Source: Phycisphaeraceae bacterium (lineage in GTDB: Bacteria > Planctomycetota > Phycisphaerae > Phycisphaerales > Zrk34). From it: a stretch of 64,000 nucleotides of DNA. The DNA is taken from positions 1-64,000 of the forward strand of contig JANQHD010000030.1 in assembly GCA_028282805.1 (NCBI GenBank), in the 5' to 3' direction. This document shows, one piece after another, positions 1 through 64,000 of the stretch. The translations under genes were made by a program, and so were the position numbers. Below the pieces are notes generated by a model. It did no database searches and was not told where the DNA came from. It saw only the letters and a list, made by a program, of their open reading frames with translations. The number at the start of each line of letters is the position of its first letter. Position 1 is the first letter of the stretch.

Positions 1-60
1 GAGCGTGCCTTGTTCGCCGAGGCCGCGATGAAGGTGCTCACCTATGCCATCCGGCGTTAG
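1..60 (+). CDS. 3' end of an unidentified gene
   Basis: An open frame enters from the left edge and stops with TAG at 58-60. Only 19 residues are visible, ending in KVLTYAIRR. This is too short to assign to a family. The codons are GC-rich like the rest of the window, and no terminator with a T-tract follows it. Confidence 0.5.
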   Translation, partial: ERALFAEAAMKVLTYAIRR

Positions 61-106
61 GCAAGGCCCCGCAAGACGGAATGGATTCTACTGAGCAAAA
101 CCGGTT

Positions 107-128
107 CTAATGTTCTTAAGAACTTTAG
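107..128. repeat. 22-bp near-perfect palindrome
   Basis: The core GTTCTTAAGAAC (112-123) is a perfect palindrome. It is extended by CTAA on the left and TTAG on the right, with one mismatched pair, so 10 of 11 pairs match. It lies between the left-edge gene and cysK, whose 3' ends face each other. It could be a factorless stop signal or a remnant protein-binding site; neither is established. Confidence 0.4.
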
Positions 129-180
129 CATGATTGAACCACACAAAATCATGTCTCGCGTGCATCGCGCGAGCGGGGTG

Positions 181-212
181 AAAAAAACAACGCGGCGTGA
201 GCCGCGTCGTTT
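181..212 (-). terminator. Rho-independent terminator of cysK
   Basis: Read on the minus strand, the 7-bp stem ACGCGGC/GCCGCGT (190-207, 4-base loop) is followed by TTGTTTTTTT. It starts about 30 bases after the cysK stop codon. Confidence 0.85.
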
Positions 213-238
213 GTCCTGATCGGTGTGTAGTGACCCGT

Positions 239-1195
<957 letters not shown>

Positions 1196-1232
1196 GATCC
1201 ATACCTTCCGATCGGCGGTTGTGTTGTTGAGC

Positions 1233-1277
1233 ACCTGACTAGTCCGGTCATTTTAAGCCGAAACTTTGCCGTGTCAT
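1233..1277 (-). promoter_or_regulatory. cysK promoter with overlapping palindromic operator
   Basis: On the minus strand, ATGACA (1277-1272), a 16-base spacer and TAAAAT (1255-1250) form a good housekeeping promoter. Immediately downstream, over the expected transcription start, is ACCTGACTAGTCCGGT (1233-1248), a palindrome with 7 of 8 pairs matching. Its half-sites resemble those bound by Rrf2-family regulators (CymR/IscR type), which control cysteine synthase genes in other bacteria. That assignment is inference. Confidence 0.5.
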
Positions 1278-1369
1278 GTTAATCCGCACATGTTTTTCCG
1301 GCAAATATACCTGCCCCCCCGTACCCTCGGCGGGCCCATACATTCCCGCGATACTGTAGGATCACACGC

Positions 1370-2854
1370 ATGAAAAACACCACCTACCTGTTCGTCTTCC
1401 TCACGCTCGCCCTGCTCGGTTGCGCCGCCGTGCCCGACGAAGCGGCCGCGGCCGACCGACCGCCGAACTTTTTGGTCATCGTCATCGACGACATGGGCTA
1501 CATGGACATCGGGGCCAACAACCCCGACACGTTCTATGAGACGCCGCACATCGACGGGTTGGCGAAATCGGGCATGCGCTTCACCGACGGCTACGCGGCC
1601 AACCCGGTCTGCTCGCCGACGCGCTTCTCGATCCAGACCGGCCGGTACCCCACGCGGCGCGACGCGACCGACTGGTTCGGCGCCACGCGCAAGGCAACCT
1701 TCAGCCCCGCGCCGATGAACCACTTCATGCCCCTCGACGAGACCACGGTCGCCGAGGCGCTGAAGACCAAGGGCTACGCGACGTTCTTCGCCGGCAAGTG
1801 GCACCTCGGCGAGACCGAAGACCTCTGGCCCGAGCACCAGGGCTACGACACCAACAAGGGCGGCACCATGAAAGGCGCGCCCCACAGCGGCGGCGGGCGC
1901 TACTTCTCGCCGTACAACAACCCCCGCCTGACCGACGGACCCGAGGGCGAGTACCTGCCCGAGCGGTTGGCCGACGAAACCTGCGCGTTCATCGAAGCCA
2001 GCAAGGACAAGCCCTTCCTCGCAGTGCTGAGTTTTTACAACGTGCACACGCCGTTGATGACTACGAAAGACTTAAAGCAGAAATACGAACAGAAAAAGCA
2101 GAAGCTGAACCTGACCGGCAAGCGGGAGTTCAAGCCGGAGGACCAGCACTGGCCGGTCAACTGGCAGCGCAAGACGCGCATCGTGCAGAACCACACCACC
2201 TACGCGGGCATGGTCGAGGCGACCGACACGGCGATCGGCCAGGTGCTCGCCAAGCTCGGCGAGCTTGATCTCGATGAGAACACCGTCGTGTTCCTCACGG
2301 CGGACAACGGCGGGCTGTCGACGGCGGAGGGCTCGCCCACCAGCAACCTGCCGTTGCGCGCAGGCAAAGGGTGGATCTACGAGGGCGGCATCCGCGAGCC
2401 GTTCCTCATCCGCGCCCCCGGAATGACCAAGCCCGGCTCGGTCAACGAGACGCCGATCTGCTCGATCGACATCATGCCGACCATCGTGGACCTCGCCGAT
2501 GTGACCCCGAAGCTCGGCAACAAGGCGCTCGACGGCGTTTCGCTGGCCCCGACGCTCGCCGGCGGCGAGCTGGCCGAGCGCGACCTGTACTGGCACTACC
2601 CCCACTACTCGAACCAGGGCGGTCCCCCCGCCGGCGCGATCCGCTCGGGCGACTGGAAACTGATCGAGTTCCTCGAAGACGGGCGTGTGTCCCTCTACAA
2701 CCTGCGCGACGACATCGGCGAGCAAAACAATTTGGCGGCCAAGCACCCGCAGCGGGTCAAGCGGATGCGCGACAAGCTGCACGCCTGGTACAAGCAGACC
2801 GACGCCAAGTTCCTCCAGCCGCGCGACGGCAAGACGCCCTGGCGACCGGAGTGA
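1370..2854 (+). CDS. Exported type I sulfatase (lipoprotein)
   Basis: This protein hydrolyses a sulfate ester; the substrate is unknown and is often a sulfated polysaccharide in planctomycetes. The 494-residue product starts with a lipoprotein signal peptide ending in LALLGC (Cys18). Metal-binding aspartates follow in VIDDMGY (about residues 39-41). The formylglycine motif CSPTR is at residues 81-85, so Cys81 must be converted by a maturase not seen in this window. Later conserved blocks include GKWHLG and FLTADNGG. It is followed 52 bases later by a second sulfatase on the same strand and shares the leading phrase ADRPPN with it, which suggests an old tandem duplication. Regulation is not evident. 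Confidence 0.93.
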   Translation: MKNTTYLFVFLTLALLGCAAVPDEAAAADRPPNFLVIVIDDMGYMDIGANNPDTFYETPHIDGLAKSGMRFTDGYAANPVCSPTRFSIQTGRYPTRRDATDWFGATRKATFSPAPMNHFMPLDETTVAEALKTKGYATFFAGKWHLGETEDLWPEHQGYDTNKGGTMKGAPHSGGGRYFSPYNNPRLTDGPEGEYLPERLADETCAFIEASKDKPFLAVLSFYNVHTPLMTTKDLKQKYEQKKQKLNLTGKREFKPEDQHWPVNWQRKTRIVQNHTTYAGMVEATDTAIGQVLAKLGELDLDENTVVFLTADNGGLSTAEGSPTSNLPLRAGKGWIYEGGIREPFLIRAPGMTKPGSVNETPICSIDIMPTIVDLADVTPKLGNKALDGVSLAPTLAGGELAERDLYWHYPHYSNQGGPPAGAIRSGDWKLIEFLEDGRVSLYNLRDDIGEQNNLAAKHPQRVKRMRDKLHAWYKQTDAKFLQPRDGKTPWRPE

Positions 2855-2906
2855 GCCAGCGCAATCAGCGCCAGCGTCTATGATGTGATCACGACAGGAG
2901 GCCATC

Positions 2907-4346
2907 ATGATCACACGTGGTTTATCGTGCGCCCTGCTCGCGTTGCTGCTCGCCGTCCCGGCCCTCGCGGCCGACCGACCGCCCAACATCATCTACATCC
3001 TCGCCGACGACCTCGGCTACGGCGAGCTGGGCAGCTACGGCCAAACGAAGATCCGCACGCCCCACCTCGACGCGCTCGCGGCCAACGGCATGCGCTTCAC
3101 CAACCACTACTGCGGCGCGCCCGTCTGCGCGCCGTCGCGCTGCGTGATCATGACCGGTCTGCACAGCGGCCACGCCTACGTACGCGACAACGTGCCCAAC
3201 AACCCCTCGGCCTTCGGCGACAGCTTCGGCGGCCAACTGCCCATCCCCGACGAAACCGTGACCGTCGCCGAGGTGCTCAAAACCAAGGGCTACGCCACCG
3301 GCGCGTTTGGCAAGTGGGGCCTCGGCGGCGTCGGCACACCCGGTGACCCGCTCAAGCAGGGCTTCGACCGCTTCTTCGGTTACAACTGTCAGCGCCACGC
3401 CCACAACTTCTACCCGCGCTACCTCGTCGACAACGACAAACAACACAAGCTGCCCGGCAACGACCGCGGCCTGACCGGCGAGCACTACGCCTCGCAGCTC
3501 ATCGCCGACCAGATGCTCAAGTTCATCCGCGACCACAAGGACGAGCCGTTCTTCGTGTACTACCCCACGCTCATCCCGCACCTGGCGTTGCAGGTGCCCG
3601 ACGAAGAGCTCGACCCGTACCGCAAGCTCGGCTGGAAAGAGACGCCGTACAAGGGCCGGTCGTACCTGCCGCACGACGAGCCGCGCGCCGCGTACGCCGC
3701 GATGATCTCGTTCATGGACAAGCAGGTCGGCCGGATCGTCGCGCAGCTCGACGAGCTGGGCCTGAGCGACAACACCGTCATCATCTTCAGCTCCGACAAC
3801 GGCCCCACGCACCTCAACCCGCAGGTAGACGTGAAGTTTTTCAACAGCGCCGGCGGCCTGCGCGGCCTCAAAGGCAGCGTGTACGAGGGCGGCATCCGCG
3901 TGCCGATGATCGCCCATTGGCCCGGCAAGATTAAGCCCGGCACGGCCTCCGACCACATCAGCGCCTTTCAAGACGTGATGCCCACGCTCGCCGACCTCGC
4001 CGGAGCCAAAACCCCGAAGCAGATCGACGGCGTCAGCTTCGTTCCCACGCTGCTGGGCCAGGGCCGGCAGAAGCCCCACCGCTACCTCGTGTGGGAGTTC
4101 CACGGCTACGGCGGCCAGCAGGCGGTGCGCATGGGCACCTGGAAGGCCGTCCGCCGCAACTGTTACCGCGACCCGGCGGGGCCGATCGAGTTGTACAACC
4201 TCGCAACCGACCCGGCCGAGCAGACCGACCTCGCCGAGCAGCACCCGCAGCTGGTCCAGCGGATCGCCGACATCCTCAAGGCCGAACACACCGACACGCC
4301 GGTCGGCTGGGATTTCGCCAAGGGCCACCCGAGGAATCGAAAATAG
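2907..4346 (+). CDS. Exported type I sulfatase, arylsulfatase A type
   Basis: A sulfate ester hydrolase of 479 residues. A cleavable signal peptide ends near VPALAADR. The metal site ILADDLGYGE is at about residues 31-40 and the formylglycine motif CAPSR at residues 74-78. The C-terminal half has GKWGLG, SSDNGP and the WPGKIKPG segment typical of this family. The ATG is preceded by AGGAGG at a good spacing, which fixes the start. It lies 52 bases after the first sulfatase and probably shares its transcript. A different gene length and a CAPSR rather than CSPTR motif suggest a different substrate from its neighbour. Confidence 0.93.
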   Translation: MITRGLSCALLALLLAVPALAADRPPNIIYILADDLGYGELGSYGQTKIRTPHLDALAANGMRFTNHYCGAPVCAPSRCVIMTGLHSGHAYVRDNVPNNPSAFGDSFGGQLPIPDETVTVAEVLKTKGYATGAFGKWGLGGVGTPGDPLKQGFDRFFGYNCQRHAHNFYPRYLVDNDKQHKLPGNDRGLTGEHYASQLIADQMLKFIRDHKDEPFFVYYPTLIPHLALQVPDEELDPYRKLGWKETPYKGRSYLPHDEPRAAYAAMISFMDKQVGRIVAQLDELGLSDNTVIIFSSDNGPTHLNPQVDVKFFNSAGGLRGLKGSVYEGGIRVPMIAHWPGKIKPGTASDHISAFQDVMPTLADLAGAKTPKQIDGVSFVPTLLGQGRQKPHRYLVWEFHGYGGQQAVRMGTWKAVRRNCYRDPAGPIELYNLATDPAEQTDLAEQHPQLVQRIADILKAEHTDTPVGWDFAKGHPRNRK

Positions 4347-4395
4347 GGGGTCGACCGCGCTGCGAACCGGGCCGGGGTTTGGTAACCTCTGCGGC

Positions 4396-5259
4396 ATGAA
4401 CACGACCGAAACCTCCAAGTTGATCGACGGCAAGGCCCTGGCGGCGCGCGTGCTCGAACAGGCCGCGGCCAAGGTCGAAACCATCAAGTCCCACACCGGC
4501 GTCACCCCCGCCCTGGCCACCGTGCTCGTCGGCGAAGACCCCGCCAGCGCCACCTACGTGAAGATGAAGGTCAAGCGCTGCGAGGCGGCGGGCATGAAGT
4601 CCATCCGCGTGGACATGCCCAAGCAAACCACCACCGAGCAGCTGGTCAGCCAGGTCACCGCGCTGGGTGAAGACCCGGACGTGGCGGGCATCCTGCTGCA
4701 ACACCCCGTGCCCGACCAGATCGACGAGCGCGCCGCGTTCGAGGCCATCCCGCGCCACAAGGACGTCGACGGCGTCACCGCCACGGGCCTCGGCTGCATG
4801 TTCCTCGGCATCCCCACGTTCGGTTCGTGCACGCCCGCCGGCATCATGACCCTGCTGCACGAGTACGGCGTGACCATCAAGGGCGCCGAAGCCGTGGTCA
4901 TCGGCCGCTCGCCGATCCTCGGCAAGCCCATGGCCGCCATGCTGCTCGAAGAGCACGCGACCGTCACCATCTGCCACTCGCGCACGGTGGACCTGGCCGA
5001 CGTGGTGCGGCGCGCCGACATCATCGTCGCCGCGGTGGGCCGACCCGAGTTCGTCAAGGGCGACTGGGTCAAGGAAGGCGCCGTGGTGATCGACGCCGGC
5101 TACAACCCCGGCAACGTCGGCGACGTCGACTTCGAGGCCGCGCTGCCCCGCGCGTCGCTGATCACGCCCGTGCCCGGCGGCGTGGGCCCGATGACCATCG
5201 CCACGCTCATCGACAACACCGCCAACGCCGCCGCCGAACAACTCGGCGTCGAGCTTTAG
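4396..5259 (+). CDS. folD: Methylenetetrahydrofolate dehydrogenase/cyclohydrolase
   Basis: This bifunctional cytoplasmic enzyme of one-carbon metabolism interconverts 5,10-methylene-, methenyl- and 10-formyl-tetrahydrofolate. The 287-residue length is standard. The substrate-binding segment YVKMKVKRCE contains the catalytic lysine region. PDVAGILLQHP, the NADP-binding VIGRSPILGKPMA and the C-terminal TPVPGGVGPMT are all present. It follows the sulfatases by 49 bases and may be read from the same transcript, but the functional link is not obvious. Confidence 0.96.
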   Translation: MNTTETSKLIDGKALAARVLEQAAAKVETIKSHTGVTPALATVLVGEDPASATYVKMKVKRCEAAGMKSIRVDMPKQTTTEQLVSQVTALGEDPDVAGILLQHPVPDQIDERAAFEAIPRHKDVDGVTATGLGCMFLGIPTFGSCTPAGIMTLLHEYGVTIKGAEAVVIGRSPILGKPMAAMLLEEHATVTICHSRTVDLADVVRRADIIVAAVGRPEFVKGDWVKEGAVVIDAGYNPGNVGDVDFEAALPRASLITPVPGGVGPMTIATLIDNTANAAAEQLGVEL

Positions 5260-5280
5260 CATTTCACACGAACACTGCGT

Positions 5281-6837
5281 TTAGCCCGGTCGCCCGCGAC
5301 CGGCTATGGCGATTGCGCCCATGGCGAGAAACACGATCGCGCTCGGCTCCGGCACCGCGGGCGATGAAGGCGCGGCGCCGTGGCCCCAGTTCATGCCCAC
5401 CGCGTCGAGGTCGGCGAGGGTGATCGATCCATCGTCGTTGAAGTCGCCCTTCAGCCAGTTGCCGGCCTGGCCGAAGTTCACGCCGATCGTGTCGAGGTCC
5501 ACCAGGCTGACTTCGCCGTCGCGGTTCGCGTCGCCGGCGACCGCCACGCCGTAGCCGAAGAACTGGTTGACCAAGTCCAGGTCGCTCTGTCCAACCACGC
5601 CGTTGCCGTTGAAGTCGCCCTGCTGCCAGCCCCCGACGGCTTGGCCCAAGTTGGCCTGCACGATCGCAAGGTCGGCATCGTCGACGTAGCCGTCTTCGTT
5701 CGCATCGCCCGGGGCGCGCGGCAGGAAGACGACCTCGTCGTGGACCAGGTCGACGTAATACCGGGCGAACGCCGAGGGCTGCTCGCTGCCGCCGAAGATG
5801 TCGATCCCGCTCGACGAGGGGTGGAACAGGTTGTTGCCCAAGATGCCCGGCAGGTCGGCCGGGAGCGCCCCGTCCTCCGGCACGAACACGACCACGTCCT
5901 CGTAGACCATCTCGTCGCCGTTGGCCATCGGCATCACCAATTCGGCCAACTCGTAGCCGAACAACGTGCGGACGACCTCGCCCACGCCGATCACCTCGAC
6001 GGTGGTCACGGGCGCATCGTTGACCAGGTCGATGCCCGCGGCGGTCGCCAGGTCGCGCCCGAAGATCGACACCGAGGCGCCCGAGTCGAACAGCCAGTCC
6101 GACGTGACGCCCGCGTCGCCGGGGTTCAGCTTGATGTGCACGTCGGGCACCATCGGGTTGGTGGTCACCGTCACGGGCGGGTTCGGGTCGTCGATGAAGT
6201 CGAACTGCACCAGCGGCACGGTCAGCCGGGTCGTCGGCAGGAGCTGCGGGGTGGCGTCGATGATGCGCGTCTGCGCGTAGAGGACGAACGGGACCAGCGT
6301 GAGCTCGCCGATCTGGTTCGGGCGGACCTCCATCACGTGGTCGATCAGGGCGGGCATGCCGATCACGTCGACCGCGCCGGTCAGCAGCGGGTCCGACTGG
6401 CGGGCCTGCACCTTGAGGTTGCCGAAGGAGACGAACTCGGATTTGTCGGGCGTGGTTTCGAGGATGTCGTCGTGGTAGGCGAGCATCAGCTCGACGGGCT
6501 GGGTGACGTTGAAGGTTTCGATGCCGCCGATGCCGATGTCGTCGAAGGTCTCGCCGGTCAGCGGGACGCCGAGCGTGGCCTGGGCGCCGTGGCTGAGCAG
6601 CGTGCCGCTGGCACCGGTGTCGAAGATCACGGGCACATGGAACTCAATAAACACCTCGCCGAGAACTTCGAAGACGTCCTCGTACCACGAGCCATCGGCG
6701 GGGTCGCGGTAGCCGGCGTAACCGCCCGGCAGGTACAGCGACTGCTGAAGCACCGGGGGCAGGACGTGCCGTTCGGCGAACGCGGGCACCGCCAAGCACC
6801 CGGCAAGGATGAGGGCGAAGATGGCCTTGTGAACCAT
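5281..6837 (-). CDS. Secreted retropepsin-like aspartic protease with dockerin-type repeats and PEP-CTERM tail
   Basis: A 518-residue exported protein. A signal peptide (LILAGCLAVPAFAE) is followed by two aspartic-protease lobes. The first has IFDTGASGT (Asp73) and the second WLFDSGASVS (Asp251), so both catalytic half-sites of a pepsin/retropepsin fold are kept. Residues about 377-486 hold two pairs of calcium-loop segments of dockerin type, such as GDANEDGYVDDADL and GDFNDDGSITLADL. The C terminus (VPEPSA, hydrophobic stretch, GRGRPG) is a PEP-CTERM sorting signal. The start at 6837 gives a normal signal peptide and has GGAGGA upstream, although at a long spacing; a much longer frame upstream is not used. 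Substrate and partner cohesin are unknown. Confidence 0.85.
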   Translation of the reverse strand: MVHKAIFALILAGCLAVPAFAERHVLPPVLQQSLYLPGGYAGYRDPADGSWYEDVFEVLGEVFIEFHVPVIFDTGASGTLLSHGAQATLGVPLTGETFDDIGIGGIETFNVTQPVELMLAYHDDILETTPDKSEFVSFGNLKVQARQSDPLLTGAVDVIGMPALIDHVMEVRPNQIGELTLVPFVLYAQTRIIDATPQLLPTTRLTVPLVQFDFIDDPNPPVTVTTNPMVPDVHIKLNPGDAGVTSDWLFDSGASVSIFGRDLATAAGIDLVNDAPVTTVEVIGVGEVVRTLFGYELAELVMPMANGDEMVYEDVVVFVPEDGALPADLPGILGNNLFHPSSSGIDIFGGSEQPSAFARYYVDLVHDEVVFLPRAPGDANEDGYVDDADLAIVQANLGQAVGGWQQGDFNGNGVVGQSDLDLVNQFFGYGVAVAGDANRDGEVSLVDLDTIGVNFGQAGNWLKGDFNDDGSITLADLDAVGMNWGHGAAPSSPAVPEPSAIVFLAMGAIAIAGRGRPG

Positions 6838-7033
6838 GGGCGTAACAGCTTCCTCCAACCGCCCGGTGTGATTAACAGTAGCACGTGGATCGCGGCGGGC
6901 CAACCGGATCGCCGATCGGGCGTGTGTTTTTTCGCCTTTGCGTAAGCCCGATCCGCCAGACGCGCCGCACAAACCGACCAGTCGCCCCAAGTTCACCGCG
7001 CGGCGCGCGGCAGCGTACATTGCACCGCGTGTG

Positions 7034-7684
7034 TTATTCGAGGCCGACGTACTCGGCCCACAACTCGTCGAGCGACTTGCCGGTTTCTTTCTTGAAGATC
7101 TCGGGGCTGTACGCGCCGCGGCGCATCGCGGTGTTCAGCTTCTTGACGATGCCCGGGGCGGCGTCGGTCTCGAGCCACAGCAGAAAGCCCGCGGCCACGC
7201 GATAGCCCCTCTCGTAACCCTTAACCTTCCGGGGGCGCGGGAACCATTCCTGCGGCTTGCCCTCGTAGATCGCCCAGCGCACGTAATCGGCCACGCCCTC
7301 GACCAGCCAGCCCTCGTTGCCGCGCGGGTACGATTGGATCACGTGCACCAGCTCGTGGATCACCACGCCCACGTCGTCGGGGTGCTTGTCGACCCAGTGC
7401 GACATGACGCTGATCCGCCGCCCCGCCGTCGCGGCCACGCCCTTGTCCGACTTGCGGATGCGCAGCACAACCCGGCGCGGCGGGTCGAAGCCTTTCGTCG
7501 GCAACAGGTTGACGATCCGCGGGTGCCACTCGAGGATCAGTTGCCTGGATTGCTCACCCCACGCCTTGAGGTGCGGCGCCTCCTTGACGTCGAGTTCGAC
7601 AGTGAGCGGTTCCTTCTCGTCTTCTGCGCCGCCCAGGCACAGCAACGCGGCAAACAACAAGGCAATACCTGTACGCCTGTTCAT
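7034..7684 (-). CDS. Exported basic secretory-type metallopeptidase
   Basis: A 216-residue protein with an N-terminal signal peptide (IALLFAALLCLGGA). It carries the zinc motif HELVHVIQ followed by WLVEGVADYVRW, the pattern of the basic secretory protein peptidase family (gluzincin-like HExxH plus a downstream glutamate). Further conserved pieces are SHWVDKHPDDVG and the C-terminal GKSLDELWAEYV. The chosen ATG has GGAG upstream and gives a clean signal peptide. The frame is open further upstream but there only shadows the aminotransferase gene. It probably acts in the periplasm or outside the cell, and it follows the aminotransferase gene by 29 bases. Confidence 0.8.
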   Translation of the reverse strand: MNRRTGIALLFAALLCLGGAEDEKEPLTVELDVKEAPHLKAWGEQSRQLILEWHPRIVNLLPTKGFDPPRRVVLRIRKSDKGVAATAGRRISVMSHWVDKHPDDVGVVIHELVHVIQSYPRGNEGWLVEGVADYVRWAIYEGKPQEWFPRPRKVKGYERGYRVAAGFLLWLETDAAPGIVKKLNTAMRRGAYSPEIFKKETGKSLDELWAEYVGLE

Positions 7685-7713
7685 TGCGTCAACTCCGTGC
7701 GGCGTGTTGTGGT

Positions 7714-8916
7714 TCAGTTGCGTTCCGGTCCGCCGGGTTCGGTGGTGGTGTCGCGGCGGAGCAGCAGCTTCTCGCGGTCGATCATGATCTTCAGCGTCAA
7801 GCACACCAGCTCCACCTGCGTGGCGTCCATGCGGTTGTAGAACGGCAAGGCGATCGTGCGCTGCGCGGCGGACTCGGCGAGGGGGAAGTCGCCGACCTCG
7901 CAGCCGAAGCGCTGACGGTAGCACGGCTGGAGGTGGATGGGCGGGAAGTAGTTGCTGACGCCGATCTCGTGGCGGCGCATGCCGTCCATCACGCGGTTGC
8001 GGGCCTGGGCGCCGAAGTCGTGCGAGAGGCGGACGACGAACACGAACCAGCTCATCTGCGTGTCGTCGTCGATGTTCGGCAGGATCACGTCGGGGTTGTC
8101 CATCAGGCGGTCGAAGTACATCAGCGCGACCTGCCGGCGTCGTTCGAGCAGCTGGTCGAGGCGTTGCATCTGCACGCAGCCGATCGCGGCGGCGATCTCG
8201 GACAGGCGGTAGTTGTAACCGAGGCGCTCGTGCTGGAGCCACGAGCCGACCTCGCGGTCGGGGTGGTCGTCGCCGACCGGCCGGCCCTGGTTGCGCAGGG
8301 ATCGGCAGCACGCGGCGAGGCGGTCGTCGTTGGTGACGATCATGCCGCCCTCGCCGGTGGTGATCTGCTTGTTGGGGTAGAAGCCGAACACGGCGGCGCG
8401 GCCGAACGACCCGACGGGCCGGCCCCGGTAGACGCCGCCGAGCCCCTCGCAGGCGTCTTCGATGAGCGGGACCTCGTGGCGGCCGGCGATCTGCGCCAGG
8501 CGCTGCATGTGGCGGGGGTTGCCGAAGACTTCGACCGCGATGATCGCCTTGGTCTTCTCGGTGATCGCGGCCTCGACCTTGCCGGGGTCCATGTTCAGGC
8601 TGGTCGGGTCGACGTCGACGAAGACGGGCGTGGCGCCGACGTAGAGGATGCAGTTGGCCGAGGCGATGAAGCTGAACGGCGTGGTGATCACCTCGTCGCC
8701 GGGGCCGACGCCCAGCGCCTCGAGCACGAGGTGCAGGCCCGCGGTGCCGGAGGAGACGGCGATGCCGTGGCGCTGGTCGGCGCGCTCGGCGACCATCTCT
8801 TCGAAGCGGTCCTGCCGGGGCCCGATGGACAGCCGACCGCTGCGCATCACCTCGGTGACGGCGTCGATTTCGGCTTGCGAGATATCGGGCAACGAAAGCG
8901 GTATTTCGCGTTCCAT
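7714..8916 (-). CDS. DegT/DnrJ/EryC1/StrS-family sugar aminotransferase
   Basis: A PLP-dependent aminotransferase of about 400 residues that typically acts on nucleotide-linked keto-sugars for surface polysaccharide or glycan synthesis. Visible motifs are the N-terminal IPLSLPDI, the PLP-phosphate loop SSGTAGLHL, the cofactor aspartate in LIEDACEGLGG and the PLP-lysine segment FYPNKQITTGEGG. The ATG at 8916 is used; a GTG four codons upstream (8928) is an alternative and neither has a clear ribosome-binding site. No other sugar-pathway genes are adjacent, so the sugar is unknown. Confidence 0.92.
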   Translation of the reverse strand: MEREIPLSLPDISQAEIDAVTEVMRSGRLSIGPRQDRFEEMVAERADQRHGIAVSSGTAGLHLVLEALGVGPGDEVITTPFSFIASANCILYVGATPVFVDVDPTSLNMDPGKVEAAITEKTKAIIAVEVFGNPRHMQRLAQIAGRHEVPLIEDACEGLGGVYRGRPVGSFGRAAVFGFYPNKQITTGEGGMIVTNDDRLAACCRSLRNQGRPVGDDHPDREVGSWLQHERLGYNYRLSEIAAAIGCVQMQRLDQLLERRRQVALMYFDRLMDNPDVILPNIDDDTQMSWFVFVVRLSHDFGAQARNRVMDGMRRHEIGVSNYFPPIHLQPCYRQRFGCEVGDFPLAESAAQRTIALPFYNRMDATQVELVCLTLKIMIDREKLLLRRDTTTEPGGPERN

Positions 8917-8958
8917 AATCGAATGCACTTAAAGGCGTGGGGGTTAGCCGGGCGTAGG

Positions 8959-10473
8959 CTACGAACCGATGTTCTCGCCGAGCACCCGGGCCAGGGCCAC
9001 GCGGTCCTGATGGGTCAGTTTCAGGTATGTCCAGGCGGCCTGCAAGCGGAGCGGCTCTTCCAGCCCGCCGCCGCCGCTCATCACCAGCACAAGGGCCTTG
9101 GCGTCTTCATCGGAGATCTTGTCGGCGTGCTTGCTGCGGAGCAACAACGCCAGCGAGCGCGCGGTCCGCCCCTCGAACGCGATGCCCTCGATCACGCGCT
9201 GCGGGTCGTCGCCCGACGAGCGGATCAGGCCCATGAGCATCACTTCCTTGAGCAGCTCGGAGCTGTCGGCCACGAGCTGGCGGAGCCGGTCGGCGCCCTG
9301 CGCGTCGAGCTCGTGCAGGTTCTCCGCGGCCAGCGCCGCGAACTTGAGCCGGTGGGCGCGGAAGCGGGGTTCGTCGTTATCGCCGTCGCGGATCAGTGCC
9401 TCGAGCACACGCCGCATGCCGTCGGGGTCGAGCTTGTAGTTTTCCTCAGCGTAGCCGAGCACCCACCCGCTGGCGATGTAGTTGTTTTGCGCGATCAAAC
9501 CGATCAGCGCATCGGCGACGGGCTTCTTCTCGGCGATGGCCAGGCCGGCCTTTCCGATCGCGTCGATCACGGGCACCCGGTCGCCCACGATGGCGCTGAA
9601 GACCCGGGGCTCCAGCCGGTCGGCGATGTCCAGCGCCAGCAGGGCCAGGCGCGTGCGCTCGGCCTCGCTGGTGGTGGAACCGATGCGCTCGAGCCAGAGC
9701 TCAACGGCGCCGGGCGTGTTAAACCGCATGGCCACGCGCAGGCCCTGTCGGCCGATGGCGCGGTCGACGTCTTTCTCGCGGGCGACTTGCAGCGCCCAAT
9801 CGCCGATCTTGTCGAACTCGTACTTCAGCGCCGACTGGAGGATGAGGGCGCGGGTGCTCTCTTTGCGCGGCGAGTCAGATTCGTTGATCGCGTCGAGCGT
9901 CTTGCGTGCCTCGGCCTTGCCGAGTTGCAGCTGGAGCAACGACGCCATGCCGCGCAGCGCCAGGTTCTCGTGGCTGGCCTCGGCGTCGAGCGTCGACGGG
10001 TCGACCCTGCGCTGGTCGGACACGAGCTTGCCGATCACCAGCACGCGCACCTTCGGGTCGAGGCCCGGCCAGCGCGCCAACTGCTCGGCGGCATCGGTGG
10101 TCAGCAGCTGGTCGTCGATCGCCTGGCCGATGAGCACGGCCTGCGTGGTGGGTTCCTTGATGTCGGCCACGAGCGCCAGGTCGAGGTGCGGCGGGTCGGC
10201 GATCTCGGCGAGCCCGAGGATGCCGTGGATCTTCAGGCCCGGGTGGCGGCGCTGAATCAGTTCGCTGAACAGCGGTTCGAGCTTCGGGTCGCGCATCTGA
10301 CGCAAGGCGCGCAGCAGCAGGTTGTGGTCGCCGTTGCGGTGGACGAGCATGGCCTTCTGCAATTGCCAGATGGCGTGGTCGGTGGCCTCGTCGGCGCGGG
10401 CGACCGACGCCAATAGCGTAACGAGGGTGAGGGTGAGCACGATATGCCGAGCGACATGATGCATACACGGCAT
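8959..10473 (-). CDS. Exported alpha-helical repeat (HEAT-like) protein
   Basis: A protein of about 504 residues with a signal peptide (IVLTLTLVTLLASVARADE). The rest is almost entirely helical, with repeating units such as RDPKLEPLFSELIQRRHPGLKI and clusters of leucine, alanine and arginine spaced as in HEAT/ARM repeats. No catalytic motif is visible. Two start codons close together (10473 and 10464) fit the signal peptide. The domain assignment is by pattern only; the function is unknown, perhaps a periplasmic scaffold. It lies directly downstream of dnaA but is separated from it by a strong terminator. Confidence 0.6.
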   Translation of the reverse strand: MPCMHHVARHIVLTLTLVTLLASVARADEATDHAIWQLQKAMLVHRNGDHNLLLRALRQMRDPKLEPLFSELIQRRHPGLKIHGILGLAEIADPPHLDLALVADIKEPTTQAVLIGQAIDDQLLTTDAAEQLARWPGLDPKVRVLVIGKLVSDQRRVDPSTLDAEASHENLALRGMASLLQLQLGKAEARKTLDAINESDSPRKESTRALILQSALKYEFDKIGDWALQVAREKDVDRAIGRQGLRVAMRFNTPGAVELWLERIGSTTSEAERTRLALLALDIADRLEPRVFSAIVGDRVPVIDAIGKAGLAIAEKKPVADALIGLIAQNNYIASGWVLGYAEENYKLDPDGMRRVLEALIRDGDNDEPRFRAHRLKFAALAAENLHELDAQGADRLRQLVADSSELLKEVMLMGLIRSSGDDPQRVIEGIAFEGRTARSLALLLRSKHADKISDEDAKALVLVMSGGGGLEEPLRLQAAWTYLKLTHQDRVALARVLGENIGS

Positions 10474-10523
10474 TCTAAACCGATGCAGGTTGCGACGCGA
10501 CCGTTTGTGCACATCTGGCAGCA

Positions 10524-10556
10524 ATAAAAAACCGCCCCGGGCGGTGGCCCGGGGCG
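10524..10556 (-). terminator. Rho-independent terminator of dnaA
   Basis: On the minus strand, a perfect 10-bp stem CGCCCCGGGC/GCCCGGGGCG (10533-10556, 4-base loop) is followed by GGTTTTTTATT. It lies about 78 bases past the dnaA stop codon. Confidence 0.92.
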
Positions 10557-10633
10557 TGACGCGTCCCTGCATCGGCGAATCCCTTCTCACGCCGGGCGGC
10601 CGGAGCGGCCCGACGGCATCCATCACGGTGAGT

Positions 10634-12064
10634 TCACACGCACGCCCCCGCCGATTCGCACACGCGTTGCCGCAGCAGCTCGACGAAACGGTCGATGGGC
10701 GTGGTCCGTCCGTCGGGGGGCAGCTGCACCGCGTCGCCGCGTGCGATCTGCTGGGCGATGCGCTGGGCGGCGGCGATGATCGTCGAGTGGCTGGTTCGCC
10801 CCATCGCCCGGGCGATGTCGGGGAAGCTGAGGCTGGTCAGTTGCCGGCCGAGGTACGCGGCCATGCCGCGTGCGAGCACGACCTGCTTCTGTCGGCCCTT
10901 GCCCGAGAACTGCGCGGGGGTCACGTTCAACGCCGCGAGCACCTCGTCGACGATCTGCTCGAAACGGATCGGCTGCACCGAACGATGCGCGGCGCGCTCG
11001 GCGCCCAGCCGGTGGGCCAGCGCCATGCCGATCTGCGTGCGGTCGCCGGCGTCGGTTTCGAGGTTGGCCATCGCGGCGAGCGTGGTCAGCGCGCCCTCGA
11101 TCTCGCGGACCGAACCGCGGCAGCGGTCGGCGACGGACTCGACCGCCGCGTCGTTGAGGTCCATGCCGCGCCGCTCGGCCAGCGCCCGCACCAGCCGCAC
11201 ACGCATCGCGTGGTCGGGGGTGTCGATCCGCACGACCATGCCCGACACGAACCGGCTGACCAGCGCCTGGCTGAACTGCTGGATGAGCTTGGGGTGGTTG
11301 TCGCTGGCGAGCACGAGCTTGGCGCCCGACGCGTCGATCTGGTCGAACGTGTGCAGGAACTCGGCCTGCGTGGCGGACTTGCTCGACAGGAAGTGCACAT
11401 CGTCGACCACCAGCAGGTCAAGCCGGCGCAACCGCGCGCGGAACTCGGCGAGGCGGTGCTCGCGCACGGCGTGCACATAGCTGTTGGTGAACTGCTCGGC
11501 GGTGGTGTAACGCCAACGGCAACCGGCGTGGTTTTCCGTGAAGCGCTTGCACAGGCCTTGCAGCAGGTGCGTTTTGCCCAGGCCGCACCCGCCGTGGATG
11601 AACAACGGGTTGAACGCCGCGTCGGCCTCGGCGAGTTGCACGGCCGCGTTGTAGGCCAATTGGTTGGACGGGCCGACGACGAACTCGACCAGGTCGTGAC
11701 GGATGCGCTTGGCGCGCGGGTCTGCCTTGCGTGTTTCGCGTGCGGGCCGCGCCGGCGCGGCGCGGCGGGTGAGCGCGGCGGGCCGAACCGTTTCGGTCGG
11801 CGTCGGCTCGCACTCGATGAGCACGCGGGTGTCGCCGCCGAGCATCTCGTCGGCGGCGGCATCGACGACGTGCGCGAAGCGGTCGCGGATCCAGTCGGCG
11901 GCGAAACGGTTGGGCGTGGTCAGCCTGACGGTGCGGCGTTGCTCGTCGGCCCAGTCGAAGCGGACCTGGGCGAACCAATGATCGTAGTTGCGTTGGCCGA
12001 TGCGTCGGCAAACGGCGTTGGCCAATGGCACACCGATATCGTCAGCGAGTACGGCGATACCCAC
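10634..12064 (-). CDS. dnaA: Chromosomal replication initiator protein DnaA
   Basis: An AAA+ ATPase that binds DnaA boxes and opens the origin. The 476-residue product has domain I at its N terminus and a basic linker (about 90-120). The ATPase has Walker A GGCGLGKTH (about 158-166) and Walker B LLVVDDVHF. The C-terminal DNA-binding helix-turn-helix has the family signature SFPDIARAMGRTSHSTI. The start is a GTG preceded by AGGGGG. The gene is not followed by dnaN, recF or gyrB as in many bacteria; an exported repeat protein follows. The 400-bp region upstream holds a perfect DnaA box, so dnaA and the origin seem to be adjacent. Confidence 0.97.
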   Translation of the reverse strand: MGIAVLADDIGVPLANAVCRRIGQRNYDHWFAQVRFDWADEQRRTVRLTTPNRFAADWIRDRFAHVVDAAADEMLGGDTRVLIECEPTPTETVRPAALTRRAAPARPARETRKADPRAKRIRHDLVEFVVGPSNQLAYNAAVQLAEADAAFNPLFIHGGCGLGKTHLLQGLCKRFTENHAGCRWRYTTAEQFTNSYVHAVREHRLAEFRARLRRLDLLVVDDVHFLSSKSATQAEFLHTFDQIDASGAKLVLASDNHPKLIQQFSQALVSRFVSGMVVRIDTPDHAMRVRLVRALAERRGMDLNDAAVESVADRCRGSVREIEGALTTLAAMANLETDAGDRTQIGMALAHRLGAERAAHRSVQPIRFEQIVDEVLAALNVTPAQFSGKGRQKQVVLARGMAAYLGRQLTSLSFPDIARAMGRTSHSTIIAAAQRIAQQIARGDAVQLPPDGRTTPIDRFVELLRQRVCESAGACV

Positions 12065-12459
12065 GGGGCCCCCTGTCTAGCACGAGGCTTATCATCATCA
12101 CCCGACGGCCGACGGGGCGGCTGCGCGAGCGATTGCGTCTGGTTGTAGTCCTTTGGTTCCTTCCGAGACGATGCGGCCCACCATACCCAACAGCGGCGCG
12201 TCCCCTGCTCGCTGGGTGGGGTCCGGCTCAACCATCCTTGGCTGAACTCATGCAAACATACGCGCTGGCCGAGTCACGTCAATAGCCTAGACGGGTGTTG
12301 AATATCCACAACACGAACAGATCGCGCATCGACAACGGTTTAGTTACGGAAAAGTTTTTTTCATCCACGCGCGCCCCGCGGTGGCCTTGAAAAACTGTGG
12401 ATAAGATGCGCCGATTGTTGTAACCATTGTGCGGTAAAACACGTGGTCAAGCGCCGCGG
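12065..12459. other. Gene-free region upstream of dnaA with candidate replication origin
   Basis: No credible gene lies in these 395 bases. A perfect DnaA box (TGTGGATAA, complement TTATCCACA) is at 12396-12404. A one-mismatch box ATATCCACA is at 12302-12310, inside the short inverted repeat TGTTG/CAACA, and a weaker site TCATCCACG is at 12361-12369. Between them is an AT-rich stretch (12340-12362) ending in a run of T, which could be an unwinding element. Only one box is perfect, so this is a candidate oriC or a dnaA autoregulatory region. Confidence 0.5.
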
Positions 12460-13389
12460 CTAACCGTGCGGCATGATCCACGCGTCCTTGCGTGCGATGC
12501 GGTAGAAGCCGCACTCGTGGTAAAGGCGCACGGCGGGCGCGTTGTCGCGGTCGACGGCGAGCGTCAACGTGCTGACACCCTGTTCGCTGCACAGGCGCAT
12601 GCCGTGTTGCAGGAGCAAGCGCGCCAAGCCGCGCCCGCGTGCGTGCGGCGCCAAGCCGAAGTAAACCAGTTCAACGCTGTCTTGCGCGGGGATGCGGTTG
12701 AGCAGCATGACCCCCGCGACCTCGCCGGCGATGCGCAGCAGCAGCCAAAGCTTGGCGTCAAACACGCCCGCGGCCATGTGCCCGGCCAACACGTCGTCGG
12801 TCTGGCGCATGCCGTGCAGCGCGGGGCAATCGAGCGTCTGCTCGTAAGTCAGTTCGAGGGCATGGGTAAAGGCCGGGCGCAGCGACTCGCGGTAGGTCTC
12901 GCCGGTCACGTCGTCGGGCCAAACGGCCGGCTCGACAGCCTTGGGCACCGACCGCTGCATGTAATCGAGCGTGGCCAGGCGGTGAAAACCCGCGGCTTCG
13001 AGGGCGCGTTGTTCGCCGTCGTCGCCCGGGTTCAGCAGGGATTGGATCGTCGTCGCCTCGTCGGGGGGGACCTGCGCCACGGCTTCGGCGATGAGCTGGC
13101 TGAGCACCTGCTCGTCGGCCCGGCGGCGAGGTCGGCTGGCGAAGAGCATGCCCGTGCGGCCGGGTCGCGGCAGTATCAGCACCACCGCCGTCATCGACTC
13201 AGAGCCCGGCTCGCAGGCGGCCCACAGGTGCTCGCCCTCGAGGCCCACCATCTCCGCCAACGCCGCCACACGCTCGATCTGGGCGTCGGAAAGGCGGTCG
13301 GAATCGAGCATCAACCGCCCCAACGCGGCCAGGCGTTTGGCTTGCGACACACGCTGGATGTTCACGGCCCTGACGCTCACCGATACCAC
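12460..13389 (-). CDS. GNAT-family N-acetyltransferase (two-domain)
   Basis: A 309-residue protein whose C-terminal third has the acetyl-CoA-binding pattern FGLAPHARGRGLARLL and the GNAT ending VRLYHECGFYRIAR. The N-terminal half resembles a degenerate second GNAT fold, as in mycothiol-synthase-like double GNAT proteins. The substrate cannot be told from sequence. It is transcribed toward the dnaA upstream region and may share no transcript with dnaA because of the 395-base gap. Confidence 0.8.
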   Translation of the reverse strand: MVSVSVRAVNIQRVSQAKRLAALGRLMLDSDRLSDAQIERVAALAEMVGLEGEHLWAACEPGSESMTAVVLILPRPGRTGMLFASRPRRRADEQVLSQLIAEAVAQVPPDEATTIQSLLNPGDDGEQRALEAAGFHRLATLDYMQRSVPKAVEPAVWPDDVTGETYRESLRPAFTHALELTYEQTLDCPALHGMRQTDDVLAGHMAAGVFDAKLWLLLRIAGEVAGVMLLNRIPAQDSVELVYFGLAPHARGRGLARLLLQHGMRLCSEQGVSTLTLAVDRDNAPAVRLYHECGFYRIARKDAWIMPHG

Positions 13390-13470
13390 CTTGTCGAACC
13401 GGGCTCGGGCTGATTGACCCCACCGCAGGCTCGATTAGAATACCTTCTCCAGCCTATGCGGAGAAGACGT

Positions 13471-14103
13471 GTGAATCACCGCCCTTCCATGCGCATCGTC
13501 CAACTGTCGCTGCTCGCCGCCGTGGCGTTGTGCTACGCCGGTTCCCAGGCCCAAAGCGCCCCCGAGCCGAGCCTGCTGCAAACCAGTTGGCAATTCGACT
13601 TCGAGTTCAAGACGCCCCGCCTGATCACGGTCAAGCTGCCGGAAGACAAGGTCGCCAAGTCGTACTGGTACCTGCCCTACACGGTGACGAACAACACGGG
13701 CGAAGATCGGCTGTTTATCCCCGAGTTCACAATCATGGGCAACGACGGCACGTTGCTGACCGCCGGCCGGGGCATCAGTCCGGCGATCTTCAAGGCGATC
13801 GCCGCCGAGCAGCGCAACGAGCTGCTCGAAAGCCCGCTGGACGTGATGGACAAGCTCTTGCAGGGCGAAGACCACGCCCGCGACTCGGTGGCGATCTGGC
13901 CCGTGGTCGACGCGGACATCGACACGATGCACGTGTTCGTCAAGGGCCTGGCCGGCGAGACCGCGCTGGTCGAGAACCCCGTCACCGGCGAAAAAGTGAT
14001 CCTCCGCAAGTGCCTGCACATCACCTTCCAGACCCCCGGCGACCAGCGCCACCGCCTCGAAAAGCCGGTCCGCCTGCTCAGCCAGGCGTGGGTGATGCGA
14101 TAA
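13471..14103 (+). CDS. Exported protein of unknown function
   Basis: About 210 residues. The GTG start at 13471 has GGAGAAG five bases upstream and gives a normal signal peptide (LSLLAAVALCYAGSQA). An ATG at 13489 is the alternative. The mature part is beta-rich, with YWYLPYTVTNNTGEDRLFIPEF suggesting an immunoglobulin-like or protein-interaction fold. I do not recognise a family. Proteins of this kind occur in planctomycetes without a known role. It ends 108 bases before rpmA. Confidence 0.7.
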   Translation: MNHRPSMRIVQLSLLAAVALCYAGSQAQSAPEPSLLQTSWQFDFEFKTPRLITVKLPEDKVAKSYWYLPYTVTNNTGEDRLFIPEFTIMGNDGTLLTAGRGISPAIFKAIAAEQRNELLESPLDVMDKLLQGEDHARDSVAIWPVVDADIDTMHVFVKGLAGETALVENPVTGEKVILRKCLHITFQTPGDQRHRLEKPVRLLSQAWVMR

Positions 14104-14211
14104 ACGCGGGTTGCCGCCTTGCCAGAAACCGGGCCGATCGCTATGATTCGCCCCTTCGTCGCCGGCCGCGAGCCGGTGGGATATGCCGAATCGACTTTGG
14201 ACAGGTGCACC

Positions 14212-14451
14212 ATGGCACATAAAAAGGGACAGGGCAGTTCCAAGAACGGCCGCGACTCCAACCCCCAGTACCGCGGCATCAAGCTCTACGGCGGCCAGTC
14301 CGCCAAGTCGGGCTCGATCATCGTCCGCCAGTGCGGCACCCGCTTCAAGCCCGGTTACAAGGTCGGCGTCGGCAAGGACGACACCCTTTACGCGTTGACC
14401 GACGGCACCGTCGAGTTCCGCGGCCGCACCGTGCACATCAACCCGGCGTAA
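14212..14451 (+). CDS. rpmA: 50S ribosomal protein L27
   Basis: A 79-residue ribosomal protein near the peptidyl-transferase centre. The N terminus [19 protein letters not shown] and the [14 protein letters not shown] block are diagnostic. The ATG at 14212 gives the standard mature start. In most bacteria L27 follows rplU (L21); here the upstream gene is an exported unknown, so rplU must lie elsewhere. A terminator follows directly. Confidence 0.97.
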
Positions 14452-14476
14452 GCTCTGAGACAATCATGCAACGAAA

Positions 14477-14504
14477 AGCGGGCCGATTGAGCTCGCTTTT
14501 TTTT
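14477..14504 (+). terminator. Rho-independent terminator of rpmA
   Basis: The stem AGCGGGC/GCTCGCT (7 bp with one G-U pair, 7-base loop) is followed by a run of eight T, starting 25 bases after the rpmA stop. Confidence 0.85.
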
Positions 14505-14611
14505 CGTGGCCGAGCTGGACCGGGCACTTTTGATACGATTCAATTGGCCATGCCCACCCACTGTCGCGTATGCTTCCAAGGCTACAAACGGACGGGAGAA
14601 GCCCTGTCAAC

Positions 14612-16636
14612 ATGACCGAAGTCGTGAACCGTCAAACCCATCGTCGTTTCGGGCTCGCTGTCGTTGCGCTCGTGATCGCTGTTTTGACGTGCCGATCCGC
14701 GCACGCCCAGCTGCGCATCGTCTCGTACAACACCAACAACGGGCCGCGCGCCTCCAGCTGGGCGGGCAGCCCCGTGCTCGGCAGCGAGGACGTGATCGCC
14801 GCGATCGGCGCCGAGTCGGTCAACGGCATCGCCCGGCCGATCGACGTGCTGCTACTGCAGGAGCAGGACGGCTTTTCGACCACCGACGACTTCCTCGACA
14901 TCTTCGACGACCTGTACGGCACCAACGTCTACAACCGCGGCACGCTGCTCGGCGCCACCGTCGACGACAACAACCTGACCATCATCTACAACACGCAAAC
15001 CGTCCAGCTGCTCGGCGAAACACAGATCGGCGCCACCTCGTCCAGCGGCGCCCCGCGTGCGCCCATACGCTACAAGCTCCGGCCCGTCGGCTACGACGCC
15101 AACGCCGACTTCTACGTCTACAACAGCCATTACAAGGCCTCGGACGGCGCGACCAACGAAGCACGCCGGCTCGTCGAGGCGACCGCCATCCGCAACAACG
15201 CCGACGCGCTCGGCGAGGGCGCCAGCATCCTCTACGTCGGCGACTTCAACATCCAAAGCTCCAGCGAGGGCATGTACCAGCACCTGCTTTCCAGCGGCGC
15301 GGGCCAGGCGTTCGACCCCATCAACTCGCCCGGCGCATGGAACAACAACAGCGGTTTCAAGGCCCTGCACACCCAGAGCCCCACCACCAGCGTGCGGTTC
15401 AGCGGGCAGGTGACCGGCGGCATGGACGACCGGTTTGACTTCCAACTCGCCACCGCCGAGATGCTCGACGGCGAGGGCCTCAGCTACATCGCCGGTTCGT
15501 ACCACGCGCTGGGCAACAACGGCTCGCACAACTGGTCCAGCGGCAACAGCAACCTCGACGTCGGCTCCAACACCGCCCTGCCGTTCAACACCCTGCGCGC
15601 CATCGCCAACGCCTCCGACCACCTGCCGGTCGTCGCCGACTACCAGTTGCCGGCGAAGATGAGCGTCACCATCGACCCGCTGCCGAGCGAGGTGATCCGT
15701 GGCGCGGCGCTCAGCGTGCAGGTCAACGTCACCAACAGCGCCCCGGCGCAGACCACGCTCGGCGCCGACGAACTCGATTACGACATCACCGCCAGCGGCG
15801 ACGCGACGGGCGGCGCATCGGGCACCGCCAACGCCCTGGCCGGGCCCAACACCCACCCGGTCGCCATCGACACGTCCGCCGTCGGCAACGCCATCGGCAT
15901 GGTCTTCGTCGACGCGACCAGCGCCGACGCCGCCGACGCCTCGTTCAGCCAACCCGTGACCACGCTCGTGCTCGAACACGCCAACGCGTCGTTCAACGCC
16001 CTCTCGAACCTCGACAGCACGTTCGTCTGGGTGCCGGTCATCGCGATGGGCTCCGGCGACGTCACCGTGCAAGTCGACGTGCACAACCTCGAGGCGATCC
16101 CGGCGATGACCGCCGACCTGCTGCTCACCGGCGCGACCGGGTCGGGCGCGACCGGCACGATCGGCCTGCAGGTCGACCCCGTCGCCGTCGCCCCCGGTTC
16201 CGCCGAGACCCTCGACGTGATCATCTCGTCCGACGCGCTCGGCCAGTTCTTCGCCACGTACCACATCCACAGCGAAGACGAAGCCCTGCCGGGCGCAACT
16301 TCGGGCGCTGACCTGGCGCTCAACGTGCTGGCCGCCGTGGCCATGCCCGGCGACCTGAACCTCGACAACAAGGTCGACGGCTTCGACCTGTTTACGCTCG
16401 CCGGCAACCTCAACGCACCGGCGGTCGGCTGGGCCGACGGCGACTTCGACGGCAGCGGCTTCGTCGACCAGGCCGACGTGCAAGCGCTGGCCGCGAACTG
16501 GCTGTTCGGCACCACCGCCCCGTCGTCGCCCGAGTTCGACGCCCTGCTCGCCGAGCTGACCGCGCCCGAGCCTGTGAGCGGCGCGCTGCTCTTGCTGTCG
16601 CTGACCTGCCTGCTGCCCCGCCGCCGCGGCGCCTGA
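14612..16636 (+). CDS. Secreted endonuclease/exonuclease/phosphatase-fold protein with dockerin-type repeat and C-terminal sorting signal
   Basis: A 674-residue exported protein. A signal peptide (about 1-33, ending near SAHAQ) precedes a domain of about 330 residues of the endonuclease/exonuclease/phosphatase superfamily. Visible motifs are LRIVSYNTNNG, LLLQEQDG, YVYNSHYKAS, YVGDFNIQ and ASDHLPVVADY, which cover the Asn, Glu, Asp/Asn and terminal Asp-His catalytic elements. A beta-sandwich region (about 350-570) has repeated threonine/serine-rich strands. A dockerin-type calcium-loop pair follows (GDLNLDNKVDGFDL, GDFDGSGFVDQADV). The C terminus APEPVSGALLLLSLTC...RRR is a PEP-CTERM-like signal. 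It may degrade extracellular nucleic acids or phosphoesters; the substrate is unknown. Confidence 0.85.
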   Translation: MTEVVNRQTHRRFGLAVVALVIAVLTCRSAHAQLRIVSYNTNNGPRASSWAGSPVLGSEDVIAAIGAESVNGIARPIDVLLLQEQDGFSTTDDFLDIFDDLYGTNVYNRGTLLGATVDDNNLTIIYNTQTVQLLGETQIGATSSSGAPRAPIRYKLRPVGYDANADFYVYNSHYKASDGATNEARRLVEATAIRNNADALGEGASILYVGDFNIQSSSEGMYQHLLSSGAGQAFDPINSPGAWNNNSGFKALHTQSPTTSVRFSGQVTGGMDDRFDFQLATAEMLDGEGLSYIAGSYHALGNNGSHNWSSGNSNLDVGSNTALPFNTLRAIANASDHLPVVADYQLPAKMSVTIDPLPSEVIRGAALSVQVNVTNSAPAQTTLGADELDYDITASGDATGGASGTANALAGPNTHPVAIDTSAVGNAIGMVFVDATSADAADASFSQPVTTLVLEHANASFNALSNLDSTFVWVPVIAMGSGDVTVQVDVHNLEAIPAMTADLLLTGATGSGATGTIGLQVDPVAVAPGSAETLDVIISSDALGQFFATYHIHSEDEALPGATSGADLALNVLAAVAMPGDLNLDNKVDGFDLFTLAGNLNAPAVGWADGDFDGSGFVDQADVQALAANWLFGTTAPSSPEFDALLAELTAPEPVSGALLLLSLTCLLPRRRGA

Positions 16637-16696
16637 CCACGGCCCCGCACGCATGCATGCGCCGCTCGCGCTGGCGCCACGTACGCTGACAACCAT

Positions 16697-16770
16697 GTAC
16701 AACACCCGGCTCACAAGCCACGGTTGTACCTCACGCGATAGTGTTTATAGCTTATAGACTATAAATTATA
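16697..16770. repeat. Nested inverted repeat followed by AT-rich palindrome
   Basis: GTACAAC (16697-16703) pairs with GTTGTAC (16723-16729), and inside it GGCT (16708-16711) pairs with AGCC (16716-16719). About 20 bases further on is an unusually AT-rich stretch (16742-16770) with TTATAG/CTATAA arms. It lies between two convergent genes. It may end transcription from both sides, but there is no clean T-tract after the hairpin. Confidence 0.45.
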
Positions 16771-16819
16771 TTGTTGTGGCGGGGTGGCAAGCGTGCGTCG
16801 CCGTGAGCGATGGGCCGGG

Positions 16820-17632
16820 TCAGTCCAGCACCGGCGCGATGTCGTGCTGAAAGATCTCGGCCAGCAGCTCGCCGGTCAGGCCGTCGGGCGAGTCGTGATA
16901 ATGAATGGTGCGGCTGAGCACGGCGACCTTGCCGCAGGTGCCCGCGATGGCGCGCAGGTCGTGGCTGACCACGACGATCGTCAACCCCAGCGCGTCGTGC
17001 AGCTCGCGGATCAGCTCGGCGAATTGTTTCTGGCCCGCAACGTCGATGCCCACCGTCGGCTCGTCGAGCAGCAGCACCTTCGGGCGGGGCGCCAGGGCGC
17101 GGGCGATCAGCGTGCGTTGTTGTTGGCCGCCGGACAGGTCGCCGATCGGCCGGTCCGCCAGGTCGGCGATGCCCAGGTTGTCGAGCAGGTGGTCGGCGTG
17201 GTCGCGGTCGGCTTCCGATGGGCGGCGTAGCAAGCCCGCCTTGCCGGTCAGGCCCATGTGCACCACCTGCCGCACGTTCAGCGGGAACCGCCGCACGAAC
17301 GTGGGTTGTTGTTGCACGTAGCCCACGATGTCGCCGGCGCGGCAGACCTGTTTCGGGCTGCAGCCGGCGATGTCCACCGAGCCGCTGTAGCCGTCGAGCA
17401 GGCCGAGCATGATCTTGAGCAGCGTGGTCTTCCCCCCGCCGTTGGGCCCGACGATGCCGAGGTTGCACCCGGCTTCGACGTGCATCGTCACACCGGCCAG
17501 CGCCTCGACCTCGCCGTAGCGGAAGCCCACACCGTCGAGGCAGATGATGTCGTCGCCGTGGTGCTGGCCAAGCGGGCCGTGGTGGCAGACGTGTCCCTCG
17601 TGGCCGTGGTGGTGTGCGTCGTGGCCGTTCAT
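16820..17632 (-). CDS. znuC: Zinc/manganese ABC transporter ATP-binding protein
   Basis: An ATPase of 270 residues for metal uptake. Walker A is GPNGGGKTT, the Q-loop region is VGYVQQQP, the ABC signature is LSGGQQQR and Walker B is VLLLDEPTVGID. The first 28 residues are an unusual histidine-rich extension (MNGHDAHHHGHEGHVCHH), rare for the cytosolic subunit and likely to bind zinc. Its ATG overlaps the znuA stop by four bases (ATGA), so it is translationally coupled. No permease (ZnuB) gene follows in the 183 bases before the convergent neighbour. Confidence 0.9.
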   Translation of the reverse strand: MNGHDAHHHGHEGHVCHHGPLGQHHGDDIICLDGVGFRYGEVEALAGVTMHVEAGCNLGIVGPNGGGKTTLLKIMLGLLDGYSGSVDIAGCSPKQVCRAGDIVGYVQQQPTFVRRFPLNVRQVVHMGLTGKAGLLRRPSEADRDHADHLLDNLGIADLADRPIGDLSGGQQQRTLIARALAPRPKVLLLDEPTVGIDVAGQKQFAELIRELHDALGLTIVVVSHDLRAIAGTCGKVAVLSRTIHYHDSPDGLTGELLAEIFQHDIAPVLD

Positions 17633-18573
17633 TCGGCGGAGAGGCCTTGCAGCAGCGTGTTCAGGTTGTACCGCATCAGCCCCACATACGTCGAACGATC
17701 CTCTTCCAGCGGGCTGCCGAGCGGGTCGAGCACGAGCACCTTGGCGCCGGTCTGCGCTTCGATCATCTTCGCCGAGTCTTGCGAGAACTGCGGCTCGGCG
17801 AACACCGCTCGCAGCCCGTGCGTTTCGATTGTCTTTTTCACCAAGGCGCGTGCCTCGGGCGTGACCGCTTCGGGGCCCGACATCGGCCGGAGCGTCGCGG
17901 CGACCTCGAGGCCGTAGCGCTCGGCCAAGCGCCCGAACGCGTCGTGAAACGTCACGATCTTCGCGCCCTTGTGCTCGGCGAGCTTGGCGATGTATTCGTC
18001 GTGCAAGCTGTTGATCTGCTGAACCAGCGTCGCCGTGTTGTCCGACAACAACTCGCTGTGTTGCGTGCCCAGCACGTCGCCCAGCACGAGGAACAACTCG
18101 GCGGCGCCCTCCTGCATGAGCATCGGGTCCAACCACAAGTGCGGGTCGACCGGGCCGTGATGGTGGTGGTCGTGCCCCGCGTGGTCGTGGTGGTGATGGT
18201 GGTCGTGGTCGTGGTCGGCGTCGGCTTCGATCTTCACAACATCGGCGAGCACGAACCACTTGACGTCCTTGCGACCGGTGGCCTCGACCGCGCCCCGCAC
18301 CCAGTGGTCCAGGCCCAAGCCGTTGGCTACGACCAGGTCGGCCCGGGTCAGCGCCGCCATGTTCGACGCCGTCTGGTCGTACGCGTGCGGGCTCATGCCC
18401 GGCGGCAGCATGCACACCACCTCCGCCTCGTCACCCACGATCTGCTGCACGACCGCGGCCAGCGGGTAGATCGTCACCACCACCACCGGCTTGCCCGACG
18501 CGGCAGGCCGCCGGTCGCAACCGGCCAGTATGAGCAGCGCAGCAATGAAAAACAGTAAAAGGGTGTGTCGCAT
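17629..18573 (-). CDS. znuA: Zinc ABC transporter substrate-binding lipoprotein
   Basis: A 314-residue periplasmic metal-binding lipoprotein of cluster A-I. The lipobox is LILAGC. Metal ligands are seen in PPGMSPHAYDQ, DPHLWLDP, TFHDAFGRLAERYG and FAEPQFSQDS. A long histidine/aspartate-rich loop (HDHDHHHHHDHAGHDHHHH) is typical of zinc rather than manganese binders. The start at 18573 has GGTGG upstream and gives the proper lipoprotein signal; longer in-frame starts are not needed. It is coupled to the ATPase gene. Confidence 0.93.
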   Translation of the reverse strand: MRHTLLLFFIAALLILAGCDRRPAASGKPVVVVTIYPLAAVVQQIVGDEAEVVCMLPPGMSPHAYDQTASNMAALTRADLVVANGLGLDHWVRGAVEATGRKDVKWFVLADVVKIEADADHDHDHHHHHDHAGHDHHHHGPVDPHLWLDPMLMQEGAAELFLVLGDVLGTQHSELLSDNTATLVQQINSLHDEYIAKLAEHKGAKIVTFHDAFGRLAERYGLEVAATLRPMSGPEAVTPEARALVKKTIETHGLRAVFAEPQFSQDSAKMIEAQTGAKVLVLDPLGSPLEEDRSTYVGLMRYNLNTLLQGLSAE

Positions 18574-18595
18574 GATGTCCACCAATCTGCACATA

Positions 18596-18611
18596 TGATA
18601 CGCGATTCTCA
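18596..18611. promoter_or_regulatory. Candidate metal-regulator operator upstream of znuA
   Basis: TGATACGCGATTCTCA is an imperfect 16-bp palindrome (outer TGA/TCA with several inner pairs) about 23 bases before the znuA start. Fur/Zur-family operators often have TGA...TCA edges, so a Zur site is plausible. The match is weak. Confidence 0.3.
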
Positions 18612-18620
18612 ATAAGTAGT

Positions 18621-20042
18621 TTAGCCCAACCGAGCCCTCTTGGCGATCGCCCGCGCCATGCCCCCGAAGATCAGGGCGTGCCATGGCACCAGCGCGTACC
18701 AGTACACCACGCCCCACAGGCCCTTCGGCTCGAACAGCGCAATCTGGGTCAGGCGTGTGACCCCGGCTTCGAGTTCTGTCGCCTCCCATTGCAGCCACGC
18801 GCGACCGGGCAGCTTCATCTCGGCACGCAGCCGCAGCATGACACCAGGCTCGACCCGCTCGACGCGCCAGAAATCAACCGTCTCGCCCTCGAGCAACGCC
18901 ACGGGATCGCGTCGGCCACGACGCAACCCCGGGCCGCCGACCAGTTTGTCAATCCAACCACGCAACGACCACGCCCAATTCCACACCAGCCAGCGCTGGT
19001 CGCCCCCCAGCGTGCTGAACGCACGAAACACCGCGCCCGGCAGCGCGTCGACATCCACCATGCGCACCTCACGCATAAGCCCTTCTTCGTCGACCAGCTC
19101 GCTGTTCGCTTCGGCGCCCAACGCCCCGGACCAGCGGGTTTCGATCAGGTTCTTCTCGGTCCGCTCCAGCGCCAAGGCCACCGCCCGGGCGTACGAGATG
19201 GGCTCGATCAGCGGGAACAACTCTCGGGCCCGGCCCGTGTCCGCCAACAACGGCTGGATAAGCCCTTGCACCAGGGGCACGGCCAGACGGTTGGGCACGG
19301 GCGTGAAAAAGCCGACCCAACGCGCCGCCAGGCCGGGCGCGAGAAACGGCGTGGGCACGATCAGGCGGCGACTCAACCCGCGCTGCTCGGCGTAGACTTC
19401 CATCATCTGTTGGAACGTCAACCGGTCCGCGCCGACCTCAACCACACCGCACGGCCCGGTATCCAGCGCCCCGAGCAGGTAAGCCATCACGTCGCGCACC
19501 GCGATCGGCTGCACCGCGTTGCGGACCCAACGCGGCGTGACCATCAACGGCAAACGCTCCGTCAGGTAGCGGACCATCTCGAAGCTCGCCGAGCCCGAAC
19601 CGATGACCGGCCCGGCGCGAAACTCGCTCACACGGCCGGGCAATCGCTCTCGCAACACGCGCCCGGTTTCGGCCCGGCTGCGCAGGTGCTTGGAAACACC
19701 CGGCCCCTCGGGCAACAAGCCGCCCAAGTAGATCGCGTGCGTCTCATCACCGATCGCTTCCGCAAAGTTCACCGCGGCCCGGTTGTCGAGCTCGTCGAAA
19801 CTGCGCCCCGCCGTCATCGAATGCACGAGGTAATACGCCGCGTCGAAACCACGCAAGCGATCGCCCAGCGATGCGCGTTCCAGCAGGTCGGCTTCGATCA
19901 CCCCCACCCCCTCGGCGCCAGGCCGGCCATCGAAACGCCGGGCATCCCGCACGAGCACCGTGACCTCGTGGCCGGCCTCAAGCAGGCGTGGCGTCAAGCG
20001 CCCCCCGACGTACCCCGTGGCTCCGGTCAGCAGCACTCTCAT
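18621..20042 (-). CDS. NAD(P)-binding SDR-family protein with C-terminal DUF2867 domain
   Basis: A 473-residue protein. The N terminus has the Rossmann motif LLTGATGYVGGRL. A segment AAYYLVHSM replaces the usual catalytic tyrosine motif of extended short-chain dehydrogenases. From about residue 300 the sequence matches the DUF2867 type (IETRWSGALGA, DWFWR-like WRVERVEPG, WLQWEATE). E. coli YbjT has a comparable arrangement. The reaction is unknown. Its 3' end is 48 bases from znuA on the same strand, so it could be transcribed ahead of the zinc genes. Confidence 0.82.
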   Translation of the reverse strand: MRVLLTGATGYVGGRLTPRLLEAGHEVTVLVRDARRFDGRPGAEGVGVIEADLLERASLGDRLRGFDAAYYLVHSMTAGRSFDELDNRAAVNFAEAIGDETHAIYLGGLLPEGPGVSKHLRSRAETGRVLRERLPGRVSEFRAGPVIGSGSASFEMVRYLTERLPLMVTPRWVRNAVQPIAVRDVMAYLLGALDTGPCGVVEVGADRLTFQQMMEVYAEQRGLSRRLIVPTPFLAPGLAARWVGFFTPVPNRLAVPLVQGLIQPLLADTGRARELFPLIEPISYARAVALALERTEKNLIETRWSGALGAEANSELVDEEGLMREVRMVDVDALPGAVFRAFSTLGGDQRWLVWNWAWSLRGWIDKLVGGPGLRRGRRDPVALLEGETVDFWRVERVEPGVMLRLRAEMKLPGRAWLQWEATELEAGVTRLTQIALFEPKGLWGVVYWYALVPWHALIFGGMARAIAKRARLG

Positions 20043-20090
20043 GCCCGCATCTTACCCGCGCCGATGCGATCACACCGTGTCGAAGGCGAT

Positions 20091-20119
20091 AACAAAAAAA
20101 CCCACCGTTGTCCGGTGGG
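20091..20119 (-). terminator. Rho-independent terminator of tRNA-Ala
   Basis: On the minus strand, CCCACCG/CGGTGGG (7-bp stem, 5-base loop) is followed by seven T. It lies directly after the tRNA 3' end. Confidence 0.88.
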
Positions 20120-20129
20120 CCTTTCGAAG

Positions 20130-20202
20130 TGGAGCGGATGGGGATCGAACCCACAACCTCGTCGATGCGACCGACGCGCTCTCCCAATTGAGCTACCGCC
20201 CC
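20130..20202 (-). tRNA. tRNA-Ala(CGC)
   Basis: A 73-base cloverleaf on the minus strand. The acceptor stem GGGGCGG pairs with CCGCTCC and contains the G3-U70 pair that identifies alanine tRNA. The D arm is GCTC/GAGC. The anticodon stem CGTCG/CGACG encloses the loop GTCGCAT with anticodon CGC, and the T loop is GTTCGATCC. The discriminator is A73 and the CCA end is not encoded. A terminator follows. Confidence 0.95.
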
Positions 20203-20261
20203 GTGGCAAGCGACACAGTGTAAACACCGACCGGCCGGGCTTCAACCGGCCTTGCGTGGTG

Positions 20262-20323
20262 AGTTCCGGGTTCCAAGTCGGGCCACCCGCGTTGCGTGTA
20301 CTTGGAACTTGGAACCTGGAACT
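20262..20323. repeat. Inverted repeat of AGTTCC...AAGT type
   Basis: Arms of 17 bases (20262-20278 and 20307-20323) are complementary at 16 positions. The right arm is preceded by a partial direct copy (ACTTGGA at 20300). It lies between the tRNA gene and mutS. There is no T-tract. It looks like one copy of a dispersed intergenic repeat. Confidence 0.6.
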
Positions 20324-20343
20324 AAAACACGTACCCTCCCCGC

Positions 20344-22944
20344 ATGGCCAAGAGCCCCCACGACACGCCCGCGATGCGGCAATTCCGCCAGTTCAAGCAG
20401 CAGCACCCCGACTGCCTGCTGCTGTTCCGCATGGGCGATTTTTACGAATTGTTTTACGACGACGCGGTCATCGCGTCGAAGGCCGTGGGTCTGACGCTCA
20501 CGCAGCGCACCGAGGGCATCCCCATGGCGGGCGCCCCCTACCACCAGCTCGACACGTACCTGCGCCGGCTGATCCAGGCGGGGCACCGGGTGGCGGTGTG
20601 CGACCAGGTTGAAGACGCGGCGCAGGCCAAGGGTTTGGTCAAGCGCGACGTGACGCGCGTGGTGACCCCCGGCACGCTGACCGACGAAACCCTGTTGGAA
20701 GAGGGCCGCGAAAACCCGCTGGCGGCGGTGCAGTTTTTCGACGACGAGCGCGCGGCGGTCGCGTTCGCGGAGTTGAGCACGGGCGCGTTTCAGGTCGCCG
20801 AGCTGGGCGTCGACGTGCTGCGTGACGAGTTGGGCCGGGTGGCGCCGAGCGAGCTGCTGTACGTGGAAACGGCCGACAACCGGCCGCCCGACCGTGTGAA
20901 GCAGTTGGCCGAGATGATCGGCTGCGCGCTGACCGCGCGGCCGGCGTGGCAGTTCCGTTTGGCCGAGGCGGGCGAGACGCTGTTGCGCCAGTTCGCCGTG
21001 ACCACGCTCGAGGGGTTCGGCCTGTCCGACAACGACGCGACGCTCGGCCCGGCCGGCGCGGTGGTCAGCTATTTGCTCGAAACGCAACAAGCCCAAGACG
21101 GCCGGCTGCCGCACCTGCGCCCGCCCCGCCGGTACGAACAGGCGGCACACCTGGTGATCGACCAGACATCGCTGCGCGCCCTCGAGGTCGAACGCACCAT
21201 GCGCAGCGGCGAGCGGAGCGGTTCGCTGCTGGCCACGCTCGACGACTGCCGCACGGCCATGGGCAAGCGCCTATTGCGCCACTGGCTGTGCTACCCGCTG
21301 CGCGACCGGGGCGCGATCGAGGCGCGGCAGCGCATGGTCGCGGCGCTTGTCGACGATGCGATCTTTTCCGACGACCTGAACAAAACGCTGGGCGACGTGC
21401 AGGACGTGCAGCGCATGGCCAGCCGGATCGCGATCGGCCGGCCGAGCCCGCGCGACCTGGTCGCCACCGGCAGGTCGGTTGCGCGCATCGACGACGTACT
21501 ACAACTGGTCGACCAGCGCCCGGCTTTCGAACCGGCGAAAGCGGCGCTCGCGGAAGCTGCGCCAGCGCTGCGCGAGCTTGCGGAGAAACTCAACGCCGCC
21601 TGCGTCGAGACGCCCCCGGCGCACATGCGCGAGGGCGGGCTGATCGCCGACGGCTACGACAAGCAGCTCGACGAATACCGCGGCCTGCAACGCGACTCGA
21701 ACACCTGGCTGGCCGAGTACCAGGCACAGCTGACCGAGACGACGGGCATCACCACGCTGAAGGTCGGTTACAACAAGGTCTTCGGTTACTACATCGAGGT
21801 CACGCACGCGCAGGCGGACAAGGTGCCCGACGAGTTCACGCGCAAGCAGACGCTGAAGAACGCCGAGCGCTACATCACGCCGCAGCTCAAGGAATACGAG
21901 AACAAGGTGCTGGGCGCGGCGAGCAAGGCGATCACGCGGGAGCAGGACCTGTTCGGCAAGCTGGTCGACGCGGCCAAGGTGAGACTCGATCAACTGCAAA
22001 GCTTCGCCGACACGCTCGCTGCGCTCGACGTGATCGGGTGTTTCGCGCGGCGTGCGACCAAGTACCGTTACGTGCAGCCGAACGTGGTCGACCAACCGAT
22101 ACTGAAAATCACCGACGGCCGGCACCCGGTGCTCGACGAGTTGTTGGCCGACCAGTTCGTGCCGAACGACAACGACCTGGGCAACGATCAAACGCTGGCG
22201 CTGATCACGGGCCCGAACATGGCGGGCAAGAGCACGTACATCCGCCAGGCGGCGCTGCTGACGCTGCTGGCGCACACGGGCAGTTTTTTGCCGGCGACCG
22301 AGGCGACGGTGGGCCTGACCGACCGCATCTTCACGCGCATCGGCGCGAGCGACGAGCTGCACGCGGGGCAGTCGACGTTCATGGTGGAGATGGTCGAGAC
22401 GGCCAACATCTGCCACCACGCCACCAGGCGTTCGCTGGTGATACTCGATGAGATCGGTCGCGGTACGAGCACCTACGACGGGCTTTCGCTGGCGTGGGCG
22501 ATCGCCGAGCACCTGTCGCGGGTCGGCTGCCGGACGCTGTTCGCCACGCACTACCACGAGCTGACGGCGTTGGCCGGTGCGCACGAGAACGTGATGAACT
22601 TGAACGTGACGGTGCGCGAGTGGAAAGATCAGGTGGTGTTCCTGCACCGCATCCAGCGGGGCGGCACGGACCGCAGCTACGGCATTCACGTGGCGAAGAT
22701 CGCGGGGTTGCCGGGCGAAGTGATCGACCGGGCGCGCGACCTGATCGGCGAGCTTGAGGGCAACGGCGCCATGATCGACAAGCAGACGCCGCACCCGCTG
22801 GTCGACGAGGACCAGATGGGCCTGTTTACCGAGTTCGTCGTGCACCCGGCGGTGGAGAAGCTGCGGGAGGCGGACCTCAACGCGCTGTCGCCGCTGGAGG
22901 CGTTCGACCTGTTGCGCCGGCTGAAGGACGAGTTGGAGGGTTAA
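20344..22944 (+). CDS. mutS: DNA mismatch repair protein MutS
   Basis: An 866-residue mismatch-recognition ATPase. The N-terminal mismatch-binding domain has LLFRMGDFYELFYDDA, containing the Phe-x-Glu motif. The clamp and lever region includes FGYYIEVTH. The ATPase has Walker A GPNMAGKSTYIRQ, LDEIGRGTSTYDG and the signature FATHYHEL. Length and domain order match MutS1. No mutL is adjacent. The start is the first ATG giving the canonical N terminus; no ribosome-binding site is evident. Confidence 0.97.
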   Translation: MAKSPHDTPAMRQFRQFKQQHPDCLLLFRMGDFYELFYDDAVIASKAVGLTLTQRTEGIPMAGAPYHQLDTYLRRLIQAGHRVAVCDQVEDAAQAKGLVKRDVTRVVTPGTLTDETLLEEGRENPLAAVQFFDDERAAVAFAELSTGAFQVAELGVDVLRDELGRVAPSELLYVETADNRPPDRVKQLAEMIGCALTARPAWQFRLAEAGETLLRQFAVTTLEGFGLSDNDATLGPAGAVVSYLLETQQAQDGRLPHLRPPRRYEQAAHLVIDQTSLRALEVERTMRSGERSGSLLATLDDCRTAMGKRLLRHWLCYPLRDRGAIEARQRMVAALVDDAIFSDDLNKTLGDVQDVQRMASRIAIGRPSPRDLVATGRSVARIDDVLQLVDQRPAFEPAKAALAEAAPALRELAEKLNAACVETPPAHMREGGLIADGYDKQLDEYRGLQRDSNTWLAEYQAQLTETTGITTLKVGYNKVFGYYIEVTHAQADKVPDEFTRKQTLKNAERYITPQLKEYENKVLGAASKAITREQDLFGKLVDAAKVRLDQLQSFADTLAALDVIGCFARRATKYRYVQPNVVDQPILKITDGRHPVLDELLADQFVPNDNDLGNDQTLALITGPNMAGKSTYIRQAALLTLLAHTGSFLPATEATVGLTDRIFTRIGASDELHAGQSTFMVEMVETANICHHATRRSLVILDEIGRGTSTYDGLSLAWAIAEHLSRVGCRTLFATHYHELTALAGAHENVMNLNVTVREWKDQVVFLHRIQRGGTDRSYGIHVAKIAGLPGEVIDRARDLIGELEGNGAMIDKQTPHPLVDEDQMGLFTEFVVHPAVEKLREADLNALSPLEAFDLLRRLKDELEG

Positions 22945-22988
22945 ATTCGTTTACGCCCGGGGCCGTGCTTGCCGATCTACAATGCAGT

Positions 22989-25070
22989 ATGAACGGCAAG
23001 CAACCCCACCGACCGCGCGTGCTGATGGGCCGGCCTGGCCACTTCGCGGTGCGGTACGTGATCAACCCGTGGATGGCGGGCCACGTCGGCGTGGCGCGGA
23101 CGGACGTAGCGCTGCGGCAGTGGCAGGCGCTGTACGACATCGTGGCGAAGCACGCGCACGTGGAGCTGATCGACGACGTCGATGGCCAGCCGGACATGTG
23201 CTTCGTGGCCAACGCGGGCCTGGTGGTTGACGGGCGGGCCGTGCTCAGCCGGTTCCGTGTGCCGCAGCGTGTGGGTGAGCAGGCGCATTTTCATAAATGG
23301 TTCGAGTCGGCCGGCTATGAGCTGGTCGAGCTGCCCGCCGACGAGTACTTCGAGGGCGAGGGCGATGCGCTGGTGCAGCCGGGCGAGCCGGTGGTGTGGG
23401 CCGGGTACGGCGTGCGCAGCTCGCTGGAGAGCCACCGCGCCCTGGCCGAGCAATTGAACGTCGAGGTCGTGTCGCTGCGGCTGATCGACGAACGGTTCTA
23501 CCACCTGGACACCTGCTTCTACCCGTTGCCCGGGGGGTGCGTGGTGTACTACCCCGGCGCGTTCGGCAAGCGTTCGCTGCGTGTGCTGGAGGACCGCGTG
23601 CCGGCCGACAAGCGCATCGCGGTTTCGACCGACGACGCGATGCGCTTCGCCAGCAACGCCGTGCGCCTGGGCAATACCATCATCGCCAATCACGCCGGCG
23701 ACGAGCTGCGGGCGCGCTTGAGCGACTGGGGTTACGAGGTCGTGACCACGCCGCTGAGTGAGTTCATGCTCGCCGGGGGCGCGGCCAAGTGTTTGACGCT
23801 GCTGTTGGAACAGGAACTGCCCGACGACTTCGAGCATCGGCTGGCGGTCGAATCGACGATCCGGCAGACCACGCTGGCGATCGAGGGGCACCTGCTCGAC
23901 ACGGGCCTGATGAACGATGCGCTGGACCGGGTGACCGACGAGGGCGGCAGCTTCCACGTCAGCGCGTTCAACGTCGGCGAACGGCGTGACCAGCCCTCAC
24001 ACGCGCACCTGCGCATCAGCGCCCCCGACGACGCAACGCTGGACCTGATCGTGGGCCGGCTGATGGGCATCGGCGCCGAGCCGACCGCCGAGCCGATCGA
24101 CGCGCGGCTCGAACCGGTGGAGCAGGCGGGCGTGGCGCCGCGCGCGTTCTACTCGACGACCATCTACCCCACCGACGTGCGGATCGACGGCAAGTGGCTG
24201 CGCTGCACGGGCCAGCGGATGGACGCGGTGGTCGTGGTCGACGGTGATCAAGCGACGTGCCGGCTGATCCGCGACGTCAAGGCCGGCGACCGCGTGGTGT
24301 GCGGCCACGAGGGCGTGCGCATCCACACGCCACAGATGAGCGAGCGCCAGGGCGACTTCGCGTTCATGACCGGCAGCGTGTCAAGCGAACGGCGCGTCGA
24401 GCTGGCGATCGACCAGCTGGCGTGGGAGATGGACCGCATCAAGCAGCGCGGCGGGCGCATCGCGTTCGTCGCCGGGCCGGTCGTGATCCACACGGGCGGC
24501 GCCGAACACTTCGTGCGGTTGATCGAGGCGGGTTACATCAACACGCTGCTGACCGGCAACGCCCTGCCGGTGCACGACATCGAGAACAACCTGTTCGGCA
24601 CGTCGCTGGGCGTCGACCTGCAACGCGGCGGCGCGGTCCACGGCGGCCACCAGCACCACCTGCGCGCCATCAACCAGGTACGCCGCGCCGGCAGCATCGC
24701 CGCGGCCGTCGAACAGGGCGTGGTCACCGGCGGCATCATGCACGCTTGCGTTAAACACGGCGTCGACTACGTGCTGGCCGGTTCGATCCGCGACGACGGG
24801 CCGTTGCCCGACACGCTGATGGACCTGGTCGAGGCGCAGCGCGCTTACGCCGAGGCGATCGAGGGGGCGTCGATGATCGTGATGCTCGCGTCGATGCTGC
24901 ACGCGATCGGCACGGGCAACATGACCCCCGCGGGCGTGCGGCTGGTTTGCGTCGACATCAGCCCGGCGGTCGTGACCAAGCTCGCCGACCGCGGCAGCGT
25001 CGAGTCGACGGGCATCGTGACGGACGTGGGCCTGTTTTTGAGGCTGCTGGCCGACCGGCTGGTGGGGTGA
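22989..25070 (+). CDS. argZ: Arginine dihydrolase/ornithine cyclodeaminase-type fusion (ArgZ/AgrE family)
   Basis: A 693-residue fusion. Residues 1-280 have the guanidino-group-modifying fold: FVANAG (Asn75), FEGEGDAL (Glu and Asp near 122-126), FYHLD (His172) and the nucleophile Cys268 in LAGGAAKC. The asparagine replaces the acidic residue of arginine deiminases. In the characterised cyanobacterial family, to my knowledge, this correlates with full hydrolysis of arginine to ornithine, ammonia and CO2. The C-terminal half carries the LOR/SDH-type domain (GGRIAFVAGPVVIHTGG, LTGNALPVHDIE), which in AgrE converts ornithine to proline. The ATG at 22989 is used. It would feed arginine nitrogen to ammonia and proline. 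No other arginine genes are adjacent; argC is 17 kb away. Confidence 0.82.
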   Translation: MNGKQPHRPRVLMGRPGHFAVRYVINPWMAGHVGVARTDVALRQWQALYDIVAKHAHVELIDDVDGQPDMCFVANAGLVVDGRAVLSRFRVPQRVGEQAHFHKWFESAGYELVELPADEYFEGEGDALVQPGEPVVWAGYGVRSSLESHRALAEQLNVEVVSLRLIDERFYHLDTCFYPLPGGCVVYYPGAFGKRSLRVLEDRVPADKRIAVSTDDAMRFASNAVRLGNTIIANHAGDELRARLSDWGYEVVTTPLSEFMLAGGAAKCLTLLLEQELPDDFEHRLAVESTIRQTTLAIEGHLLDTGLMNDALDRVTDEGGSFHVSAFNVGERRDQPSHAHLRISAPDDATLDLIVGRLMGIGAEPTAEPIDARLEPVEQAGVAPRAFYSTTIYPTDVRIDGKWLRCTGQRMDAVVVVDGDQATCRLIRDVKAGDRVVCGHEGVRIHTPQMSERQGDFAFMTGSVSSERRVELAIDQLAWEMDRIKQRGGRIAFVAGPVVIHTGGAEHFVRLIEAGYINTLLTGNALPVHDIENNLFGTSLGVDLQRGGAVHGGHQHHLRAINQVRRAGSIAAAVEQGVVTGGIMHACVKHGVDYVLAGSIRDDGPLPDTLMDLVEAQRAYAEAIEGASMIVMLASMLHAIGTGNMTPAGVRLVCVDISPAVVTKLADRGSVESTGIVTDVGLFLRLLADRLVG

Positions 25071-25173
25071 ATGAAAGCACCGCCCTGCGGGCGGTCGCTA
25101 AACGGGGGGTGTGCGCTGAGTGTCGATGCCGCTACGATACGCCCCATTCACACGAACGGGAGCGCGCGGCGAC

Positions 25174-26349
<1,176 letters not shown>

Positions 26350-26457
26350 CGGCACGTATCGACCGGTCCGTGTGCTGGCGTTGCCAGCAAGCCCATTGGC
26401 GGATATCGTGATTTAGGTCTTATTAACGCCGCAAGGAAGACCGGATTTCCGGTGACG

Positions 26458-28437
26458 ATGTTAGAAACAGCCATTACCGAAACCCCCGCGAGCCCGACCG
26501 TCCGCCCCTCGCTGCACGAAGAGGCCCAACAATCGCTCGACGCCGCATGCGCCGACCTACTGTCGCAACAGAACGACGAAGGCTACTGGTGCGCCGAACT
26601 CGAGGGCGATTCGATCCTGCAAAGCGAGTACATCCTGCTCAAGTGGATCGTCGAGCAGGAAGACGACCCCCGCCTGCCGAAGATCGCCAACTACCTGCGC
26701 AAGCAGCAGCGCGAAGAGGACGGCGCGTGGGTGCAGTACCCCGGGGCCAAGCCGGACCTGTCGGCGACGGTCAAGGCGTACTTCGCGCTGAAGCTCGTCG
26801 GCGACGACGTCGACGCGCCGCACATGGCCAAGGCCCGCAAGCTCATCCTCGACCTCGGCGGCGCCGAACGCTGCAACACCTACAGCAAGTTCTACCTCGC
26901 GGCGCTGGGGCAGATGCACTACGACTCGGTGCCCGCGATCCCACCGGAGATGGTGCTCCTGCCCAAGTGGTTCTACTTCCACCTCGACAAGGTCTCCGCC
27001 TGGTCGCGCACCATGATTATGCCGCTGAGCATCGTCTCCAGCTACCGCCCCGTGCGGCAGCTGCCCGAGCCCAAGGGCATCATGGAGCTGTACACCAACC
27101 ACGACTACCTGCACCGGCCGTACGTCGGGTTCGACAAGCGGCTACTGACGTGGAAGAACCTGTTCCTCGCGGCCGACAAGGGCCTGAAGATCTGGGAGAA
27201 GACACGCCTCACGCTGCTGCGCAAGAAGGCGCTGCAACAGATCGAGCAGTGGATCCTCGAGCGCACGCAGCACTCCGACGGCTTGGGCGCGATCTACCCG
27301 CCGATGGTGTACATCATCATCGCGCTGCGCTGTCTCGGTTACGACGAGGACGACGAGCACGTCCGCGAGGCGTGGGGCCAGCTCGACCGGCTGATGATCG
27401 AGCAGAACGGCGACATCCGCTTCCAGCCGTGCTTCTCGCCGGTGTGGGATTCGGGCATCGCGCTGTACGCCTTGACCGAGGCGGGCTACAAGGCCTCGCA
27501 GCCGCAGGTGCACAAGGCCGTCGACTGGCTGGTGAGCAAAGAGTGCACGCAGGTCGTGGGCGACTGGAAGAACAACGTGCCCCACGACGTGGAGCCGACC
27601 GGCTGGTACTTCGAGTTCAACAACGCCTATTACCCCGACGTCGACGACACCGCGATGGTGACTATGGCCCTGCACCGCGCGGCCAACGGCTCGGCGCCGG
27701 AAGCGGCGGCGGCGGCGAAGCGCGGCGTCAAGTGGATCCTCGCGATGCAGAACGACGACGGCGGTTGGGCCGCGTTCGATCGCACCATCCACCGCCCGAT
27801 CCTCGAGTACATCCCCTTCGCCGATCACAACGCGATCCAGGACCCCTCGTGCCCCGACATCGCCGGGCGCACGCTCGAGTGCCTCGGCCACCTCGGCCTC
27901 GACATCAAGCACCCCGCCGTGACCAAGGCCGTCGACTTCATCCGCGACACGCAGGAGCCCGAGGGCTGCTGGTTCGGCCGCTGGGGCGTGAACTACGTCT
28001 ACGGCACGTGGCAGGTGCTCTGCGGCTTGAAGAACGTGGGCGTCGACATGGGCAGCGGCTGGGTGCGCAAGGCCGGCCTGTGGTTGCGCAGCGTGCAGAA
28101 GCCCGACGGCTCGTTCGGCGAGTCGGCCGACAGCTACGAGCAGCCCGAGCTCAAGGGCAAGGGCCCGTCGACCGCGTCGCAGACCGCGTGGGGCGCGATG
28201 GGGTTGATGGCGGTGTTCGGCCCCGACGACGAAAACGTTAAACGCGCCCTGCAATGGCTGGTCGACACACAGCTGGCCGAGCGCGACGAGCAGTCCGACG
28301 ACAACGCCGGCTCGTGGCGCGAGGACTGGTTCACCGGCACCGGCTTCCCCCGCGTGTTCTACCTGAGGTACCACCTCTACCGGTTGTACTTCCCCGTCAT
28401 GGCGCTGGGCCGGTGGCTGCGCTCGCGCCAGCGCTGA
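26458..28437 (+). CDS. shc: Squalene-hopene cyclase
   Basis: A monotopic membrane-associated enzyme cyclising squalene to hopene/hopanol for hopanoid lipids. It has about 659 residues. The catalytic DxDD motif is seen as [10 protein letters not shown] (about residues 394-399). Several QW-type repeats are present ([19 protein letters not shown] near the end, [16 protein letters not shown]). An ATG at 26458 or a GTG two codons earlier could start translation; neither has a well-placed ribosome-binding site. No other hopanoid genes are adjacent. Confidence 0.96.
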
Positions 28438-28564
28438 TTTCCCGCGCCCCGTCCCATAACGCTCGCACTTGCTCATCTCCCCGCTTCAGTCGCCCTCCGT
28501 ATTAACCGATTGTCGCTAAGTGGAAGTTGCGCACGGTGGGTGCCGGCGCGGGGAATGGACATAC

Positions 28565-29161
28565 ATGTTCTCAAAGGCAAAAACGCCACATCGACCAAGG
28601 GGGGCCAAGCGCTACACGAGCGACGTGGTGCGCTGCAACCTCGGTAAGGTGTTGGACCTGTCGCGCAGCGGCATACGCCTGCGCATCGAGGACAAAACCA
28701 AGTACAAGGAAGGCCAACGCGTCAGCGGCAAGATCGGCTGCATGCAGGGCGCGATCAAGATCACCGGCGTCGTGCGGTGGGTCAAACGCGTGAAGCGCGG
28801 CGTCACCGAGATCGGCATGGTCTTCCTCAACGTCGACCCCAAGACCGCCGAGGCCATCGAGATCCTCGCGCAGTACGGCTTCATCGAACGCCCGTCCGCC
28901 CGCAAGACCGAGCAGCCCAAGTCGGACAAGCCCCCCGTCAAGGGCAAGCCCAACCGCGGGCCCGACCTCTACGCCCTGCTCGGCCTCAAGCCCGGCGCGT
29001 CCAGCCAACAGATCAAGCACGCCTACCGCGTGCTGGCCAAGCGCTACCACCCCGACACCGCCCCCGACGAACAAGACGCGGCCAAGTTCATCGCCATCAG
29101 CGCCGCCTACGAGGTGCTGTCCGACCCCGAGCAGCGCAAGGATTACGACCGCGAACGGTAA
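28565..29161 (+). CDS. PilZ domain-DnaJ domain fusion protein
   Basis: A 198-residue cytoplasmic protein. Residues 12-16 (RGAKR) fit the RxxxR motif and 31-36 (DLSRSG) the DxSxxG motif of c-di-GMP-binding PilZ domains, which extends to about residue 105. A charged, proline-containing linker (about 108-132) leads to a J domain (about 134-196) with the invariant HPD at 162-164 and the closing EVLSDPEQRKDYD. J domains stimulate Hsp70 (DnaK), so this could be a c-di-GMP-controlled co-chaperone; that is inference. The ATG at 28565 follows GGGGAATGG. No dnaK is nearby. Confidence 0.85.
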   Translation: MFSKAKTPHRPRGAKRYTSDVVRCNLGKVLDLSRSGIRLRIEDKTKYKEGQRVSGKIGCMQGAIKITGVVRWVKRVKRGVTEIGMVFLNVDPKTAEAIEILAQYGFIERPSARKTEQPKSDKPPVKGKPNRGPDLYALLGLKPGASSQQIKHAYRVLAKRYHPDTAPDEQDAAKFIAISAAYEVLSDPEQRKDYDRER

Positions 29162-29234
29162 GCGGGCGGTGAAACGAAAACAGTTGTAACGCAATGACCC
29201 GCCGTGGCGTACGTTCATCGGTAGGAGACACGAC

Positions 29235-30206
29235 ATGCGCCGACTTGCCATCACCCTGTGCGTGCTGCTGGCGGTTGCAGCCACGGCCACCGCCGAGGAC
29301 AGCCCCAAACTCTACAAACATGGCGACGGCCCGCACGCGATCGCCACGGTCCACACGCTCGTGCTGCACGACGCCGAGCGCGAGAAAGACCTGGAGATGC
29401 GGGTCACGTACCCCAAGAAGACCGAAGGGCCGCTGCCGTTGGTTATCTTCAGCCACGGCGCGGCCGGACGGAAAGACGGTTATCAACCCCTCGCCACGTA
29501 TTGGGCAAGCCACGGCTACATCGTCATCCGGCCCACGCACGCCGACTCGTGGAAGTACGGCGGGCGCATCGAAGACCGCCGCTCGATCAGCAAACACTGG
29601 CGCAGCCGACCGCAGGACATCACCTTCATCATCGATTCGCTCGACGACATCGAGAAGAAGGTCAAACCCCTGGCCGGCCGCATCGACCGTGAGAAGATCG
29701 CCGTCGGCGGCCACTCGTACGGCGCGTTCACCACGCAGTTCGTCGGCGGCACGACCGGCTACATCGGCCGACGCGAGGTCGTGATCAAGGACGAACGGCC
29801 GAAGTGCTTGATCGTCATCAGCCCCCAGGGCACCGGCGGCATGTTCAAGCCCGAGTCGTACAAGACCCTCGACCGCCCGGCGCTCATGATCACCGGCGAC
29901 CACGACGGCACGCCCTACGGCGACGGCGCCGGCGCGTGGCGGCGCGAGGCCTTCGACCACGCCGCGCCCGGCGACAAGCACCTGCTGTGGACCCACGGAG
30001 CCCACCACAACTTCGGCGGCATCGCCGTGCGCCGGCGTTACCCCAAGTCCGGCCCGATCGACGACAATCAGGTCGACATCGTCCGCTGCACCGCCCTGGC
30101 GTTCCTCGACGCCCAGCTCAAGGCCGATCAGCAGGCCAAGGCGTTCCTTACCGACGCCGAGGTTCGCAAGGCCACCGGCGATAAGGCTAAACTGGAAAGC
30201 AAATGA
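29235..30206 (+). CDS. Exported alpha/beta-hydrolase
   Basis: A 323-residue protein with a signal peptide (ITLCVLLAVAATATAED). The mature part has the strand LPLVIFSHGAAG with the oxyanion-hole HG, the nucleophile elbow GGHSYGAF and candidate acid and histidine in TGDHDGTPYG and GAHHNFGG. It resembles the platelet-activating-factor acetylhydrolase/dienelactone hydrolase branch. The substrate is unknown. It is 73 bases after the PilZ-DnaJ gene. Confidence 0.85.
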   Translation: MRRLAITLCVLLAVAATATAEDSPKLYKHGDGPHAIATVHTLVLHDAEREKDLEMRVTYPKKTEGPLPLVIFSHGAAGRKDGYQPLATYWASHGYIVIRPTHADSWKYGGRIEDRRSISKHWRSRPQDITFIIDSLDDIEKKVKPLAGRIDREKIAVGGHSYGAFTTQFVGGTTGYIGRREVVIKDERPKCLIVISPQGTGGMFKPESYKTLDRPALMITGDHDGTPYGDGAGAWRREAFDHAAPGDKHLLWTHGAHHNFGGIAVRRRYPKSGPIDDNQVDIVRCTALAFLDAQLKADQQAKAFLTDAEVRKATGDKAKLESK

Positions 30207-30273
30207 CCGATCGCCGCTACCCTGCCGTGTTGCCCTTTTACCCGACGCCGGGTATACGACCCAGTCAACCACA

Positions 30274-30720
30274 ATGGGCTTGCGAATAATCAAAGTGACG
30301 GAACTGCCGAAGGGCATGGCCTCGCTGGCCGCTGTAGCGCACGCGGAGGGCTATGGCATGCTCGATCGGCTGATGGTTGACTTTAACACGGGTGCAAACA
30401 GGTTTGACCTGCCCGGCGAGGCCTTGTTTGCCGCCGAGCGATCGGGCGAATTGGTCGGCATTGGCGGGCTGAACGTTGACCCATACTTCGACGATCCGTC
30501 GATCGGTCGGGTGCGACACCTTTACGTGCACCCCGGGCAGCGCCGCGCCGGCGTGGGGCGTGCGATCGTCCAAGCCGTCGAAGCATGCGCGGCAGACAAC
30601 TTCGACGTGCTACAGCTGTTTACCACCAGCCAAGCCGCATCCCGCTTTTATGAATCGTTGGGCTTTGGCGTCGTTAAAGGAACCGACAGGGTGAGTCACC
30701 GCAAACGAGTCCCCCGGTAG
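30274..30720 (+). CDS. GNAT-family N-acetyltransferase
   Basis: A 148-residue single-domain acetyltransferase. Motif A is RHLYVHPGQRRAGVGRAIV, and the C-terminal FYESLGFGVVKG is the usual GNAT end. The N terminus carries no signal. Codons are less GC-biased at the beginning than in neighbouring genes. The substrate is unknown. Confidence 0.85.
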   Translation: MGLRIIKVTELPKGMASLAAVAHAEGYGMLDRLMVDFNTGANRFDLPGEALFAAERSGELVGIGGLNVDPYFDDPSIGRVRHLYVHPGQRRAGVGRAIVQAVEACAADNFDVLQLFTTSQAASRFYESLGFGVVKGTDRVSHRKRVPR

Positions 30721-30775
30721 CGACGCCTGACCAATCCCCCGTGGCCACCCGCTGCGTCCACGGCCAGAGATAACC

Positions 30776-30818
30776 TACGAAAAATTTCGTTGACTCTACG
30801 AAAGATTTCGTTTACCGT
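30776..30818 (+). promoter_or_regulatory. Promoter with tandem BlaI-type operators
   Basis: Two near-identical palindromes, TACGAAAAATTTCGTT (30776-30791) and TACGAAAGATTTCGTT (30797-30812), start exactly 21 bases apart, about two helical turns. TTGACT (30790-30795) and TACCGT (30813-30818) with a 17-base spacer could be the -35 and -10. The second palindrome then fills the spacer and the first ends at the -35. This layout suits autorepression by the BlaI protein encoded 27 bases downstream. Confidence 0.75.
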
Positions 30819-30844
30819 GCGTCTACACACGCAAAGGACGCCCC

Positions 30845-31234
30845 ATGGCCAAGCCGACACAAACCAAGCCGACCGAGAGCGAACTGGAGATACTCACCGC
30901 GTTGTGGGGCCTGGGCCCCGCCACGGTGCGCCAGGTGCACGATAAGCTCGGCGCCCAGCGTGAGGTGGGCTACACCACCGTGCTCAAGCTCATGCAGATC
31001 ATGCTCGACAAGGGCCTGGTCGCACGCGACGAATCGCAGCGCTCGCACGTTTACCGCCCCGCCATCTCGCAGACCCAGACCCAGCGCCAATTGGTGCGCG
31101 ACCTCGCCCGGCGCGCGTTCGGTGGCTCGGCGCGCAAGCTCGTCATGCAGGCGCTGGCCGGCCGAAAACCCAGCGCCGACGAGATCCAAGAGATCCGGTC
31201 CATGCTCGACCAAATCGAAGGAGGCCAACCATGA
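30845..31234 (+). CDS. BlaI/MecI/CopY-family transcriptional repressor
   Basis: A 129-residue dimeric winged-helix repressor. The N terminus is PTESELEILTALW, and the recognition region is GYTTVLKLMQIMLDKGLVARDE. The C-terminal helices mediate dimerisation. Members are inactivated by a membrane M56 protease. The next gene is exactly such a protease and starts in the ATGA overlap, so the pair is translationally coupled. The two palindromes upstream are its likely operators. The regulon is probably its own operon, perhaps envelope polysaccharide genes elsewhere. Confidence 0.92.
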   Translation: MAKPTQTKPTESELEILTALWGLGPATVRQVHDKLGAQREVGYTTVLKLMQIMLDKGLVARDESQRSHVYRPAISQTQTQRQLVRDLARRAFGGSARKLVMQALAGRKPSADEIQEIRSMLDQIEGGQP

Positions 31235-33834
31235 CCGGCCTGACCGAACTGTTGCAACACCCCCTCGTCGAACAGCTCGCGTGGGCCCTGCTGCACTCGC
31301 TGTGGCAGCTGGCCGCGATCGGCCTGGCGGCCTGGTGCGTGCTGCGTCTGATGCGCCGCCGCTCGGCCAACGCACGCTACCTCGTCGCGTGCGCCACGCT
31401 GGCCACAATGATCGCTGCGCCGGTGATCACGTTCCTGTACATGCAGCCCAACGAAACACCGCCCCTACCGGTGATCGGCGAACCGATCGGTGGCCCCGTG
31501 TTCAGCGCACCGTCAACCCCGTCGAGCACCGCCGTTGCGCCCATTGAGCAAACACAAGCGGCGGCGCCACCGAGCGATGGCTGGCGTTGGTCGGCGGCCC
31601 TGCCGTACCTCACGGCGTTCTGGTTAGCGGGCGTGCTGCTCGGCTCATTGCGCCTGTTCGGCGGGTGGGTGATGATCCAACGCCTGCGCCTCGCGGGCAC
31701 GCGAACGATGCCCGGCGATTGGCCGAGCCGGGTCGATGAGCTGATGAAAGCGATGGGCCTGCGCCGTCGCGTGCGCGTGCGGGCGTCGACGAAGGCGGCC
31801 GTGCCCGTGGCGCTGGGCGTGCTGCGCCCGGTGGTGCTGCTGCCGGTGGCGGTGATCAACGAGCTGACGCCGGCGCAGGTCGAGGCGATCATCACCCACG
31901 AGTTGGCGCACATCCGCCGACACGATTACCTTGTCAACCTCGTGCAATGCGTCGCCGAGACGCTGCTGTTCTACCACCCGGCGGTGTGGTGGGTGGGCCG
32001 GGTGATCCGCCAGGAGCGCGAGCACTGCTGCGACGACCGGGTGGTGTCGATCGGCGGCGACCGCGCGAACTACGCGCTGGCGCTGACGCGCCTCACGGAG
32101 CTGCTGCAAAGCCACACGCCGTTCGCCCTCGCCGCGACGGGCGGCGCGCTGGCCCGGCGCATCCGGCGGATCGTGCGAGGCGAACCGGCGCCCCACCAAC
32201 ACCGCGCTGAGCGCCTGTTGCTTGCGGGCCTGGCGCCGGTGGTGCTGACGATGTCGCTGATCGTCTACGGCGTCAAAGCCAGCGATACCCCCACAACCGA
32301 GCCCGAGCCGGCACCGACAACCGCGCCGACGCCCGCCCCGGATGCGAAGCCCGTGTACACGCAGCGGGTCATCGAGATCCCCAAGGACAAGCTGCTCGCC
32401 GGCGACGCGTCGGTGAACATCGTCATCCGTCCCGGCGACGTGATCCGCATCGCCAAGGCAGAGGGCAACGTCTTCATCGGCGGCAAGATCAAGCGGCCCG
32501 GCACCTACGCCCTGCCCGGCAGCCAGCCGCTGACGGTGAAGCAGTTGGTCTTATCCGCCGGCGGCATCGGCGAAGGCGCCGACGGCGTGCTCGTCATCCG
32601 GCGAACCGGGGACAAAGCGTCGCTCGTGTTCGCCGCGACGGACAAAGACATGGAACAGGTCGACGGGCCGGACTTGGTCTTAAAGCGCAACGACCTCGTG
32701 AAGGTGGTCGAATCCATCCGTGACCAGGCCAAAGGCGCGCGTACCGATCAGCTCCGCAAGGAGCAGCAGGCCGCTTATGAGTTCCTCAACGCGCTGCCGA
32801 CACGAGAAGCCGAGCTGGTTAATGCGTTGAACGAAGCGGAGCTGCACTACGGCAAAAAACACCCGGCCCGCGTCAAACTCGCCAAGCAATTGGAAGCATT
32901 GAAAACCGAAGGTGCGCGGCTCGATGCCAGGACTGATGAAATCTGGGTCGAGCTGCTGAAGGAAGTGCACAAGCAGGTCGTTAAGCCCGGTCCCGTACCG
33001 CAGACTACAACCGTCCGGCCCGAAGACCTGTTACCCAATCAAGGTCCCTACCGTCTTTCCGTGGGCGACGTGGTCAGCGTGTCGGTGTTCGAGTTGCTCA
33101 AACCCGGCGAAGAACACGTCCAGGCGCAGCGTATCGACGAAATGGGTCGCATCCGCCTCGCCATAATCGGCCAGATCGACGCCGCGGGGCTTACCGCGAA
33201 AGGCTTAGAGCAAGCAATCACCCGCAAGCTGAAAGGCGGGCTGATCGCCGAACCGCTGGTTGGCGTAGCCGTCAAAGAAAAACGCGGCAACACGTTCAGC
33301 GTCATCGGCGACAGCAAAGACGTGCGGACGGGTGTCTACACGCTCACACGCCCCGACATGCGTTTGCTCGAGGCGATCGCGCTGGTCGGCGGCGTGCCGA
33401 AAGATGCGCAGGTGTTCGTGATCCGCCAGAACGCCAAGCCCGCGGACAACACAATCAAGGTCCGGGCCGTGATCGAACGCGAGGGCAAGGTGATCTCGAG
33501 CCCCACGATCACCACCCGCCCGGGCGTGCCGGCTTCGATCGAGATCGAGGACCAATCGGAACCCGGCGACGGCGTCCAGATCGAGGTCATCCCCGAGCGG
33601 TCAGACGCGGCCCAACCGAGCGCGGACCCCACGCAAAGCCATGCGGTGATCGGCCGGGTGCTCGGCAGGGACATCCGCCTGTCCGACCTGGGACTGGACG
33701 CAGACCACCTGCGGAAGCTGATGGACAAGGTGTGGGACGATGCGCACAGCGATCCCCTGGAACCGTACCTGAGGCTGCACGCCCGCGAGGCCCTCGCCGA
33801 TGCGATCGTGCTGCAACACGTCGAATCGGCCTGA
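31231..33834 (+). CDS. M56 (BlaR1-like) membrane peptidase fused to SLBB/polysaccharide-export domains
   Basis: An 867-residue membrane protein. N-terminal helices (about 15-38, 50-70, 125-148) precede the zinc-protease site HELAHIRRHD (about 223-232), with the downstream CCDDR in the usual M56 position. A fourth helix lies near residue 330-350. The exported C-terminal part is not a penicillin-binding sensor. It has one soluble ligand-binding beta-grasp (SLBB) domain (VIRPGDVIRI, about 398-470), a helical lysine-rich segment (about 490-590) and a second Wza-like polysaccharide-export unit (YRLSVGDVVSVSV to about 735). I infer that the outer part senses a glycan or export machinery and signals cleavage of the BlaI repressor. 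Confidence 0.88.
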   Translation: MTGLTELLQHPLVEQLAWALLHSLWQLAAIGLAAWCVLRLMRRRSANARYLVACATLATMIAAPVITFLYMQPNETPPLPVIGEPIGGPVFSAPSTPSSTAVAPIEQTQAAAPPSDGWRWSAALPYLTAFWLAGVLLGSLRLFGGWVMIQRLRLAGTRTMPGDWPSRVDELMKAMGLRRRVRVRASTKAAVPVALGVLRPVVLLPVAVINELTPAQVEAIITHELAHIRRHDYLVNLVQCVAETLLFYHPAVWWVGRVIRQEREHCCDDRVVSIGGDRANYALALTRLTELLQSHTPFALAATGGALARRIRRIVRGEPAPHQHRAERLLLAGLAPVVLTMSLIVYGVKASDTPTTEPEPAPTTAPTPAPDAKPVYTQRVIEIPKDKLLAGDASVNIVIRPGDVIRIAKAEGNVFIGGKIKRPGTYALPGSQPLTVKQLVLSAGGIGEGADGVLVIRRTGDKASLVFAATDKDMEQVDGPDLVLKRNDLVKVVESIRDQAKGARTDQLRKEQQAAYEFLNALPTREAELVNALNEAELHYGKKHPARVKLAKQLEALKTEGARLDARTDEIWVELLKEVHKQVVKPGPVPQTTTVRPEDLLPNQGPYRLSVGDVVSVSVFELLKPGEEHVQAQRIDEMGRIRLAIIGQIDAAGLTAKGLEQAITRKLKGGLIAEPLVGVAVKEKRGNTFSVIGDSKDVRTGVYTLTRPDMRLLEAIALVGGVPKDAQVFVIRQNAKPADNTIKVRAVIEREGKVISSPTITTRPGVPASIEIEDQSEPGDGVQIEVIPERSDAAQPSADPTQSHAVIGRVLGRDIRLSDLGLDADHLRKLMDKVWDDAHSDPLEPYLRLHAREALADAIVLQHVESA

Positions 33835-33986
33835 CCGACGAACAGCGGCTGGCGTTGGCCGGATGGCTCGAACGTTACGCGGCGACGCTGCCGCCCGGCG
33901 ATCCCGCCACGGCGGACAAGATCGCCCAAGAGCGGGCCAGGCGGCTCGCCGCTCGTTTCGGTTTAGAGTTGCGCGCGCAACTCTGA
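33732..33986 (+). pseudogene. Open -1 frame continuing past the M56-SLBB stop codon
   Basis: After the stop at 33832-33834 the -1 frame stays open for 51 codons, and reads like protein (LTDEQRLALAGWLERYAAT, then DKIAQERARRLAARF). Upstream of 33830 the same frame looks like a shadow of the M56 gene. This could be a lost C-terminal helix separated by a frameshift, or a small gene starting at a GTG at 33732. No slippery site is seen. Confidence 0.3.
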
Positions 33987-34016
33987 AAACCTGATCCACG
34001 CGAGTACCACAAGCTG

Positions 34017-34202
34017 ATGACTAAAAAGGTCGACGCACTGCTCGCGCAGTACGCCGATCGTTACACGCCCGTGGATGTGATGGTTCGGAACGCAACGCGT
34101 GTGTTAGCCGCTTGCAAGGCCGCGCGGCGGCGGGGTCATGAGCCGGCGGTCTCGTCGCCGTACAGGTCGGCCGACTCGCCGGCGAGCTTGGCCTTGGCGT
34201 AA
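34017..34202 (+). CDS. Possible small protein (61 residues)
   Basis: An ATG-started frame with a basic product (MTKKVDALLAQYADRYTP...). No ribosome-binding site is visible, and its last third overlaps the opposite gene. It may be real because it fills the gap after the M56 gene, but nothing identifies it. Confidence 0.25.
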   Translation: MTKKVDALLAQYADRYTPVDVMVRNATRVLAACKAARRRGHEPAVSSPYRSADSPASLALA

Positions 34203-34525
34203 CGTTTGAGCCAGTTCTCCCACGACTTGCCCGCGGCGGGGTCGCGGCCGTCGAACTCCAACCGCTTGATGTCGGCGTAGACGATCGTCAGGTTCTCGCC
34301 CCCTTCGGCGGGCATCAAGCGGATCGACGAGTCTTCCAACCCCTGGCCGGTGCGGCGGTCGAACAGGTAGCCGGCGACCGTGCGGCCGTCGGCTAAGGTG
34401 AGCGTCACGTCGCCGCGGTAGTCGAAGGCTTTCTCCAGCGCATCGAACAGCTCGGACGGGTCGGCCAACTGGGGCACCCAGCCGGCGATAGGTTGTGGGT
34501 CGGCGGCGTTCATGAGGCGGGACAT
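34136..34525 (-). CDS. Conserved-looking cytoplasmic protein of unknown function
   Basis: About 129 residues. The starts at 34525 and 34513 both fit. It has a predicted beta-rich core, DVTLTLADGRTVAGYLFDRR and LTIVYADIKRLEFDGRD, resembling small SH3-like or LSm-like barrels. It ends in a helical KSWENWLKRYAKAK segment. No signal peptide or catalytic motif is seen. It is divergent from the AsmA-like gene with about 105 bases between the starts. Confidence 0.6.
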   Translation of the reverse strand: MSRLMNAADPQPIAGWVPQLADPSELFDALEKAFDYRGDVTLTLADGRTVAGYLFDRRTGQGLEDSSIRLMPAEGGENLTIVYADIKRLEFDGRDPAAGKSWENWLKRYAKAKLAGESADLYGDETAGS

Positions 34526-34629
34526 GATAGCGGGCGGCGGTCCGGCCTGCGATCGTGGTATTCGCCACTGCGCAACCCACCGCGTAGAATGTGCCTGTTG
34601 GGGATATTTTCCGTGAGAAGGAGCCAAGC

Positions 34630-35541
34630 ATGAAAACCCTGCTGAAGATCGTCGTGGCGCTGGTGGTGGTCTTGTTGATCGTCGTGGGCGTGGTGCTGAT
34701 GAAGATCGACTCGATCGCCAAGGCCGCGGTGGAGAAAGGCGGTACCTACGCGCTGGGCGTGGAGACGACCGTGGACAGCATCGACATCTCGCTGTTCGGC
34801 GGCAAGCTCGCGATGGACGGGCTGACCGCCGGCAACCCCGACGGTTACCCCGCGCCGCACCTGTTGCGGAGCGGGCACTTCGGCATCTCGGTCACGCCCG
34901 GGTCGATCCGCACCGACACGGTCGAGATCCCGGAGATCGTGATCGACGGCCTCGACGTGCACATCGAGAAGAACAAGGAAACGGGCAAGTACAACGTGCA
35001 GGTTGTCACCGACCACCTCAAGAGCTTGAGCAAGGACAAACCTGAAGAGCCGAAGGAAGACGAGAAGCCCGGCAAGCAGTTCATGGTCAAGCGGCTGGAG
35101 GTCCGCAACATCACGGCCACGGTCGATTTGCCGACGGGGGTCACGACCCCGATCAAACCGCCCGACATCGTTCTGGAGAACGTGACGAAGGACAACGTGC
35201 CGATCGGCGAGCTGATCGCGCAGATGTTCCCGGCGATCATGATGGGTGTGCTTCAGAGCCACGCGGCCGAACTGGAGGGTCTCGCCGAGCAATTGGGCAC
35301 CGACCTCGTGGGCGCGGCCGAGGCGCTGGGCGGCAACGCCGCGGCGCTGGCCAACCAGGCGAGCGAGCAGGCGATCAAGGCGCTGGAAGAGGGTAAGAAG
35401 GTCGTCGAGGGCGCCGCCGAAGACGTGGGCGAGACGGTCAAGGGCGTGGCCGACGAGGCCGACAAGACGATCAAAGACGCGGCCAAGGGCATCGGTGATG
35501 GCCTCGGCGGCCTGCTCGGCGGCGAGAAGAAGAAAGAGTAA
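34630..35541 (+). CDS. AsmA-like membrane-anchored protein
   Basis: A 303-residue protein with one N-terminal transmembrane segment (LLKIVVALVVVLLIVVGVVL). The following region, GVETTVDSIDISLFGGKLAMDGLTAGNPDGYPAPHLL, is typical of the start of AsmA/DUF748 proteins that span the periplasm. The C-terminal 80 residues are alanine/glutamate/lysine-rich, predicted helical with heptad-like spacing. The start has AAGGAG upstream. AsmA-like proteins act in lipid transport between membranes; the short length suggests a reduced or regulatory form. Confidence 0.75.
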   Translation: MKTLLKIVVALVVVLLIVVGVVLMKIDSIAKAAVEKGGTYALGVETTVDSIDISLFGGKLAMDGLTAGNPDGYPAPHLLRSGHFGISVTPGSIRTDTVEIPEIVIDGLDVHIEKNKETGKYNVQVVTDHLKSLSKDKPEEPKEDEKPGKQFMVKRLEVRNITATVDLPTGVTTPIKPPDIVLENVTKDNVPIGELIAQMFPAIMMGVLQSHAAELEGLAEQLGTDLVGAAEALGGNAAALANQASEQAIKALEEGKKVVEGAAEDVGETVKGVADEADKTIKDAAKGIGDGLGGLLGGEKKKE

Positions 35542-35566
35542 CCCGGCAAAGCCCGGCCCCAAGCCC

Positions 35567-36427
35567 ATGAATTACCGCCTGCTCGCCATCGACCTCGACG
35601 GCACGCTGTTCGACTCGCACGGCAAGGTGCCGCAGGCCAACATCGACGCGCTGCGCCGCGCCGGTGACGCGGGCGTGCTGGTCACGCTGTGCACCGGGCG
35701 GGGGCTGACCGAAGCGAAGTCCGCCATCGACGCGCTCGGCCACAGGGGCCTGCTGGTGCTGGCCAACGGCGCGTTGATCGCCGACGCCGAGTCGGGCAAG
35801 ACGCTCGAGCGCGCCACGATCGAGCCGCACCTGGTGGTCGAGGTCATCGACAAGCTGGCCGAGGGCGACGACGCGGTGCTGGTGTTGTTCGACCCGGCCA
35901 AGGTCGAGCACGATTACCTGGTGGTGCGGCCCGAACGCTTGACCGACAACACGAAGTGGTGGTTCGACTACTGCGGCGCGACGTACCGCGGCGTCGAGCG
36001 GGCGACGGAAGACGACGTGCACCACGCGGTGCGCGTCGGCATCGTCGGGCCCGCCAGCCACATGCCGCCCGTGCAACGGCGCATCGAAGACGCGTTCGGC
36101 GGTGAGCTTTTTGTGCAGCACTTCATGGCGGTGGACGCGACCGAACCCAACGGCGAGCCGACGCACGTGTTCGAGGTGTTCGCCGCCGGCGTGAACAAGT
36201 GGTCGGCGTTGCAGTGGCTGGCCGAGTGCCACGACATCCGCCCGCAGCAGATCGCCGCGATCGGCGACTACGTCAACGACTTGGAGATGATCAGCGGCGC
36301 CGGCTGCGGGGTGGCCATGGCTAACGCCACGCCCGACGTCGCCGCCATCGCCGACCGCACCACCGCGACCAACGACGAAGCGGGGGTGGCGCGGGCGGTG
36401 GAGATGATGCTCTCGGGCGCGTGGTGA
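35567..36427 (+). CDS. Cof-type HAD-IIB phosphatase
   Basis: A 286-residue cytoplasmic phosphatase. Motif I is AIDLDGTLFDS, motif II is TLCTGRG and the motif III/IV region is NKWSALQWL...AIGDYVNDLEM. It carries the large type IIB cap. It most likely dephosphorylates a sugar phosphate or nucleotide; the substrate is not predictable. It starts 25 bases after the AsmA-like gene. Confidence 0.92.
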   Translation: MNYRLLAIDLDGTLFDSHGKVPQANIDALRRAGDAGVLVTLCTGRGLTEAKSAIDALGHRGLLVLANGALIADAESGKTLERATIEPHLVVEVIDKLAEGDDAVLVLFDPAKVEHDYLVVRPERLTDNTKWWFDYCGATYRGVERATEDDVHHAVRVGIVGPASHMPPVQRRIEDAFGGELFVQHFMAVDATEPNGEPTHVFEVFAAGVNKWSALQWLAECHDIRPQQIAAIGDYVNDLEMISGAGCGVAMANATPDVAAIADRTTATNDEAGVARAVEMMLSGAW

Positions 36428-36607
36428 GCGCCGCGGTGGCGTGGCCGGCAGCGGTCACGTGACGTTTGCCCATGTCCTCCATCCGTTACAACCCCACCGC
36501 CGTCGCGGACCGATACCGCGCCAGCTCGCGAGAAAACCCCGTTTTCGAGCACGAACTGAGTGTTTGGGCCATTAAGCCCGTATTTTGCACGCAATCTGCC
36601 AATTTCA

Positions 36608-36636
36608 TTGGATGATCGCTACAGACGTTGTATACT
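36608..36636 (+). promoter_or_regulatory. Promoter of the PEP-CTERM gene at 36.7 kb
   Basis: TTGGAT (36608-36613), a 17-base spacer and TATACT (36631-36636) form a good housekeeping promoter. The untranslated leader of about 80 bases contains a hairpin AACGCC/GGCGTT (36684-36705) just before GGGGAG and the GTG start. The rest of the 293-base gap before it shows no gene. Confidence 0.6.
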
Positions 36637-36720
36637 TCACACACGTAAAAAGCGCAATCGCGCTGGGAAGAGATCTATTGAGTAACGCCGGGTGAGAGCG
36701 GCGTTCGGGGAGCTGAGAGA

Positions 36721-37602
36721 GTGCAAGCACGACATCTTGTTCTATCGTTAACCATCGCGGTTATCGTTGTGGCCACATCGCGACCGGCGCAGGCCGTGTT
36801 GATCACGTTCGATTCGTTCGAGCCCACGACGTTCTCCGAGGTGCCCACCTCCGACCCGCAGTCATCCAGCGGGATGCAAGCCGTCCACCCCGGCGCGTTG
36901 ACCGAGTTCATCCTGCCGGAGGTCGGCAACATCGTGCTGACGATCAAGCGTCAGAACGGCGCGACGTTCGACCTGATCGACAACTCGCTGCTCAGCCAGC
37001 AGTCCAAGGCCGGCGACGACGGCGTCGACTCGTTCGGCGGCATCTCGCTCGACCCGTTCTCCGACACCTCGCCCAGCGCGTTCATCTTCAATTTCGTCCA
37101 ACTCGACAGCGAGGGCGGCGAGAACGATTCGACGATCATCCAAGAAGATTATGACGACGACGACGACCTGCCGTTGCCGATCCGCTCGTTCAGCGCACTG
37201 ATCGGCGACTTCGGCGGCGACGGCGACGGCTACCGCATGTTCGCCTACTCCGGCTTCGACGGCACCGGCGACCTCGTCGCTTCCACCTCCGAGACGATCG
37301 CCCTGCCCCGGCTTCACCCCAACCGCGACTGGACCGAGAAACGCATCGGCCTGATCTCCGGCACGGAAGAAGAACCCGGCGACGGCTTCCGCAGCATCGT
37401 GCTCTTCGCCGGCGGCGGCCTGGGCTCGGCCAACTTCAGCGTCTACCTCGACCGCCTGTTCTTCGCCGTCGGCCCCGACCCGTTCGACCCGCTGTTCGAC
37501 GACCCCAACACGCTCGGCGACGACGACCTGATCGTGCCCGAGCCCGCCTCGCTCGCCCTGCTCATGCTCGGCGGCCTGGCGATGATCACCCGCCGGCGCT
37601 AA
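36721..37602 (+). CDS. PEP-CTERM sorting-domain protein
   Basis: A 293-residue exported protein starting at GTG after GGGGAG. It has a signal peptide (SLTIAVIVVATSRPAQA), then a beta-rich, acidic body with runs of aspartate (YDDDDDLP). A C-terminal VPEPASLALLMLGGLAMITRRR carries the PEP motif, a membrane stretch and an arginine cluster recognised by an exosortase. No exosortase gene is in the window. The body is not recognised; such proteins are usually cell-surface or matrix components. Confidence 0.85.
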   Translation: MQARHLVLSLTIAVIVVATSRPAQAVLITFDSFEPTTFSEVPTSDPQSSSGMQAVHPGALTEFILPEVGNIVLTIKRQNGATFDLIDNSLLSQQSKAGDDGVDSFGGISLDPFSDTSPSAFIFNFVQLDSEGGENDSTIIQEDYDDDDDLPLPIRSFSALIGDFGGDGDGYRMFAYSGFDGTGDLVASTSETIALPRLHPNRDWTEKRIGLISGTEEEPGDGFRSIVLFAGGGLGSANFSVYLDRLFFAVGPDPFDPLFDDPNTLGDDDLIVPEPASLALLMLGGLAMITRRR

Positions 37603-37637
37603 CACCGCCGACGCCTCCAATCGACCTTCTGGCACAG

Positions 37638-37679
37638 GCCGGCCCGTTGAGATTCATACTCTCCGGGCCGGCTTTTTTT
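37638..37679 (+). terminator. Rho-independent terminator of the PEP-CTERM gene
   Basis: A perfect 9-bp stem GCCGGCCCG/CGGGCCGGC (17-base loop) is followed by TTTTTTT, 36 bases after the stop codon. Confidence 0.9.
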
Positions 37680-37693
37680 CTGCGCCCACCCCA

Positions 37694-37733
37694 CCCCAAG
37701 CCCCGGCCTGAGCCCCGCGAAGGCCGGGGGTCC
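37694..37733. repeat. REP-like hairpin, copy 1
   Basis: A 40-base unit with stem CCCCGGCCT/AGGCCGGGG around an 11-base loop. It is identical at 38 of 40 positions to the copy at 38735-38774, and both are in the same orientation. Together they bracket the AraC-family gene. Two looser relatives occur at 59.2 and 59.5 kb. A separate array of degenerate CAGGTTCCGGG motifs follows at 37741-37795. Confidence 0.75.
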
Positions 37734-37801
37734 GAAAGACAGGTCTCAGGTTCCGGGGGCTCGGGTTCCGGGGCTCAGGTTCCGGGTTTCCAAGCTCCTG
37801 C

Positions 37802-38671
37802 TCACCCCTTCAACGGCACATAAATCTCCGTCACCAGTTCCTCCGGCGGGGTCGTCTCTGGGTTGTTGAGGTAGCGTTCGAAGCACGGCGCGTCGGCCGG
37901 CTCGCGCCCGCTCGACGCCAGCCACTGGCCGTACAGCCACCGGTACGCGTTCTTCAGCTCGCTGTAGGGCCCGACATGCGTGGCGATCGCGTAATCGCCC
38001 GCGGCGATCTCGCCGACCTGCACCTCGCCCGAACCTTCGACGCCGTCGTTCACCGAGACCGCCGCGTCGCTGCGCAGCTTCTCGGCCGCCGTGGTGTCGG
38101 GGTCGTCGTGATAAATACCCATAAATTGAGTGTCGGGCCCGAGCAACCCCAACGGCCCCGCCCAACCGCACAAACGCTCGAACACCGGGCCGATCTGGTC
38201 GTAAGGCCCCACATGACGGACGAATGCGATGCGCATCGCGGGTGTGTTCTCGATACGGACTTCCATGGCGTAATCCCCTTTCGCAAAGGTAAAGATGGGT
38301 TCGGTGTGAAGCACGACCGCCCGGTCTTCCCCGGCGCTCTGCCGCAGGTCGCTGGGCGTCATGCCGAAGTGTTTCTTGAACGCCCGGCTGAACGCCTCGT
38401 GGCTCTCGAAGCCCGCGTCCAACGCGATCCTGGTGATCGCCGGCGAACGTTGTTTCAACTGCAACGCCGCGCGCTCCAGGCGCAGCCGGCGGATGTACTG
38501 CTTGACCGGTTCACCCACAAACCCCGTAAAAACCCGGTGGAAGTGGTACGGCGAGAAATGCGCCACCCGCGCCAACCTTTCCAACTCCAACGCCTGATCC
38601 AGGTGTTCCTCGATGTAGAGCAACACCCTCAGCATGCGTTGGCGGTAAGCCTGTTCGGTCCGGTCGTTCAT
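37802..38671 (-). CDS. AraC-family regulator with GyrI-like effector domain
   Basis: A 289-residue regulator. The N-terminal double helix-turn-helix has ARVAHFSPYHFHRVFTGFVGE and ALDAGFESHEAFSRAFKKHFG. Residues about 125-289 form a GyrI-like small-molecule-binding domain (MEVRIENTPAMRIAFVRHVGPYDQI). This is the Rob/SoxS-like architecture linked to multidrug or antibiotic sensing. It has GGGTAGGG before the start. Both flanks carry a REP-like repeat. Confidence 0.9.
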   Translation of the reverse strand: MNDRTEQAYRQRMLRVLLYIEEHLDQALELERLARVAHFSPYHFHRVFTGFVGEPVKQYIRRLRLERAALQLKQRSPAITRIALDAGFESHEAFSRAFKKHFGMTPSDLRQSAGEDRAVVLHTEPIFTFAKGDYAMEVRIENTPAMRIAFVRHVGPYDQIGPVFERLCGWAGPLGLLGPDTQFMGIYHDDPDTTAAEKLRSDAAVSVNDGVEGSGEVQVGEIAAGDYAIATHVGPYSELKNAYRWLYGQWLASSGREPADAPCFERYLNNPETTPPEELVTEIYVPLKG

Positions 38672-38734
38672 GACAGACACCCTACCCCCCGCACGCCGCG
38701 AAAGCTTGACCGTTCTTGCTCTTCTCCCAAAAAC

Positions 38735-38774
38735 CCCCAAGCCCCGGCCTGAGCGCAGCGAAGGCCGGGGGTCC
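38735..38774. repeat. REP-like hairpin, copy 2
   Basis: This has the same 40-base unit as 37694-37733 with two differences in the loop. It starts 63 bases upstream of the AraC-family start codon and ends five bases before the uvrB stop codon, so it could also act as a stem-loop at the 3' end of uvrB. Confidence 0.75.
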
Positions 38775-38778
38775 CCCC

Positions 38779-40860
<2,082 letters not shown>

Positions 40861-40918
40861 AGGCCCGTGATTGTAGCATCACGGCCCGGCGGCCTCCCGG
40901 CGGGTGGTGTCCGTTAAA

Positions 40919-40959
40919 TCAGCCCTAGCGTCTCGTCGAGGCCGAAAACGAGGTTCATG
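40919..40959 (-). pseudogene. Displaced copy of the argC 3' end
   Basis: These 41 bases match the end of argC (41657-41697) at 38 positions. On the minus strand they still encode MNLVFGLDETLGL before a stop, against MNLMFGLDETLGL in argC. One of the differences is synonymous. The copy lies 738 bases from the real argC end in the same orientation, as expected for a gene fragment left by insertion at a gene's 3' end. Confidence 0.75.
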
Positions 40960-40987
40960 CCAGCTTGGCACGAATAGCGCGCAAAGA

Positions 40988-41047
40988 TTACTTTGGCCTA
41001 GGTGGAGGCGGTGGTGCTGGTCGAGGTGGTCCGCTACGAATACCCAT
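40988..41047 (-). CDS. Possible proline-rich micropeptide (19 residues)
   Basis: A minus-strand ATG opens a 19-codon frame with the sequence MGIRSGPPRPAPPPPPRPK. It begins 16 bases after the stop of the SLATT-like gene. Nine of 19 residues are proline. No ribosome-binding site is clear. It may be chance or a remnant of a longer proline-rich segment. Confidence 0.2.
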   Translation of the reverse strand: MGIRSGPPRPAPPPPPRPK

Positions 41048-41063
41048 GTAAATCCTGACTAGC

Positions 41064-41594
41064 TTATTCAGCAATCCGCTTGCCAAGTCTATCGTCTAGC
41101 TCACTCTGCGCATGTGATCCTAGGCGTCTTGTCCATATAATGTCATTCTTAATCAACTGTACGCCTGCGCCATATCGCTCTCGGCAGTCAATAAATTCGC
41201 GTGTATACTCTTCTATCGGGAATTTGGGGTCAATCCTCATTCGATAACGTAATGTCTCTAACTCGATTCGTATTTCTGCGAACCACCTTTTCCCCTCTCC
41301 CCAATCTTTAAGCTTTCCTGGGACACCTAAACTGGTATGCACTATCGCTAAGCAAGCGCCAATACCAGCAATAACGATCCAAATCAGACGAAAAGATGGG
41401 TTGTTCCAAAGCGCCCAACCTGAGATTGCAGAACCTGATGCGGTAAGGGCAACGATTACACGTGTGACTACATCAAGAACCTGCCAGCGGTTAACCATCC
41501 TGTCTGACAGTATTTCAAAATAATAAGCAAAATAGAACGTCTCATATGACGCTCGCCAAAGCTCGTCCCTCGGATCGTGTTCTTGATCGTTCAT
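41064..41594 (-). CDS. Two-helix membrane protein, SLATT-like, probably horizontally acquired
   Basis: A 176-residue protein. An N-terminal helical region (DPRDELWRASYETFYFAYYF) precedes two membrane helices (about 42-63 and 69-89). A long cytosolic helical part follows (GKLKDWGEGKRWFAEIRIEL and beyond). This order resembles SLATT-domain proteins, two-helix putative pore-forming effectors of prokaryotic conflict systems; the match is by architecture, not alignment. Hand-counted GC in three 60-base lines is 52, 40 and 50%, against 62% for a line in the adjoining argC. It is the only gene in a 738-bp interval bounded by copies of the argC 3' end. A strong promoter with two palindromes precedes it. 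Confidence 0.75.
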   Translation of the reverse strand: MNDQEHDPRDELWRASYETFYFAYYFEILSDRMVNRWQVLDVVTRVIVALTASGSAISGWALWNNPSFRLIWIVIAGIGACLAIVHTSLGVPGKLKDWGEGKRWFAEIRIELETLRYRMRIDPKFPIEEYTREFIDCRERYGAGVQLIKNDIIWTRRLGSHAQSELDDRLGKRIAE

Positions 41595-41603
41595 CTGATC
41601 AAC

Positions 41604-41640
41604 GGTATAGATTATACCATCACTGAATAGTGATCCTCAA
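41604..41640 (-). promoter_or_regulatory. Strong promoter with two overlapping palindromes
   Basis: On the minus strand, TTGAGG (41640-41635), an 18-base spacer and a perfect TATAAT (41616-41611) lie just before the SLATT-like gene. ATCACT/AGTGAT (41619-41634) lies within the spacer. GGTATA/TATACC (41604-41618) covers the -10 and the expected start site. Both palindromes are perfect 6-bp arms. This implies tight control by a regulator not encoded nearby. Confidence 0.7.
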
Positions 41641-41651
41641 TCTGTCTAATT

Positions 41652-42668
41652 TTAGGTCAGCCCCAGCGTCTCGTCGAGGCCGAACATGAGGTTCATGTTC
41701 TGGATGGCCTGGCCGGAAGCGCCTTTGACCATGTTGTCTTCCGCGGCGAACACGACGATCTTGCCGCCGGTCACGCGGGCGGCGACGTCGCAGAAGTTGG
41801 TGTCGGTCACGTGCTTGACGTTCGGGAACCCGGCCCGCACGCGCACGAACGGCTCGTCGGCGTACGCCTCTTCCAGCGCGTCGTAGACCGCCTCTTCGCT
41901 CACCGCGCCGTGCACGGGGTCCATGTAGATCGTTTCCAGAATGCCCTGGTTGATCGGCAGCAGGTGCGGCGCGAAAAGCACCCGCACGTCCTGCCCGGCC
42001 ACGGCGGTCAGCGTCTGCTCGATCTCGGGCTGGTGGCGATGGCCGCCGACGTTGTACGGGCTGAAGCCCTCGTTGACCTCGGGGTAGTGCAGGTTCGGCT
42101 TGGGGCTGCGCCCGGCGCCGGTCACGCCGCTGGCGGCGTTGACCACGATGCCGGTCGGCTTGACCAGGCCCGCCTTGAGCAGCGGCGCCACGCCCAGCGC
42201 CGCGGCGGTCGGGTAACAGCCGGGGTTGGCCACGAGCTTGGCCTTTTTGATTTGATCGGCGAACAATTCGGGCAGGCCGTACACCGCCTGCGCGAGGTTG
42301 CCGCGGTCGGCGTGCTGGGTCTGGTAGACCCGCTCGTACAGGTCGACGTCGGTCAACCGGTAGTCGGCCGACAGGTCGACGACTTTAAGGCCCGTGTCGA
42401 GCAGCTTCGGCACGTACGCCATCGCCGCGGCGTGCGGTAGGCAGCAGAACACCACGTCCGCCGCCTTGGCGATCGCTGGCGCATCGATCGGCTGGCAGGC
42501 CAGGTCGCACACGCCCAGCAGCTCGGGGAACTCGCCGGCGATGTGCGGCAGCTGCTCGCGGTGGCTGGCGAGGTAGGTCACTTCGGCCTTGGGGTGTCGG
42601 GCGAGCCACTTGATCAGGTGCAACGCCGTGTAACCCGTCGGCCCCACGATGGCGACGCGGATGCTCAT
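41652..42668 (-). CDS. argC: N-acetyl-gamma-glutamyl-phosphate reductase
   Basis: The third step of arginine synthesis, NADPH-dependent, cytoplasmic. The 338-residue product has the nucleotide-binding GPTGYTALHLIKWL, the catalytic cysteine in NPGCYPTAA and HRHQPEIEQ. The start at 42668 gives the standard N terminus; a longer frame upstream overlaps the neighbouring gene's region. No other arg genes are adjacent. The final 41 bases are duplicated 738 bases downstream on its strand. Confidence 0.95.
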   Translation of the reverse strand: MSIRVAIVGPTGYTALHLIKWLARHPKAEVTYLASHREQLPHIAGEFPELLGVCDLACQPIDAPAIAKAADVVFCCLPHAAAMAYVPKLLDTGLKVVDLSADYRLTDVDLYERVYQTQHADRGNLAQAVYGLPELFADQIKKAKLVANPGCYPTAAALGVAPLLKAGLVKPTGIVVNAASGVTGAGRSPKPNLHYPEVNEGFSPYNVGGHRHQPEIEQTLTAVAGQDVRVLFAPHLLPINQGILETIYMDPVHGAVSEEAVYDALEEAYADEPFVRVRAGFPNVKHVTDTNFCDVAARVTGGKIVVFAAEDNMVKGASGQAIQNMNLMFGLDETLGLT

Positions 42669-42714
42669 GGTCGAAAGTGTAGGCCGGCGAGGCGATGAGT
42701 CAATCGGGGGCGGG

Positions 42715-43965
42715 TCACGATTCACGTTTGACGAACACGATGGTCATGTCGTCTTCCTGCGGCGCGCCGCGGGCGAAGTCGGCCACCGCCTCGCGCAAAC
42801 GGAGGATCAGCTTGTCCATCGGCTGCTCGCGGAAGTCGAGCAACAGCTCGGCCACGCGCGCGTCGCCGAACTGTTCGCCGCCGTGGTTGGCGTACTCGTA
42901 GATGCCGTCGCTGATCAGGCCCACGATGTCGCCCGGCTCGAGCGTCAACGGCTTGGGCTCGTCGAGCGGCATGTCCGGCATGATGCCCAGCGGGAAGGTC
43001 GACGCGTCGAGCCACTCGCACTCGTCGCTGGCCGCGTGGTAGTGCAGGATCGGCCCCTGCCCGCCGGCGTGGTAGCGGAACGTGTGGTCGGCGGGGTCGA
43101 GCTCGCCGAAGAACGCGGTCACGAACCGGTTGGTCGGCAGGTCGTCGCACAGCTGGTTGTTCACGTGCGTCACCACGTCGCCGAGCGACGCCCCGAGGCG
43201 GACGGCCATGCGCACCATGGCCCGCACCTGCGTGACCGACAGCGCCGGGCCGATGCCGTGGCCCGTGGCGTCGCCGAGCAGCACGGTCAGCCCGCCGCCC
43301 GGCAGTTCGATCAGGTCGTAGATATCGCCGCCGGTCTCTTCGGCGCTGCGCGACCAACCGGCGAGGTCGTAGCCGGCGATCTGCGGCATGTCGCCGGGCA
43401 GCACGCGCGACTGGATCTCGCGGGCCAGCGCCAGGTCGCGCTCGAGCTTTTCCTTGACCAGGTGCTCTTCGATCAGCACCGCGCGTTTGATGGCCACGGC
43501 GCACTGCGCGGCCAGGGCCTGGGCGATCTGCTCGTCGTGGTCGTCGAAGACGCCCTCGGGCATCTTGTTGAGCAGTTGCAGCACGCCGACCAGCGCGTTG
43601 TCGTGGTCCATGAGCGGCACGGAGAGGATGCAGCGCGTGTGGTAGCCGGTCTTGCGGTCGACGTCGGCGTTGAAACGCGGGTCGTTGTAGGCGTCGGATA
43701 CGTTGACGATCGCCATGCCTTGGGCGCACTCGCCGGCGATGCCGCGGTCGGCGGGGAAGCGGATCTGCTTGGCCCCGGTGGCCACGGTGGAGTACAGCTC
43801 GTTGGTCTTGTCGTCGAACAGGAAGACCGTCCCGCGGTCGGCCGACAGCAGGTCGCGCGCCGCGTCGATCACCTGGCCGAGCAGGTCGTGCAACTCGAGC
43901 GAACCGCCCAACTGGCGGGTAACCTCGAGAACCCTTAACAGGGCGCCCTCTTCTGTGCTGGACAT
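42715..43965 (-). CDS. GAF-domain PP2C (RsbU/SpoIIE-type) serine phosphatase
   Basis: A 416-residue cytoplasmic regulator. Residues about 20-165 are a GAF sensory domain (LLSADRGTVFLFDDKTNELYS...VLQLLNKMP). A short helical linker (EHLVKEKLERDLALAREIQSRVLPG) leads to the PP2C-like phosphatase, with metal-binding aspartates in GGDIYDLI, LLGDATGHGIG and LISDGIYE. Such enzymes dephosphorylate anti-sigma-factor antagonists in partner-switching cascades. No partner kinase or antagonist is adjacent. It lies 47 bases upstream of argC on the same strand. Confidence 0.9.
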   Translation of the reverse strand: MSSTEEGALLRVLEVTRQLGGSLELHDLLGQVIDAARDLLSADRGTVFLFDDKTNELYSTVATGAKQIRFPADRGIAGECAQGMAIVNVSDAYNDPRFNADVDRKTGYHTRCILSVPLMDHDNALVGVLQLLNKMPEGVFDDHDEQIAQALAAQCAVAIKRAVLIEEHLVKEKLERDLALAREIQSRVLPGDMPQIAGYDLAGWSRSAEETGGDIYDLIELPGGGLTVLLGDATGHGIGPALSVTQVRAMVRMAVRLGASLGDVVTHVNNQLCDDLPTNRFVTAFFGELDPADHTFRYHAGGQGPILHYHAASDECEWLDASTFPLGIMPDMPLDEPKPLTLEPGDIVGLISDGIYEYANHGGEQFGDARVAELLLDFREQPMDKLILRLREAVADFARGAPQEDDMTIVFVKRES

Positions 43966-44295
43966 TCGGCTGTGCAAAACAACCCACCCGACGTGAAAAA
44001 AACACAACGACGATAGAAGTATGGGCTTTCAGAATGGTTAGGTCAAACCATTTCCCGCGCCAAATGCCGCATCAACCGGCACAACTGCGTCATTTTGCCC
44101 AGGTTGCCCAACCCGATCGAGCACGCACCACGCCCTTTTCCATGCCCTTTTCTGTGCCCTTCTCCGTGAAAGCCCCGACATCACCCATGTTCGGCAGCCA
44201 TCCGCACAACCCAAGCCCCGGTCACCCAACCCATGTTTTTCACCGGTGGTCCGAACCGCTCACGGACCGGTCGCCGTTCTGGCCGATCGCAACGC
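43966..44295. other. Gene-free stretch with a 12-bp triplicate
   Basis: No credible gene is present. Three tandem 12-base units of the form GCCCTTTTCCAT occupy 44132-44167, with two and three differences between copies. GGTCCG/CGGACC (near 44248-44268) forms a short hairpin close to the ftsY stop but lacks a T-tract. Confidence 0.5.
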
Positions 44296-45225
44296 CTACT
44301 CGGCCGTGTCGAACATCGCCTCGACGAACTTCTCGGGGTCGAACGGCTCAACGTCTTCGGGCGTCTCGCCGACGCCGATGAACTTCACGGGGATGTCGAC
44401 CTGCTCGCGGATGGCCACGACCACGCCGCCCTTGGCGGTGCCGTCGAGCTTGGCGAGGAACAGGCCGGTGGTGTCGATGGCCGCCTTGAACAGCTTCGCC
44501 TGCTGCACGGCGTTCTGGCCGGTCGTCGCGTCGAGCACGAGGATGACTTCGTGCGGGGCCCCCGGGATTTTTTTGCCGCACACGTCGCGGATCTTCGTGA
44601 GCTGGCGCATGAGGTGTTCCTGCGTGTGCAGCCGGCCGGCGGTGTCGACGAGCAGCACGTCGACGTCGCGCGTGGCCGCGGCTTCGCAGGCGTCGAACGC
44701 CACCGCCGCCGGGTCGCCGCCCTGTTTGCCCTTGACGATCTCCACGCCGAGTCGCTGTGACCAGATTTCGAGCTGTTGCACGGCGGCGGCGCGGAACGTG
44801 TCGCACGCCGCGAGCATCACGCTGCGGCCCTCGTCACGCAACGCCTTGGCGATCTTCGCGATACTGGTCGTCTTGCCCGCGCCGTTGATGCCAGCCACGA
44901 GGATCACCGTCGGGCCCGTCTCGGCGAAGTGCAGCTGCCGGTCCTGCTGCGGCCAGTAGTCGGCCATGTGGGCCTTGAGGTAGTCGAGCACCTCGTCGCC
45001 GGACTTGAGCCGGCCGGCCTTGTAGGCTTCGCGCAGCTCGTCGATGAGGCGCATCGTGGTCTGCACGCCGATGTCGGCCTCGATGAGCTTGCGCTCGAGT
45101 TCGTCGAGCAGCGCATCGTTGAGCACGCGCCCCACGAGCATGGACCGCAGCCCGCCGACGAACACGTCGCGCGTCTTGCCCAGGCCCTGCTTGACCTTGT
45201 TGAATGCGCTGGTGAAAAGACCCAT
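44296..45225 (-). CDS. ftsY: Signal recognition particle receptor FtsY
   Basis: The SRP-receptor GTPase, 309 residues, docking ribosome-nascent chain complexes to the membrane. G1 is GINGAGKTTSIAK. DTFRAAAVQQLE, DTAGRLHT and KLDGTAKGG are all present. It lacks the long acidic N-terminal A domain of E. coli FtsY and starts almost directly with the N domain, as in many non-enterobacterial species. It is transcribed after nusB, separated by a large inverted repeat. Confidence 0.96.
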   Translation of the reverse strand: MGLFTSAFNKVKQGLGKTRDVFVGGLRSMLVGRVLNDALLDELERKLIEADIGVQTTMRLIDELREAYKAGRLKSGDEVLDYLKAHMADYWPQQDRQLHFAETGPTVILVAGINGAGKTTSIAKIAKALRDEGRSVMLAACDTFRAAAVQQLEIWSQRLGVEIVKGKQGGDPAAVAFDACEAAATRDVDVLLVDTAGRLHTQEHLMRQLTKIRDVCGKKIPGAPHEVILVLDATTGQNAVQQAKLFKAAIDTTGLFLAKLDGTAKGGVVVAIREQVDIPVKFIGVGETPEDVEPFDPEKFVEAMFDTAE

Positions 45226-45244
45226 CGTTTCGATCCGTTTTTTT

Positions 45245-45312
45245 ACCACAGAGGCACAGAGACACAGAGGTTTTAAAAATTGATTTTCTCTGTGTCTCTG
45301 TGCCTCTGTGGT
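45245..45312. repeat. 25-bp perfect inverted repeat (CACAGAG type)
   Basis: Arms 45245-45269 and 45288-45312 are perfectly complementary over 25 bases, with an 18-base AT-rich loop. The arm is made of CACAGAG units and occurs again at 63139-63163. The right arm touches the last base of the nusB stop codon. It could be a transcription attenuator between nusB and ftsY, but there is no T-tract. Confidence 0.9.
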
Positions 45313-45806
45313 TATTCCTTCCTATGGTTTTCTAACGCGTCGTCGAGCCAAGCGTCACCGGTGCCGGGCTCGGTGGTTTCGATCGCTGGTTGGTCGGCGA
45401 GTTTCCGCATCATTTTGTCGAGCACGCCGTTGACGAACGCCGGGCTCTTTTCGGTGCTGAACGCCTTGGCCAGTTCGATCGCCTCGTTGATCGCGATCTT
45501 GGCGGGCGTGGTGTGTGTGGCCATCTCGTAGTACGCCAGGCGGATCAGCGCCCGGTCGACCGCCGGCTGGCGCGTCGCCGGCCAGGTCGGCGCCAGCTCG
45601 CGGACGATGTCGTCGGCCCGCTGCCGCACGGCGTAGGCGCCCCGGGCCAACGCCTCGGCCTCGGCGCGGCCGTCGGCGTCGATCCGCCCGGCGGGGTCGG
45701 CGATGTCGATCGCCCCCTCCGCCTCGCCCCCGCGGGCGTCGAGCTGGTAGAGCGCCTGCAACGCCAGTTCTCGGATGGCACGTCGGGTGGTCATGGTCGG
45801 CATCAT
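45312..45806 (-). CDS. nusB: Transcription antitermination protein NusB
   Basis: A small helical protein of about 164 residues that binds boxA RNA with S10 during rRNA antitermination. TRRAIRELALQALYQLD at the N terminus and the ALIRLAYYEM...INEAIELAKAFSTEKSPAFVNGVLD block are diagnostic. Starts at 45806, 45803 and 45794 are all possible. It follows ribH, the common bacterial order. Confidence 0.95.
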   Translation of the reverse strand: MMPTMTTRRAIRELALQALYQLDARGGEAEGAIDIADPAGRIDADGRAEAEALARGAYAVRQRADDIVRELAPTWPATRQPAVDRALIRLAYYEMATHTTPAKIAINEAIELAKAFSTEKSPAFVNGVLDKMMRKLADQPAIETTEPGTGDAWLDDALENHRKE

Positions 45807-45832
45807 AGCGATTTGAAGGGAATGGCAAATGG

Positions 45833-45881
45833 CAAAGGGCAAAACCCAAAACAACGGGGAGTTTTTGTCATTTGCCCTTTG
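45833..45881. repeat. Inverted repeat at the ribH-nusB junction
   Basis: CAAAGGGCAAA (45833-45843) and TTTGCCCTTTG (45871-45881) are perfect 11-base arms inside a longer low-complexity region of CAAATGGCAAA-like motifs. The right arm encodes the last residues of RibH (KGK and before). Confidence 0.6.
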
Positions 45882-46362
45882 AGTTTTGTATTTCCTCGAA
45901 GAGGTTGACCATCTCGACGGCGGCGGCGGCGGCTTTCTGGCCGTTGTTGCCGAGCTTGGTGCCGGCGCGCTCGACGGCTTGTTCGATGGTGTCGGTGGTC
46001 AGCACGCCAAAGATGATCGGCACGCCCGTCTCCTGCGCCGCGCGCATCACGCCGTTGGTCGCCGCCTGCACCACGCAGTCGAAGTGCACCGTCGAGCCGC
46101 GGATCACGCAGCCGAGCGTGATCACCGCGTCATAGTCGCCCGACTCGGCCATCTTGCGCGCCGCGATCGGCAACTCGAAACTGCCCGGCACCCAGGCCAC
46201 GGTGATGTCCGTCTTGCTTGCTCCGCTGCGTTCGAGGTGGTCGACCGCGCCACGAAGCAACTGCGTGGTGATGAAATCGTTGAACCGGGCCACGACGATC
46301 CCAAACCGCTTGCCGGTCGCGATCAGGTGGCCCTCAAAGGTTTTGGGTTGGTCACTGCTCAT
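45868..46362 (-). CDS. ribH: 6,7-dimethyl-8-ribityllumazine synthase
   Basis: The penultimate riboflavin-synthesis enzyme, 164 residues, forming a shell-like oligomer. [38 protein letters not shown] and the C-terminal [12 protein letters not shown] are conserved. The last five residues lie in a repeat arm, so the C terminus may have been extended by it. It heads the ribH-nusB-ftsY run. Confidence 0.96.
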
Positions 46363-46471
46363 CGGGGTCTCATGGACAAATGTCGGCTGATTTCAAGCCC
46401 CGCATTGTAGCGGAATGTGAGAGTCATGGACATCGAACGGCCCGGGCCGGGACGGCCGGGCTCGCCTACTC

Positions 46472-46497
46472 AAACCTCAAGCCTCAAGCCTCACCCC
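46472..46497. repeat. Short CCTCAAG tandem repeat
   Basis: Three to four copies of CCTCAAG/CCTCA lie immediately after the DJ-1-type gene's stop codon. They follow a GC-rich inverted region at 46438-46464 that may terminate transcription. Confidence 0.4.
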
Positions 46498-47028
46498 TCA
46501 ATCAATCCCGCACATCAGCTCGATGATCGACTCGCAGAACAGCGGCAGGTCGTCGGGCCGGCGGCTGGTGACCTGGTTGCGGTCGATCACGACCGGCTCG
46601 TCGACCCACTGCGCACCGGCGTTGATCAGGTCGTCCTTGATGCCGGGCGTCGAGGTCATGCGGTAGCCCTTGACGATGCCCGCTGAGATCGGGATCCACC
46701 CGGCGTGGCAGATGTGGGCCACGGGTTTGCCGGCGTGGTGGAAGGCGCGCGTCAGGGCGAGCACCTTTTCGTCGCGGCGGAGCTTGTCGGGCGCGAACCC
46801 GCCGGGGATGACCAGCGCATCGAAGTCGGGTTCTTCCATCATGTCGATCGCGGCGTCGGCCACGCAGGGGTAGCCATGCTTGCCGTCGTAGGTCACACCC
46901 GCCTTGGGCCCCGCCACGGTCACCCCCGCGCCCTCTTCGATCAGGCGGAGCTTGGGGTACCACAGCTCGAGGTCTTCGTAGACGTGGTCGACGAACATGA
47001 GGATGTGCTTGCCGTTGAGTCTGCCCAT
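46498..47028 (-). CDS. DJ-1/PfpI-family protein
   Basis: A 176-residue cytoplasmic protein. VIPGGFAPDKLRRDEKVLAL and the nucleophile-elbow cysteine in VAHICHAGWIP are typical of the PfpI/YhbO branch. These are described as proteases, chaperones or deglycases. The start at 47028 is preceded by GTATAATCCC, which could be a -10 element with a very short leader. Stress protection is the likely role. Confidence 0.9.
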   Translation of the reverse strand: MGRLNGKHILMFVDHVYEDLELWYPKLRLIEEGAGVTVAGPKAGVTYDGKHGYPCVADAAIDMMEEPDFDALVIPGGFAPDKLRRDEKVLALTRAFHHAGKPVAHICHAGWIPISAGIVKGYRMTSTPGIKDDLINAGAQWVDEPVVIDRNQVTSRRPDDLPLFCESIIELMCGID

Positions 47029-47044
47029 GGGCGGGATTATACCC

Positions 47045-47073
47045 AAAACAAAACCCCGCTCGAACGGGCGGGG
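47045..47073 (-). terminator. Rho-independent terminator
   Basis: On the minus strand, CCCCGC/GCGGGG (6 bp, 8-base loop) is followed by TTTTGTTTT. It ends the transcript of the small gene at 47102-47446 and lies just before the DJ-1-type gene. Confidence 0.8.
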
Positions 47074-47101
47074 CTCGTTTGATGCGATTTGTTTGCCGGG
47101 G

Positions 47102-47446
47102 TCACGCGGCGCTGCGGGCGCGCCGGGTGCTGGGGTGCGGCAGCGTCGAGGGGCTGGCCATCTCCATCTGGCCCAGCCGACGCTCCATCATCTTCAGGCG
47201 GTGCTCGAAGCGGGCCAGCTGCTGGGTGAGTTGTTCGTGGGCGTTGGGCTGCCGGCGGGTCAACGCCTCGAGCAACCGGCGGCCGAGGCCGAGGCGTTGG
47301 TCGGCGTCGCGCGTGGCCGCACGCAGCGCCTCGACGCAGCGCTTCGAGTCGTCGAGCATCGATTGCCAGGCCTCGGAGACCTGCGTTTCGAGGATTTCAT
47401 CGGGCTCGCCGTTGCGACGCCAAGGCACGAAGTCGTCGTTCGACAT
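47102..47446 (-). CDS. Small helical protein of unknown function
   Basis: 114 residues, starting with ATG after GGGGGAG. It is predicted helical, with a central coiled-coil-like segment (HEQLTQQLARFEHRLKMMER) and a proline/arginine-rich end. No family is recognised. It is read from its own unit with a good terminator. Confidence 0.7.
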   Translation of the reverse strand: MSNDDFVPWRRNGEPDEILETQVSEAWQSMLDDSKRCVEALRAATRDADQRLGLGRRLLEALTRRQPNAHEQLTQQLARFEHRLKMMERRLGQMEMASPSTLPHPSTRRARSAA

Positions 47447-47491
47447 GATCCAACTCCCCCAACTCGGGTTCCAGTTGGAATATCGACCCGA

Positions 47492-48355
47492 TCAGGGGGC
47501 GACTTCATACGCCTGCTGGAGGAAAACCGTCAGGATGCTCAGGCCGTTGAACGCCGCGTGGATGAATATCGGGGCCCACAGCCGACCTGTTTTTTCGTAA
47601 ACGTAACCCAGCCCCATCGCCAGCACCACGTACGCCGGCAGCGCCACGACAAGCGTGACCGGCACGACGCTGCCGATGTGGATCAATGCGAACACCACGC
47701 TCGCGATCATGATCGCCCACCACCGGTTCGCCTCCGGCAGCAGGTGCCGCAGCGCGCTCTGCAACACGCCCCGGAAGATGACCTCTTCCACGATGGGCGC
47801 GCCGACAACCGCGACGACGCACAGCCCGACCACGGCCAGCCGGTCGTCGGACTCGGCGATGTGCTTCAAAATACCGTGCGCGATGCGCGGCAGCTCGTAA
47901 CCCAGATCGGTCACGATGATGCCCAGCACCAGCATGGTCATCATCGTCGCGGGGATGATGTAAGCCGTGACCTTGAACGTCTGCCACGTGGACCAGATCG
48001 GTCGATCAAACCGCAAACCCAGCCCCGCCAGTTTTTCGTCGAACGCCGCCCGCGAGCGGACCACGACAAATCCGAGCATCGGCAGCACGCACACAAACGC
48101 CGCGGTGCTTACCAACAACATGTCACGCGCGGTCTGGTCATCGCTGAGCAGCGGTTTGACCAGCATCGCCCCCACGCCCTGGCCCACGATCCAAAGCCCC
48201 ACGGTGATCAACAGGTCGCCGGGGGTCAGCCCGCCGCAGCGTTTGGGGGCGTCGGCGAAGGTGTCGGGCTCGAACAGGCCGCGGAACATCATCCAGATGA
48301 ACCCGCCGCCGGTCAGCAGGACCAGGAAACCATGGATGTACGCGGTTTGAGGCAT
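47492..48355 (-). CDS. CPBP-family intramembrane metalloprotease
   Basis: A 287-residue multi-pass membrane protein of the CAAX-protease/Abi family. The catalytic motifs are APIVEEVIFRGVL (EExxxR), FALIHIG and FIHAAFNGL. Hydrophobic segments span most of the chain. Roles in the family include prenyl-protein processing and bacteriocin immunity; none can be chosen here. The 5' end faces trpC, with 57 bases between the start codons. Confidence 0.9.
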   Translation of the reverse strand: MPQTAYIHGFLVLLTGGGFIWMMFRGLFEPDTFADAPKRCGGLTPGDLLITVGLWIVGQGVGAMLVKPLLSDDQTARDMLLVSTAAFVCVLPMLGFVVVRSRAAFDEKLAGLGLRFDRPIWSTWQTFKVTAYIIPATMMTMLVLGIIVTDLGYELPRIAHGILKHIAESDDRLAVVGLCVVAVVGAPIVEEVIFRGVLQSALRHLLPEANRWWAIMIASVVFALIHIGSVVPVTLVVALPAYVVLAMGLGYVYEKTGRLWAPIFIHAAFNGLSILTVFLQQAYEVAP

Positions 48356-48412
48356 GTGGGGCTCGGGCCTAAACTGTGCCGCCTTGGTTCGGTAGCCGAT
48401 GAAAGAGTTAGC

Positions 48413-49216
48413 GTGGCGAACATACTTGAACAGATCGTGGCCGACAAACGCGCCGAGGTCGCCGCGGCCAAGGCGGAGCTGCCGCTCGAACGCCTCGAGG
48501 CCGAGGCCGTGCACACCCCCCGCCCGCGCAACTTCTTCAAGGCCGTCACGCAGAAACGCGACCGCGTCAACGTCATCGCCGAGGTCAAGAAGGCCTCGCC
48601 CTCGGCCGGGCTGATCCGCGAGGACTTCGACCCCGTCGCCCTCGCCCAGGCCTACGAACGGGGCGGCGCGGCGGCGATCAGCTGCCTGACCGATGAGAAG
48701 TATTTTCAGGGCTCGCTCAAGTACCTCAAGAAGATCAAGCGGGCCGTCGACCTGCCCGTGCTGCGCAAGGATTTTTTGATCGACAAGTACCAGCTGTTCG
48801 AGGCCCGGATGGCCGGCGCCGACGCGGTGCTGCTGATCGCCGAGTGCCTGACCGAGGGCGAGCTGGTCGACATGCTCATCTGCGCCACACAGCTCAAGCT
48901 GACCGTGTTGCTCGAGGTGCACGACACCGACTCGCTGCTGCGCGTCCGCCACCACATCGGCTTCCCGCACTCGCAGTACTGCCTGCTGGGCATCAACAAC
49001 CGCGACCTGAAGTCGATGACCACCGACCTCAACCACACGCTGCGCATGCTGCACCTGGTGGAGAACACCGACATCCTCGTCTCCGAGTCGGGCATCCGCA
49101 CGCACGAGGACGTCGCCAAGCTGCGCGAGGCCGGCGTCAACGCGGTGCTGGTCGGCGAGCACCTGATGAAACAGCCCGACGTCGAAACCGCGCTGCGCGA
49201 TCTGATCAACGGGTAA
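48413..49216 (+). CDS. trpC: Indole-3-glycerol phosphate synthase
   Basis: A TIM-barrel enzyme of tryptophan synthesis, 267 residues. It starts at GTG (48413) after AAAGAG. ILEQIVADKRAEV, VIAEVKKASPSAGLI, LRKDFLIDKYQ, LGINNRDL and SESGIRTHEDV are all characteristic. It is a stand-alone gene: no trpD, trpF or trpB lies nearby. Confidence 0.96.
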   Translation: MANILEQIVADKRAEVAAAKAELPLERLEAEAVHTPRPRNFFKAVTQKRDRVNVIAEVKKASPSAGLIREDFDPVALAQAYERGGAAAISCLTDEKYFQGSLKYLKKIKRAVDLPVLRKDFLIDKYQLFEARMAGADAVLLIAECLTEGELVDMLICATQLKLTVLLEVHDTDSLLRVRHHIGFPHSQYCLLGINNRDLKSMTTDLNHTLRMLHLVENTDILVSESGIRTHEDVAKLREAGVNAVLVGEHLMKQPDVETALRDLING

Positions 49217-49228
49217 GCAAAAGAGCGG

Positions 49229-49543
49229 TCACGCCGTCAGGTCGATGTGGTTTGGGTCGTCGTCACCGACGGGCGCGACGTTGTCGCGCTGGTCCTCGTG
49301 CTGCTGCTGGCGCTTGCGCCGGTGCTCTTCCTCGGCTTGCTGCTGCTTGCGGACCTGCAGGTGCTGGGCCTCGGCCTCGTTGGAGTCCTCGACGGCAGAG
49401 GTGTGCTTCTCGAGCAGTTGCTTCATCTTGCGGGTGCGCTCGGCCTTGTCGTTCTGCTGCGCGTCGTTGGCGCGCGACACCTGCCCCTGCTGCAGCGCAG
49501 CCTGGTTCAGCGATCCGGCGATACCGTTGGGGATGCTGCTCAT
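49229..49543 (-). CDS. Small glutamine-rich coiled-coil protein of unknown function
   Basis: 104 residues. The N terminus (SSIPNGIAGSLNQAALQQGQVSRAND) is followed by a long charged, glutamine-rich helix (QQQAEEEHRRKRQQQHEDQ) and an acidic end. No signal peptide is seen. A sequence resembling a FliA (sigma-28) -10 element lies upstream. The function is unknown. Confidence 0.7.
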   Translation of the reverse strand: MSSIPNGIAGSLNQAALQQGQVSRANDAQQNDKAERTRKMKQLLEKHTSAVEDSNEAEAQHLQVRKQQQAEEEHRRKRQQQHEDQRDNVAPVGDDDPNHIDLTA

Positions 49544-49660
49544 GGCTTGACCCTGCCGTGCTCACGCGTCACGACGAGACCTCTACCCTATCTATCGGCA
49601 AAAGCCTGTGGGTGGGTTTAAGCCACGCCAAGAACAGGGCTTATAGGCCACGCAGGGGCG

Positions 49661-51478
49661 TTATTCGCTGTTTTGATCCGGCTCGCCGACCTTGACCGCC
49701 AGCAGGGTCACGTCGTCGTTCTGGTCCTTGAGGCCGATGAAGCGGCGCATCTGCCAGAGCACGTGGTTGACGATCCCCCGGGCCGGGCCCGCCGCGGTGT
49801 CGAGGATCGCCTGCCGCACGCGTCGCCGGCCGAACTTCTCGTGGTCGAAGTTCATCGCGTCGGTCAGGCCGTCGGAGTACGCGACCAGCACGTCGCCCGG
49901 TTGCAGGTCGACGATGCCCTTGTCGAACTCGGCCTCGCCGTCGACGCCGAGCACCATGCCGCCATCGGTCAGCTCGATGAACTTGCCGTCGCGCAACAGC
50001 AGCGCCGGGTCGTGGCCCGCCGAGCAGTAGGTCATGCGGCGTGAGCGCGTGTCGAGCGTGGCGTAGAACACGGTCGCGAACTCGTTATCGAGCGTGTCGC
50101 GCGAGAGCCCGGCGTTGACCTTGGCCATGACCTCGTCCAGGTCGTAGGTGTCCTCGGCGTGGGCGCGGAACGCGGCGCGCACCGTCGCCATCAGCAGGCT
50201 CGCCGGCACGCCCTTGCCCACCACGTCGCCCACGATCAGCCCCAGGCTGTGCTCGAGCGGCATGTAGTCGTAGAAGTCGCCGCCCAACTCGAAGCACGGC
50301 TCGTACCGCCCGGCCACGTCGAACGGCGGCATCTTCGGCGCCTCGGCCGGCATCAAACGGCGCTGCACCTGCCCCGCGAGCTTGACCTGGCGCTGGACCC
50401 GCCGGGCCTCGCTGCGGTCGGCGGCCAGGCGCACGTTCTGGATCGCCGCCGCCGCGGCCTGCGCCAACGCCAGCAACAGGTTCTGCTCGAACTCCGTGAA
50501 GTGCCGTGTCTCGGCGGTGTACACGCGCATCACGCCCACCTGCTGGCCGCGGTAGATCATGCCCGCCGACAGGATCGACGCCAGCCCCTCGCGCTCCGCG
50601 TCCTGCGGGTACAACACGCGTGGGTCGGTCGCCATGTCCTCGACGTACACCACCCGGCCGGTCAGCGACACCATGTCGATCGGGCTTTTTTCGAGGATGA
50701 TCGGGCCCTTCTGCATGTACGCCTTGCTCAAGCCGAACACCGCCTCGGGCTGCAGGCGGTCGCCCGCCTCGTTGAGCAGGCGGATCGACGCGGCCTTCAC
50801 GTTGATCACCTCGGTCGCGCTGGCGGCAACGACCTTCAGCACGTGTTCCACGTCGCGCTGGCCGGCCAACAACGCGCCCAACCGGTACAACGTGCTCAGC
50901 TCGTCGGCGCGCTGCCGCACCGCGATGTCCTGCCGGCACACCTCGGCGATCACGTCGGCCAGCAGGTACACGAACCGCACCGCCTCGCTCTCGCGCCCGC
51001 TGATGATCGACTGGATCGACTTGCAGAACGCCCCACGGTGTTCGCCGGCGATGGCGAAGCGGTCGGCCAACTGCTCGCACGTCTCGCCGCCCGGCTGCGC
51101 GCCCGCGCCGAGCCGTTCGCCGGTCAGCACGATCGCGCCCATCCGGCGGTCGTTGACGAGGATCGGCACCTCGAAGCGTTCCTTCAGCGGGCCGGCGCCG
51201 TCGGCGCGCAGCGTGTCGCGCAGGGCCTGCTCGCGCTCGGCCTGCCGCTCGTCGGTCACGGTCGGCTGGGTGATGGCGGCGTTGTCGGCGTCGATGATCA
51301 CCGCCTCCAGCCCCGTCACCGCGGTGAAGCCGTCCTGGATCTCCTGCAGCGCCGCGGTGTTCAGGTGCCGGGTCAGTTGTGGTTGAAAGCGTTCGGCCTG
51401 CTTCGAAGAGACAGCCGAGGCGCTCGACGCGATGGGCCGCGTCGTGTCGTTGGAATTCGCGTTAGTCAATGAACTCAC
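49661..51478 (-). CDS. PocR-GAF-PP2C (RsbU-type) serine phosphatase
   Basis: A 605-residue signalling protein. Residues about 35-170 look like a PocR-type ligand-binding domain (LQEIQDGFTAVTGLEAVIID ... FCKSIQ). Residues about 195-350 form a GAF domain. The C terminus is a PP2C-like phosphatase with metal sites in LGGDFYDYM, IVGDVVGKG, YSDGLTDA and QNDDVTLLAVK. It starts at GTG within the GTGA overlap with the upstream gene's stop, so translation is coupled to an exported TPR protein. It probably dephosphorylates an anti-sigma-factor antagonist. Confidence 0.9.
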   Translation of the reverse strand: MSSLTNANSNDTTRPIASSASAVSSKQAERFQPQLTRHLNTAALQEIQDGFTAVTGLEAVIIDADNAAITQPTVTDERQAEREQALRDTLRADGAGPLKERFEVPILVNDRRMGAIVLTGERLGAGAQPGGETCEQLADRFAIAGEHRGAFCKSIQSIISGRESEAVRFVYLLADVIAEVCRQDIAVRQRADELSTLYRLGALLAGQRDVEHVLKVVAASATEVINVKAASIRLLNEAGDRLQPEAVFGLSKAYMQKGPIILEKSPIDMVSLTGRVVYVEDMATDPRVLYPQDAEREGLASILSAGMIYRGQQVGVMRVYTAETRHFTEFEQNLLLALAQAAAAAIQNVRLAADRSEARRVQRQVKLAGQVQRRLMPAEAPKMPPFDVAGRYEPCFELGGDFYDYMPLEHSLGLIVGDVVGKGVPASLLMATVRAAFRAHAEDTYDLDEVMAKVNAGLSRDTLDNEFATVFYATLDTRSRRMTYCSAGHDPALLLRDGKFIELTDGGMVLGVDGEAEFDKGIVDLQPGDVLVAYSDGLTDAMNFDHEKFGRRRVRQAILDTAAGPARGIVNHVLWQMRRFIGLKDQNDDVTLLAVKVGEPDQNSE

Positions 51479-53181
51479 TGGTCGGTTATTTCAGGCGGGT
51501 CGCTGGCCACGGCCGTGGGGTCGACCCACAGCCGGCGGAGCAGCGGGATTAGCGTGTCTTCCGGGTTGCGCTTCTTCAGCTCGTCCAACGCGCGGTTGCA
51601 GGCGTTGTGGTCGCCCTGCTGGTAGGCGATGTAGGCGAGCATCAGCGCCGGCTCGGTGGCCTTGGGCGTGATCTCCAACTGGTGCTCGAGGTGCTGGCGC
51701 GACTTGGCCAGCCGCTCGGCGGGCGGCAGCAACGGGCTCTCGTACTTCGTGGTGATCAGCTCGGGGTGCGCGTTGAGCAGCTTGCGCAGCGTGCGGGTGG
51801 CGCTGAGGTACAGGCCCGCGCCGAGCTGCGCGTGCACCCGGCCGGCCACGGCCAGCGGGTGGTCGGGCTTGTGGACCAGCGCCGCGGCGTACGCCGAGTC
51901 GGCGTCGAAGTAACGCTTGTTGGCCATGTGCTGCTCGGCCCTGGTCAACGCGTTGTTGAGGAAGTTCTCCGAAGAGCCGGCCAACGACTTGACGGGCCGC
52001 TTGTCGCCTTCCAGCTTCTTGATCAGTTCCTGCAGCGAGTCGGACGCCGCTTCGGTCTTGCCGGTTTCGTCACCCAGGTCGTCGGTCTTCAGGTCCGGGT
52101 CATCGGTTTCGGCCTGGTCGGACTCGCGCGGCACGATCAGCCGGTCGCGCGGGGCGTCGTCATCCGTTTTCTTGTCTTCTTCGCCGCGCAGGCGTCGCAG
52201 CATGTCTTCGTACACGTCTTCGCCGGGCGCGACCTGGCGATCGCCGACCCCGCGGTTGAGTGATCGGCTGAGCAGGCGTGCGGTCTCCGCGCTGTCGACG
52301 GCGTTGATGCCGTTGACCTGTGACAACTGGATCTGGCCGCCGATGCGTTCGCCGAGCGTGAGGGGCAGCGGCTCGATGCGGTAATCCCGCGACGAAAGAC
52401 GCCCGGGTATCTCCTGCTCGGCCTGGTCGCCGTCCAGCGGCGCCGGCGAGGCGCCGGCGAGCGATTGGGCGGCCTGGCCGGTCACCCGGTTCATCGAATC
52501 GTAAGCGGCGCTGCCGCCGTAGGGGTTGACCCTCGGCCGGCGCAGGCGCAGGTCCAACCCGCCGGTGGCCAACTCGAGCGAGCGCCCGCCCCGGCCGGCT
52601 TCGGTCAGGGGCGCGTTGCGTGCGAAGCTGTAGGCATCGACCCGCTGGTTGCGCACCACGAGTTGGTTCGCCAACTGGACGGCCCCGGTGGAATCGGTGT
52701 TGCGCACGGTCGCCGCGTTGCCGTAGGGCGAGCTGACGCCCGTGATGCTGCCGGCGACGGCCCCGGTGCCGGGACGCGAGAGGACCTGCCCCCCGCCGTT
52801 CCAAGACGATTGGAACCGGTTGGTGAAGTGACCAGTCCAGTTGCCGACGGTGCCGGCGCGGTACAGGCTGCTGCCGGCCGAGGCGCGCTGGAAGCGGTAA
52901 ACCAGGTCGCCGCCCAGCGTGCCGGAGAACTCACCGGGGGCGCGGTAGCCGATCTGACCACGGAAGTTGCTCAAGCCACCGACGTTGCCGGTGACCAGCG
53001 CGTTCTGGTACTGGCCCGCGGTGTTCTCCACGCGCGCGGTGTTGTAGCCGTACGAACCCTGTTGGAGCGAGCGGTCGAGCCCTCGGCCGTCGCCCAGCGC
53101 GTACTGGCCGTAAGCGCCGGGGGCGATCGACAAGCACACAGCAACACCAAGGCACAACGATAACGTGATGAGTCGGTTCAT
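51475..53181 (-). CDS. Exported protein with C-terminal TPR repeats
   Basis: A 568-residue protein with a signal peptide (LITLSLCLGVAVCLSIAPGAYG). The first 330 residues are rich in glycine, tyrosine and asparagine, with no recognised fold. A charged acidic linker follows (about 335-395). The last 160 residues are helical with TPR spacing (RYFDADSAYAAALVHKPDHPLA, AYIAYQQGDHNACNRALDEL). GAGGACC precedes the ATG. The GTGA overlap ties it to the downstream PP2C phosphatase. Confidence 0.75.
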   Translation of the reverse strand: MNRLITLSLCLGVAVCLSIAPGAYGQYALGDGRGLDRSLQQGSYGYNTARVENTAGQYQNALVTGNVGGLSNFRGQIGYRAPGEFSGTLGGDLVYRFQRASAGSSLYRAGTVGNWTGHFTNRFQSSWNGGGQVLSRPGTGAVAGSITGVSSPYGNAATVRNTDSTGAVQLANQLVVRNQRVDAYSFARNAPLTEAGRGGRSLELATGGLDLRLRRPRVNPYGGSAAYDSMNRVTGQAAQSLAGASPAPLDGDQAEQEIPGRLSSRDYRIEPLPLTLGERIGGQIQLSQVNGINAVDSAETARLLSRSLNRGVGDRQVAPGEDVYEDMLRRLRGEEDKKTDDDAPRDRLIVPRESDQAETDDPDLKTDDLGDETGKTEAASDSLQELIKKLEGDKRPVKSLAGSSENFLNNALTRAEQHMANKRYFDADSAYAAALVHKPDHPLAVAGRVHAQLGAGLYLSATRTLRKLLNAHPELITTKYESPLLPPAERLAKSRQHLEHQLEITPKATEPALMLAYIAYQQGDHNACNRALDELKKRNPEDTLIPLLRRLWVDPTAVASDPPEITDQ

Positions 53182-53270
53182 GACCAGGTCCTCATAGTGC
53201 ACGCCATTATACCCTAGCATCGGCCCTCGGCGGCCGTGGTTGTGGTAAAAATCGGGTTAAAGTGGCTTTA

Positions 53271-53648
53271 TCAGCCCGCAGACCGCAACGCCGGCCGATC
53301 GACGAACGTGCATTCGAGGTAGCGGGCGACGTAGTCGATGACGCTCTGGGTCTCGGGGATGTCGGGATTATCGGTCGAGCCCATCGGCTCGAACCGCATG
53401 CCCTTGAACCGCCGCACCGCGTCGGGCAGCGACAGGCCGTATTGCAGCGACAGGCTGAACGCCCGGCAGAAGCCCTGCAACAACCCGCTGAGCGTCGAGC
53501 CTTCCTTGGCCATCTTGATGAAGATCTCGCCGGGTTGACCTTGTTCGGTCAGGCCGATCGTCAGGTAACCCTCGAAGCCCACGATGGAGAACTTGTGGGT
53601 GATCGAGTCACGCGTGGGGGGCAGTTGATGTCGGCACGAATCGATCAT
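53271..53648 (-). CDS. Stand-alone TSCPD-domain protein (NrdJ C-terminal type)
   Basis: A 125-residue protein matching the extreme C-terminal domain of B12-dependent ribonucleotide reductase: LPPTRDSITHKFSI, GYLTIGLTEQGQPGEIFIKMAKEGS and LSGLLQGFCRAFSLSLQYGL. In that enzyme the domain follows the catalytic barrel; here it is encoded alone, as in split NrdJa/NrdJb systems. GAGGA lies nine bases before the ATG. The usual C-terminal zinc-binding cysteines are largely missing. The catalytic part is not in the window. Confidence 0.82.
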   Translation of the reverse strand: MIDSCRHQLPPTRDSITHKFSIVGFEGYLTIGLTEQGQPGEIFIKMAKEGSTLSGLLQGFCRAFSLSLQYGLSLPDAVRRFKGMRFEPMGSTDNPDIPETQSVIDYVARYLECTFVDRPALRSAG

Positions 53649-53737
53649 CCGCAGCGTTCCTCGCAAACACAAGACAAACCAAAACCGTCCGGCGGACGGA
53701 TACATACATCGGCGGCGGCGTGGCGCGGGCTTGAAAG

Positions 53738-54484
53738 TTAGGTGCTGCCGATGATCAGCCGGCTGATCGGCTGCAGCAGCGAGGGGACCAGCGTGTCGGC
53801 CAACAGCTGCTCGCCGCGGATGCGCATCGCGTCGAGCAACAGGGGCAGCTCGTCGACCTTGCCCACCGGGCCGGGCCGGCGGAGCGTGCAGAAGATGCTC
53901 AGCGGCTCGGTGCGGTAGCGTTCGTGGCGGACCTGGCCGGGGGTGGTGCGGGCCTTGACCTCGAAGTAGACGCGCAGGTCGTCGTCATCGTCGAACGAAA
54001 CGCCCAACACCGGCTGCAGGTCGATCGGTTGGGCGCCGGGCAGGTCGAGCAGCGGCGCCATGGGGCTGCCCTGGAACAGCGCCTCGGCGACGACCTGGTG
54101 GTGGTTGGCTTTGCACTCGAGGTCGAAGCCGTACATCAACTCGAGGTGCTCGATGTCGAGCGGGCTGATGGTCAGGAAGTATGGCGACAGCTCGAGGACC
54201 TTGCGGTGGAGGCTGTAGGCCTCGGTCATCGACTCGGGGTTGACCTGGCCCGAGCGGATGGACTGACGCCGCAGGGCCAGCCATTGGTAGGCGCCCTCGC
54301 GGCGTGGGGATTCGAGCGCCAGCTCGTCGCTGTAGCGTTTGAACCGGTGCATCTCGGGCAGTTCGGCCCTGAACCGGTCGAACAGGTGCAGCACCGTCTC
54401 GCGGTCCTTGGGCAGGTCCAACTTCAGCGCGAGCTTCTGATTGACATAAAAATCGGTGCACAGGGCGCCGAAACTGGTAGCCAT
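53738..54484 (-). CDS. Cytoplasmic protein of unknown function
   Basis: 248 residues without signal peptide or membrane segment. The N-terminal half is helical (KDRETVLHLFDRFRAELPEMHRF) and the C-terminal half beta-rich, with LGVSFDDDDDLRVYFEVKART. I do not recognise a family. GAGGGATGATCAACC precedes the start. It follows no obvious operon partner; the TSCPD gene is 89 bases downstream on the same strand. Confidence 0.7.
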   Translation of the reverse strand: MATSFGALCTDFYVNQKLALKLDLPKDRETVLHLFDRFRAELPEMHRFKRYSDELALESPRREGAYQWLALRRQSIRSGQVNPESMTEAYSLHRKVLELSPYFLTISPLDIEHLELMYGFDLECKANHHQVVAEALFQGSPMAPLLDLPGAQPIDLQPVLGVSFDDDDDLRVYFEVKARTTPGQVRHERYRTEPLSIFCTLRRPGPVGKVDELPLLLDAMRIRGEQLLADTLVPSLLQPISRLIIGST

Positions 54485-54652
54485 GGTTGATCATCCCTCA
54501 ACGGTCGCGGCGGGGTGCACCCTCGAGCCGCCCGGTCGTGTTCACACGTTCAGTATAGTGCCCTGACCGCGCCTCAGCCACCGCTTGGCCGCATGGCCGA
54601 ACGCCGGGGCATCTGCTAGAATCACTCGTCTGACCGCACGGAGTGGATAGAC

Positions 54653-55399
54653 ATGGGCCTGAATGAAGCGTTGAGTGAGCTTAACCTCGTCGAGCAACAG
54701 GTGCGCGGATTGGAAAGCCGCCTGGACGGGGCGCGCCGCATGGTGCGTGCCCAAGAGATCAAGGCCGACCAGCTCACCCAGCAACACCACGAACTAACCA
54801 GCCAGTTGAAGCACACGCAGGCGCAGGCCGCGAACATCGAGAACGACGTGAAGGGCGCCGAGCAGCGCATCGCCACGCTCCGCGAGCAGATGAACAGCGT
54901 GAAGACGAACAAGGAGTACTCGGCGATGCTCGTCGAGGTCAACACGCTCAAGACCGACAAGGGCAAGCTCGAAGAACAGGCGCTGGAATTGCTCGGCCAG
55001 GTCGACCAGTTCCAGTCGGAGATCGACGAGCTGGACAAGGTGCTCGCCGACCAATCGAAGGTGAAGGCGCACGCCGAGAAAGAGCTGGCCGACCGCACGG
55101 CCGAGGTTGGCGAACGGCTCGCCGAGCTGAAGCTCGAGCGGGCCGAGAAAGCCAAGCCCGTGCCGCCCGAAGTGCTCGATATCTTCGAGCGCATGGCCGA
55201 GAACTTCGACGGCGAAGCGATGGCCCCCGTCGTGGAACAAGACCGCCGCAGGATGGAATACATCTGCGGCGGTTGTTACATGACGATCCCCGTGGAGATG
55301 GTCAACCGCCTGATCACGCAGGACAAGCTGACCCGTTGCACCAGCTGCCAGCGCATCCTGTACATCGAGCAGGAACTCAAGGCCGAGATGGGCACCTAG
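54653..55399 (+). CDS. Coiled-coil protein with C4 zinc ribbon (zf-RING_7/CT398 type)
   Basis: A 248-residue protein. Residues about 5-180 form a long antiparallel coiled coil (ALSELNLVEQQVRGLESRL ... ELKLERAEK). The C terminus has a CxxC...CxxC zinc ribbon (CGGCYMTIP ... CTSCQRILY). Family members bind RNA polymerase or secretion factors in some bacteria; the role is unsettled. It is followed 27 bases later by an RNase H-like gene, the same pairing as in actinobacteria. Confidence 0.9.
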   Translation: MGLNEALSELNLVEQQVRGLESRLDGARRMVRAQEIKADQLTQQHHELTSQLKHTQAQAANIENDVKGAEQRIATLREQMNSVKTNKEYSAMLVEVNTLKTDKGKLEEQALELLGQVDQFQSEIDELDKVLADQSKVKAHAEKELADRTAEVGERLAELKLERAEKAKPVPPEVLDIFERMAENFDGEAMAPVVEQDRRRMEYICGGCYMTIPVEMVNRLITQDKLTRCTSCQRILYIEQELKAEMGT

Positions 55400-55426
55400 T
55401 AAACCGCCGCCACCCGCAGACAACCC

Positions 55427-56134
55427 ATGGACCTGGTCGTTCAGTTCGATTGCGTCACCACCGGCCGCGCCGGCCCCGCCGCGTGCGGTATCGTCGCGAT
55501 CGACGCCCAGACCGCCCGGCGGGTGCACGAGGTCGGCTGCTACCTCGGCCAGACGCCCACGCCCCAGGTCGCCCAGTTCGAGGCGCTCGGCCGATCGCTC
55601 GAGTTGGCCGTGCAATTCGCGCCCAGCCGGGTGGACCTGCGCTGCGCTAACGAACTGCTCATCCGCCAGGTCACCGGCGCCAGCCCCATCAGCGACGAGC
55701 GCGAGCAAGGCCTTTTCGAGCAGATGATCGCCGCGCTGCTGCGGTTCGACAGCTGGCAGATCTCCATGCGTGGCGAAGAAGACGACCGCCGGCCGACCGA
55801 GCTGGCCGAACGCGCCTTGGCCGAGGCGGGCGAGGTCGTCGACCTGCACCACGCCGAGGCCCACGCGCAGCAGCACGAGTCGCACACCGGCGTGCCGCAG
55901 TGGACGGTGCGTTTATTGGAAGACCCCGGGCCCGATTGCCCGGCGCGCTGCCGGGCGGGCACGGTTTACCCGCTGGGGCCCGACACCCCCGCCGGGCTGT
56001 GCGTGCACGCGGCGCGGGTGGCGCTGGCCGACGGGCCGCTGGGCTGGTCCGACCCGCAGCAGCGGCGCATGACCAGCGTTTGCCCGGTGTGCGAGGCGCC
56101 TTTGCAGATCGATCGGGTCAACCGCGAGGGGTGA
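55427..56134 (+). CDS. RNase H-like protein with probable loss of a catalytic residue
   Basis: 235 residues. The first 85 residues match RNase HI-like (RVT_3) domains: FDCVTTGRAGPAACGIV gives the first aspartate (Asp8), QFEALGRSLELA the glutamate (Glu52). The third motif, normally DSELVVRQ, reads ANELLIRQ, so the catalytic aspartate is alanine. The C-terminal 150 residues are unassigned and include a CPVC pair near the end. It is probably a nucleic-acid-binding partner of the zinc-ribbon protein next door rather than an active nuclease. Confidence 0.75.
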   Translation: MDLVVQFDCVTTGRAGPAACGIVAIDAQTARRVHEVGCYLGQTPTPQVAQFEALGRSLELAVQFAPSRVDLRCANELLIRQVTGASPISDEREQGLFEQMIAALLRFDSWQISMRGEEDDRRPTELAERALAEAGEVVDLHHAEAHAQQHESHTGVPQWTVRLLEDPGPDCPARCRAGTVYPLGPDTPAGLCVHAARVALADGPLGWSDPQQRRMTSVCPVCEAPLQIDRVNREG

Positions 56135-56144
56135 CCGGCCCAAC

Positions 56145-56738
56145 CTAGCGGAGCGGGTGCATGGGGGTGTGTTGATCGCTGAGCCCGTCGACGTGCAGGT
56201 CGCCGAAGATGGTCTGGCGCAACAGGTGGAACCGGGGCACGCGCAGCTGCCCGCCGGGGACATCGAACACCGTCGCGTCCGCGTCCCAGATCATCGGCAC
56301 CATGGTCGGGCCGACGATGCCCCTGGAGCGGTCGACCAATTCGCTCATCCGCTTGTGCGAGACCGACTCGTTGTACCAGTAGCTCATTTGGCAGTGGGTG
56401 TACAGTTCGCCGTCGCCGGGGCAGATGAAGATGTCGACGGTGGGCCGGAAGTGCCCGAGCAACGCCACGGTCAACGGCGGTTCGGGCAACCGGCAGGGGA
56501 CCGGCTCGTCGAGCGGCCGGGCCAGGGGCAGCCGGCCGTCGTTGTCCTGCATGTGGCTGGTGAACGCCAGGCCGATGCGGTAGAGGTTGCTCTGGCACCC
56601 GGTGCGGTGGGCCTCGATGCTGGCCGTGTTCATGATGGGCAGCAGGACGCCGAGCAGCACGGCCAGCCCGGCGATCACCGCCAACAGCTCGATGAGCGTC
56701 AGCCCCCGCCAACGGGATGTGGAGTGTCGGCGTCTCAT
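56145..56738 (-). CDS. Type IV pilin-like (DUF1559-type) secreted protein
   Basis: A 197-residue protein with the prepilin signature GLTLIELLAVIAGLAVLLGVLLP after a short basic leader, cleaved before Leu. The remaining part (CQSNLYRIGLAF, DIFICPGDGELY) is typical of the planctomycete pseudopilin-like family with a C-terminal CPGD segment. Such genes are very abundant in this phylum; the function is unknown. Confidence 0.88.
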   Translation of the reverse strand: MRRRHSTSRWRGLTLIELLAVIAGLAVLLGVLLPIMNTASIEAHRTGCQSNLYRIGLAFTSHMQDNDGRLPLARPLDEPVPCRLPEPPLTVALLGHFRPTVDIFICPGDGELYTHCQMSYWYNESVSHKRMSELVDRSRGIVGPTMVPMIWDADATVFDVPGGQLRVPRFHLLRQTIFGDLHVDGLSDQHTPMHPLR

Positions 56739-56960
56739 CGTTTCAGCCGGCCCCGAAGCGAGCCGGGCTCATGGTTGGACGTTAGTAACATAGCCCGTGT
56801 TGCCGAGAAAACCACAAATTTCTTCGTTGCGGGGCCCGAAAACGCCCGCTATCGTCGTTTGCGCGGCGAGCGTGACTGGCCGGCGACCACGCCCTACGGT
56901 TGAAGGGCGATCGGCGAACCTGCCGATAAGCACCAACAAACCCGCGGAGGAACGTTGTTC

Positions 56961-58460
56961 ATGCAAAGCCCGTGCCGCCTGATCCCCCGCCGTTCGGTGC
57001 TGTTGGCCGCCGTGGTCGGCCTCTGCCTCGCCGCCTCGGCGGCGGGCCAATCCTTGCAGGTCCGCGTCGAATCGATCGCCCGCGCCGCCGACCTCGGCGG
57101 TGGGCGGTGCACAGTGTCGATCGTGGACGTTTCCGACGGGTTGTCGGTCGCGGCCTTCGACGCCGACGACCCGATGATCCCCGCGTCGAACCTGAAGCTG
57201 GTCACCACCGCCGCCGCCCTCGGCGTGCTCGGTGCCGACTTCAAGTTCCGCACCCAACTCCAACACCACGGCGACAACCTCGTGGTCATCGGCGACGGCG
57301 ACCCGGCGTTCGGGGACCCCGGCCTGCTGGCGACCATGGGTATGGACATCGAAGATTTGCTCGCGCGCTGGGTCAACGCCGCCAAACGCGCCGGCATCAC
57401 CGAGGTCGACACCCTCATCATCGACGACCGCACCTTCGACCAGCAGCGCGTCCACCCCGGCTGGCCGGCCGACCAGCTGCACGAACGCTACTGCGCCGAG
57501 GTGTCCGGCCTGAACTTCAACTACAACTGCATCAACATCCAAGCCCGCTACAGCAAACGCGGCCAGTCGGCGATCATCACCACCCTGCCCATCGACCCGC
57601 CCGTGGTCATGACCAACGCCACCCGCAGCGGCACCCAGAACGCCCTGATCCTCAACCGCAAGATCGGCACCAACCACATCCTCCTCGACGGCCAGGTCAA
57701 GCGCACCACCGCCGCCGGCGGCGAGGTCACCGTCGACGACCCGGCGATGTTCTTCGGCAAGGTGCTCCGCGACCGCTTCAAGTCCGCCGGCATCACCGTC
57801 AAGCGGGTGCGGCGCGTGGTCGACGGCGAATCCTTCGAAAACGGAAAGCTCATCGCCGAGGTCGTCACGCCCATCACCGAGGTCGTCAAGCGGTGCAACA
57901 AGGACTCGGAAAACCTTTTCGCCGAAGCGCTGATCAAACGCATCGGACGCGAGGCCACCGGCGACCCGGGCACCTGGTCCAGCGGCGCCGCGGCCGAACG
58001 CATGTTCCTCAGCCGCCTGCTCGGGCCCCGCGCCGCGGGCTTCGTCATCGACGACGGCTCCGGCCTCTCACGCAACAACCGCGTCACCGCCGAGAACCTC
58101 ACCGCCATGCTCGTCGCCATGCGCAAGCACCCCACGCTCGGCAAGACGTACCTCGAGTCCCTGTCGGTCGGCGGCCGCGACGGCACGCTCCGCCGACGCT
58201 TCCGCAGCCAAGCCTTCACCTCCAAGGTCTACGGCAAGAGCGGTTACATCAACGGCGTCGTCGCCCTGTCCGGCTACATCGAACACGACAACGGCACCTA
58301 CGCCTTCTGTGTCCTGCTCAACGATTACCACAAGCCGCTCTACCAGGGCCAGCGCGTCATCGACCGCTTCGTCACCGCCATGGACGACCACCTCGCCGGG
58401 CGCGGCATGGACCTGAAAACCGGCAAAACCCTCGACAAACAAACCGCCGCCGCCGAGTAG
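56961..58460 (+). CDS. dacB: D-alanyl-D-alanine carboxypeptidase/endopeptidase (PBP4, S13)
   Basis: A periplasmic peptidoglycan hydrolase trimming stem peptides or cleaving cross-links, 499 residues. Signal peptide VLLAAVVGLCLAASAAGQ. The active site triad motifs are SNLK (Ser76-Lys79), SEN in KDSENLFAEAL and KSG in YGKSGYINGV. A large insert between the first two motifs is typical of PBP4. GGAGG lies ten bases before the ATG. Planctomycetes do have peptidoglycan, in line with this gene. Confidence 0.93.
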   Translation: MQSPCRLIPRRSVLLAAVVGLCLAASAAGQSLQVRVESIARAADLGGGRCTVSIVDVSDGLSVAAFDADDPMIPASNLKLVTTAAALGVLGADFKFRTQLQHHGDNLVVIGDGDPAFGDPGLLATMGMDIEDLLARWVNAAKRAGITEVDTLIIDDRTFDQQRVHPGWPADQLHERYCAEVSGLNFNYNCINIQARYSKRGQSAIITTLPIDPPVVMTNATRSGTQNALILNRKIGTNHILLDGQVKRTTAAGGEVTVDDPAMFFGKVLRDRFKSAGITVKRVRRVVDGESFENGKLIAEVVTPITEVVKRCNKDSENLFAEALIKRIGREATGDPGTWSSGAAAERMFLSRLLGPRAAGFVIDDGSGLSRNNRVTAENLTAMLVAMRKHPTLGKTYLESLSVGGRDGTLRRRFRSQAFTSKVYGKSGYINGVVALSGYIEHDNGTYAFCVLLNDYHKPLYQGQRVIDRFVTAMDDHLAGRGMDLKTGKTLDKQTAAAE

Positions 58461-58467
58461 CCCCCGG

Positions 58468-59508
58468 TCACCCGATCGCTTCCAACCCCAGCCCGATCGC
58501 CGTCAGCTGCAAGCGCACCGCCGTCGTGATGTCGACCGGCGTCAGCTCGTAATCAGCGACCGCTTCCAACACACCCGCCAAGTCGTTCTGCCCCAACGCC
58601 TCCCGCGCCGCGTTGACCGCTTGCCGAAACCCCATGTAGACCGCCGGCACCCCTCGTTGGCTCGGTGGCTCGATGGCTCGGTGGCTTTTGACCACAAACA
58701 ACGGCAGCTCCGTGACCATGCACAGCGGGTCGCCGCCCAGCGTGCGTACGTACTCCATTGAGTTCAAATGAAACTTACCCGCCGTCTCGTGGTCGCCGAG
58801 CGCCTCGAAGTGTTCGCGCATCGCGTCGCTGCGCGGCGTGGTCGCAAACCCAGGGCCGATGTAATCAAAACCCTTCTCGCCCCCACGGTCCCAGTCGAAC
58901 AACACCGTCAAACCCGCATCGTGCATCGCCTGCGCGTATTGCTCACGCAAGTTCTGCGTGCGGTCGACCCACGAGCGCTCGATCAGGTGGTATCCGCCCT
59001 CGCTGACGGTCATGCCGTGCAGCGACAGGTGCATCGCATACGGCCCGTGCCCGGCGAGAAACCCCGCGACCGCCTCGTTCTCGGCGCGCATCGCCGGGTA
59101 ACCGAACTCCACGTCACGCCCCGGCTTCTCGCGGAACTCGTGACGCAAGCACGCCAGCGGGTCGGGCCACGCGCCCATCCAACCCAGCTGCTGCGCTTCG
59201 CCGTCCGGGTTGCCGTGCCCGACGATCACAAACGTGTACTCATCCAACAAGCCCGGTTCTGAGCGCAGCGAAGACCGGGATAATCCCTCGGCCAACACCC
59301 GCAACGTCTCGCTGCCCACCGGCTCGTCCGAATGGTTCCCCGTGATCAACGAAACGCGCCGCGGCCCGCCGCCGATCACCGCCCCCACGATCGGCCGCCC
59401 CGCCTCGCTGTAGCCGATGACGCTCCCCCCCGCCGCGCGCAACACCTCGTCCCGTACTTGGGCGGGCGTATAACGCTCAATCGGTTGTGTCACCAAATCC
59501 GCCAGCAT
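58468..59508 (-). CDS. M14-family zinc carboxypeptidase-like protein carrying two in-frame repeat insertions
   Basis: A 346-residue protein. The zinc motif is TGNHSDEPVGSE (His59, Glu62), with the third ligand in AMHLSLHGM. VIVGHGNPDG and a C-terminal ETAGKFHLNSMEYVR fit the M14 branch close to succinylglutamate desuccinylase/aspartoacylase. No signal peptide is evident. Two intergenic-type repeats lie inside the gene without breaking it: a REP-like hairpin (59249-59286) encoding SRSSLRSEPGL, and a GGCTCGGT tandem (58656-58687) encoding KSHRAIEPPSQR. Both fall in likely surface loops. The substrate is unknown. Confidence 0.82.
   Translation of the reverse strand: MLADLVTQPIERYTPAQVRDEVLRAAGGSVIGYSEAGRPIVGAVIGGGPRRVSLITGNHSDEPVGSETLRVLAEGLSRSSLRSEPGLLDEYTFVIVGHGNPDGEAQQLGWMGAWPDPLACLRHEFREKPGRDVEFGYPAMRAENEAVAGFLAGHGPYAMHLSLHGMTVSEGGYHLIERSWVDRTQNLREQYAQAMHDAGLTVLFDWDRGGEKGFDYIGPGFATTPRSDAMREHFEALGDHETAGKFHLNSMEYVRTLGGDPLCMVTELPLFVVKSHRAIEPPSQRGVPAVYMGFRQAVNAAREALGQNDLAGVLEAVADYELTPVDITTAVRLQLTAIGLGLEAIG
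58656..58687. repeat. GGCTCGGT tandem repeat inside the M14 gene
   Basis: Four 8-base units of the form GGCTCGGT, one with GAT and the last ending in TTT, are read in frame as part of the peptidase. The same GAGCCACCGAGCCA pattern is usually intergenic in GC-rich planctomycete DNA, to my knowledge. Confidence 0.6.
59249..59286. repeat. REP-like hairpin inside the M14 gene
   Basis: It shares the loop GAGCGCAGCGA exactly with the intergenic copy at 38735-38774. The stem CCCGGTTCT/AGACCGGG has one bulge. It lies wholly in coding sequence and keeps the frame. Confidence 0.65.
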
Positions 59509-59529
59509 GCGCCAGAGTCTACCACCAAC

Positions 59530-59575
59530 CCCCAAGCCCGGCTCTGAGCGGCGCAGCCGCGAAGCCCGAGGGGCT
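59530..59575. repeat. Diverged REP-like hairpin
   Basis: It starts with the same CCCCAAGCCC as the copies at 37.7 and 38.7 kb, with a longer loop and a stem CCCGG.../...CCCGAGGGG that is only partly paired. It fills the space between the M14 gene and the thioredoxin-fold gene. Confidence 0.5.
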
Positions 59576-60039
59576 TACCCCACAACCTCTTCCAACTGCA
59601 TCAAAAACGCCTCCGCCTTCCGCATGATCCGCAGCTCCTTGATCACCTCGCCCTCGGAATCAACCACGAACACGTGCGGGAACCCCTTGACGCCGTAGCG
59701 TTCCATGAACGCCCGCCCGCCTTCGTCCTCGTACTCGACCCGCGCAAAGACAAACCGCTCGCGGATCAGCGCGTTCACCGCCGGGTCGCTGAGCACGTTC
59801 TTGTCAAACGTCCGGCACGACGGGCACCAGATCGCCGACATCGCCACCAACACCGGCTTGCCCGATGCCTTCGACTCAACCAGCGCCTCGTCGAAGCTGC
59901 GCAGCTCCAACCCCGTCCCCGCCAGCACGTTCCGCCCAAGGTGCGTCTGCAACGCCACGTTCCCGAAGTACACACCGGTAATCACCGCGATAAAAATCGC
60001 GAGGCTCAACCACTTGGGGTTCTTTTTTGTTTCACTCAT
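59575..60039 (-). CDS. Membrane-anchored thioredoxin-fold protein
   Basis: A 154-residue protein. An N-terminal transmembrane segment (LAIFIAVITGVYFGNVAL) anchors a periplasmic thioredoxin domain with the redox motif WCPSC and the cis-proline loop GFPHVFVVD. This resembles the C-terminal domain of DsbD and TlpA-like reductants. GAGG lies close to the ATG. It could reduce periplasmic disulfides; the partner is unknown. Confidence 0.85.
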   Translation of the reverse strand: MSETKKNPKWLSLAIFIAVITGVYFGNVALQTHLGRNVLAGTGLELRSFDEALVESKASGKPVLVAMSAIWCPSCRTFDKNVLSDPAVNALIRERFVFARVEYEDEGGRAFMERYGVKGFPHVFVVDSEGEVIKELRIMRKAEAFLMQLEEVVG

Positions 60040-60089
60040 GGCCTCATCATAGTGTCGACAAACGGGCAAACGATTCCCACGCACAGCGC

Positions 60090-60137
60090 CATATAGCCCC
60101 CGGCATGCCGGGGGCTAAATAACATGACTACTCCTCC
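60090..60137. repeat. 48-bp direct repeat, left copy (lepA 3'-end type)
   Basis: It matches 61258-61305 at 47 of 48 positions in the same orientation. It contains an 11-bp perfect palindrome arm AGCCCCCGGCA with its complement, then a segment equal to the lepA stop codon and its last two codons. The copies are 1168 bases apart and bracket one PEP-CTERM gene. Confidence 0.9.
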
Positions 60138-60322
60138 CCGTTTTTGCCTGTTGATGTTGGTTCATGGGCGTGATATGCCTCTATGGACTGATCAGAATCC
60201 CGGAAGGCCCCACATACCCGATAAACATAAGAAATAACTTGTAGCCTAGGCCAAGGCAAAGTACATTATTTGTTTATTCTAAAGTTTTGGCATCTTGCAG
60301 AAGAGAGAAAGAGGGATTCACC

Positions 60323-61189
60323 GTGCCGAAAATTCCTGTATCGCATCGCGTCGCGATGCTCCTGCTTGTGTTGTGTTCCGGCGCAACCGGCTTCGCACAG
60401 ACCTACACCGCCGACCAGTTCAACATCGGCAGCGCCATTGGTTTGACGATGCATTTCGATGGCTCATGGACCGAAACCGAGTACGAGTACTGGGTCGGCC
60501 CCGATCCGATCTATGACAACGGGCTGACCGTCGGCGACGTCGTGATCACATCGGCAAACGAGATCATCGACGGTCACGTCACCAACGCACTCATCCTCTT
60601 TCCGTCTGACGTGCCCGGCCCACCCGATTACGGGGGCAGCCCCGCGATCTTCAGTGACACAGAAGGATTTATCAACTTCGGCGACCACCCCAACAAAACC
60701 GGCGAACGCGAGCACTTCATCAACGGCATCACCTGGATCCCCGGCTCGATGACCATCGGCGACAGCTTCGCCGACACACGCAGCACAGCGTGGGAGGGCC
60801 ACTGGGACGGCGAGCAGGACTGGACCGGCACCCTCTCCCGCACCATCAGCATCATCGGCTTCGAACAGATCAATCACGCCACATACGGACCGATCAACGC
60901 ACTACGCATCAACTCCGTCGACAACCGCACGAAGAACGGTAACGATGGACAACACTGGGCCACCGAAAACTGGCAAAGCTCTTTCTGGTTAGCCGAGGGC
61001 ATGGGCCTGATCCGGTTTCAGCAAACCGAACTCAAGCAGCACTTCTATTCAACTTTCGATAGCGGCAACTCACCGATTGGAGCAACTGAATACGAAGAGA
61101 TTGTCGACATCACCTACTCGCCAGAGCCCACCTCAATCGCGATGCTATCCCTCGGAACGATGGCCCTGCTCCGCGGTCGCAGACGCTGA
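60323..61189 (+). CDS. PEP-CTERM sorting-domain protein
   Basis: A 288-residue exported protein starting at GTG, with GAGGG seven bases upstream. Signal peptide VAMLLLVLCSGATGFA; beta-rich body with many aromatic and asparagine residues (DGSWTETEYEYWVGPD); C-terminal SPEPTSIAMLSLGTMALLRGRRR gives the PEP motif, membrane stretch and arginine cluster. It lies inside a segment bounded by 48-bp direct repeats, and a second, orphan PEP-CTERM tail follows its stop codon. The 185-base leader before it is AT-richer than the window and shows no other gene. Confidence 0.85.
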   Translation: MPKIPVSHRVAMLLLVLCSGATGFAQTYTADQFNIGSAIGLTMHFDGSWTETEYEYWVGPDPIYDNGLTVGDVVITSANEIIDGHVTNALILFPSDVPGPPDYGGSPAIFSDTEGFINFGDHPNKTGEREHFINGITWIPGSMTIGDSFADTRSTAWEGHWDGEQDWTGTLSRTISIIGFEQINHATYGPINALRINSVDNRTKNGNDGQHWATENWQSSFWLAEGMGLIRFQQTELKQHFYSTFDSGNSPIGATEYEEIVDITYSPEPTSIAMLSLGTMALLRGRRR

Positions 61190-61290
61190 GTTCGCCTGAA
61201 CCGACGAGCCTCGCCCTTCTTGCCGTCGGCGCGATCGCTTTGTCGCGCCGGCGCAGGCATATAGCCCCCGGCATGCCGGGGGCTAAATAG
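61189..61290 (+). pseudogene. Orphan PEP-CTERM tail of a truncated gene
   Basis: In the frame starting at 61189 the sequence reads SSPEPTSLALLAVGAIALS followed by four arginines, a second sorting signal with no body and no start codon. It then runs into the right-hand direct repeat and stops at TAG. Only the last 3% of a gene appears to remain. Confidence 0.7.
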
Positions 61291-61305
61291 CATGACTACT
61301 CCTCC
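61258..61305. repeat. 48-bp direct repeat, right copy, overlapping the lepA 3' end
   Basis: Partner of 60090-60137. Its last ten bases are the lepA stop codon and final codons. The palindromic part may serve as the lepA 3' hairpin; no T-tract follows. Confidence 0.9.
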
Positions 61306-63083
61306 GGCTCCAGCACGGCCATGAACGCCTCTTGCGGGATGTCGACCGAGCCGACGCGCTTCATGCGTTTCTTGCCCTCTTTCTGGGCCTCGAGGAGCTT
61401 GCGCTTGCGCGACACGTCGCCGCCGTAGCACTTGGCCGTGACGTTCTTGCGCACGGCCTTGATCGTCTCGCGGGCGATGATCTTCCCGCCAATCGCCGCC
61501 TGGAGGGGGATCTCGAACTGGTGGCGGTCGATGTGCTTGCGGAGCTTGAGCAGGAACTGCCGGCCGCGCTGCTCGGCCTTCGAGCGGTGGGCGATGAAGC
61601 TCAGCGCATCGACGGGCATGCCGTTGACCAGCACGTTGACCTTGGCGAGGTTGTCCTTGCGGTAGCCGGTGACCTCGTAGTCCATCGTGCCGTAACCGCG
61701 CGTGATCGACTTGAGCTTGTCGAAGAAGTCGAAGATGATCTCGCCGAGCGGCAGCTCGTAATCGAGGATCTGCCGGGTATCGGAGAGGAACTGTTGTTTG
61801 AGGTACGTGCCGCGGCGCGACTCGCAGAGCTTCATGATGTCGCCGATGCCCTCGTTGGGCGTGATGATCTCCAATTTCACGATCGGCTCGCGCAGCTCGG
61901 CGATCAGCGACGGGTCGGGCAACTCGGCGGGGTTGTGGATCTCCTGCACGCTGCCGTCGGTCTTGAGCACCTGGTAAGTGACCGTCGGCGCGGTCTGCAC
62001 GATCTCGACCTTGCCCTCGCGCTCGAGGCGTTCCTGGATAATCTCCATGTGAAGCAAGCCGAGGAACCCGCAGCGGAAGCCGAAGCCCAGGGCATCGTTC
62101 GACTCGGGCGCGAAGGTGAACGACGCGTCGTTGAGCCGGAGCTTCTCGATCGCCTGCCGCAGCTCGTCGAACTTGGTGGCGCCGGTCGGATAGAAATCGC
62201 AGAACACCATGCGCTGCGGCTCGCGGTAGCCGGGCAACGGCTCGTCGGCCGGGCGTTTGTCGTGCGTGATGGTGTCGCCGATGTTGACCTCGTCGAGGGT
62301 CTTGATCGACGCGACGACAAAGCCCACCTCGCCGGCGCTGAGCGTTTTCACGGCCTCCTGCTTCGGCGTCATCTTGCCCAGCGCGGTGATGTGGTACGTC
62401 CGGCCGGAGCGCATCATGCGGATGGGGTCGCCGACGGCCAGCTGGCCGTTGACCATGCGGACGTAGGTCACCACGCCGCGGTAGTCGTCGTAGATGCTGT
62501 CGAAGATCAGCGCTTGCGCCGGCAGGCCCGCATCGCCACCGGGGTCGGGGAACTTCTCACAGATCGCCGCGAGCAGTTCGGGCACGCCCTGACCCGTCTT
62601 GGCCGAGCAGGGCACGCAGTCCTCGGCGGGCAGGCCCAGCACCCCTTCGACCTCCATCGCCACGTCGTCGGGCAGCGCGGCGGGCAGGTCGATCTTGTTG
62701 AGCACCGGGATCAGCTCGAGGTCGTGGTCCACGGCGAGGTACGTGTTGGCCACGGTCTGGGCCTCAACGCCCTGGGCCGCGTCGACCACCAGCAGCGCCC
62801 CCTCGCAGGCGGTCAGGGCCCGGCTGACCTCGTAGTGAAAATCCACGTGGCCGGGCGTGTCGATGAGGTTGAGCATGTAGTCCTCGCCGTTGTGCTTGTG
62901 GTGCACGGTGACGGCGGAGGCCTTGATGGTGATGCCGCGTTCGCGTTCGAGGTCCATCGAGTCGAGCATCTGGGCCGACATCTCCCGCTCGCTGATCGCC
63001 CCGGCGAATTGCAGGATGCGGTCGGCGAGGGTGCTCTTGCCGTGGTCGATATGCGCGATGATGGAGAAGTTGCGAATCTTCAT
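61296..63083 (-). CDS. lepA: Elongation factor 4
   Basis: The ribosome back-translocation GTPase, 595 residues. G1 is AHIDHGKST, G2 REMSAQMLDSMDLERERGIT, G3 DTPGHVDF and G4 NKIDLP. The C-terminal EF4-specific domain contains SKAEQRGRQFLLKLRKH and KCYGGDVSRKRKLLEAQKEGKKRMK. The residue after VDF is histidine where serine is usual. The start at 63083 gives the standard N terminus. Its 3' end is part of a 48-bp repeat. Confidence 0.97.
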   Translation of the reverse strand: MKIRNFSIIAHIDHGKSTLADRILQFAGAISEREMSAQMLDSMDLERERGITIKASAVTVHHKHNGEDYMLNLIDTPGHVDFHYEVSRALTACEGALLVVDAAQGVEAQTVANTYLAVDHDLELIPVLNKIDLPAALPDDVAMEVEGVLGLPAEDCVPCSAKTGQGVPELLAAICEKFPDPGGDAGLPAQALIFDSIYDDYRGVVTYVRMVNGQLAVGDPIRMMRSGRTYHITALGKMTPKQEAVKTLSAGEVGFVVASIKTLDEVNIGDTITHDKRPADEPLPGYREPQRMVFCDFYPTGATKFDELRQAIEKLRLNDASFTFAPESNDALGFGFRCGFLGLLHMEIIQERLEREGKVEIVQTAPTVTYQVLKTDGSVQEIHNPAELPDPSLIAELREPIVKLEIITPNEGIGDIMKLCESRRGTYLKQQFLSDTRQILDYELPLGEIIFDFFDKLKSITRGYGTMDYEVTGYRKDNLAKVNVLVNGMPVDALSFIAHRSKAEQRGRQFLLKLRKHIDRHQFEIPLQAAIGGKIIARETIKAVRKNVTAKCYGGDVSRKRKLLEAQKEGKKRMKRVGSVDIPQEAFMAVLEPEE

Positions 63084-63138
63084 GCGTCTTGTTGCCGGGT
63101 TCCGGGGGCCGGGTATTGTAGCGAGATGGCGGGGAATC

Positions 63139-63172
63139 ACCACAGAGGCACAGAGACACAGAGACACAGAGG
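63139..63172. repeat. CACAGAG-type repeat, second locus
   Basis: The first 25 bases are identical to the left arm of the inverted repeat at 45245-45269. One extra CACAGAGA unit follows. A diverged partner arm (CTCCGCGCACTCCGCG...CTCCGTGGT) is at 63284-63318, so this is a decayed inverted repeat of about 180 bases. Confidence 0.75.
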
Positions 63173-63333
63173 CGCCAGTAGAATGTGTGAGGGTGCCGGG
63201 AGGACATGTCATGGGAGGCGGAGTAACGCCTGAATCCCGAAACACCGAAGCGCGGGGCTGCACCTGACTTTGTAAACAACAGACTCCGCGCACTCCGCGC
63301 TCTTCGCGTCTCCGTGGTCAACACCAACTTGAA

Positions 63334-63933
63334 TCAGTCGTCGTACCGCTGCCGTAGCGGGGGCGCCAGGCGGGTCATGATGAGCATGCGCTCGAAGAGG
63401 TCGACCCACTCGCCCTGCTCTGCGGCCAGCTCTTCGACCGGCGTCTCGGCATAAGGCACGGCACAGGCGGCGCCGACTTCGTTTTCGAGTTTCTTGCGGT
63501 AGACGGTCAGCAGCCGGTCGCCGAACCGGCCGACCTCGTGCAGGTCTTCGGTGAGAAACACGACCACCGGCACACGCATCGCCCCGAGCACGCGCAGCTC
63601 GTCGGTCAGCTCCGGCATCACGTCACGGTCGATGCAGTGCAGCTCGACGCCGGCGTCGGCCGCGTCGACGATCCGCTTGACCATCGGGCCCTGGCGGACA
63701 CAGTCGCCGCACCACACGCCCGAGTACAGCAGCACGTGCAGCTTGCGGCCGTAACCGGTGAGGCGCTCTTTCTGCTCATCGGTCAGCGCGGGCAGCTTCG
63801 CGGCGAAGTCGCGCCAGTTCTGCGCTTTGGCGGGCTCGGAGTTGGCGAGGTAAGTGTCGTAATCGTCGGCGCGGTCGAGCACGCCCTGCCAGAAGTCGCT
63901 GCGTTTGTCGTAGTATTTGGGTTTGTCGTTCAT
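63334..63933 (-). CDS. Thioredoxin-family protein
   Basis: A 199-residue cytoplasmic protein without signal peptide. A thioredoxin-like core with WCGDCVRQGP and the cis-proline region MRVPVVVFLTED matches the WCxDC thioredoxin family seen in bacilli and planctomycetes. N- and C-terminal helical extensions flank the core (EQKERLTGYGRKLHV; VDLFERMLIMTRL). It is the last gene before the right edge. Role: thiol-disulfide exchange with an unknown partner. Confidence 0.85.
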   Translation of the reverse strand: MNDKPKYYDKRSDFWQGVLDRADDYDTYLANSEPAKAQNWRDFAAKLPALTDEQKERLTGYGRKLHVLLYSGVWCGDCVRQGPMVKRIVDAADAGVELHCIDRDVMPELTDELRVLGAMRVPVVVFLTEDLHEVGRFGDRLLTVYRKKLENEVGAACAVPYAETPVEELAAEQGEWVDLFERMLIMTRLAPPLRQRYDD

Positions 63934-64000
63934 GTGCGGTTGGATGCGGGCCGCGCAACGGAGTTACACATCAGTGCCCTTCCGGCAACGGCTCGCAGCG

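Follow-up and report, generated by a model that had tools for sequence, protein, structure and literature searches.

The best-known BlaR1/M56 receptors sense beta-lactams. In the BlaR1/MecR1-BlaI/MecI systems of Staphylococcus and Bacillus, an M56 gluzincin domain and four membrane helices are joined to a C-terminal exported penicillin-binding sensor, and the receptor is encoded together with a BlaI-family repressor behind a palindromic operator at their own promoter. In BlaR1 of Staphylococcus aureus, whose gluzincin residues are H201/E242 and whose topology is N-out/C-out, sensor engagement drives cleavage of BlaI at an Asn-Phe pair (PMC9834060).

Poly_export and SLBB domains are found in Wza/OPX export lipoproteins, among them TIGR03027 (XrtA/PEP-CTERM export protein) and EpsE (TIGR03028), in which a lipoprotein signal and the canonical order of Poly_export followed by SLBB repeats are expected. 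For the PEP-CTERM/exosortase (EpsH) system, the table of Haft et al. 2006 (PMC1569441) sets PrsK and PrsR beside EpsH, and M56 and BlaI proteins are apparently not among the components in that table. A search of a collection of papers found none joining SLBB with M56 or BlaR1, and nothing on Peptidase_M56 with Planctomycetes.

Here we describe an operon in the window (the whole 64,000-nucleotide stretch of Phycisphaeraceae DNA that was analysed) in which a BlaI-family repressor gene is followed by an M56 protease gene extended by an OPX module (Table 1). A preliminary description had proposed an M56 receptor whose exported part holds an SLBB unit, a helical spacer and a second Wza-like unit, which partners BlaI and takes its input from exopolysaccharide or its export. 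Our best explanation, to which we give an even chance, is that this BlaI/M56 receptor carries as its periplasmic sensor a captured, block-swapped copy of the OPX lipoprotein from the organism's own exosortase operon, and that it would read the export apparatus. Elsewhere the window has a gene for a PilZ-DnaJ fusion (28520-29161), in which a c-di-GMP-type domain is joined, unusually, to a chaperone cofactor, and one for a PEP-CTERM protein (36721-37602).

Table 1. Features of the blaI-m56 operon, in window positions.
Feature	Position	Strand	Details
Tandem BlaI-type operator, TACGAAAAATTTCGT and TACGAAAGATTTCGT	30776..30811	+	starts 21 bp apart
BlaI/MecI-family repressor gene	30845..31234	+	129 aa; Penicillinase_R 6.8e-29
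M56 receptor protease fused to permuted OPX module	31231..33834	+	867 aa
Peptidase_M56 domain, residues 22-312	31294..32166	+	Pfam; H223ExxH227 + E264xxxD268
Last membrane helix, residues 330-348	32218..32274	+	hydropathy plus BlaR1 topology (PMC9834060)
SLBB block, residues 376-492	32356..32706	+	homologue of the resident lipoprotein's C-terminal SLBB
Predicted helical-hairpin spacer, ~residues 496-582	32716..32976	+	AlphaFold2 pLDDT ~75-92; specific to the window protein
Poly_export and following SLBB block, residues 603-733	33037..33429	+	homologue of the resident lipoprotein's N-terminal half
C-terminal tail, residues 740-867	33448..33831	+	low-confidence model

Protease domain and exported part of the receptor

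The receptor ORF is intact, has high GC3 over most of its length, and matches Peptidase_M56, SLBB and Poly_export in one reading frame, all over the Pfam cut-offs. The Peptidase_M56 match (2.1e-33; 116.2 bits against a cut-off of 31) and a complete gluzincin signature (HExxH and ExxxD), with the 41-residue motif spacing of BlaR1 H201/E242, bear out the proposed receptor protease. A BlaR1-like NCBIfam model matches residues 127-346 (3.8e-23, under its equivalog cut-off), and in a sequence search of the PDB residues 115-269 match BlaR1 (8exp) at 3.8e-4. Because BlaR1 is N-out/C-out, the part of the window protein beyond the last membrane helix (residue 348) is predicted to be periplasmic. As in the BlaR1/MecR1 systems, the window protein has four membrane helices before its exported part and a co-encoded BlaI-family repressor behind a palindromic operator. 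It differs in its sensor: Pfam detects no transpeptidase or penicillin-binding sensor domain in the window protein, which has the OPX module in its place. The operator sequence, TACGAA-N3-TTCGT, differs too, and no beta-lactamase gene was seen beside the operon.

The exported part runs SLBB, helical hairpin, Poly_export, SLBB and then tail. Pfam matches SLBB at residues 414-458 (1.3e-10) and Poly_export at residues 603-681 (2e-16), an EpsE-like NCBIfam model matches residues 607-750 (2.2e-22), with scores under the equivalog cut-offs for TIGR03027 and TIGR03028, and a sequence search of the PDB matches residues 584-739 to domains D1-D2 of Wza (2j58) at 1.5e-7. When residues 351-867 were modelled with AlphaFold2, the Poly_export core and the hairpin were predicted at pLDDT ~75-96, and all 10 significant PDB fold matches were Wza/OPX proteins. 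The helical spacer of the preliminary description is modelled as a two-helix hairpin for which Pfam and PDB searches returned no family; a Wzz-like coiled coil was considered for it and dropped, as neither search supported one. Together these results uphold the arrangement of an SLBB unit, a spacer and a second Wza-like unit, and the Pfam matches settle the doubt whether SLBB and Poly_export would be significant at all. The window protein thus has the domains of a Wza/OPX protein, but its SLBB block precedes Poly_export, we found neither a lipobox nor a lipoprotein signal ahead of the module, and its anchor is an inner-membrane protease.

For the tail (residues 740-867) we found no known family, and no homologue in any locus compared. 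The -1 frame is open after 33829 as far as 33983 and reads LTDEQRLALAGWLERY..., so that the true 3' end of the gene may differ; after a possible -1 shift, 33829-33983 would read IGLTDEQRLALAGWLERYAATLP...ELRAQL.

The resident lipoprotein of the exosortase operon

Both exported blocks match a single 531-aa predicted export lipoprotein encoded on another contig (C52) of the same genome, residues 370-492 aligning with its residues 363-488 (48% identity, E 1e-27) and residues 599-806 with its residues 105-320 (39% identity, E 1e-31). The lipoprotein is ordered Poly_export-SLBB1-linker-SLBB2 and the fusion SLBB2-spacer-Poly_export-SLBB1, so that the blocks are swapped. A conserved C-terminal YGxGF-type motif of the resident lipoprotein is missing from the captured modules; in the exosortase operon (L120, 1-7961), whose leading gene encodes this OPX lipoprotein (6369-7952), the conserved motif at the C-terminus reads YGxGFLLDRNFG.

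The lipoprotein gene stands first in its operon, directly followed by an exosortase gene (PF09721 5.4e-50; TIGR02602 over cut-off) and then by genes for an EpsI-like protein and a PrsT-like TPR protein, an arrangement resembling the PEP-CTERM/exosortase system described by Haft et al. 2006 (PMC1569441). Among the genomes sampled, 31 from five families have an exosortase gene directly downstream of the lipoprotein; none was found there in three genomes of family f8 or in G006. Since 382 of the 397 genomes sampled from the class match the module, the OPX lipoprotein is a near-universal component in the class, where it is probably used to export surface sugars beside the exosortase sorting enzyme. 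The genome has three Poly_export genes, the third of which adjoins a sugar transferase, as is ordinary for exopolysaccharide genes. It also has two BlaI genes and two clear M56 genes, the other M56 protein having an unrelated C-terminus.

The M56 operon lies on contig C7 and is unlinked to the exosortase operon, which counts against our best explanation; it is encoded neither in nor next to that operon, and no capsule genes adjoin it either.

Recurrence and origin of the fusions

We searched related genomes for further fusions, with overlapping samples of 378 genomes of the order, 51 of one family, 397 of the class and 362 of the phylum for the permuted module. M56 proteins with SLBB and/or Poly_export over the Pfam cut-off occur in seven genomes of three families, five of them with Poly_export (the window protein, L129, L171, L178 and L205). 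L129 (genome G078, 845 aa) has the window order, M56-SLBB2-Poly_export-SLBB1, and L130 (G084), which is cut by a contig start, reads M56-SLBB2-SLBB1 with no detectable Poly_export. In L171 (G488) a 1354-aa open frame joins M56 to a tandem pair of Poly_export-SLBB units plus two more SLBB blocks, L178 (G527) and L205 (G517) read M56-Poly_export-SLBB and are both cut by contig ends, and L180 (G057, 1420 aa) has M56 with SLBB blocks. The permuted module also stands behind a sigma-70 ECF domain, in the manner of ECF sigma factors with C-terminal extensions: L131 (G093, 7257-9668, minus strand, 804 aa) reads ECF-SLBB2-Poly_export-SLBB1, and differs from the window protein in its signalling head, so that the module serves more than one receptor type. 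Besides the window genome, only G078 and G093 in these samples have the permuted module in one piece, and G084 has it in part; a phylum-wide module search of 362 genomes at E<=1e-45 added no other permuted copy, and a search of plasmids found M56 and export proteins only as separate proteins. The fusion is rare (one of nine genomes of the family), which also counts against our best explanation. Because independent genomes carry M56-SLBB/Poly_export fusions, we can discard the concern that the window fusion is an artefact of assembly or annotation.

A blaI-like ORF lies directly upstream of the M56 gene at the window locus, L129, L171, L178, L180, L205 and most other M56 loci checked. Tandem copies of TACGAA-N3-TTCGT, 20-23 bp apart, precede blaI in the window, L129, L171, L178 and L205, so that all five Poly_export-carrying fusions have both the gene and the tandem operator; no tandem operator was seen before L180.

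A tree of the concatenated blocks places the G078 module among lipoproteins from the same genus (support 100/100), and it is 61% identical to the lipoprotein of G078 itself. A single group of the three permuted modules (window, L129 and L131) is rejected (p=0.005), as is a grouping of the window with L129 (p=0.012), and a grouping of the window with L131 is not rejected (p=0.26). The fusions of family f11 fall close to f11 lipoproteins in a Poly_export tree, though support for this is not strong. The M56 domains of the window, L129, L171 and L178 can be placed in a single clade (not rejected, p=0.63), and that of L180 falls in another deep clade. One origin of all fusions was thus set aside. 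Because one origin of the permuted modules is rejected and the G078 copy nests among lipoproteins from the same genus, the trees support recurrent capture, with at least two independent permuted captures, and more if those of f11 are counted separately. The local look of L129 could also stem from gene conversion between a fusion and its resident lipoprotein. We infer that the swapped order may come from a tandem duplication, as in L171, followed by trimming.

The window module sits on a long branch (1.64), and this, together with the open -1 frame, would fit a fusion that arose by chance or is decaying and has no function, in which the module evolves fast and the 3' end may be frameshifted. 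We regard such decay as very improbable, since the catalytic residues and the tandem operator are intact, the operon overlap is kept, GC3 is high along most of the gene, and parallel fusions arose independently in other genomes.

The SLBB/Poly_export part might instead be a generic periplasmic module for ligand binding or oligomerisation, with an input unrelated to export. The C-termini of related M56 proteins are, by eye, ankyrin-like, carboxypeptidase-regulatory-like, secretin-like, helical or lipocalin-like, among 110 M56-matching ORFs (L001-L111) no other has SLBB or Poly_export, and four M56 proteins (L202, L203, L204 and L207) have weak, divergent SLBB matches under the Pfam cut-offs, all of which would suit a generic module. 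We nevertheless think it unlikely, if a serious contender, because the window and G078 copies are closest to the exosortase-linked lipoprotein and not to random SLBB proteins, and because captures in the same permuted order were repeated.

Two further observations concern M56 C-termini at large. In planctomycete proteins (L112-L119, L133-L140) they appear by eye to be LRR-like, ankyrin-like, secretin-like, carboxypeptidase-regulatory-like, papain-like or helical, and so form an unmapped repertoire of candidate sensors. About 6 of 107 M56 proteins (L129, L130, L039, L073, L078 and L088) close their last membrane helix with a lipobox-like motif whose final residue is Cys, where signal peptidase II might cut the sensor free as a lipoprotein.

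Regulation and proposed sensing

The blaI stop overlaps the M56 start by 4 nt, and the repressor matches BlaI structures in the PDB (1sd4, 1e-5; 2g9w, 1.2e-12). Upstream of blaI stand two 15-bp copies of TACGAA-N3-TTCGT; with the Penicillinase_R match, they confirm the BlaI partner and operator of the preliminary description. The genome was searched for this pattern with up to 2 mismatches, and exact copies occur only at the blaI promoter in its 3.9 Mb. Of the 17 one-mismatch sites examined, 12 lie within called ORFs, as does L188, first taken as an intergenic operator site, which sits within a 411-aa ORF; for the remaining four no promoter setting was called. A BlaI regulon at export genes was therefore rejected, with no convincing second target, and the sole BlaI target found is the blaI-m56 operon itself, a difference from the BlaR1/MecR1 systems. 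No intact operator was found near exosortase or sugar-export genes in the genome-wide search, and the Asn-Phe cleavage pair of S. aureus BlaI aligns with Gln-Ala in the window BlaI; both count against our best explanation.

With exact operators confined to its own promoter, induction mainly yields the protein itself. This would suit a protein that acts on the export apparatus, as a mimic or decoy that plugs or titrates export complexes while the M56 domain merely sets its level, and so would the missing YGxGF-type motif and the absence of a lipoprotein signal before the window module. However, blaI-blaR1 systems are usually autoregulated as well, and the BlaR1-type topology and the variety of other M56 C-termini favour sensing, which makes a decoy improbable.

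For the receptor as a sensor, we propose that the tethered module recognises the same partner as the lipoprotein, for which the nascent glycan, exosortase-associated machinery or the lipoprotein ring itself are candidates. A free or abnormal partner would shift the sensor and with it the M56 domain, which would then cleave BlaI and derepress the operon, as in BlaR1. Since the window copy and L129 retain 42 and 44 of 49 near-invariant lipoprotein positions (L131 retains 32), these two at least plausibly preserve the recognition surface. The reading proposed at the outset is thus supported in part: homology to the exosortase-operon lipoprotein and fusions in independent lineages strengthen the idea of an input from export or exopolysaccharide, and no link from BlaI to export genes appeared.

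Homology links the sensor to one particular resident machine, which turns its input into a testable guess. More broadly, and with rather less than even confidence, we suggest that recurrent self-mimic receptors in phycisphaeral bacteria, built on M56/BlaI and on at least one ECF sigma factor, monitor polysaccharide/PEP-CTERM export by competing with the real lipoprotein. That two unrelated signalling heads carry the module in one and the same unusual permuted order shows parallel evolution, in which a sensor is made by capturing a part of the system that is probably sensed. If true, our reading would connect exosortase/PEP-CTERM export, which is poorly understood, with a proteolytic switch that is already known, and it suggests that cells have a new means of following the building of their own surface.
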